A stretch of 22,124 bases of DNA, from the IMG/VR virus record IMGVR_UViG_3300038701_002630, positions 1 through 22,124 of that record; one strand, 5' to 3'. Below the pieces are notes generated by a model. The model worked only from the letters and a program-made list of their open reading frames with translations, ran no database searches and was not told where the DNA came from. This DNA comes from a virus. This document shows positions 1-22,124 of this stretch, one piece after another (position 1 is the first letter of the stretch; the number at the start of each line of letters is the position of its first letter). A program made the position numbers and the translations under genes.

Positions 1-255
1 AAAGCTGAAAGAATTTCAAAAGAATATCATCCTGCATGGAATAGATTATCAAAGGCTGGAATCTCTTTAATGACAAGAAATGTTTATCAAATTCTTGGTA
101 AAGATTTACAAAGTCCTAGTGATTTTCTAGTGTGTTATACAAAAGATGGAAAAATTTCGGGCGGTACTGGTCAAGCTATGAGAATAGCAAAAGACTATAA
201 TGTTCCAATACACAATCTGAAATCAGATGGCGAATTTAAAAGGATTAATGTTTGA
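1..255 (+). CDS. C-terminal part of a SLOG-like (DprA/YspA-type) phage protein
   Basis: The reading frame is open from the first base, so the gene begins before the window; an internal Met at base 70 is not a convincing start. The 84 visible residues contain FLVCYTKDGKISGGTGQAM followed by RIAKDYNVPIHNL. This layout (hydrophobic strand, a Gly-Gly-Thr-Gly turn, a helix with Ala, then 'nvPihNL') is typical of SLOG Rossmann-like nucleotide-binding proteins common in phages, sometimes annotated as DprA-like. What it binds is unknown. It overlaps the ligase gene by 4 bases, which suggests one operon and translational coupling. The family call rests on pattern recognition of the C-terminal half only. 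Confidence 0.6.
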   Translation, partial: KAERISKEYHPAWNRLSKAGISLMTRNVYQILGKDLQSPSDFLVCYTKDGKISGGTGQAMRIAKDYNVPIHNLKSDGEFKRINV

Positions 256-1385
256 TTAGAGAAAAAATATTTAAAAAAGATAAAACTGGAAACACTCGTA
301 TCTGGTGGATGGAAGTTCAGGATAATGCTTATAGAGCTCATTCTGGAATTCTTGATGGTAAAATTGTAACTTCCGGGTGGCAATACGCTGAAGCTAAAAA
401 TGAAGGCAAAGTAAATGCTACCACACCTGAAGAACAGGCTTTGCTAGAAGTTGATTCTAAATATACACATCAACTCTTTCAGGGCGGCTATCATAGCAAT
501 GTAAAGGATATTAATAAGCCTAAATATTTCAAGCCGATGTTAGCTAAAAATTATAAAGATTTAAAGAAACCTCTTACGTTTCCTGTATATTCTCAGCCTA
601 AGCTGGATGGAATTAGATGTATTGCCACTAAGGATGGTCTCTTTACTAGAAATGGTAAAAAGCTTGTATCTACCCCTCATATTAGTGAAGAGCTGGAATA
701 TTATTTTCAAAGATTTCCTTCTGATATTTTGGATGGTGAACTCTATAATCATAAATTGAAAAATGATTTTGATAGAATTATTTCATTAGCTCGAAAGGGT
801 AAACCAACACCCGAAGATATTGAAGAAGCTAAAGACATTCAATATCATATTTATGATACTTATTCTAATGATCGTTTTAATGAAAGATTTTTCAGAACAA
901 CTATGCGTATGGTAGCTATGTTGGATAGATCACCACACATTAAATATGTTGATACGGTTATGGTTGAAACACAGGAAGAGCTTGATCAACTGTGTGGTCA
1001 ATATATGGCTGATGAATATGAAGGTCAAATGGTGAGACTTCCTGAATTTCCATATGCCAACTCTAGATCTAAATCTCTTCTCAAACGAAAAGAGTTTATG
1101 GGTCAAGGATTTGAAGACGCTGAGTTTGAAATTCTGGATATCGTTGAAGGTAAAGGTGATTGGATTGGAGCAGCTAAAGTAGTTTACTTTAGAAATAGAG
1201 ATGGTTCCGAGGATAATAAGGCTTCATTAAAAGGCTCTTATGAGGAAAATAAAAAGCTACTGGAAAGTAAAGAAAAATATATTGGAGGTGAGGTGACTGT
1301 TAGATATCAGGGTATCAATCCTGATAGTGGAAAATTAAGATTTCCTGTCGCTCACGCATTTTATGAAGGAAAGAGAGATATATAA
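252..1385 (+). CDS. ATP-dependent DNA ligase
   Basis: Seals nicks in duplex DNA through a lysyl-AMP intermediate, for phage replication and repair in the cytoplasm. The nucleotidyltransferase motif I is QPKLDGIRC with the adenylated lysine at about K117; motif IV is EGQMVRL at about residues 257-263; motif V is LLKRKEF with lysines near 278 and 280. The C-terminal part (about 285-377) has the size and pattern of an OB-fold. Residues 1-85 look like the WGR-like N-terminal extension found on ligases of large phages. At 377 aa it is shorter than T4 gp30 (487 aa) and near T7 ligase in size. The start is a TTG at 252, overlapping the previous stop as TTGA; the SD AAAGGA at 238-243 lies about 8 bases upstream and fixes this choice. 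Confidence 0.93.
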   Translation: MIREKIFKKDKTGNTRIWWMEVQDNAYRAHSGILDGKIVTSGWQYAEAKNEGKVNATTPEEQALLEVDSKYTHQLFQGGYHSNVKDINKPKYFKPMLAKNYKDLKKPLTFPVYSQPKLDGIRCIATKDGLFTRNGKKLVSTPHISEELEYYFQRFPSDILDGELYNHKLKNDFDRIISLARKGKPTPEDIEEAKDIQYHIYDTYSNDRFNERFFRTTMRMVAMLDRSPHIKYVDTVMVETQEELDQLCGQYMADEYEGQMVRLPEFPYANSRSKSLLKRKEFMGQGFEDAEFEILDIVEGKGDWIGAAKVVYFRNRDGSEDNKASLKGSYEENKKLLESKEKYIGGEVTVRYQGINPDSGKLRFPVAHAFYEGKRDI

Positions 1386-1861
1386 TGGTTATTAGTAGAG
1401 ATTCGTTTCATTGGAAATTATACATTAGATTTTGCGCAATGTGGGACATTTGGTTTCATAGCCAAAGTAATATCACTGTTTTTAGAGCTGAACAAGTTAA
1501 TAGCTCTATTGGTTTATGTGAATATATGAGAATGCTATTACTATGGGGTCCTATAATGGTGGGCTTCTATTTAGCATTTATAGCATTGGTACTGTATGTT
1601 TTCTTAATTATGCCAATCATGAGCGGAGGTATTGGATTTATTTCAATAGCATTAACAGCTGTTTGCGTTATAGCATTCTTCTTATTTGTTATCGGAGCAT
1701 TCTTTATAATCTTCCTATGTGATACATTAAAAGATAAAGTTATAGAAAAAATAGATAATGCAGCTCAAACAGCTGAAGAGAATGGCGACGACGCACCTAT
1801 TTTAATTCAATACTATAGAGCTGTGAAAAATAAAATTTGCCCAGTTATGGAGATTAAATAA
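1385..1861 (+). CDS. multi-pass membrane protein, function unknown
   Basis: The 158-aa product has an N-terminal soluble stretch of about 50 residues, then two or three hydrophobic spans at roughly residues 52-77, 82-100 and 102-118, then a charged C-terminus of about 40 residues. It is predicted to sit in the inner membrane of the host. The start ATG overlaps the ligase stop (TAATG), and its own stop overlaps the next start the same way, so three genes are coupled. I recognise no family. Its place just before another membrane protein and the rII genes, whose T4 counterparts act at the membrane, suggests but does not show a membrane-related role early in infection. Confidence 0.75.
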   Translation: MVISRDSFHWKLYIRFCAMWDIWFHSQSNITVFRAEQVNSSIGLCEYMRMLLLWGPIMVGFYLAFIALVLYVFLIMPIMSGGIGFISIALTAVCVIAFFLFVIGAFFIIFLCDTLKDKVIEKIDNAAQTAEENGDDAPILIQYYRAVKNKICPVMEIK

Positions 1862-2190
1862 TGAATTTAGATACACTTAAAGAAGTCCTACACCCAGGCG
1901 TAATATTAGTAGCAAGCTTTGTTTTAATAATTGCCTTTTTCCTACCGCAATACTCTTATATTGAAGATTATAATGAATTTCAATATGAAGCTAATATGCC
2001 AGCTTTTCTATGTGAAGAAAATGGTCCACTTGTTGAATGTGAAAATGATATTGTTTTAAACAAATCGGAAACAGCACTTCAAATTGATCATGCAAATGAC
2101 AAATATGAATATAGAATTCCTGAAGGAAAGCTTATATGTCTTGAAGATACACAGATTTTTCAAGATTCACAATGGTTATGCTTAAAATAA
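1861..2190 (+). CDS. single-pass membrane-anchored small protein, function unknown
   Basis: This 109-aa protein has a hydrophobic segment at about residues 13-30 (VILVASFVLIIAFFLPQY), then a strongly acidic domain of about 80 residues. There is no lipobox and no clear cleavage site, so a signal anchor is more likely than secretion. Four cysteines lie in the C-terminal domain (near 50, 59, 92 and 107) and could form disulfides if the domain faces the periplasm. Start and upstream stop overlap as TAATG. Nine bases separate it from rIIA. No family recognised. Confidence 0.7.
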   Translation: MNLDTLKEVLHPGVILVASFVLIIAFFLPQYSYIEDYNEFQYEANMPAFLCEENGPLVECENDIVLNKSETALQIDHANDKYEYRIPEGKLICLEDTQIFQDSQWLCLK

Positions 2191-2199
2191 GGCGAATTT

Positions 2200-4239
2200 A
2201 TGTTATATGAAACACCAAAGAGGGAAGTCGAAACATCTTCGATTTCCTCTAAAGAGATTAAATTAAAAGCAGGTTCCAAAGCTTTTAAAATTCTATTTGG
2301 AACAATATACAAAGATATTATCAAAGCTCTTGTTAGAGAACTGTTTACAAATGCATGGGACTCTCACAAAGATAATGATAGTCTTCATATTCCGGTTGAA
2401 ATTCATGCTCCTTCAAAATATGAACCATATTTCTCTATTAGAGATTATGGAACAGGAATGAGTAATGAAGTGATTAATGATACTTATTCAGTTGTATTTG
2501 CTTCAACTAAAGATAAATCAAATGATCAAGCTGGCTTCATGGGTATGGGCTCTAAAACACCATTAGGATATGCCGATAGCTTTTCGGTAATTTCATACGT
2601 AGATGGAGTTTATGAAGCTTATCAAATTTATCTTAATTCTGAAGGTAATCCTGTTATTGATTTGCAAGCAACCGGAGAAACAACTGAAGCAAATGGTGTC
2701 TTAGTTCAAGTTTCGGTTGAGGACAAAGATATCAATCATTTTAATTCAATGATCAATAACTTTGTTATGACCGTAGATGCCAACGTTAAAGTTGATGGTA
2801 AAAAATTAGAAAAGGCCATCGATATTGGTTACAAATCAAAATGCGGTCATTATACTTATTCATCTAATATCATTTCAGGTACTTATTTAAAAATGGGGTG
2901 TGTTCTATATCCATTATCTAATACTATACGAGACCCTGATTTCGATTCAAGTAAACGCCACGTAAGCCAGTCCAATTTGAATAAAAGAATTGATATTGTT
3001 TTGGACTTTCCGATTGGTTCGTTTGACGTTACAGCTTCTAGAGATGATATTATCTATAATGATAGTACAGCTAGGTTAATTAAAGATGCATTCTCATCAT
3101 TCTCTAAAGAATATTTGAACTACACTGAAAAACGCATTAATCAAGCAAAATCATTCATTGAAGCTAATACAATTTATATTGATAACATCGATCGTATAAG
3201 TAGCTTTATGTTTTACACTGAAAGCAAGAAACTTTATTGGAGAGGGAAAAAGCTTACAGAAATAGTGTCAGAAGATTGCTTCAAAACAGGTATCATTGAT
3301 AATTTTAAAAAGAAATTCGAAATTAAGAAGATCAAAAAGAATTATCAAACCAGTGGATCAATTTCGAGAAACGATCTGGTTGGTGTTGAAATTAATAGAT
3401 CCTTAAATAGAAAATCTATCATTATATTTGATGATGGTAATAATAAGCATGTTGCTCTTAAAGTTAGACATATTTTAAACAATATAGGATTAACACGATA
3501 TAGTGATAAATACATTTATGTAAAAGGTAGTTCACGCAAATCATTGGATTTTCTACTATTATCATATAAATTAGGTGCTACTTCAGTGATTGATATTGCT
3601 TGGTACACACATGTTAAACCTGAACGTGCTCAAAGGGATTACACAACAAAAATCAGATATTTTTCTAGTCAAGGTAAACTGGGTAGAATGGTAAATTTCA
3701 ATTCTGCTGAAAAGGATGAAATTTATTACATCGAATCAGGTACCGTAGGGCATGACACTTTAGTTAACTTTTCTAAATTTTGTGATGTACCTTTAAGCGA
3801 AATTATGATAAAGTATAAAAAAGATGATAAGACTATCAAAAAATATCCTGAGCGTTTTATCAACATACAAAAAGAATATGAAAAAGCTTTAGCAGATTTA
3901 AAAATTAAACCAAATGATATTGATTTTCTAGTTTCTGAAAGATTAAGATCAGTTCTATCATGGTCCACAAAGGAGAAGAGGAAGCGAATTGCTTCTTTAT
4001 TCCTGGATTATCAATCTGTTGACGAAAAACGTGCTGAATTTTTAGACACTTCTGTAGTTAAAAAAGAATTCAAGGATAAAATAGACAAAAGAGAATCTGA
4101 AGTTCTAAAAAAATTAGAAAAATTAATCACAGATAACCCATATCTTGAAATCATTATTAATACTGATAGAATATATGGCGATGAATATAGTAAAGCTATA
4201 AAAACTTTACTTAAAAAAGCGAATATTGAAATTAAATAA
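2200..4239 (+). CDS. rIIA: rIIA-like protein (GHKL ATPase fold)
   Basis: This is a homologue of T4 rIIA, a membrane-associated early protein that with rIIB controls lysis timing and lets phage grow in the presence of lambda RexAB; its molecular action is still unclear. The N-terminal domain carries the GHKL ATP-binding motifs: the N box VRELFTNAWDS with E47, N51 and D54; G1 as IRDYGTGMS with D82, G84 and G86; and G2 as GFMGMGSKTPLGY at about 112-124. T4 rIIA shows the same order (VRELITNMIDAH, CRDFGPGMS, GGFGLGSKSPFSY). At 679 aa it is a little shorter than T4 rIIA (725 aa). The C-terminal half is lysine-rich and diverged. The SD AAGGCG precedes the ATG, and rIIB follows after 9 bases, as in T4. 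Confidence 0.92.
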   Translation: MLYETPKREVETSSISSKEIKLKAGSKAFKILFGTIYKDIIKALVRELFTNAWDSHKDNDSLHIPVEIHAPSKYEPYFSIRDYGTGMSNEVINDTYSVVFASTKDKSNDQAGFMGMGSKTPLGYADSFSVISYVDGVYEAYQIYLNSEGNPVIDLQATGETTEANGVLVQVSVEDKDINHFNSMINNFVMTVDANVKVDGKKLEKAIDIGYKSKCGHYTYSSNIISGTYLKMGCVLYPLSNTIRDPDFDSSKRHVSQSNLNKRIDIVLDFPIGSFDVTASRDDIIYNDSTARLIKDAFSSFSKEYLNYTEKRINQAKSFIEANTIYIDNIDRISSFMFYTESKKLYWRGKKLTEIVSEDCFKTGIIDNFKKKFEIKKIKKNYQTSGSISRNDLVGVEINRSLNRKSIIIFDDGNNKHVALKVRHILNNIGLTRYSDKYIYVKGSSRKSLDFLLLSYKLGATSVIDIAWYTHVKPERAQRDYTTKIRYFSSQGKLGRMVNFNSAEKDEIYYIESGTVGHDTLVNFSKFCDVPLSEIMIKYKKDDKTIKKYPERFINIQKEYEKALADLKIKPNDIDFLVSERLRSVLSWSTKEKRKRIASLFLDYQSVDEKRAEFLDTSVVKKEFKDKIDKRESEVLKKLEKLITDNPYLEIIINTDRIYGDEYSKAIKTLLKKANIEIK

Positions 4240-4248
4240 GGAAAACAA

Positions 4249-5334
4249 ATGCTACCATTTACTATTACACCTCGTGGCGTATCATTTATTATTGAAGGAA
4301 AGCCTCAAAATATTTTGAATAACCACGTTAATTATAAAGAAATTGTTGAAGCGATCAAATCTAATGCAATTGAATCTCTAAAAGAACTATGCGATCTTAA
4401 AAAGTTTGTCGCTATTGCGAGTGAAGGTAATGTTCTAATTGCTGATGACGAAGTAAGATTTAACAACATTAAAGTTAATGATTATTTGGCTGAACGTATT
4501 ATTTATCATTATAAGAATGATTTTCCTATTAAACCTATCTGTAATTTTACACAACGTTTAATGGAAAACCCAAATGAAGAATTACGTGAAGATCTATTTA
4601 AGTGGATGGAAAATGGTAATATGCCAATCTGTTCGAATGGTAATTTTATTGCTTATAAAGCTGTAAGACCTGATTTCACACCAGTACATAAAGGTCCATA
4701 TGGTCAGGATCAGTCAGTTGGTAAAACTGTTACTATGCCACGCGAGAAATGTGATTCTGATCGTAATTCAACATGTTCAGCTGGATTACATTTCTGTTCA
4801 TGGGAATATATTCCTATTTTCACTGATGGTTATTTTAATAGTAATCAAATTAAAATTATCATTCTTGAAATTGATCCTAAGGATGTTGTAGCAATTCCTG
4901 TTGATTACAACCTTTCTAAAGGCCGTTGCTGTAAATTTAAAGTTATTGGTACAATCGATAATGAGTCTGAGCGTGATGAAGTTGCTAAGAAAACTATCTA
5001 TGAAGACGATTTGGATGTTAATGACGCACAACGCAAAATCAAAACTGGACGTCTTTATCCTGTTGAATATCGAGAATTTCTAGATAAGAAATTGGTGACA
5101 CCTGAAAACTGGAAATTTAATGGTGCTTTATACATTTACAATGAGACTAAAACTAATTCTAAAAAAGAAGAATTAACTTTTAATCATAAAGCTACTAAGC
5201 AAATTTTTACTGCTAGTGAACTAACAAAGTTAAAAGCTTCTAAAAATCTTACATATAAAGATCTGTCTTTATTACTAAAAATTCCAAAGGGAACATTAGA
5301 AGGTTGGTTCAAAAAAATTAGGGAGAGCGCTTAA
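4249..5334 (+). CDS. rIIB: rIIB-like protein with C-terminal helix-turn-helix
   Basis: This is the partner of rIIA. The central region matches T4 rIIB closely: NFIAYKAVRPDF, VGKTVTMPR, STCSAGLHFCSWEYI and DVVAIPVDYN correspond to T4 YFYAYKVVRSNY, GKVVKMPR, QTCSRGLHVCSKSYI and DVVSIPIDYN. The N-terminal FTITPRGVSFIIEGKP stretch matches the T4 segment that follows its HTH. T4 rIIB begins with a helix-turn-helix at about residues 1-45; here the protein starts directly with the core, and a helix-turn-helix-like unit (ELTKLKASKNLTYKDLSLLL, then KIPKGTLEGWFKKI) sits at the extreme C-terminus, about residues 320-361. Length is 361 aa against 312 in T4. The SD is AAGGAAAAC. The stop overlaps the next start as TAATG. 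Confidence 0.9.
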   Translation: MLPFTITPRGVSFIIEGKPQNILNNHVNYKEIVEAIKSNAIESLKELCDLKKFVAIASEGNVLIADDEVRFNNIKVNDYLAERIIYHYKNDFPIKPICNFTQRLMENPNEELREDLFKWMENGNMPICSNGNFIAYKAVRPDFTPVHKGPYGQDQSVGKTVTMPREKCDSDRNSTCSAGLHFCSWEYIPIFTDGYFNSNQIKIIILEIDPKDVVAIPVDYNLSKGRCCKFKVIGTIDNESERDEVAKKTIYEDDLDVNDAQRKIKTGRLYPVEYREFLDKKLVTPENWKFNGALYIYNETKTNSKKEELTFNHKATKQIFTASELTKLKASKNLTYKDLSLLLKIPKGTLEGWFKKIRESA

Positions 5335-5597
5335 TGGTATTGGGTGAAGCAATTAATATCGATTTTGAAGAATTTGAAAAATATTATGATTCTGACGAAT
5401 ATGAAGTAGAAAAAAGTGAATATATTGTAGATCAGGATAGATGGCATACTCATTACGAGGCCATCTATTCAAAAGACGATAAATATTATCGTTTAAATTG
5501 GAGCCGTGGTTCTACTGAATATCAGGATGATGGTCCCGAAAATATGTTCGTAACACGAGTTGAAAGAAAAGAGAAAACAGTTTATGTCTACGAATAA
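5334..5597 (+). CDS. small acidic hypothetical protein
   Basis: The 87-aa product is very acidic in its N-terminal half (FEEFEKYYDSDEYEVEKSEY) and rich in Tyr, Asp and Glu throughout. It has no cysteine, signal or membrane segment. The pattern 'YYRLNWSRGSTEYQDDGPEN' suggests a small beta-rich fold of a type common in phage genomes, but I recognise no named family. The ATG overlaps the rIIB stop, and the SD GGGAGAG lies within the end of rIIB, so it is probably co-translated with rIIB. Its end overlaps the next gene by 14 bases. Confidence 0.65.
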   Translation: MVLGEAINIDFEEFEKYYDSDEYEVEKSEYIVDQDRWHTHYEAIYSKDDKYYRLNWSRGSTEYQDDGPENMFVTRVERKEKTVYVYE

Positions 5598-5850
5598 AAG
5601 AAATTGTATAGATTGTAGATTTTATGAAAAATCATTTCTCGGTAGCGGCAGATGTAAAGAAATTGATGGCTATATAAGCATTGAAAGAGATCCACAATTT
5701 GATTCTATTAGTAGATGTGGTTCTAAAGGACTTCTATGGGAAGAAAGAAAATCTCTTTATAAGTCTTTTAAGAAATGCTTGTTTACAATGAAACGAAGAT
5801 GTGTTATATTTTTAAAGAAGGAAATACCCAATGTTCGATTTTTTGAATAG
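5584..5850 (+). CDS. small Cys-rich putative zinc-binding protein
   Basis: The frame is also open to an ATG at 5560, but the start at 5584 (MSTNKRNCIDCRFYEKS) is preferred because it limits overlap with the upstream gene and places the CxxC motif near the N-terminus, as in similar small phage proteins. The 88 aa contain CIDCRFYE, then GRCKEID, then SRCGSK: four cysteines in a C-x2-C...C...C pattern, consistent with one zinc site. The C-terminal half is basic (KSFKKCLFTMKRRC). No function can be assigned. A strong promoter for the following gene lies inside its 3' end. Confidence 0.6.
   Translation: MSTNKRNCIDCRFYEKSFLGSGRCKEIDGYISIERDPQFDSISRCGSKGLLWEERKSLYKSFKKCLFTMKRRCVIFLKKEIPNVRFFE
5782..5810 (+). 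promoter_or_regulatory. sigma70-type early promoter, TTTACA-17-TATATT
   Basis: TTTACA at 5782-5787 (preceded by G) and TATATT at 5805-5810 are exactly 17 bases apart, the same form seen at five other places in the window. It lies in the coding end of the upstream Cys-rich gene. The predicted transcript start near 5817 leaves a short leader with SD AAGAAGGAAA before the ATG at 5831. Confidence 0.6.
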
Positions 5851-6190
5851 AAATAAAGTTGAAGAGCTTGAAGATGAAATTGTCCATCTAAACAAAGTAA
5901 TTAAAAACTTAGCTAAAGCTAGTTACGACAATTATTATACAGTAGCTAATCCAACTTTACAAGCTCAAGAACACGCCGATGCAATTAAAACAAATCTTAT
6001 GCTTGATCTTAATCCAATATTAAAAGAGCATGTTTTGAAAGAAGTAGCTAAAATCGATTGGAGAAATAGCGATAAGAAACCATCCTTATATGTAGCTGGA
6101 GCATCAGCACCAGACGAATTAAGAGTAATGAGATATCATTTTACTTTGCCTGAACTTCATTTAACCTTTGAGGTTGCAAATTATGATTAA
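5831..6190 (+). CDS. hypothetical protein with N-terminal coiled coil
   Basis: The 119-aa protein begins with a predicted amphipathic coiled coil (about residues 6-28, NKVEELEDEIVHLNKVIKNL), which suggests it forms dimers or trimers. The rest is mixed and ends in a short beta-like stretch. There is no membrane segment and no recognisable catalytic motif. The SD AAGAAGGAAA gives good support for the ATG at 5831, which overlaps the upstream gene by 20 bases. Function unknown; similar short coiled-coil proteins are common in early regions of large phages. Confidence 0.65.
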   Translation: MFDFLNRNKVEELEDEIVHLNKVIKNLAKASYDNYYTVANPTLQAQEHADAIKTNLMLDLNPILKEHVLKEVAKIDWRNSDKKPSLYVAGASAPDELRVMRYHFTLPELHLTFEVANYD

Positions 6191-6365
6191 AGTAAATGAT
6201 TGTCCATATTGCGGAGAAAAACCAAAATTTTATCCAGCACAACATAAAGATGGATGGGAATCTGTGGATTGTATTAATGACGATTGTGATATACAACCCA
6301 CAACAGGTTATATGGAATATTATGAAGCCATTAAAACGTGGAATTCGTTTAAAAAAGATCATTAA
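6183..6365 (+). CDS. Lar-like zinc-finger protein (copy 1)
   Basis: The 60-aa product starts at 6183 (MIKVNDCPYCGEKPKFY), with GAGG about 10 bases upstream; an in-frame ATG at 6168 is less likely. It has the layout of the Lar (restriction alleviation) family: CPYCG near the N-terminus, then DGWESVDCINDDC, then an Ala-x-x-x-Trp-Asn ending (EAIKTWNSF). The four cysteines probably bind zinc. In E. coli, Lar from the Rac prophage modulates type I restriction; for most phage Lar-like proteins no activity has been shown. A second, longer copy lies at 18379-18705. Confidence 0.65.
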   Translation: MIKVNDCPYCGEKPKFYPAQHKDGWESVDCINDDCDIQPTTGYMEYYEAIKTWNSFKKDH

Positions 6366-6370
6366 TAACG

Positions 6371-6390
6371 AGAATTGTTAGTTCAATTCT
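6371..6390 (+). promoter_or_regulatory. hairpin 1 upstream of nadV
   Basis: AGAATTG (6371-6377) and CAATTCT (6384-6390) form a perfect 7-bp stem with a 6-base loop. No U-tract follows, so a classical Rho-independent terminator is unlikely. It lies five bases after the stop of the Lar-like gene and abuts a TATAAATA element. Confidence 0.45.
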
Positions 6391-6397
6391 ATAAATA
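6390..6397 (+). promoter_or_regulatory. candidate T4-type late promoter TATAAATA upstream of nadV
   Basis: A perfect match to the T4 late -10 element, in a non-coding gap. The predicted start, about six bases downstream, would place hairpin 2 at the very 5' end of the RNA. The octamer also occurs by chance inside genes of this AT-rich window (for example near 9242), so confidence is moderate. Confidence 0.4.
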
Positions 6398-6401
6398 AAA
6401 G

Positions 6402-6420
6402 TAGTATAGGAGTTATACTA
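6402..6420 (+). promoter_or_regulatory. hairpin 2 in the nadV leader, loop GGAGT
   Basis: TAGTATA (6402-6408) and TATACTA (6414-6420) form a perfect 7-bp stem; in RNA it gains a G-U and an A-U pair at its base. The five-base loop is GGAGT, an SD-like sequence held away from any start codon. The same loop recurs in hairpin 3. Confidence 0.5.
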
Positions 6421-6441
6421 TTAATTAATAAGTAACACGTA

Positions 6442-6456
6442 GGAAAGGAGTTTTCC
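6442..6456 (+). promoter_or_regulatory. hairpin 3: nadV ribosome binding site presented in a GGAGT loop
   Basis: GGAAA (6442-6446) pairs with TTTCC (6452-6456) around the loop GGAGT (6447-6451). The loop is the real SD of nadV; the ATG follows at 6458, one base after the stem. An SD inside a small hairpin at the start codon is a typical place for translational control by an RNA-binding protein or an RNase. Confidence 0.5.
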
Positions 6457-6457
6457 A

Positions 6458-7855
6458 ATGTCAATTTTGACAAAAGCAGACGCATATAAATATTCTCACT
6501 TTAATATTTTCCCAAAAAACATTACAAATAACAACTCATACATCGAGTCACGTGGTATTGATGAAGAATCAAAACTACCTGCAGATGCTGAGGTGCTCTT
6601 CTTTGGTCTTCAAATTTATTTGAAGAAGTATTTAAATGAGAAAACTACAAAAGAAGAAATAGATAGAATGGCTATTCTTATGCCTCGTGCCGGTTTACCA
6701 TTCAACAAAAATACTTGGGATATCATTGTAAATGAATTTGATGGGTATCTTCCTGTAGAAATCGAAGCTATTCCTGAAGGAACTGCAATCGATCCAAGCC
6801 AAGTAATGTTTCAAGTAAGAGCAACAGATGATCGCTTCGCTGAAATCGCATCATTTATTGAAACATCTTCACTTCGAGCAATTTGGTATACAACAACTGT
6901 TGCCACACTTTCACGAGAAGTAAAGAAAATTATTAAACTTCATATGTTAAAAACATGCGATACTTTAGATGGCTTACCATTTAAATTACATGATTTTGGA
7001 GCAAGAGGCGTAAGCTCTCACGAATCTGCCGTAAATGGTGGATTAGCTCACTTGGTAAATTTCATGGGTACCGATACTGTTGAAGCCTTATTCGGTGCAA
7101 TTGATTACTATAACGTTCCATTAGAAAATCCAGTTGGGTTTAGTATTCCAGCATCTGAACATTCTACTATCACATCATGGGGTAGAGATGGCGAATTAGA
7201 TGCATATGAAAACTTCCTGGATATTTATGGTGGTGAAGGTAAAATTATCTCATGTGTAAGCGATAGCTATGATATCTATAATGCTGTGGATAATCTATGG
7301 CCTTCTCTGAAAGATAAGATCGTTGATAGTGGAACAACATTGGTTGTTCGTCCAGACTCAGGTGATCCAGTAACTGTAGTTATTAATATTCTAAAATCAT
7401 TAGAAAAATCATTTGGTTACGAAACAAACAGTAAAGGATATAAAGTACTGAATAGCGTAAGAGTTATTCAAGGGGATGGTATCGATATTGAATCACTTGA
7501 AGATATTCTTAATAACATGACAGCTATGGGTTTTTCAACTGAAAATATTGCCTTTGGTATGGGCGGAGCATTACTTCAAAAAGTTAATCGTGATACTCTT
7601 AAATTTGCTCAAAAAACCAATGCCATTGAGAAAGATGGCGAATGGATTGATGTATATAAAGATCCAGTCGGTTCAAGCTTTAAGAAGTCTAAAAAAGGAC
7701 GTCTTGCATTAATCAAAGAAAATGGTAAATTTAAAACTATTAGATTTGATGAATTGGGCGATAGAAAGAATTATCTAGAGCCAGTTTGGAGAAATGGTAA
7801 GCTTCTAAAGGATTACACATTCGATGAAGTTAGACAAAATGCGGAGGTGCTATAA
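6458..7855 (+). CDS. nadV: nicotinamide phosphoribosyltransferase (NadV/NAMPT)
   Basis: Makes nicotinamide mononucleotide (NMN) from nicotinamide and PRPP, the first step of the two-step NAD+ salvage route. The family opening is visible as KADAYKYSHFNIFP with IESRG shortly after. HDFGARGVSSHESA and AHLVNFMGTDTVEA match the human NAMPT core; the Asp in GTDT corresponds to the residue that favours nicotinamide over nicotinic acid. SIPASEHSTIT carries the catalytic histidine at H235 (human H247). Length 465 aa, near the family norm (human 491). The SD GGAG sits in a hairpin loop. The stop overlaps the nadM start (TAATG), so both salvage enzymes are made together. KVP40-type vibriophages carry the same pair. 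Confidence 0.95.
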   Translation: MSILTKADAYKYSHFNIFPKNITNNNSYIESRGIDEESKLPADAEVLFFGLQIYLKKYLNEKTTKEEIDRMAILMPRAGLPFNKNTWDIIVNEFDGYLPVEIEAIPEGTAIDPSQVMFQVRATDDRFAEIASFIETSSLRAIWYTTTVATLSREVKKIIKLHMLKTCDTLDGLPFKLHDFGARGVSSHESAVNGGLAHLVNFMGTDTVEALFGAIDYYNVPLENPVGFSIPASEHSTITSWGRDGELDAYENFLDIYGGEGKIISCVSDSYDIYNAVDNLWPSLKDKIVDSGTTLVVRPDSGDPVTVVINILKSLEKSFGYETNSKGYKVLNSVRVIQGDGIDIESLEDILNNMTAMGFSTENIAFGMGGALLQKVNRDTLKFAQKTNAIEKDGEWIDVYKDPVGSSFKKSKKGRLALIKENGKFKTIRFDELGDRKNYLEPVWRNGKLLKDYTFDEVRQNAEVL

Positions 7856-8898
7856 TGAAAAAGATCGGCGTATTTATCGGTAGATTTCAACCATTCCACT
7901 ACGGTCACCAAGCTATTGTAAAGGAAGGTCTAAAACAATTAGATGAAGTAATTATCATTCTGGGTTCAAATAAAAAGGCTCAAAATACCAGAGAGCCTTT
8001 ATCAACCGAAGAACGACAAGCAATTATTACATCGTATTTTAATGAAGAAGAACGTCCACGTATTAAATATGGATTTGTAGAAGATTACAAATACAATGAT
8101 GACAAATGGTTAAGCTCTATTTCTACAGTTGCACATAATCTTGCTTGGAAACCATGGCATAGTGATTCTGTTGAATTCTATTTGATTGGAATGAATAAGG
8201 ATTCAAGCTCATATTACGTAAATAAATTTCCTCAGTGGAAATCCTTAGTAATTGAAAATGATCCTGAGAAAGATGTGATTTCTTCTACTGATCTTAGAAA
8301 TGGTTATTATAAAAATGCCTACCATTTGCCACTCAGTACAAGCTACTTATATTTTACAAACTATATGAATGAAATTGCAGCTAAATTATTCGTAAAATAT
8401 ATGAATAAGAAAGCAAAAAATTTAATTTATGAACACGCTTATGAAAGAACCTATAAAGATAATTGGGGAATTGGTCCTCATATGACCGTTGATTCTCTTA
8501 TCACTCAGGCGGGTCATATTCTTTTAATTCAAAGAGGTGCTGAATACGGTCATGGCAAATGGGCGATGCCTGGTGGATTTATCAATCCTGATGAATTTAC
8601 TTTGGACGCATGTATTAGAGAATTAAAGGAAGAAACATGTATTAAAGTTCCTGAAAAAGTTCTTAGAGGATCTATTGTAAAAAATAAATTATATGACGAT
8701 CCTTATAGATCAAACCGAGCTAGAATTTTAACGAATGTATTTCAGTTTAAGTTAAATGATGTTGGAGATCTTCCAAAGGTTAAAGGATCTGATGATGCTC
8801 AAAATGCAAAATGGATTCCTATCTCAAAATTCTTAAAAATGAGAGAACAAATGTTCGAAGATCATTATGATATTATTTGTGATATGTTGAAATTATAG
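7855..8898 (+). CDS. nadM: bifunctional NMN adenylyltransferase / Nudix hydrolase (NadM-type)
   Basis: The N-terminal domain joins NMN and ATP to give NAD+; the C-terminal Nudix domain probably hydrolyses ADP-ribose, as in Synechocystis and KVP40 relatives. Residues 9-18 are GRFQPFHYGH, holding the HxGH motif (H15, G17, H18); ISSTDLR at 142-148 is the second nucleotidyltransferase signature. The Nudix box starts at G241 (GGFINPDE), with the metal ligands in RELKEET at 255-261. The usual Gly of REUxEExGU is Cys262, a position that is relaxed in this subfamily as I recall it. Length 347 aa, normal. The SD GGAGG lies in the end of nadV. With nadV it forms a complete nicotinamide-to-NAD+ pathway. 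Confidence 0.95.
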   Translation: MKKIGVFIGRFQPFHYGHQAIVKEGLKQLDEVIIILGSNKKAQNTREPLSTEERQAIITSYFNEEERPRIKYGFVEDYKYNDDKWLSSISTVAHNLAWKPWHSDSVEFYLIGMNKDSSSYYVNKFPQWKSLVIENDPEKDVISSTDLRNGYYKNAYHLPLSTSYLYFTNYMNEIAAKLFVKYMNKKAKNLIYEHAYERTYKDNWGIGPHMTVDSLITQAGHILLIQRGAEYGHGKWAMPGGFINPDEFTLDACIRELKEETCIKVPEKVLRGSIVKNKLYDDPYRSNRARILTNVFQFKLNDVGDLPKVKGSDDAQNAKWIPISKFLKMREQMFEDHYDIICDMLKL

Positions 8899-8927
8899 TT
8901 TACTTTTGTCTCCTTATATGATATATT
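8899..8927 (+). promoter_or_regulatory. sigma70-type early promoter, TTTACT-17-TATATT
   Basis: TTTACT at 8899-8904 and TATATT at 8922-8927 are 17 bases apart. The predicted start near 8933-8935 gives a leader of only about 14 bases with the SD AAGGAG. The -10 box lies in the loop of a long inverted repeat (8905-8946). Confidence 0.65.
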
Positions 8928-8946
8928 TTAATTATAAGGAGACAAA
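8905..8946 (+). promoter_or_regulatory. 14-bp perfect inverted repeat flanking the -10 box and burying the SD
   Basis: TTTGTCTCCTTATA (8905-8918) and TATAAGGAGACAAA (8933-8946) are perfect complements separated by 14 bases. In RNA reading through from nadM the repeat folds into a stable hairpin that hides AAGGAG, the SD of the next gene. In RNA starting at the local promoter the left arm is absent, so the SD is free. No U-tract follows, so it is not an ordinary terminator. It could also serve as an operator for a dimeric repressor centred on the -10 box. Confidence 0.7.
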
Positions 8947-8947
8947 T

Positions 8948-9127
8948 ATGATTTGTGAATTAATTGTTTTGGGTGGATTATTATTAAATCCCTGCGAAAT
9001 TAAATATGCATTTGACATTGGCAATGGTTGTAGAATAGTTTATAATCGCTATGTATATGCTGATATTGATGTGCCTTGCAAACAATTGAAAGATTCAATC
9101 AGATATGAGATACCTAACAGACAATAA
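8948..9127 (+). CDS. small hypothetical protein, possibly exported
   Basis: The start at 8948 is set by the strong SD AAGGAG at 8937-8941; in-frame ATGs further upstream lie within the promoter and are not transcribed from it. The 59-aa product begins with a short hydrophobic stretch (ELIVLGGLLLNPC), without a basic N-terminus, and has four cysteines (3, 16, 28 and 44). Export and disulfide formation are possible but the signal is poor. No family recognised. Its expression appears tightly controlled by the hairpin-promoter just upstream, which is its main point of interest. Confidence 0.6.
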   Translation: MICELIVLGGLLLNPCEIKYAFDIGNGCRIVYNRYVYADIDVPCKQLKDSIRYEIPNRQ

Positions 9128-9326
9128 ACGTCATTTAATTTGTGAGCCATATTCAATTGAAAATTTGCATAAAATGGCTCAAGATTTAAATATAAAACGA
9201 TGTTGGTATCATAGCGGTAAAAAACCACATTATGATGTGCCTATAAATAGAATAAAAGAAATTTCGTCTAAATGCGAAATAGTTTCTTCTAAAACTATTT
9301 TAAAAATTATTAAAGGTGTTAATTAA
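9105..9326 (+). CDS. DUF4031-like protein
   Basis: The 73-aa product shows the DUF4031 layout: HLICEPYSIENLHKMAQDLN ('x-L-x-x-x-A-x-x-[LI]'), then RCWYHSGKKPHYDVPINR, where the family usually has a tryptophan followed by HYDL...R. The biochemical role of the family is unknown; it is common in phages and near DNA-related genes. The start at 9105 overlaps the upstream gene by 23 bases, has only a weak SD, and is probably reached by coupled translation. The stop overlaps the next ATG (TAATG). Confidence 0.65.
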   Translation: MRYLTDNKRHLICEPYSIENLHKMAQDLNIKRCWYHSGKKPHYDVPINRIKEISSKCEIVSSKTILKIIKGVN

Positions 9327-9394
9327 TGGAAATTTATTTGGCTATTTTACTTATAGGACTTGTTATGTTTTTATGGGGTAGAGGTTTATTTTAA
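9326..9394 (+). CDS. 22-aa single-span membrane micropeptide
   Basis: MEIYLAILLIGLVMFLWGRG followed by LF and a stop: almost the entire peptide is one hydrophobic span. Start and stop both overlap neighbouring genes as TAATG, the arrangement of genuine coupled genes in this genome. Size and shape fit a membrane micropeptide. No homology can be judged at this length. Confidence 0.5.
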   Translation: MEIYLAILLIGLVMFLWGRGLF

Positions 9395-9549
9395 TGAAAA
9401 TAGGCGATAAAGTTACCGTTCCTAGTTCTGAAGTCTTTAAAGATAAGACTGGGAAAATCAAAGAGATCAATAAGCTTTTTATAAAAGTTGAGTTCTCTAA
9501 AAATAAAGTTGGAATTTATAAGAAAGACTTAGTTAATGTTTTATTTTAG
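9394..9549 (+). CDS. 51-aa KOW/SH3-like small protein
   Basis: The sequence begins MKIGDKVTVPSSEVFKDKTG and continues KIKEINKLFIKVEFSK. The pattern 'GDkVtV...g.tGkIkeI....ikVef' resembles the short beta-barrel KOW/SH3-like unit seen in many small phage and host proteins that bind RNA or protein. It is basic overall (many Lys). The ATG overlaps the stop of the micropeptide gene upstream. Too short for the usual ORF length cut-offs, but the coupled junctions on both sides support it. Confidence 0.5.
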   Translation: MKIGDKVTVPSSEVFKDKTGKIKEINKLFIKVEFSKNKVGIYKKDLVNVLF

Positions 9550-9706
9550 AAAAGAAGGCATGAATATTTATAATGGTATTAACATTTATCGCGATGATAT
9601 AAGAAGCCGTGGCGTGGTGTTTAGTTTATTTGGTTTACAATTATGGATTAGATATAGCGTTAATTTCCAAAAATGGAAAATAAATTTTAGAAACGTAATA
9701 AATTAG
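9536..9706 (+). CDS. 56-aa basic hypothetical protein
   Basis: The frame starts at ATG 9536 (MFYFRKEGMNIYNG) and overlaps the preceding gene by 14 bases. An internal ATG at 9560 is possible, but its GAAGG is too close to work well as an SD. The product is rich in aromatic, Arg and Asn residues (FSLFGLQLWIRYSVNFQKWK) and may be an amphipathic or membrane-associated peptide. No family recognised; supported mainly by filling the gap between two genes in a compact operon. Confidence 0.4.
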   Translation: MFYFRKEGMNIYNGINIYRDDIRSRGVVFSLFGLQLWIRYSVNFQKWKINFRNVIN

Positions 9707-9712
9707 GTTATT

Positions 9713-10204
9713 ATGAAAAAATTAAATTGGATAAGAGATCCGTTAATGGATAGTTTAGAAGCTAACACTGAATATGGAACATATTTTTGTGTTAGGGATT
9801 ATCTTGATGTTTCTATTCTATCTTTTAATGACGAAGAATTGATACGTTCTAGTGTAGGTTCTCACGAAAAATCCAAAATATATGCTGAAATACACTATAA
9901 TAAAATGATCGAGGAAGATACAGATATGTTTATTCATGAAGGTTCGTTAAAAGCATTTAAAAAATATAAAAAAATGCTTGAAGATAAATCAATTAAATCT
10001 CAGGAAGATTTAGAAAATCCAGTTTCACTAGAACATATTCATTTTATGTGTGATACGTGTATCAAAGCATTAACTGATAAGAAATCTGAAATGTCTGTTG
10101 ATAAATTTTCTAGATGGCTTGGATATGTTCAAGCTGTTTTAATTTATAAGAAACTTACATCTTTAGATGCAGAACGTAATAATACTAGAGAGTGGTTAAA
10201 ATAA
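9713..10204 (+). CDS. conserved phage-type hypothetical protein
   Basis: The 163-aa protein seems to have two parts. The first (about 1-75) is a variable acidic domain. The second (about 100-163) contains the phrase MSVDKFSRWLGYVQAVL followed by LTSLDAERNNTR, a pattern I associate with a helical domain found in many phage genomes ('...lnRWlGyiQgvL...t..aERd.tR'), of unknown function. The start is the ATG at 9713. The stop overlaps the start of the kinase gene (TAATG), so the two proteins may be made together. Confidence 0.6.
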   Translation: MKKLNWIRDPLMDSLEANTEYGTYFCVRDYLDVSILSFNDEELIRSSVGSHEKSKIYAEIHYNKMIEEDTDMFIHEGSLKAFKKYKKMLEDKSIKSQEDLENPVSLEHIHFMCDTCIKALTDKKSEMSVDKFSRWLGYVQAVLIYKKLTSLDAERNNTREWLK

Positions 10205-10614
10205 TGCAAACATTAATCATAGTTAGAGGTCCACCAGGATCAGGAAAATCAACATTTGTTAAGAAGCTTATAAGTGAGCTTCCAGAAGGTGAAACATCGG
10301 CTCATTTTGAAGCTGATATGTATCATTATGACAAAGATGGTAATTACAATTGGAATCCAGATAATTTGAGTAAAGCTCATAATTGGTGTTATGCTAGCGT
10401 GAGAAATGCTCTTGAACATAATGTTGATAATGTATATGTAAGTAATACATTCATTAAGCTTAGAGACATTAAGAGATATTTGGATTTATCTTCAGACGTG
10501 GTAGTTTATAGAATGTGTACTCAATTTGATAACATTCATTCAGTTCCTCCTGAAGTTGTTAAAAGAATGACAGACACATATCAACCATATGAAAAGGAGA
10601 TAGAGATAAAATGA
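10204..10614 (+). CDS. P-loop kinase-like ATPase (AAA_33 / N4BP2-like)
   Basis: The start at 10204 (MQTLIIVRGPPGSGKST) is preferred over an upstream ATG at 10192, since it overlaps the previous stop as TAATG and puts the Walker A motif (GPPGSGKST, residues 9-17) at the usual distance from the N-terminus. Further on come HFEADMYHY and VYVSNTFIK (a Walker B-like strand ending in Asn-Thr), as in the AAA_33 group that includes the kinase domain of T4 Pnkp and N4BP2-like proteins. At 136 aa it is a lone kinase domain with no phosphatase domain. The substrate may be a nucleic-acid 5' end or a small molecule; the sequence does not decide. Confidence 0.75.
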   Translation: MQTLIIVRGPPGSGKSTFVKKLISELPEGETSAHFEADMYHYDKDGNYNWNPDNLSKAHNWCYASVRNALEHNVDNVYVSNTFIKLRDIKRYLDLSSDVVVYRMCTQFDNIHSVPPEVVKRMTDTYQPYEKEIEIK

Positions 10615-10841
10615 TTACATTTATTTGTGCTTTTCTATTAGCACTTTATTTAGTAATTGGAATATATATGATTGCCGCAATTCATCTTGCGGTAATCCGT
10701 CAAAGAGATAGTGGAGTAAGAAGTGGAAATCTCAGTACTGACGTTTTAGTTACAAAATGCAAAGAAAATCCATTTGAATATTATATAAGTATGTTTATAT
10801 CAATTTTTATCTGGTTGCCACTAATGGTTATTTATCAATAA
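10611..10841 (+). CDS. two-TM membrane protein (paralogue A)
   Basis: The 76-aa product has a span at about residues 2-27 and another at about 57-74, joined by a polar loop with two charged patches. The end, ISIFIWLPLMVIYQ, nearly repeats in the next gene (IGIFIWLPVIIINW). The ATG overlaps the kinase stop (ATGA) and GGAG lies upstream. Both termini are probably on the same side of the inner membrane. No function recognised. Confidence 0.65.
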   Translation: MITFICAFLLALYLVIGIYMIAAIHLAVIRQRDSGVRSGNLSTDVLVTKCKENPFEYYISMFISIFIWLPLMVIYQ

Positions 10842-10850
10842 GGAAAAAAC

Positions 10851-11066
10851 ATGACAAGTTTAATTATAGGAATATATTTGCTAATAGGTTACATTTTTAT
10901 CTCTACTGGAGATAAAAATGTGAAAAGCTACGAAGAAACAACAGATCCAGACATTATTATGCTGCGAGATATGTTGGAAAATAAACCAGCTCAATATCAT
11001 TTGTCTTGCGCTATTGGAATTTTTATCTGGTTACCTGTTATAATTATTAATTGGATGCGTGGATGA
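10851..11066 (+). CDS. two-TM membrane protein (paralogue B)
   Basis: The 71-aa product has hydrophobic spans at about residues 2-18 and 52-68. Its C-terminal span shares FIWLP and the surrounding bases with the previous gene: 16 of 18 bases encoding IFIWLP are the same in both. This suggests a tandem duplication that has since diverged. SD AAGGAAAAA. It overlaps DexA by 4 bases (ATGA). Confidence 0.65.
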   Translation: MTSLIIGIYLLIGYIFISTGDKNVKSYEETTDPDIIMLRDMLENKPAQYHLSCAIGIFIWLPVIIINWMRG

Positions 11067-11641
11067 TTATTATTGACTTTGAAACACTTGGTAACGGCCA
11101 AGAACGAGATGATTTTATTATTGTTGATGTATCGTGGTTGCACTTTGATTTAAAACAAACATTTACATTTGATGATCTAGTATCGAAAGCTCGTCGCATT
11201 AAATTTGATATAAACGAGCAATTTGAACTGGGTTGGAGAGCTGAACATGACACTTTAGAGTGGTGGAAAAAGCAAGACAAGGAAGCTGTTAAAAATATTA
11301 AACCTTCTAGCGAAGATCAATCTCTTAGTGAATTTATAGAAAAGTTTAATGCAGATCTTAAACGCTACTCACCTAAATATCTATGGTCTAGAGGAAATGA
11401 TTTTGATCTTCCAATTCTAAAGCGAATTTATAGAACAATGGGAGACAATATTAATAATAAAATTCCATTTAATTCAGCTTCAGATGTTAGAACTGCATTG
11501 AGAGTCGCGTCTAACTTTACATTAAAATGGGACGGTTTTATCCCACCTACCGGTAAAAATGTAAATTATATCAAACACGATTCTAAACACGATATTGCTA
11601 TGGATGTATTGAGGCTTCAATATTTATTAGGAACAGATTAA
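11063..11641 (+). CDS. dexA: DexA-like 3'-5' exonuclease (DEDDh)
   Basis: Homologue of T4 DexA, an exonuclease that removes nucleotides from DNA 3' ends. Exo I is IIIDFETLG with D5 and E7 (T4 FIIDFETMG); TLEWWKKQDKEAVKNIKPS matches T4 TIEWWKNQSPEARKNIAPS; Exo II is SRGNDFDLPIL with D113/D115; Exo III is HDSKHDIAMDVL with H176 and D181, the DEDDh spacing. Length is 192 aa against 227 in T4. The start at 11063 (overlap ATGA with the previous gene) is preferred over 11051 because it begins directly with the first strand. It lies between membrane proteins and the modification-type enzymes, in the early plus-strand operon. Confidence 0.9.
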   Translation: MIIIDFETLGNGQERDDFIIVDVSWLHFDLKQTFTFDDLVSKARRIKFDINEQFELGWRAEHDTLEWWKKQDKEAVKNIKPSSEDQSLSEFIEKFNADLKRYSPKYLWSRGNDFDLPILKRIYRTMGDNINNKIPFNSASDVRTALRVASNFTLKWDGFIPPTGKNVNYIKHDSKHDIAMDVLRLQYLLGTD

Positions 11642-11643
11642 TA

Positions 11644-12411
11644 ATGTATTGGATTATACAAGATAATATTTTTAAAGAAAAGTGCTTTGATGAGTTCATT
11701 AAAACATTTGAAAGATTTGACATACAATATCAGATCGTTAAATGTGTTCCTTTTTCTCATGAAATTATTCCGCCTATAAACAAAAATTTAACTGATATTA
11801 TTGCCATAGGTTCATATGGCATGACAAATAAAATTTTAAATGATTTTGGAGAAGGAAGTTGGACTAATTCTAATTATAATTATAATGTATGGTCTAAAAA
11901 ATGGGCTGGTTACTGTTTTAATGAGGGCGAAGTTTATAATTTTAATTCTGTAGCAAAACCTTCAAATGATTTGTTTTTTATTAGACCCGTTGGAGACGAT
12001 AAAGATTTTAACGGTAAAATAATTTCATGGGATGACTTTTGCATTTGGCAAAATAACATTCTAAATTTAAAAAAGGGCAATTATACTAATCTTAGTGCCG
12101 AAACAGAAGTATTAGTTTCTGAAGTAAAACCTATTGAAGAAGAATATAGATTTGTTGTAGTAGATAAAGAACCAATCACAGCTTCAACATATGGTTCAGG
12201 AAAAATACAAAGATATGTAGGTAAAGATAATGAATTATTATATAACTTTGTAAAAGAAGTAATTGATATATGGGTCCCGTCTGAAGTTTTTTGCTTAGAT
12301 ATTGTTTTATCATGTGGAGAATATAAAGTAATGGAAATGGGTAATTTTAATTCATGTGGTCTGTATGATAATGATATTCAAAAAATAGTATTTACATTAG
12401 AAAATAGATAG
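11644..12411 (+). CDS. ATP-grasp domain protein (DUF4343-like)
   Basis: ATP-grasp enzymes join a carboxylate to an amine or thiol using ATP. This 255-aa protein shows the layout of the DUF4343-type group: a variable N-terminal domain, then FFIRPVGDDKDFNGKI (about 115-130), VSEVKPIEEEYRFVVVDKEP (about 159-178, with the Glu-Tyr-Arg that usually contacts ATP/Mg) and FCLDIVLSCGEYKVMEMGNF (about 219-238, holding the metal-binding Asp and Glu/Asn). Its substrate is unknown. It is followed after 7 bases by an FkbM methyltransferase and then a 2OG oxygenase, which suggests a shared pathway acting on a peptide or a small molecule. Confidence 0.75.
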   Translation: MYWIIQDNIFKEKCFDEFIKTFERFDIQYQIVKCVPFSHEIIPPINKNLTDIIAIGSYGMTNKILNDFGEGSWTNSNYNYNVWSKKWAGYCFNEGEVYNFNSVAKPSNDLFFIRPVGDDKDFNGKIISWDDFCIWQNNILNLKKGNYTNLSAETEVLVSEVKPIEEEYRFVVVDKEPITASTYGSGKIQRYVGKDNELLYNFVKEVIDIWVPSEVFCLDIVLSCGEYKVMEMGNFNSCGLYDNDIQKIVFTLENR

Positions 12412-12418
12412 GATATAA

Positions 12419-13069
12419 ATGAAGAAACCAGGAATAGACGGAATTAAAGATTTAGAATGGGATCCTGAAGATGAAGGCCTTTATGGATATTATGATGATA
12501 AAGATAATAATTCAGGACCAGTTGGTGATTGGTTTGCTTCACATAAATCAGTAATTGAAGATTTATCAAGTAAAAGAGGCAGGTCAGTAATTCAAGCTGG
12601 CGGCGCATTTGGAATGTACCCTCTTCTATTGAATAAATATTACGATAATGTCTATACATTTGAAGGCTCTTCTAACAATTTCAAATATTTAAGAGAAAAC
12701 CTAAAGGGCACAGACGTCAATTATTATCATAAAATTCTCGGTAATAAATATGAACTAGCAACGATAACAACACCATCTCATAAAAATAAGGGTATGAATA
12801 GAATTGGCGATTTAGATCCTAATGACTATACTCATATGATGAAGATTGATGGATATGACTTTCATAATGTTGATCTTATATGGTTAGATGTTGAAGGATA
12901 TGAATATGAAGCTATCATGGGTGCTAGAGAAACGATTGAAGCATATAAACCATTTATCGGTGTTGAAAGACCATGTCAATCTCTAATTAATTTTCTTGAA
13001 GAAAGAGAATATTCAGTTTATAAAAAATCAAAGATGGATGTATTTTTTAAATTTGATGGTGTACAATAG
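12419..13069 (+). CDS. FkbM-family SAM-dependent methyltransferase
   Basis: FkbM-type enzymes methylate hydroxyl groups, often on sugars or secondary metabolites, using S-adenosylmethionine. Motif I is VIQAGGAFGMYP (about 57-68), motif II the acidic end of strand 2 in VYTFEGSS (E82), and the family signature is DLIWLDVEGYEYEAIMGA (about 153-169, with D157, E159, G160 and E162). The 216-aa length fits a stand-alone domain. In the group I know from marine T4-like phages such enzymes are frequent but their targets are unproven. SD AGGAT. A promoter for the oxygenase gene lies across its stop codon. Confidence 0.8.
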   Translation: MKKPGIDGIKDLEWDPEDEGLYGYYDDKDNNSGPVGDWFASHKSVIEDLSSKRGRSVIQAGGAFGMYPLLLNKYYDNVYTFEGSSNNFKYLRENLKGTDVNYYHKILGNKYELATITTPSHKNKGMNRIGDLDPNDYTHMMKIDGYDFHNVDLIWLDVEGYEYEAIMGARETIEAYKPFIGVERPCQSLINFLEEREYSVYKKSKMDVFFKFDGVQ

Positions 13070-13088
13070 CAAAGTTATGATGTATATT
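13060..13088 (+). promoter_or_regulatory. sigma70-type promoter, TGTACA-17-TATATT
   Basis: TGTACA at 13060-13065 and TATATT at 13083-13088 are 17 bases apart, matching the spacing of the other early promoters with one change in the -35 box. It spans the stop codon of the FkbM gene; the predicted start near 13095 leads directly to the SD TGGAG and the ATG at 13112. Confidence 0.5.
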
Positions 13089-13111
13089 ATTTTTAAATAA
13101 TGGAGATTAAC

Positions 13112-13891
13112 ATGATTAAATATGGTCAAGAACCTAAAATTTTAAAAGAATATAATAATATTGATACTGACGAAATGATGCTCTATCAATATCTTCCTAT
13201 TTTTATTAGAGGTGTTGGTTCTTTTGTTCCGCGCCAATTAGAACGATTTGGTGAAATTATTTCAGACGCCTCAGTTGACTATTTTAGTAATTTTGATGAG
13301 TGTAAATACATTTATATTACAGCTAAAACGATGTGGGTTAATGCCGCTAATCCGGGAAATAGACCTGGTTGGCATGCTGACGGGTATGGTTCCAATGGCG
13401 ATATTAATTATATTTGGAGTGATTCATCTCCAACTGAATTTGCCATTCAGGCTTTCAAAGATATTCCACTTGATGATTTTGAATCTATTAAAGAGTTCGA
13501 AAGACAAGTGAAACCCGAATGCATTCGAACATATCCAAACAAAACTCTTTTACGACTTGATGAAAGTGTTGTTCATCGAGTAGGTAAAGTTGAAGAAGGT
13601 GTTCGGACATTTATTAAACTTTCATTCTCTAATCATAAATTCAATCTCAAAGGCAATTCCCGTAATTATGATCTTGATTATGACTGGAAAATGTTCGATC
13701 GGGCTGAAACAAGAAATATCGACAATAAAGATTATGTGGATGAAAATACAAAAGTTTGGAAACCTTTGTTACAAGATCATTCAAATGGCGAATATTATCA
13801 ATCGACTAACAAACTAGATTGGATAAAAAGCGATAGAAAGCCTCGTATTGGGCATTATCACGATACCTATGTACTGGACTGGCATTGTTGA
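13112..13891 (+). CDS. 2-oxoglutarate/Fe(II)-dependent oxygenase-like protein
   Basis: Enzymes of this fold hydroxylate peptides, nucleic acids or small molecules. The iron ligands are visible: H88 and D90 in RPGWHADGYG (HxD) and H155 in DESVVHRVGK, with R165 in GVRTFIKLSFS ten residues later in place to bind 2-oxoglutarate. The segment before HxD (KYIYITAKTMWVNAANPGNR) fits the preceding beta strand. Residues about 175-259 are a polar extension that may hold a substrate site. The start at 13112 follows TGGAG; an upstream in-frame ATG at 13100 overlaps that SD. The gene has its own promoter, yet sits with the ATP-grasp and FkbM genes. It ends two bases before the oppositely oriented gp53. Confidence 0.8.
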   Translation: MIKYGQEPKILKEYNNIDTDEMMLYQYLPIFIRGVGSFVPRQLERFGEIISDASVDYFSNFDECKYIYITAKTMWVNAANPGNRPGWHADGYGSNGDINYIWSDSSPTEFAIQAFKDIPLDDFESIKEFERQVKPECIRTYPNKTLLRLDESVVHRVGKVEEGVRTFIKLSFSNHKFNLKGNSRNYDLDYDWKMFDRAETRNIDNKDYVDENTKVWKPLLQDHSNGEYYQSTNKLDWIKSDRKPRIGHYHDTYVLDWHC

Positions 13892-13893
13892 TA

Positions 13894-14436
13894 TTAAAGA
13901 AGTTCTCTAATTTCTTTATTAATTTGAGCTAGATACTCATTGGATAAGAGGACAATGTTTCTCTTATCCTCATTTAATTCCATTTCATAATCAAACAAAT
14001 AAACAGGTGTCCACCCGGCTCTGTCATCTTCTGATGTGTTATTAAATGTAGCTTCGCTCATTTTCCAGTTTTTTCTGGCGATTTCTTCTTTAGAGTCACC
14101 CGTGATTCCTGTATATTTATAATGATGGATCTGATTTTTGGTATCATTTATGTTACCATAATTTCTTTCCATATATCTATAAAATTCTCTATAGGATTTA
14201 ACCCAATCAGAATGAATATCCATTATATTATTTGGATAACATACTAACCATTCATAAGATGATTCTCCGTAATAGTCATATGCTATTGTATCAGGTCTTT
14301 CTCCATCTTTAACTGAATATGGATAGAAAACCTTATATTTGTTGATAATATCTCTCACTAAACCTAATTTAGCGATAATATTTCTTGATTCTTTATTTTC
14401 ATATGTTACTTTGGGAAAATACGTAAAAATATCCAT
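13894..14436 (-). CDS. 53: baseplate wedge subunit, T4 gp53-like
   Basis: T4 gp53 is part of the baseplate wedge and helps lock wedges together around the hub. The 180-aa product opens with MDIFTYFPKVTY and contains KVFYPYSVKDGERPDTIAYD followed by YYGESSYEWLVCYPNNIMD. This is the gp53/LysM-like layout 'yysI.dgerPd.iAy.yYg..e..WlI...Nni.Dp..dWp.s...f..yi...Yg'. DWVKSYREFYRYMERNYG follows at about 78-95. T4 gp53 is of similar size (196 aa). The start overlaps the gp48-like stop (TAATG on the minus strand), so the two baseplate proteins are co-expressed, probably from the late promoter at 15280-15287. Confidence 0.88.
   Translation of the reverse strand: MDIFTYFPKVTYENKESRNIIAKLGLVRDIINKYKVFYPYSVKDGERPDTIAYDYYGESSYEWLVCYPNNIMDIHSDWVKSYREFYRYMERNYGNINDTKNQIHHYKYTGITGDSKEEIARKNWKMSEATFNNTSEDDRAGWTPVYLFDYEMELNEDKRNIVLLSNEYLAQINKEIRELL
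13895..13918 (+). terminator. possible hairpin at the convergent gene junction
   Basis: Bases 13895-13904 pair with 13909-13918 (10 bp, one G-U) around the loop CTCT, in the 3' end of gp53 and just past the oxygenase stop. The stem has a single G-C pair, and only a broken U-run (TTAATTT) follows, so it would be a weak terminator for the plus strand at best. Confidence 0.25.
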
Positions 14437-15239
14437 TATTGTCCATCTCTCAGTACGTTTCTTGTTATAATGTTTGTTTCATTGAATCTTATACCTAATT
14501 CAACTGTAACTGGTGCACCGGACTTATAGAATGACATACCTTCTCCTGAAGAAGTGTTTACTGTGACTTCTGATATAAATGATCTATAAAACTTGGGTAA
14601 ATATTCTTTAGATTCGCCTTCAAAATCTACATATACCAAATCAGGATAATCCAAAGCGTAGCCTTCAACAGCTTCCTCTGGATGAATTCTTTCTTTAATG
14701 GTATCTATAATCTGTTTTAAACTATCGGATTCGCTTTGTGATCTTGGAGAAAATTTCCAATTTAAATAGTAACCTCTAAGATTAACGCCATCAAAGAATG
14801 AAGTTGTGTGAGGGTTCTTAACAATACCACCAACGATACCTGACTGAGCTCTTCTGTCATCGTTAGTTAATAAAGGTGTTAATGCGATAGCTCTTGCAAC
14901 GTCTTTTTTAGAATCACCTGAAAACTCGTTCTTTAATTTATCTGCGATAGAACCGCCTGAAAAAGCATCGGCGGCATTAGTAATATTTTCAGTAAATGCC
15001 ATATCATATGTACCGGTTTTAATTGACATTACGTCCGGTATCTGTTGAGGTAAAGGTAAATTAATGATAGCGGTAGTCACGTTTGAAGGTTCAGACGAAG
15101 GCCTGTCTCTATTATATTCTTCAAATCTTAACACAGTTCTCTTGGACAATATATCACTAAGTGGAAATTGCATATTTGATACATTTCCATTAGCTCTTTG
15201 TGATGTCTCTATAGGATTACTTGAAGATGGTCCTGCCAT
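14436..15239 (-). CDS. 48: baseplate tail-tube cap protein, T4 gp48-like
   Basis: In T4, gp48 sits on the baseplate hub and, with gp54, starts tube assembly. The match is best in the second half: YYLNWKFSPRSQSESDSLKQ corresponds to T4 VFTWDLTPRSTEDLMAIINI, and FYKSGAPVTVELGIRFNETN with ITRN corresponds to the T4 C-terminal LPSTFTLEITMREIITLNR. The N-terminal 100 residues are Ser/Asn/Pro-rich and then Ala/Asp-rich, with few fixed motifs. At 267 aa it is much shorter than T4 gp48 (364 aa). SD AAAAGG. Assignment to gp48 rather than another tube-fold baseplate protein is likely but not certain. Confidence 0.7.
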   Translation of the reverse strand: MAGPSSSNPIETSQRANGNVSNMQFPLSDILSKRTVLRFEEYNRDRPSSEPSNVTTAIINLPLPQQIPDVMSIKTGTYDMAFTENITNAADAFSGGSIADKLKNEFSGDSKKDVARAIALTPLLTNDDRRAQSGIVGGIVKNPHTTSFFDGVNLRGYYLNWKFSPRSQSESDSLKQIIDTIKERIHPEEAVEGYALDYPDLVYVDFEGESKEYLPKFYRSFISEVTVNTSSGEGMSFYKSGAPVTVELGIRFNETNIITRNVLRDGQ

Positions 15240-15253
15240 TATAGCCTTTTTTG

Positions 15254-15282
15254 TTTACTTTAATTTGTTTATATGTTATTAT
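15254..15282 (+). promoter_or_regulatory. sigma70-type early promoter, TTTACT-17-TATTAT
   Basis: TTTACT at 15254-15259 (preceded by G) and TATTAT at 15277-15282, 17 bases apart. It drives the small-gene block 15307-16061 and overlaps the minus-strand late element of the gp48-like/gp53 pair. Confidence 0.6.
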
Positions 15283-15287
15283 TTATA
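15280..15287 (-). promoter_or_regulatory. T4-type late promoter TATAAATA for gp48-like and gp53
   Basis: Perfect TATAAATA on the minus strand (TATTTATA as written). The predicted start near 15274 lies 35 bases before the gp48-like ATG. It shares three bases with the -10 box of the divergent early promoter. Confidence 0.6.
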
Positions 15288-15306
15288 AGAAATTAGAGAT
15301 ATTAAT

Positions 15307-15456
15307 ATGTCAAAAAAGATAGTTAGTTTAAGAATTTGTAAAAGGTGCGGCGGAGCTGGCAATCTACTAAGACCCACTGAAGCTAAGCTTATTAATTTTG
15401 TTAAATGTTCCGGCTGCAGCGGCAAAGGAACAAAATATAAGGTAATAGAATCGTGA
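15307..15456 (+). CDS. 49-aa zinc-knuckle (DnaJ-like CxxCxG) protein
   Basis: The peptide starts MSKKIVSLRICKRCGGAGNL and later holds KCSGCSGKGTKYK. Two CxxCxG-type knuckles (CKRCGGAG and CSGCSGKG) about 25 residues apart are the zinc-binding unit of the DnaJ central domain, here as a stand-alone microprotein. It is short enough to be missed by length cut-offs, but has a promoter just upstream and a 4-base overlap (GTGA) with the next gene. Possible roles include acting as an adaptor to host Hsp70 or another protein; this is inference. Confidence 0.6.
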   Translation: MSKKIVSLRICKRCGGAGNLLRPTEAKLINFVKCSGCSGKGTKYKVIES

Positions 15457-15722
15457 AATATAAAACAAGACCTCAAATAGTGGAAGCAGCTCAATTTAAT
15501 TTTCCACCATCTGAAGAACTTAGAATGTTCTTATCATCTAATGGTATGAAATATGAACTTGAATGGGATGATGTATTTGAACATCATGAATTGAATGTTT
15601 GGGATGTGCCTGATGGCTATGGTAGCCTTCTAATGCGAGAAGGTTATTGGTTAGTTAAAAGAGGCAAAAATGATTTTGTTCTTTTAACTGATAATCAATT
15701 CAATGAAAGGTATTATTTATGA
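15453..15722 (+). CDS. small phage hypothetical protein (PGDYG-like pattern)
   Basis: The 89-aa product starts at a GTG (MKYKTRPQIVEAAQFN), coupled to the previous stop. It follows the common phage layout 'kyr.kP..veA.q........w...P.g....v..GDwlVk...g.f.pl.d..F...Y': here KTRPQIVEAAQFN, REGYWLVKRGKNDFVLLTDN, then QFNERYYL. Proteins of this form are frequent in tailed phages, some assigned to the PGDYG domain; none has a known function. No signal or membrane segment. Confidence 0.6.
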   Translation: MKYKTRPQIVEAAQFNFPPSEELRMFLSSNGMKYELEWDDVFEHHELNVWDVPDGYGSLLMREGYWLVKRGKNDFVLLTDNQFNERYYL

Positions 15723-15868
15723 GGCTGCATTTTGACAACGAATGGCTCAAGAAAATGATAGAAGATGACGAAGATTTAGAAACATGTGTTGGTAATTTCG
15801 AAACTTCTATGAAAATAATCCATGAACTGGTAAAATACGAACAAAAGGAACCAGAAGATGAAGATTAA
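15719..15868 (+). CDS. 49-aa acidic hypothetical protein
   Basis: The ATG at 15719 overlaps the preceding stop (ATGA). The peptide MRLHFDNEWLKKMIEDDEDL continues to a stop at 15868 and is strongly acidic, with a likely helix in the middle (ETSMKIIHELVKYEQ). It overlaps the next gene by 11 bases. Supported by the coupled junctions, since otherwise a gap would remain in a fully packed block. No family recognised. Confidence 0.5.
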   Translation: MRLHFDNEWLKKMIEDDEDLETCVGNFETSMKIIHELVKYEQKEPEDED

Positions 15869-16061
15869 TTTTGAAGATATTTTAATAGGATTTTTTGCTA
15901 TTATGTATTATCTGGGAGCAATATTTTTCTGGGGTTTTATGGGATTAATTGCTCTCGCTGGTGTATTGCTTATTATAAAAACTGCAACCATTCAAGGCAC
16001 TCTTCTTTTTGTTGCTTCAGCCTGCGTGACAGTATTTCTTTTTATTAATCATCTAAGATGA
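15858..16061 (+). CDS. two-TM small membrane protein
   Basis: The 67-aa product has hydrophobic spans at about residues 8-36 and 46-64, with short tails (MKINFEDI at the start, NHLR at the end). It is probably an inner-membrane hairpin. The SD is AGAAGATGAAG-type and weak, so coupling to the upstream gene is likely. Its end overlaps the oppositely oriented gp2-like gene by 9 bases. Confidence 0.6.
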   Translation: MKINFEDILIGFFAIMYYLGAIFFWGFMGLIALAGVLLIIKTATIQGTLLFVASACVTVFLFINHLR

Positions 16062-16667
16062 CTTTTGTATTTTATCAATAGAATCATCCCATACTTTACG
16101 GGCACTTGCTTTTTGAAATCTAGCTAAAGGCAACATCATTGCATAATCCCATTCTTTAACGTCAATTTCGATCATTTGACTTTGAACATGGGATGCTAAA
16201 TATCTTTTGATACATGGCTTAAAGTAGCTAAACTTAGATGCTGATTGTAAAAGCTGATATGACATATTTAATTTTGTTGTATCATCGTATTTTTGATTAT
16301 TTAATAAATCATATAATTCGTCCATTAATCTGGCTCTAAACACAGGCGGCAAATAGTGCATGTTTAGACCTAGCCATCCATCTTTATACAATTCAATTGG
16401 AAATATTACTGGAAATTTATCCCAATATGGTAATGTAGCTTTATGTTTAGCATCATAGAAATAACATACCATTGTTCCAGGTCTTAATGAAGTTACCACA
16501 TTAGCTTTGGCTTTTTTAGTTCCAATAAATCTATTCGGACTTGTATTTTTAGAAGAAGCTTCTAGTGCTTTATCTCTTAGAAAGTCTCTGAGCAGAACAG
16601 AACCAAATTTTGGATTGTGTTTTCTCTCTGCTTGTTTTAATACTTTCGAAAATAATAATGATGCCAT
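16053..16667 (-). CDS. 2: probable DNA end protector protein, T4 gp2-like
   Basis: T4 gp2 binds the ends of packaged DNA, completes the head, and shields injected DNA from host RecBCD. The 204-aa product has the layout I know from gp2-like proteins of T4-type phages: SLRPGTMVCYFYDAKHKATL, then PYWDKFPVIFPIE, then GWLGLNMHYLPPVFRARLMD (about 96-115), and FKPCIKRYLASHV followed by EWDYAMMLPLARFQKAS near the end. It is somewhat shorter than T4 gp2 (about 274 aa). In T4 the order is 2-4-53; here the three genes lie in separate minus-strand blocks. The start overlaps the stop of the ART-like gene (TAATG), placing it in one late operon with two proteins carrying apparent capsid-targeting signals. 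Confidence 0.6.
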   Translation of the reverse strand: MASLLFSKVLKQAERKHNPKFGSVLLRDFLRDKALEASSKNTSPNRFIGTKKAKANVVTSLRPGTMVCYFYDAKHKATLPYWDKFPVIFPIELYKDGWLGLNMHYLPPVFRARLMDELYDLLNNQKYDDTTKLNMSYQLLQSASKFSYFKPCIKRYLASHVQSQMIEIDVKEWDYAMMLPLARFQKASARKVWDDSIDKIQKSS

Positions 16668-17221
16668 TATTCAAACTGCTTTCTTATTTCTTCGCCTGTA
16701 AATGTAGTTCCATGTGTTGAACTGAAATATTTAAACTTATCAAAATTACTTACGTGTGCGACTTTTTTCATATCTGACGATCTTTGAAAAATAATACATT
16801 CGGTATATTCATGAAGATTCTTAATGCTTCCTATTACAAATTCTTCAAATAATTCTTCATCTTTAGCATGTTTATTTTTTCCCGCTGCTGCATATATATT
16901 TATTGGTATAATTTTATGTCTCTGTGCAAGCTTTCTTTGATTTAATTTAATAATATAATGACCGCCTCGCCAATTTTCAGCTGATTTTAAACTACGTGTT
17001 AATGAAATTCCTCTCATTGATTCTCTACTTGTAAAATGCTTCATCTTAACATTTTTCTTAGGATTAAACTCGCCATAAAAATCCTGAGCCATAAATTTAT
17101 CATAATGATCTGTATAACCCTCTAATTTATCGTATTGAATTATTCTCTTAATTGCAGTGAAATTAGTTGAGTGATATAAAGGGGCGTCACGTCCTTCTTC
17201 TAGGTATTCTTTAAAGTTCAT
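16667..17221 (-). CDS. ADP-ribosyltransferase-like protein with capsid-targeting N-terminus (copy 2)
   Basis: The 184-aa product begins MNFKEYLEEGRDAPLYHST. The first ten residues resemble the T4 internal-protein capsid-targeting peptide (MKTYQEFIAEA), and LEE|G fits the gp21 protease site (L/I)xE|(G/A/S). After it come ART-fold elements: a LYHST first strand (H17), GISLTRSLKSAENW (about 70-83), and an acidic FEEFVIGSI (about 134-142) where ART enzymes have their catalytic Glu. T4 Alt has LYRSQ, FVSTSLYP and EMEVILP in matching places; here His replaces Arg, as in H-containing ART groups. An upstream in-frame ATG at 17236 is rejected since it would bury the signal. Targets unknown; activity is inferred only. 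Confidence 0.65.
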   Translation of the reverse strand: MNFKEYLEEGRDAPLYHSTNFTAIKRIIQYDKLEGYTDHYDKFMAQDFYGEFNPKKNVKMKHFTSRESMRGISLTRSLKSAENWRGGHYIIKLNQRKLAQRHKIIPINIYAAAGKNKHAKDEELFEEFVIGSIKNLHEYTECIIFQRSSDMKKVAHVSNFDKFKYFSSTHGTTFTGEEIRKQFE

Positions 17222-17690
17222 TAATAAATTTCCCATCTACAAATAATTTAGGATGATTTAATACTTCTTTACTTGCTTCTGTGTTATAGAAAATATTGTC
17301 AGTAAAATGTATTTTGTTAATATATTTATTGGGATCTTTAATTGGTCCTATTACAAATTCTTCAGCTTCACTATTATTCATTTCTCTAGCAGCACCTGAT
17401 GACATAAGCGAATAATTAAATGGAACAATTTTATATCTCTGAGATAGCTTTCTTTGATCAAATTCTATTACACAAGATCTGGCCATTTTAAATGGAGTTT
17501 TCATAGCCCAATTTTTCGCAAATCTAAAATCACGAGTAAGAGAAACACCATCAATTCTTTTTTTATTAATATTTTGAGTCGTCCAGGCTTTAACTATATT
17601 ACCCTTTAAAATTTGATTTAAACTATCAAGGCTCGTAGCATGAAATAAAGGAGCGTCGCGTCCTTCTTCTAGAAATTGTTTAAAATTCAT
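17211..17690 (-). CDS. ADP-ribosyltransferase-like protein with capsid-targeting N-terminus (copy 1)
   Basis: This 159-aa paralogue of the next gene starts MNFKQFLEEGRDAPLFHATS. The shared elements are the N-terminal signal with LEE|G (residues 7-10), LFHAT (H17), GVSLTRDFRFAKNW (48-61), DQRKLSQRYKIVPFN (78-92) and AEEFVIGPI (109-117). The motif block between the two copies is clearly related, while the loops differ (copy 1 lacks about 20 residues before GVSLTR). The bases encoding the N-terminus are nearly identical, showing a tandem duplication. SD AAGAGAT. It heads the late operon ART1-ART2-gp2-like. Alternative: a catalytically dead ART-fold head protein. Confidence 0.65.
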   Translation of the reverse strand: MNFKQFLEEGRDAPLFHATSLDSLNQILKGNIVKAWTTQNINKKRIDGVSLTRDFRFAKNWAMKTPFKMARSCVIEFDQRKLSQRYKIVPFNYSLMSSGAAREMNNSEAEEFVIGPIKDPNKYINKIHFTDNIFYNTEASKEVLNHPKLFVDGKFINEL

Positions 17691-17708
17691 TATATCTCTT
17701 TTTATTAT

Positions 17709-17716
17709 TATTTATT
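17709..17716 (-). promoter_or_regulatory. late-promoter-like AATAAATA for the ART/gp2 block
   Basis: One mismatch to TATAAATA on the minus strand. The predicted start near 17703 gives a 13-base leader with AAGAGA before the ATG at 17690. It sits one base beyond the -35 box of the divergent early promoter. Confidence 0.4.
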
Positions 17717-17717
17717 A

Positions 17718-17746
17718 TTTACTTTTAGTCAAAAACAGTTTATATT
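17718..17746 (+). promoter_or_regulatory. sigma70-type early promoter, TTTACT-17-TATATT
   Basis: TTTACT at 17718-17723 and TATATT at 17741-17746, 17 bases apart, at the head of the 17768-19526 small-gene operon. The predicted start near 17753 leaves too little leader for the ATG at 17756, but enough for the GTG at 17768. Confidence 0.65.
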
Positions 17747-17767
17747 AAATATGAAATGGAGAAGAAA

Positions 17768-17965
17768 GTGGAAACTTCAATAGTCATATTAATTATGTGG
17801 ACTGTTCTGAATCCTGATACTGGAGCTGAAGAATTTCGTCATAATTTTATTGAAAGACAGAATACTACATGCGAATTAATTATACCCGAGCTTGAGATGT
17901 TCAAAACAGAAATGATCAAGCGCGGAGTTTTTCGTAATTATGAATATGTTTGTAAGGAATATTAA
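17768..17965 (+). CDS. small hypothetical protein, GTG start
   Basis: An ATG at 17756 is in frame, but it contains the SD itself: GGAG at 17758-17761 lies six bases before a GTG at 17768, and the promoter would start RNA at about 17753. The GTG is therefore preferred. The 65-aa product (VETSIVILIMWTVLNPDTGA then EEFRHNFIERQNTTCELI) has a beta-like N-terminus rather than a true membrane span. No family recognised. Its stop overlaps the lipoprotein start (TAATG). Confidence 0.55.
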   Translation: METSIVILIMWTVLNPDTGAEEFRHNFIERQNTTCELIIPELEMFKTEMIKRGVFRNYEYVCKEY

Positions 17966-18195
17966 TGAAATACTTAATGATTTTGTTGACATTATTTTTA
18001 GTGTCATGTGAAGGTAAAACATATGAACCTTTTAAACGAGGAGATGTTGTAACTCACAAATCAGATGGAAACAAAGCTGTCGTTTCCTATTGTAAAGCTA
18101 CACATAAAGGTTGTTTTGTATCTATAAGTACTAGATATACCTTAATGTTCTGGGGATTACACGAAATTAAAGAAACAGGAGCAACAAATGACTAA
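17965..18195 (+). CDS. small phage lipoprotein
   Basis: The 76-aa product has a signal peptide MKYLMILLTLFLVSC ending in a lipobox (LVSC, C15), so the mature protein would be lipid-anchored. Residue +2 is Glu, not Asp, so sorting to the outer membrane is expected by the usual rule. The mature part includes FKRGDVVTHKSDGNKAVVSY, a KOW/SH3-like strand pattern, and two cysteines that could pair. Phage lipoproteins such as T5 Llp block receptors against superinfection; a role of that kind is possible here but unproven. SD AAGGAA. Overlaps the next gene by 8 bases. Confidence 0.7.
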   Translation: MKYLMILLTLFLVSCEGKTYEPFKRGDVVTHKSDGNKAVVSYCKATHKGCFVSISTRYTLMFWGLHEIKETGATND

Positions 18196-18382
18196 ATGGA
18201 TTGAGAATGATTTTTCTGGAAAATGTCCGATTCCTAATGCAAAAAGCGGAGAATATGAATTAAAATTTAATAATGATGAAGACTTTATACCTTCATTTTC
18301 TACAGCCGATGAATGGGACTGGAATAGATGTAAATTTGAAGATGATAATATTACTCATTATAGACTATTGGAGAAACTATGA
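18188..18382 (+). CDS. small acidic hypothetical protein
   Basis: The 64-aa product (MTKWIENDFSGKCPIPNAKS, ending DDNITHYRLLEKL) has the 'W......p......ITHYR' layout seen in many short phage proteins of unknown function. It is acidic with several tryptophans (DEWDWNRCKF). SD GGAG. It overlaps both neighbours (8 bases before, ATGA after). Confidence 0.6.
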   Translation: MTKWIENDFSGKCPIPNAKSGEYELKFNNDEDFIPSFSTADEWDWNRCKFEDDNITHYRLLEKL

Positions 18383-18705
18383 GATACGTTACTCCTATAT
18401 CATGTCCTTTCTGCGGCGAGGAACCCAGAATTAAAACTTCGGGTTCTTTCGATGGGTGGAATGCAACAGTTCAATGTTCTAATACTAAATGTCACGCATA
18501 TCCTTCGGTAAGCGATGAAGGTAAAGGCTTAGAGCGAACAACCAGTAATGCAATTGAACTTTGGAATAAAAGAAGCTTCAGTGACGATGAAGGTGATTTA
18601 ACATATCATTTAAATAGATCTAAAAAGCTTGCTCCCAACGAAATGGTGAAGAGATGTATTGATATGATTATTAAAGAAGTAAAAATTCTTATCAAAAAGG
18701 TTTAA
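18379..18705 (+). CDS. Lar-like zinc-finger protein (copy 2, with C-terminal extension)
   Basis: Residues 9-55 show the Lar pattern clearly: CPFCGEEPRIK, then DGWNATVQCSNTKCHAYP, then SNAIELWNKRSF ('A-x-x-x-W-N-x-R'). The four cysteines likely bind zinc. A further 45 residues (to 108) form a basic helical tail absent from copy 1 at 6183-6365. Lar in E. coli alters type I restriction-modification; phage Lar-like proteins are widespread and mostly untested. Coupled to the previous gene by ATGA, with GGAG upstream. Confidence 0.75.
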   Translation: MRYVTPISCPFCGEEPRIKTSGSFDGWNATVQCSNTKCHAYPSVSDEGKGLERTTSNAIELWNKRSFSDDEGDLTYHLNRSKKLAPNEMVKRCIDMIIKEVKILIKKV

Positions 18706-18706
18706 A

Positions 18707-18901
18707 ATGAAAGTTTCACAATTAATTCATCAACTTAAGAAATGTCATCCCGACGACGATGTTGAAATTTCAATCGATTACGAAAATACACCTGAAGATG
18801 AAAGAGAATTCGGCGTATGTATTGGGCTTAATGAAATCACTCCCGTAAGTATTGGAAGTGTAACTCTATTATGCGAATGCGAAGGTAAGAATGTCACATA
18901 G
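18707..18901 (+). CDS. small phage hypothetical protein ('KVSQLI..LKK..PDDDVEI' family)
   Basis: The 64-aa product opens MKVSQLIHQLKKCHPDDDVE, a very common phage pattern (short helix, 'P-D-x-x-V', then strands), followed by a two-strand unit ending in VSIGSVTLLCECEG. Function is unknown across the family. SD AAGG, one base after the previous stop. It overlaps the next gene by 11 bases. Confidence 0.7.
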   Translation: MKVSQLIHQLKKCHPDDDVEISIDYENTPEDEREFGVCIGLNEITPVSIGSVTLLCECEGKNVT

Positions 18902-19124
18902 TCTGCAGCAAGAATATATCGATGAAGAAATTAAAAAAGAAGAAATTATTCACGATATTAAAAAGAAAGTTAATGAATTGAATAATTTATTTAGAGAAGC
19001 AGCTTTAGTTGGAATGGATGTTAATCTTACAATTAAAGATGGGCGATCTGTAAACTCACGATCTTATCCATGCATTCAAGGAAATGTTACTGAAACTTAT
19101 ATAAAAGGATCTATCCATGGATGA
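18891..19124 (+). CDS. hypothetical protein with coiled-coil helix
   Basis: The 77-aa product has a long charged helix at about residues 5-38 (EYIDEEIKKEEIIHDIKKKV onward), which may form a coiled coil, then a short beta-like tail with VNLTIKDGRSVNSRSYPC. No named family. SD-like GAAGGTAAG precedes the ATG in the end of the previous gene. Confidence 0.6.
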   Translation: MSHSLQQEYIDEEIKKEEIIHDIKKKVNELNNLFREAALVGMDVNLTIKDGRSVNSRSYPCIQGNVTETYIKGSIHG

Positions 19125-19317
19125 TTGGATATCAAACGTAATGGGCTTTCTTTTAATTATTGCCTTTGCCATGCTTTTAATTACAACAATGAGCGAAGGC
19201 GAAAAGAAATTAGAATTTATTAAAAAATGCGAAAGCGATAATGGAATAGTTATGAAAAAATCAAAAAATCGAGAATTATTCTGTATTGATGAATCTGCAA
19301 TTAAGGAAATTAAATAA
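19117..19317 (+). CDS. membrane-anchored Cys-pair protein (paralogue A)
   Basis: The 66-aa product has one span at about residues 7-25 (VMGFLLIIAFAMLLITTM), then a small domain LEFIKKCESDNGIVMKK ending ELFCIDESAI. The two cysteines, about 19 residues apart, could form a disulfide in the periplasm. The next gene repeats the layout (EFIKDCEGRGGIAIK and PACIIEN). The pattern 'F...C...GGi.......C' recurs in small phage proteins of unknown role. SD AAAGGA. Confidence 0.6.
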   Translation: MDDWISNVMGFLLIIAFAMLLITTMSEGEKKLEFIKKCESDNGIVMKKSKNRELFCIDESAIKEIK

Positions 19318-19526
19318 TGGGTTGGGAAGATGTATTTTTTCTATTAATAGTAGTAGCTTTTCTGGGATGCTTAGTGTGGGCTAGTAAAAGCTCATCCTAT
19401 TTAGGCGAATTTATTAAGGACTGCGAGGGACGTGGTGGTATCGCTATAAAGATATTATCAGAAAATGAACCCGCATGTATTATTGAAAATAATGAGTTGG
19501 TAAGAAGAGGGGATTTAGATAAATAA
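19317..19526 (+). CDS. membrane-anchored Cys-pair protein (paralogue B)
   Basis: The 69-aa product has a span at about residues 6-22 (VFFLLIVVAFLGCLVWA), then GEFIKDCEGRGGIAIKILSE and PACIIENNEL, in line with the previous gene. The two are tandem paralogues. The start is coupled to the previous stop (TAATG). The product may lie in the inner membrane with the Cys domain outside. Function unknown. Confidence 0.6.
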   Translation: MGWEDVFFLLIVVAFLGCLVWASKSSSYLGEFIKDCEGRGGIAIKILSENEPACIIENNELVRRGDLDK

Positions 19527-19528
19527 TG

Positions 19529-19557
19529 TTTACATCTCGTTTAAATTTTGATATAAT
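19529..19557 (+). promoter_or_regulatory. sigma70-type early promoter, TTTACA-17-TATAAT
   Basis: TTTACA at 19529-19534 (preceded by G) and consensus TATAAT at 19552-19557, 17 bases apart: the closest to consensus of the set. The predicted start at about 19564 lies directly on the SD AAGGAGA. Confidence 0.7.
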
Positions 19558-19574
19558 AAAATAAAGGAGATGTA
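19531..19574 (+). promoter_or_regulatory. inverted repeat around the -10 box that would pair with the SD
   Basis: Bases 19531-19543 (TACATCTCGTTTA) and 19562-19574 (TAAAGGAGATGTA) are complementary at 12 of 13 positions, with one G-G mismatch. The right arm contains the SD of the gene at 19576. As at 8905-8946, RNA reading through from upstream would hide the SD, while RNA from the local promoter would lack the left arm. Confidence 0.6.
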
Positions 19575-19575
19575 T

Positions 19576-19854
19576 ATGAAATGTACTAAAAGAATAGAGC
19601 TTAAAATGCCAAAGGGCGAAGAGCTCGAATTGGAATTGCCGCTTGATGCTAAGATTCTTACCGTTAAGGTGTATAATTATGTTCCTACAATGTGGATTGA
19701 ATATGACAATAATGAAAAGCGAACCATGAAGAAGACCTTCTATGTTGTGGGAGATCATGCTGAATTCCCATATAATAGAACACATATCTCTACATGTGTT
19801 TGGACAGCCAACAACGGAAAAGATTATTATTTCCATGTATATATGAAGAAGTAG
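19576..19854 (+). CDS. DUF7352-like hypothetical protein
   Basis: The start at 19576 is preferred over the ATG at 19570, which overlaps the SD AAGGAG. The 92-aa product follows the layout 'k..i.mP.ga.iL.v......p.lw..vd.......r.f.v.GtG.......y..t......fv.Hvy': here KRIELKMPKGEELELELP, DAKILTVKVYNYVPTMWIEY, KTFYVVGDHAEFPYNRTHIS and YYFHVYMKK. That family is common in phages and has no known function. It is probably under the hairpin control just upstream. Confidence 0.65.
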   Translation: MKCTKRIELKMPKGEELELELPLDAKILTVKVYNYVPTMWIEYDNNEKRTMKKTFYVVGDHAEFPYNRTHISTCVWTANNGKDYYFHVYMKK

Positions 19855-19856
19855 CT

Positions 19857-20063
19857 ATGAAATATATAATTAAAAATACAGACGAACAGGTATTAACTAC
19901 CTTTAATAGTGAATATTCCTTTAGAGGTAATGAAAATATCACACATGACGGTATCAGATATAATTTAGTGGGCAGAGTTAATGAACATGCTGGTCTTATA
20001 ACTGTTGGTTATGGTAATTATAATGGAACTATTATAGAATTCTATGGAGTCAAATGTGGTTAA
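19857..20063 (+). CDS. small beta-rich hypothetical protein
   Basis: The frame extends upstream to 19794, but the ATG at 19857, two bases after the previous stop, is the natural start. The 68-aa product (MKYIIKNTDEQVLTTFNSEY, ending IIEFYGVKCG) has an alternating pattern that suggests a small beta barrel. No family recognised. Confidence 0.6.
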   Translation: MKYIIKNTDEQVLTTFNSEYSFRGNENITHDGIRYNLVGRVNEHAGLITVGYGNYNGTIIEFYGVKCG

Positions 20064-20109
20064 TAGAGTTCCATACGCGTTTAGACCAATGTCAGAAATG
20101 TTAGGATAG
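20056..20109 (+). CDS. possible 17-aa peptide, GTG start
   Basis: A GTG at 20056 lies six bases after GGAG (20046-20049) and opens a short frame MVNRVPYAFRPMSEMLG that ends before the next SD. It fills the gap between two genes and overlaps the previous stop. An ATG at 20054 in another frame is an equal competitor (16 aa). The short length makes this a weak call. Confidence 0.25.
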   Translation: MVNRVPYAFRPMSEMLG

Positions 20110-20113
20110 GAAA

Positions 20114-20353
20114 ATGTTTACATTATTTATATACGTAGGATTAATCGTACTATTATGTATAGTTATGAAATTTGTTGGTGAGACAGTTGACGAAACAAAT
20201 CGTTTATATCTTATTAGTAGATTAAAAAACAGGGGTTGTACTGAGGATGAGATTAATAAGCACTTCGAGATCAAGGATGCTTATGATCCCACATTCACAA
20301 CTCACAAAGAAGACCATATGCATCAATTAAAGATGAGAAGATTTGAACACTAG
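20114..20353 (+). CDS. membrane-anchored hypothetical protein
   Basis: The 79-aa product has an N-terminal span at about residues 2-20 (FTLFIYVGLIVLLCIVMKF), then a soluble tail whose segment LISRLKNRGCTEDEINKHFE looks like a short helix-turn-helix-shaped pair of helices, followed by a His/Lys-rich end. A membrane-tethered regulator is conceivable but speculative. A clear SD (AGGATAGGAAA) precedes the ATG. Confidence 0.6.
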   Translation: MFTLFIYVGLIVLLCIVMKFVGETVDETNRLYLISRLKNRGCTEDEINKHFEIKDAYDPTFTTHKEDHMHQLKMRRFEH

Positions 20354-20371
20354 AATATTGCTTAAAGTTAA

Positions 20372-20479
20372 TTATTTGTCCTTAGGTAAAGGTAACTTAT
20401 AATCAGGATTCCAAATAAATTGAACCGGAGAATTAGGATCTTTTTCTTCTAATCCTTTATTAATAGGAATATAGCACAT
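20372..20479 (-). CDS. 35-aa late-type small protein on the minus strand
   Basis: Within what otherwise looks like a 210-base gap, the minus strand reads MCYIPINKGLEEKDPNSPVQ, then FIWNPDYKLPLPKDK and a stop. AGAGG lies a few bases before the ATG, and an AATAAATA late-type element lies at 20498-20505, so the peptide has a complete expression signal. It is rich in Pro, Lys and Asp, without a membrane span. No family recognised; its late-type signals suggest a minor virion or assembly role. Confidence 0.5.
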   Translation of the reverse strand: MCYIPINKGLEEKDPNSPVQFIWNPDYKLPLPKDK

Positions 20480-20497
20480 TTTAACCTCTTTTATTGA

Positions 20498-20505
20498 TAT
20501 TTATT
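20498..20505 (-). promoter_or_regulatory. late-promoter-like AATAAATA for the 35-aa gene
   Basis: One mismatch to TATAAATA, minus strand, one base beyond the -35 box of the divergent early promoter, exactly as at 17709-17716. The predicted start near 20492 leaves a 13-base leader. Confidence 0.4.
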
Positions 20506-20506
20506 G

Positions 20507-20535
20507 TTTACATCCATAGCACTTTATGTTATATT
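20507..20535 (+). promoter_or_regulatory. sigma70-type early promoter, TTTACA-17-TATATT
   Basis: TTTACA at 20507-20512 (preceded by G) and TATATT at 20530-20535, 17 bases apart; the SD AAGGAG follows at 20551-20556 before the ATG at 20564. Confidence 0.65.
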
Positions 20536-20563
20536 TAATTTATTCAAATAAAGGAGATATAAA

Positions 20564-20797
20564 ATGTCAGTTAGATCAAAAGTTCATCGCACAGCAGTAG
20601 CAGATTACAATGATTCTATGCCAGGCGTTGTTGATGTATGTATTTTAAAAAGAGAAAAAAATCCTTCAGATGCATGGATGAGCATGGGCGACCATGATGG
20701 AACCTCTAGTATCGTAATTGGTACACGCGAACAAGCCAAACAATTAATTGAAGCTCTTCAGTCCGGTATTCGTGAAATCTGGCCAGAAGACGAATAG
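20564..20797 (+). CDS. small phage hypothetical protein
   Basis: The 77-aa product (MSVRSKVHRTAVADYNDSMP, later TSSIVIGTREQAKQLIEALQ) has a strand-turn-helix layout: 'ssIVIGTREQAKQLIEAL' is a common phage C-terminal unit in which a strand is followed by a helix that starts at TREQA. Function unknown. Strong SD AAGGAG and its own promoter imply high early expression. Confidence 0.65.
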   Translation: MSVRSKVHRTAVADYNDSMPGVVDVCILKREKNPSDAWMSMGDHDGTSSIVIGTREQAKQLIEALQSGIREIWPEDE

Positions 20798-20807
20798 GAG
20801 AATTATT

Positions 20808-20999
20808 ATGACTTTTGAATATAAGCTAAGATCAAAATATGTACCAGACGAAGTTCAGCATCTCGTAAAAAGATTTGACAATAATCCATGTATGCTTTAT
20901 TACGGAACTTTATATTTGTCGGAATATGTAGAGCATGATCGTCTTTCTTTTCAAGCTGAATCTCATCACAGAACAGAACCACTATTAGATAGGGCTTAA
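20808..20999 (+). CDS. small hypothetical protein
   Basis: The frame is open from 20748, but AGGAG at 20796-20800 fixes the start at the ATG at 20808. The 63-aa product (MTFEYKLRSKYVPDEVQHLV, ending HRTEPLLDRA) is charged and probably mixed alpha/beta, with no signal or membrane span. No family recognised. Confidence 0.55.
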   Translation: MTFEYKLRSKYVPDEVQHLVKRFDNNPCMLYYGTLYLSEYVEHDRLSFQAESHHRTEPLLDRA

Positions 21000-21004
21000 G
21001 ATGA

Positions 21005-21226
21005 ATGGAGAGTATATTGATCGATAATTTAAAAAACTGTAGATCGTTTCGTATTGGTCGGATATCACCTATACAATTAAAAAGAAGTGTTGCATATGTT
21101 CGTGCAACTTTTTGGGACAGAAAATTTGCATCTGGATGTAAAGTAATATCAAATCCGGATCGTAACAGAATTTTCGTTCAGAGCTATTATAATAAACGAC
21201 TATTGAAAATACATTTATATGGATAG
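21005..21226 (+). CDS. small basic hypothetical protein
   Basis: The 73-aa product is rich in Arg and Lys (SFRIGRISPIQLKRSVAYVR and FASGCKVISNPDRNR) with a strand-rich pattern, as in small nucleic-acid-binding phage proteins, though nothing proves binding. The start is uncertain: ATG 21005 has only a weak SD, while a TTG at 21017 has GGAGAG just upstream. The gene ends three bases before the oppositely oriented gp4. Confidence 0.5.
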   Translation: MESILIDNLKNCRSFRIGRISPIQLKRSVAYVRATFWDRKFASGCKVISNPDRNRIFVQSYYNKRLLKIHLYG

Positions 21227-21229
21227 ACC

Positions 21230-21682
21230 TTAAAATACACCCAATTCATCTTCTGTAAAGATTTTGAATTCCCATCCCTTATTGACGCATGCTTTCTTAG
21301 CTGCTTCCCATTTGGCTGAATTAACTCCCCAGGTCAGCACCTCGTTTAGGAATGTTTTCTCTCTTTGATTCTTTCTTCTAACGGGTGCCATGACTTGCTT
21401 TTTGGGCTTTACTTCTATAAGCCATTTCTTTAAATTCCCATCCTTATCCTTAAACTCTACGTAAAAGTCCACAAAATATCTATGATAACGATTATCAACA
21501 GGAGATTTATAGGGTATTACAACTTCCTCTGATGACCACTGGAGCACGTCGGGGTGTTTGTCCAGTTTAGACATAAGTTTTAGTTCCCACCCGCTTCTAT
21601 AAACTATGGATCCTCTTTTAACATTCCCTTTATATTTTTCTGGGTTTATGGGCTTAAAGAACCCTTGTTTATACTTAGCCAT
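21230..21682 (-). CDS. 4: head completion protein, T4 gp4-like
   Basis: T4 gp4 (formerly gp50/gp65 group) is needed to finish DNA-filled heads before tails attach. The match is close along the whole length: YKQGFFKPINPEKYKG, YRSGWELKLMSKLDKHPDV, PYKSPVDNRYHRYFVDFYV, IEVKPKKQ and GWEFKIFTEDELG align with T4 YKQGLFKPSNPKKYVG, YRSSWELKLMMYLDKHPDV, PYRSPVDGKVHRYFPDFKV, IEVKPKKQ and GWEFMIFTEDHLG. Length 150 aa, as in T4. The start at 21682 is chosen over an in-frame ATG at 21709 because of the T4 alignment and the SD AAGGAAA. E33, D72 and the E90-V-K92 pair form a PD-(D/E)xK nuclease-like layout known for this family. Confidence 0.95.
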   Translation of the reverse strand: MAKYKQGFFKPINPEKYKGNVKRGSIVYRSGWELKLMSKLDKHPDVLQWSSEEVVIPYKSPVDNRYHRYFVDFYVEFKDKDGNLKKWLIEVKPKKQVMAPVRRKNQREKTFLNEVLTWGVNSAKWEAAKKACVNKGWEFKIFTEDELGVF

Positions 21683-21691
21683 GAATTTCCT

Positions 21692-21699
21692 TATAAATA
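21692..21699 (+). promoter_or_regulatory. T4-type late promoter TATAAATA for the tail tube-fold gene
   Basis: Perfect TATAAATA on the plus strand, 36 bases before the ATG at 21735. The predicted start near 21705 leaves a 30-base leader with AAAGG at 21726-21729. Confidence 0.6.
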
Positions 21700-21717
21700 A
21701 TAAAAACAATACAATAA

Positions 21718-21725
21718 TATTTATA
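21718..21725 (-). promoter_or_regulatory. T4-type late promoter TATAAATA for gp4
   Basis: Perfect TATAAATA on the minus strand (TATTTATA as written). The predicted start near 21711 lies 30 bases before the gp4 ATG. Together with the plus-strand element at 21692-21699 it forms an interleaved pair: each promoter lies in the other's leader. Confidence 0.6.
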
Positions 21726-21734
21726 AAGGTTTAA

Positions 21735-22124
21735 ATGGCAAGAATTACAGATATGATTGCTACTATTGATAAATTAGGTGGGTTAACTACTTTAAATAGA
21801 TACGTAGTACAGATTACTCCTCCCAGCAGTCTATTATCTAAATCACGAGACATACCATTCCTATGCGATACAGTAAATTCACCGGGTATTCAATTCACTA
21901 CCGAGAATATTAAGCATAAAGGATATGGCCTATCAGAAAAAAGACCCGTATCTACTGATATGGATGACATTACAGCTACATTCTTTATTGATAACTCTAA
22001 TGTTATACAGGGTTTCTTTCAGCAATGGTTCCAGATGGTTACATCATTTGATCCTAACCATAGCAGAACATCAATTAATGGGATGAGTTTAGAATCATAT
22101 AATTATCCGGATGAATATTACGGA
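21735..22124 (+). CDS. tail tube-fold protein (gp54 tube initiator or gp19-like), 3' end missing
   Basis: The window ends inside the gene after 130 codons. The visible part (MARITDMIATIDKLGGLTTL, NRYVVQITPPSSLLS, PFLCDTVNSPGIQFTT, DDITATFFIDNSNVIQGFFQ then QWFQMVTSFDP) has the pattern of the T4 tube family: 'NrF.V.i..p......l.f.c..vnlPg......' followed by 'd.i..tf.id.n..v...F..W...v.'. Tube subunit gp19, tube initiator gp54 and hub-proximal proteins share this fold, and the missing C-terminus would decide between them; 130 residues without an end makes gp54 or an unusual gp19 equally possible. It has a perfect late promoter. Confidence 0.65.
   Translation, partial: MARITDMIATIDKLGGLTTLNRYVVQITPPSSLLSKSRDIPFLCDTVNSPGIQFTTENIKHKGYGLSEKRPVSTDMDDITATFFIDNSNVIQGFFQQWFQMVTSFDPNHSRTSINGMSLESYNYPDEYYG

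Follow-up and report, generated by a model that had tools for sequence, protein, structure and literature searches.

The virus record studied here is 22,124 bases long and was analysed as one window covering the whole record; it is probably a fragment of the genome of an uncultured T4-like phage. Matches in PHROGs were obtained for rIIA, rIIB, an ATP-dependent DNA ligase, nadV, nadM/Nudix and a baseplate wedge protein, and the closest match of the tail-tube-cap protein was in Rhizobium phage RHph_I1_18 (37 %). The stop codon of nadM ends at 8898 with a G that it shares with a promoter, whose GTTTAC element starts there; the promoter leads into an ORF of 59 amino acids (Table 1). This ORF is presumably a real gene. 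Its protein had no relatives in viral_contigs and no family in PHROGs or Pfam, and against phages it gave a single weak match, in a microvirus (E 0.04); the leader DNA, compared with phages, gave only short, weak matches. The scans gave no relative for the 92-aa protein or the rIIB-like protein of the window either. The nadM search gave eight loci, three of which (L001-L003) contain nearly the whole gene; just downstream of nadM these three have neither an early promoter nor a repeat covering a Shine-Dalgarno sequence (SD). In the nadV leader (6390-6457) the late promoter motif TATAAATA is followed by the hairpin AGTATAGGAGTTATACT and then by an SD in the loop of GGAAAGGAGTTTTCC.

Table 1 Features of the two putative read-through locks and the genes around them in the window
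Feature	Position	Strand	Remarks
nadV	6458..7855	+	Upstream of nadM, same strand
nadM/Nudix gene	7855..8898	+	Putative source of read-through RNA for the 8898 lock
T4-type early promoter	8898..8927	+	GTTTAC 8898-8903, extended -10 TGATATATT 8919-8927; predicted RNA start 8934
Left arm (anti-SD)	8905..8918	+	Inside the promoter spacer; repeat search, fold
Right arm	8933..8946	+	Contains SD AAGGAG 8936-8941; repeat search, fold
59-aa ORF behind the 8898 lock	8948..9127	+	ATG at 8948
Early promoter of the second lock	19528..19557	+	GTTTACA...TGATATAAT; left arm TACATCTC 19531-19538
Right arm of the second lock, GAGATGTA	19567..19574	+	Overlaps the SD of the 19576 gene
DUF7352 gene (92 aa) following the second lock	19576..19854	+	

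The promoter ahead of the 59-aa ORF was described in the original prediction as sigma70-like, TTTACT-17-TATATT, lying inside an inverted repeat. The sequence is indeed present within the repeat, at 8899-8927 and with TG ahead of the -10 hexamer, but this match alone is worth little, since a generic sigma70 scan of positions 5000-13000 found 42 sites compared to 46.3 in shuffled sequences, i.e. no excess. The assignment of its type had to be corrected: the promoter reads GTTTAC-N15-TGA-TATATT and is of the T4 early type. When GTTTAC was required together with a TG-extended -10 matching in at least 5 of 6 positions, six sites were found in the window; 100 dinucleotide shuffles gave 0.03 on average and never more than 2. 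Five of the sites are on the plus strand (5781, 8898, 15253, 19528 and 20506) and match GTTTAC-N15-TGn-TATAwT fully or closely. In all five, 18 nt separate GTTTAC from the -10 hexamer and an ORF starts 48-58 nt further on, which is the arrangement of T4-type early promoters; the minus-strand match at 804 has a spacing of 16 nt. GTTTAC at -36 to -31 is described as the T4 early -35 element (PMC1524935), and T4 early promoters as a combination of UP, -35, TGn and -10 elements (PMC2988021). The 8898 promoter shares with these the position of GTTTAC, the TGn, the -10 and the spacing, but its spacer carries an anti-SD sequence, a role not mentioned for the spacer in the accessible parts of these papers. 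With T4 spacing its RNA should start at 8934, the second base of the right arm of the repeat, and such an RNA would lack the whole left arm. A promoter of this type would be expected to be used by the host polymerase as soon as infection begins. Similar GTTTAC promoters were also matched in contigs seemingly derived from non-T4 phages (L081, L084, L098 and L143, the last with a shorter spacing), and therefore the promoter type may be wider than the T4-like phages. On the minus strand, the sequence TTCACA-17-TATAAT (8959-8931) agrees with the sigma70 consensus in 11/12 positions. It overlaps the right arm, and its transcript would be antisense to the 3' part of the region, at the end of nadM.

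The 14-bp perfect inverted repeat with its right arm on the SD region, as originally proposed, was confirmed. The two arms are complementary at 14/14 positions and separated by a loop of 14 nt, and the SD within the right arm lies six bases 5' of the ATG. Among the best 25 of the 37 pairs found when the window was searched for inverted copies at most 60 nt apart, this was the longest perfect repeat. The hairpin begins 7 nt past the nadM stop, and the terminator scan listed no intrinsic terminator at 8905-8946. A perfect 13-bp inverted repeat with a 5-nt loop is found at 10891-10921, within the ORF 10851-11066.

Computed folds agreed with the proposal that the SD is hidden in read-through RNA and not in local RNA. 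The cost of opening GGAG was 15.3 kcal/mol in the read-through RNA and 1.4 kcal/mol in the local RNA (12.6 and 0.4 kcal/mol, respectively, for the SD with a shorter flank), and in RNA starting from 8933 the SD was unpaired. The folding energy of the read-through RNA (8880-8975) was −23.7 kcal/mol with a z-score of −4.5, and none of 200 shuffles was as stable. No stem of at least 13 bp with the predicted native leader arose in 6000 shuffles of the left side. The SD-opening cost was reached by none of 60 shuffles in one test and by 2 of 300 in another, in which the left flank was shorter; for this lock the energy measure is less extreme than the stem length.

We estimate a probability of about 75 % that a cis-acting read-through lock is built into the T4-type early promoter at 8898. 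In such a lock the stretch from -35 to -10 would be complementary to the SD of the very gene that the promoter drives. RNA started at the predicted position 8934 would begin past the left arm and leave the SD open, so that the 59-aa protein could be made in the immediate-early period. RNA coming from nadV-nadM would carry both arms, fold into the 14-bp hairpin with the SD buried in it and would be expected to give no 59-aa product. Read-through presumably occurs at this site, the hairpin would be expected to block ribosomes in vivo, and the purpose of the lock may be to confine the 59-aa product to early infection. The suggestion that the switch separates transcripts rather than infection stages was not upheld, since with an inner promoter of the T4 early type it would separate the stage as well. 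For the window itself this conclusion rests on architecture and on analogy, since no relatives of the 59-aa protein were found and the arrangement is absent downstream of nadM in the three relatives that contain nearly the whole gene.

The window contains a second copy of the design ahead of the DUF7352 gene, in which TACATCTC lies over the -35 element and the spacer, the loop contains TGATATAAT and GAGATGTA falls on the SD. Its 8-bp stem was not reproduced in any of 6000 shuffles. The opening cost was 4.3 to 7.5 kcal/mol, depending on the flank and the SD bases, compared to 0.0-0.1 kcal/mol natively, and was reached by 2/60 and 0/300 shuffles in two tests. This copy at 19528-19576 is weaker than the 8898 lock. 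A ribosome parked at the upstream stop would lower the cost at the SD from 4.4 to 0.7 kcal/mol and open the hairpin, and the 19528 lock may therefore be coupled to upstream translation. The early promoters of the genes at 5831 and 20564 showed no significant lock (25/300 and 79/300 shuffles, respectively), and the one at 15253 was left out of the scoring, the scan having found no SD there. Elsewhere in the window, at 21678-21739, late promoters (TATAAATA) are located on both strands inside one imperfect palindrome, the SD of each strand overlapping the TATAAATA of the other, likewise in T4 genes 4/53 and 26/51.

The combination of early promoter and complementary SD was also found in other viral contigs. 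Early promoters followed by AGGAG were collected from viral_contigs blind to their left side (at least 120 stretches). The stem test was applied to promoters in L012-L131 with 60 permutations of the left sides; among 158 deduplicated early promoters from the matches listed, perfect SD stems of at least 8 bp occurred four times (permutation mean 0.55, 0/60) and stems of at least 12 bp twice (L089 with 18 bp and L032 with 12 bp; 0.02 expected). A complete scan for CTCCTT within the promoter gave 72 stretches, which were reduced to 15 deduplicated promoters with an SD and a start, the window included and the near-identical leaders of L133, L138, L142, L176 and L197 counted once. In these promoters, chosen for CTCCTT in the spacer, stems of at least 12 bp were found in four cases (L089, L194, the window and the L133 family) compared to 0.00 expected (0/2000). 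L169 has a 10-bp stem, TACATCTCCT/AGGAGATGTA, which resembles the 19528 lock, and a 50-aa ORF. When 11 such loci, including both window locks, were refolded, the read-through cost was at least 7.5 kcal/mol in eight; the stems of L144, L013 and L096 (IMG/VR) had almost no opening cost. When scored by folding energy, the metagenome sample hardly differed from chance, with 7 of 147 promoters (a test that omits L009-L011) at 1/60 shuffles or less and approximately five expected. The metagenome signal is a minority of promoters with long stems. By BLAST, the leaders of L133 and L089 matched named phages only over short stretches. The near-identical locked leader of the L133 family (L133 4287, L138 1434, L142 7116, L176 8583 and L197 7296) is located 30-40 nt past an ORF which by eye resembles thyX and precedes proteins with differing N-termini; it is perhaps a moving regulatory cassette.

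In the genome of phage T4, SD stems of at least 7 bp were found at 4 of 32 early promoters compared to 0.49 expected (2/3000 permutations). By energy, 9 of 34 early promoters were at a shuffle p of approximately 1 % or less, with 0.45 expected: those at the starts of regB, nrdC.8, motB.2, modB, 30.8, denV, e.8 and mrh.2, and one at a start inside the annotated ndd.4. When SD-bearing gene starts, defined uniformly, were compared between groups, 7 of 27 were locked behind early promoters (regB, nrdC.8, motB.2, modB, denV, alt.-3 and 30.8), 2 of 16 behind late promoters (I-TevII and 51) and 1 of 100 behind neither promoter type (segB). I-TevII and segB are known T4 locks (PMC2988022), and their recovery served as a positive control. 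The comparison is incomplete, as e, I-TevI and 26, which are also known locks, fell just short of the cut (2-3/150).

Orthologues of two of these T4 genes were compared. Of 79 denV loci, 38 (L325-L362) were analysed with a widened -35 pattern, which admitted L345, L350, L352 and L358; L353 dropped out with no promoter and L349 with no SD. Leaders of equal length and at least 80 % identity were merged, which gave 24, with the similar L325 and L326, unequal in length, both retained. The read-through cost was at least 6 kcal/mol in 20 of the 24, and the native cost at most 2.9 kcal/mol in all. With their own left sides the leaders reached a total of 213, compared to 119.5 with swapped left sides (0/20,000 permutations). 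Only 8 of the 24 beat every single swap, because related leaders share arms. In the other 41 denV loci a GTTGAC promoter was found in L363 and L375 only, both without a lock. The regB set, T4 and 25 orthologue loci, was merged to 13 leaders, of which 10 had a read-through cost of at least 8.9 kcal/mol; own arms gave 135.7 and swapped arms 69.8 (0/20,000 permutations). Five regB loci (L414, L422-L424 and L428) had no promoter by the pattern, and in L414 CTCCTCTTG/CAAGAGGAG are visible by eye behind a variant -35. A strong lock was absent from 4/24 denV and 3/13 regB leaders. The permutations overstate independence, since the leaders share ancestry and the merging was partial. The change in sequence and place of the arms is a stronger argument: in some phages the left arm of denV is in the spacer (TCTCCTGTAG, TTCCTCCAAG, CTCCGTTTG) and in others around the -10 to the start (TAGTGTTCTC, GATGTCTTCC, ATGTCCTCCTA), and the right arm is on the SD whichever position the left arm takes. 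The core of the original mechanism is supported by the computed folds, by recurrence and by these re-matched arms, with the promoter type as the part to be revised.

The same leaders bear on the alternative named from the outset, a DNA-level operator, in which the palindrome would be a protein site over the early promoter and the overlap with the SD incidental. The 8905/8933 repeat, perfect, without G-U and spanning promoter DNA, is what would be expected of a DNA palindrome, so that an operator is conceivable for this particular repeat. For the class it is disfavoured: in denV and regB the position of the right arm on the SD is retained, while the left arms are unrelated and occur at two places, and G-U pairs, which would be mismatches in DNA, make up 21 of the 358 pairs in 26 denV loci. 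Judged on these sequence comparisons, the RNA lock is the better supported of the two, because it is the pairing with the SD that is kept, not a sequence or a place, and we regard the operator as improbable.

It is similarly improbable that the hairpin mainly serves the upstream message, as a guard of the nadM 3' end, an RNase III site or a shield of GGAG from a RegB-like nuclease. The short distance to the nadM stop and the GGAG in the SD would suit such a role, and RegB is described to cut GGAG in T4 early leaders (PMC3014915). However, GGAG is absent from the right arms of the L133 and L032 locks, a hairpin with a guarding role would not have to cover the SD or keep pairing with it, the excess in T4 is at starts behind promoters (early compared to neither type, above), and no intrinsic terminator was listed at the hairpin. 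Translational coupling, in which ribosomes ending the upstream gene open the hairpin and the read-through product needs upstream translation, is a little less probable still. Co-directional ORFs end, with their stop codons, at most 2 nt from the promoter at 8898, at 19528 and in L089, and the parked ribosome would nearly abolish the cost at 19528; under the same assumption, with a ribosome at the nadM stop masking bases up to 8909, 7.9 kcal/mol is still needed to open GGAG at 8898. A functionless repeat produced by chance or template switching before a non-gene ORF, which the lack of relatives of the 59-aa ORF and the perfect repeat at 10891-10921 might suggest, is very unlikely given 0/6000 shuffles and the recurrence of the promoter-SD design with different arms in the window and in other phages.

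Locks with a promoter within the hairpin are described for T4 e, soc, 49, I-TevI/II/III and segB and for Aeh1 mobE: upstream-initiated RNA buries the SD in a helix, and RNA of the inner promoter lacks the 5' strand (PMC3014915, PMC2988022). The SD-hiding hairpins are presented there as a late-gene device, and all genes under this control are late according to PMC2988022. As in these locks, the promoter region at 8898 encodes the 5' strand of the SD helix, and upstream-initiated RNA is computed to sequester the SD at the cost given above. RNA of the 8898 promoter would lack that strand if it starts at the predicted position 8934. In the T4 locks, by these descriptions, the inner promoter is late (middle for some endonucleases) and early or middle RNA is silenced, whereas at 8898 the inner promoter is of the early type and the RNA predicted to be silenced is that entering from upstream. 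The late motif TATAAATA is absent from 8898-8948. The 8898 lock would work like the T4 late-type family but is not classed as a member of it.

In the fold-back of IS10/Tn10, read-through RNA folds over the transposase start and RNA of the inner promoter does not. The 8898 lock would be alike in sparing the inner-promoter RNA and differs from this system, which is located at a transposon end; the analogy does not imply kinship. The available part of one paper on insertion sequences (PMC8450116) treats antisense RNA and 5'-UTR structure, not fold-back protection against read-through. No description of an early-promoter version of the lock was found in the literature searched, which covered the older T4 papers thinly, and an earlier remark on single genes may exist.

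Phage T4 is the textbook case of timed gene expression. It seems rather likely that early-promoter read-through locks are a general feature of T4-like phages and provide a level of temporal control not described so far, by which protein is made only from immediate-early transcripts and is silenced on RNA entering from upstream. On this reading about a quarter of the scored T4 early genes, including denV, regB, modB and motB.2, would probably carry the antisense of their own SD. On balance we also favour the view that the early lock is a mirror image of the switch of genes e, soc and I-TevI, re-made with unrelated arms and in two promoter places. The model predicts from sequence which early genes are silent on RNA entering from upstream, and it is directly testable in T4 at denV and regB. 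If it is true, the promoter itself provides many early genes with a second timer, a translational one, which would help to explain how early protein synthesis ends while the polymerase still traverses these genes.

What the first reader, a model, noticed from the sequence alone, without database searches (positions are those of the whole stretch)
16667..17690. Two ADP-ribosyltransferase-like proteins with a T4-type capsid-targeting signal, in an operon with a gp2-like protein: likely injected effectors
Both paralogues start MNFK(Q/E)(F/Y)LEEGRDAPL, close in shape to the T4 internal-protein signal MKTYQEFIAEA, with LEE|G fitting the gp21 protease consensus. After the signal both have ART-fold elements: L(F/Y)H(A/S)T, G(V/I)SLTR and a Glu-Glu-Phe-Val-Ile-Gly motif. 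T4 injects the ART Alt with its DNA; these are far smaller and carry His where Alt has Arg. The next gene looks like the DNA-end protector, itself injected. Seen: motifs, duplication, operon. Known: capsid targeting in T4, ART folds. Inferred: packaging, cleavage and activity.
Basis: partly seen in the sequence, partly recalled or inferred. Interest (0 to 1): 0.82.

Follow-up and report, generated by a model that had tools for sequence, protein, structure and literature searches.

The report
Head-packaged DarT-like ADP-ribosyltransferase phage effectors
This phage carries two small enzymes, built like DNA-modifying ADP-ribosyltransferase toxins, that bear a T4-style address label for loading into the virus head, so they are probably injected into the bacterium with the viral DNA; relatives carry up to about twelve such enzymes.

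Summary
On the minus strand, ART-A (17211-17690) and ART-B (16667-17221) are 33-34% identical paralogues that start MNFK(Q/E)(F/Y)LEEGRDAPL and overlap each other and gene 2 (DNA end protector). AlphaFold models of both (pLDDT 86 and 79) match ADP-ribosyltransferases, DarT above all. Across 41 relatives H17, R53 and E110 are invariant. No curated family covers them. A motif combining the T4 and window signals occurs at 31 ORF starts and none of 5,955 internal methionines in T4, three related phages and the window. In T4 it picks only IPII and IPIII. Proteins with unrelated bodies carry it too, including Acb1. The P3-P1 residues L-x-E fit the predicted capsid-protein cleavage sites. The ART genes sit in the late slot gp4-[ART]n-gp2; one relative has nine there and twelve in all, another phage has a different signal-bearing protein there. 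In Alishewanella phage Slickus01 and Pseudomonas phage Lu11, ART relatives carry a different N-terminus that their unrelated neighbours share. Head targeting is strongly supported. Cleavage, injection, catalysis and targets are inferred. T4 Alt and internal proteins are the closest precedent; the DarT-like fold, arrays and signal exchange are new. Verdict: new variant of a known kind.

The parts
17211..17690 (-). ART-A, 159 aa, head-targeted ADP-ribosyltransferase-like protein
   Evidence: AF2 model pLDDT 85.9, pTM 0.82; Foldseek PDB top hits DarT, then Tpt1; 41-member family alignment
16667..17221 (-). ART-B, 184 aa, paralogue of ART-A
   Evidence: 33% identity to ART-A; AF2 pLDDT 79.3, pTM 0.76; Foldseek PDB top hit E. 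coli DarT1
17664..17690 (-). predicted capsid-targeting propeptide of ART-A, MNFKQFLEE, cleavage predicted after Glu9 (LEE|G)
   Evidence: signal motif at ORF starts only; P3 L/I 41/41, P2 variable, P1 E 41/41, P1' G/A/S/V; predicted gp23 sites LxE|A in relatives
17195..17221 (-). predicted capsid-targeting propeptide of ART-B, MNFKEYLEE
   Evidence: as for ART-A
16053..16667 (-). gp2, DNA end protector, third gene of the same run
   Evidence: phrog_429 E 1.8e-51; 56% identity to Rhizobium phage RHph_I1_18 gp2
14436..15239 (-). gp48/54-type baseplate tail tube cap protein (late gene context)
   Evidence: phrog_230 E 1.1e-32; exact TATAAATA 41 nt upstream at 15280-15287
13894..14436 (-). gp53 baseplate wedge protein (late gene context)
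   Evidence: PF11246 30.1 bits; phrog_232
21230..21709 (-). gp4 head completion/closure protein, other border of the ART slot
   Evidence: phrog_218 E 4.8e-56; 55.7% identity to RHph_I1_18 gp4
17709..17716 (-). possible T4-type late promoter (AATAAATA, one mismatch to TATAAATA) 18 nt before the ART-A start; weak
   Evidence: such one-mismatch sites are nearly as common in shuffled sequence

Best explanation
ART-A and ART-B are late-expressed internal head proteins of a T4-like myovirus. The first nine residues form a T4-type capsid-targeting helix that docks each protein on the prohead core. The gp21-type prohead protease cleaves after Glu9, leaving GRDAPLYH... as the mature N-terminus and a compact DarT-like ADP-ribosyltransferase locked in with the genome. 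On infection they enter the cell with the DNA and use host NAD+ to ADP-ribosylate host molecules at once, before phage transcription; nucleic acid or nucleic-acid-bound targets are most likely given the DarT/Tpt1 likeness. Multiple diverged copies per phage give several specificities, as T4 internal proteins I-III each disarm a different host enzyme. Shown: sequences, fold prediction, shared modular signal, gene order. Inferred: packaging, cleavage, injection, catalysis, target.
For: Fold: both models hit DarT with prob 0.98-1.00, then Tpt1 and, for ART-B, Scabin; profile searches of PDB sequences give DarT1 or a Tpt1 on top, weakly; member scans of Pfam give mostly ART families, below cut-off. 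H17, R53, E110 41/41, E111 40/41, matching the order of the DarT NAD-binding H13/T15 and catalytic R51/E160 described in PMC9967889. Signal: 31 starts vs 0/5,955 internal; T4 control picks only ipII and ipIII; a relative starts MKTYQEFLTEGRDAPLYH against T4 MKTYQEFIAEA; unrelated bodies with the signal include Acb1 above Pfam cut-off and an ORF beside gp67. Protease: predicted gp23 sites PLQE|A, GLSE|A, VLTE|A. Context: gp4-[ART]n-gp2 in window, G001, C30; ARTs flank gp16 in G001; L081 has an unrelated signal-bearing ORF in the same slot. Protein-level selection on residues 3-17: 90% identity vs about 23% in most of the body, 682 synonymous vs 208 nonsynonymous codon differences. Second and third signals on the same ART superfamily in Slickus01 and Lu11, shared with unrelated neighbours.
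Against: No virion proteomics or activity data exist here. No curated ART model is passed by any family member scanned; only a separate signal-bearing neighbour in Slickus01 passes one (ART-PolyVal). Foldseek E-values are only about 2e-3, and TM-scores 0.44-0.59. Conservation of GRDAPLYH continues past the proposed cleavage site, so part of it is fold, not signal. The late promoter is weak. Some distant relatives (Dickeya JA11, Bacillus SP-15) lack a recognisable signal.
Confidence: 0.8

Rival explanations
1. Packaged internal proteins that have an ART fold but no longer catalyse; they work by binding and inhibiting host defence enzymes, as T4 IPI-III do.
For: T4 internal proteins with the same kind of signal act as specific inhibitors of GmrSD enzymes (PMC12373910). 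Bodies are very diverse outside a few blocks.
Against: The residues expected for NAD binding and catalysis are the invariant ones (H17, R53, E110) in 41 members; an inhibitor scaffold would not need them.
Confidence: 0.14
2. ART enzymes made late that act in the producing cell (host or competitor control, toxin-antitoxin), and are not packaged; the N-terminal segment is just part of the ART family.
For: The EGRDAPLYH block is shared even where the preceding residues differ. Late gene location alone does not prove packaging.
Against: The signal occurs on unrelated proteins in the same phages and on T4 IPII/IPIII, and ART relatives carry other phage-specific N-termini that unrelated neighbours share. 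No adjacent antitoxin or macrodomain gene was recognised in the window.
Confidence: 0.1
3. Scaffold or core structural proteins of the head; ART resemblance is incidental.
For: Genes lie among head and baseplate genes, and one signal-bearing ORF is next to gp67.
Against: Copy number varies between related phages (twelve in G001, four in C30) and RHph_I1_18 has none at this slot; invariant residues are ART-type.
Confidence: 0.03

Closest known systems
T4 Alt
   Same: ART packaged in a T4-type head with an N-terminal propeptide, injected with DNA
   Different: Alt is 682 aa, R-S-E class, one copy plus fragments; the window proteins are 159/184 aa, His-type, DarT-like, in multi-copy arrays, with no detected sequence similarity to Alt
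T4 internal proteins IPI, IPII, IPIII
   Same: short signal of the same pattern, small variable bodies, several per phage, IPI encoded near gp2-gp4 in T4
   Different: T4 IPs share no body homology and are restriction-enzyme inhibitors; these share one enzymatic fold
DarT (DarTG toxin-antitoxin; PF14487)
   Same: best structural match; H-x-T, R and E in the same order
   Different: below the DarT family cut-off, no DarG partner, phage-encoded with a head signal, only about 10% identity
Tpt1/KptA RNA 2'-phosphotransferase
   Same: next structural match after DarT; Tpt1 also has a LYHGT/LFHGT-type motif
   Different: an invariant Glu at 110, which KptA (H-H-h class) does not use; no significant sequence match
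Head-packaged phage ARTs surveyed by Iyer et al. 2022 (PMC9503650)
   Same: general idea that phage ARTs are often packaged and injected
   Different: that survey infers packaging from gene context and MuF/portal fusions; the parts read here do not describe this family, its signal or its arrays

Membership tests
ADP-ribosyltransferase superfamily | ART fold | tested here: met
   confident models of both proteins; the high-probability PDB matches are ARTs
ADP-ribosyltransferase superfamily | NAD-binding H/R on strand 1 and catalytic Glu conserved | tested here: met
   H17 41/41, E110 41/41 by alignment; spatial placement not measured
ADP-ribosyltransferase superfamily | passes a curated ART profile | tested here: not met
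   best Pfam hits 0.0021 (HYD1) and 0.0056 (PARP), below cut-off
ADP-ribosyltransferase superfamily | NAD+-dependent transferase activity | not testable with these tools
   needs biochemistry
DarT (PF14487) | profile score above cut-off 22.5 bits | tested here: not met
   best 12.2 bits, E 0.0093, in G001
DarT (PF14487) | adjacent DarG macrodomain antitoxin | tested here: not met
   neighbours are gp2 and unrelated small ORFs; no macrodomain recognised next to it
DarT (PF14487) | catalytic Arg and Glu (R51, E160) | tested here: inconclusive
   R53 and E110 invariant, but residue equivalence rests on order and strand position, not superposition
T4 Alt family | R-S-E catalytic set | tested here: not met
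   His instead of Arg on strand 1 in 41/41
T4 internal proteins (capsid-targeting signal) | N-terminal signal of the M-x-x-[FY]-x-x-[FY]-[LI]-x-E kind, confined to protein starts | tested here: met
   31 vs 0 of 5,955
T4 internal proteins (capsid-targeting signal) | prohead protease site (L/I)-x-E| at the end of the signal | tested here: met
   P3 L/I and P1 E in 41/41, P1' G/A/S/V; same P3-P1 as predicted gp23 sites, where P1' is Ala
T4 internal proteins (capsid-targeting signal) | present and cleaved in the virion | not testable with these tools
   needs mass spectrometry of virions

The most novel reading that the evidence does not exclude
T4-like phages run a modular head-loading system: a phage-specific N-terminal address, exchangeable between cargoes, fills the head with a cocktail of enzymatic effectors. 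Its core is an expandable array of DarT-like ARTs with different targets, accompanied by pre-loaded Acb1 (which would cut CBASS signals from the first moment of infection) and kinase-like proteins.
Probability: 0.5. Interest if true: 0.85.

Novelty: new variant of a known kind. Interest (0 to 1): 0.72.

Why it matters
If true, it extends the T4 injected-protein idea from small inhibitors and one large ART to multi-copy arsenals of toxin-like enzymes delivered with the genome. It gives a sequence rule to list injected effectors in uncultured T4-like phages, suggests that Acb1 can be pre-loaded in heads, and offers a set of diverged DarT-like enzymes whose DNA, RNA or protein targets can be tested one by one.

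Tried and rejected
Direct searches with single window proteins gave almost nothing; the two-sequence alignment opened the family. Alt kinship was rejected: wrong residue class and no sequence link. DarT membership was rejected by the Pfam cut-off, and a DarTG toxin-antitoxin reading by the lack of a macrodomain neighbour (the DarT likeness itself stands). A late promoter was looked for; only a one-mismatch site precedes ART-A, and such sites are nearly as common in shuffles, so it is not used as evidence. Gene conversion as the reason for the identical N-termini was rejected because the codons differ synonymously. Recent within-genome expansion was not supported: paralogues of one genome do not cluster, and ART-B pairs with G001 copy 38772 at 99/91. 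A paper search for virion proteomics of Lu11 listed none in its top hits.

Full report
What is there. The window is a 22,124-base virus record of a T4-like myovirus: DNA ligase, NAMPT, NMNAT-Nudix, gp53, gp48/54, gp2 and gp4 are identified by Pfam or PHROGs. Two ORFs on the minus strand, ART-A (17690-17211) and ART-B (17221-16667), are followed without a gap by gp2 (16667-16053). They are 33-34% identical and have no Pfam, PHROGs or NCBIfam match above any cut-off.

Family. A two-sequence alignment found relatives in IMG/VR, and a wider one found more. In a 109-kb contig (G001) twelve copies lie at three places: nine around gp4 and up to gp2 (38772-43988), two flanking gp16 between gp15 and gp17 (77689, 78648), and one near an Acb1 gene (14045). 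A 186-kb phage-like contig inside a Hyphomicrobiales MAG (C30) has four intact copies, one between gp4 and gp2, one between gp48/54 and gp53, one after gp53 and one elsewhere. The 41-member alignment has invariant E9, R11, L15, H17, R53, Q79 and E110.

Fold. AlphaFold2 models of ART-A (pLDDT 85.9, pTM 0.82) and ART-B (79.3, 0.76) both match DarT structures first, then Tpt1, then other ARTs. Profile searches of PDB sequences put DarT1 or a Tpt1 with DarT1 close behind on top, with weak E-values. Members scanned singly hit HYD1, PARP, DarT, KptA and ART-PolyVal models below cut-off. In Thermus DarT H13 and T15 hold NAD and R51 and E160 catalyse (PMC9967889); here H17-x-T19, R53 and E110 have the same order. 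Both models rest on alignments of the same family, so they are not independent tests.

Signal. A motif made from the T4 and window signals was scanned over all ORFs of 60 aa or more. T4: two hits, ipII and ipIII, no others (IPI, MKTFKEF..., is missed). RHph_I1_18: six. G001: fourteen. Window: two. C30: seven. All are at ORF starts; none is at any of 5,955 internal Met. In the further loci L078-L110 one internal match was seen (L100). The hits are not independent, since about half are ART copies; but five of six in RHph, four of fourteen in G001 and three of seven in C30 have unrelated bodies. Two signal-bearing Acb1 proteins pass the Pfam cut-off (43.8 and 70.4 bits against 27). One ART relative begins MKTYQEFLTEGRDAPLYH against T4 MKTYQEFIAEA. 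T4 capsid-targeting sequences suffice to package foreign proteins and are removed by gp21 (PMC5694885; PMC3012670).

Cleavage. P3 is L/I and P1 is E in all 41 members, P2 varies freely, P1' is G, A, S or V. The aligned major capsid proteins show FLTE|A (T4), PLQE|A (RHph), GLSE|A (G001) and VLTE|A (C30). The relatives' sites are predictions from alignment.

Locus. The order gp4-[ART]n-gp2-gp48/54-gp53 is shared by window, G001 and C30. RHph_I1_18 has gp4 and gp2 adjacent with nothing between. In L081 the slot holds a signal-bearing ORF with an unrelated body (MRFKEFICEGSTNC...), so the slot behaves as a cargo site. T4 keeps ipI near the same gene group.

Evolution. Residues 3-17 are 90% identical between copies, against about 23% in most of the body; codons in that stretch differ mostly synonymously (682 vs 208), so the signal and ART start are held by selection on protein. 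Copies of one genome do not cluster in the tree, and ART-B pairs with a G001 copy (99/91); many deep branches are unresolved.

Other signals, same cargo. In Slickus01 five ART relatives, an ART-PolyVal protein (above cut-off), an Acb1 (106.6 bits) and three others share MKIDxLYESLLEE|G-like starts: ten genes, nine of them in one cluster about 4 kb from the large terminase gene, with no internal hits. Its major capsid protein has ISE|S in the expected place. In Lu11 six genes within 12 kb, three of them ART relatives, start MKIQLA; all six genome-wide matches are at starts and the reversed control has none. These motifs were written after seeing the sequences, so they are supportive rather than independent tests. 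That relatives carry the signal of their own phage argues strongly that the N-terminus is an address and not part of the enzyme.

Mechanism and limits. The best reading is a set of head-packaged, protease-matured, injected DarT-like ARTs. Fold and signal are well supported (my estimates 0.93 and 0.87). Cleavage (0.75), injection (0.8), catalysis (0.75) and a nucleic-acid target (0.35) are inferred. Phage ART packaging as such is known (PMC9503650), as are T4 injected inhibitors (PMC12373910); the family, the arrays, the slot and the exchange of signals were not found in the papers read.

Noticed in passing
L067:13070-13558 (+), L058:5556-5999 (+), L131:7251-7745 (-): Acb1 anti-CBASS proteins (Pfam PF23474 above cut-off) carry the head-type N-terminal signal of their own phage; T4 57B itself starts MMEFKDFSTG. 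Suggests pre-loaded Acb1 in some phages.
   Followed up: partly
L124:3895-4539 (-), L127:6665-7300 (-): Signal-bearing proteins of about 210 aa with a kinase-like glycine loop and lysine (GSGKYAVVYENKKYPYIIKVFM; GLSRVAFLVTYQGRKTVIKVAL); no Pfam match above cut-off.
   Followed up: partly
L014:31057-31503 (-), L014:31503-31937 (-), L014:46838-47281 (+), L015:29751-30236 (-): A second possible small family (about 145-160 aa, two of them phrog_6387-like, unknown function) in RHph_I1_18, all starting with the signal M(I/Q)xFK(Q/E)HxxES.
   Followed up: partly
L081:6786-7484 (+): Unrelated signal-bearing ORF (MRFKEFICEGSTNC...) occupying the gp4-gp2 slot; no Pfam match.
   Followed up: partly
window 6458-8898 (+): NAMPT and NMNAT-Nudix genes side by side, an NAD+ salvage pair, in the same phage as NAD+-using ART candidates.
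   Followed up: no
window 17756-21226 (+): A run of about a dozen very small plus-strand ORFs lies between gp4 and the ART genes, absent from the slot in G001 and C30.
   Followed up: no
L128 (Pseudomonas phage Lu11) 1981-10727 and beyond: Six genes within 12 kb share the exact N-terminus MKIQLA, with unrelated bodies of very different length.
   Followed up: partly
L052, L056, L061, L062, L063, L064, L065: ART relatives, some in large phages, keep EGRDAPLYHG but start MRLHQIT, MRFHEII and the like, perhaps yet another head signal.
   Followed up: no
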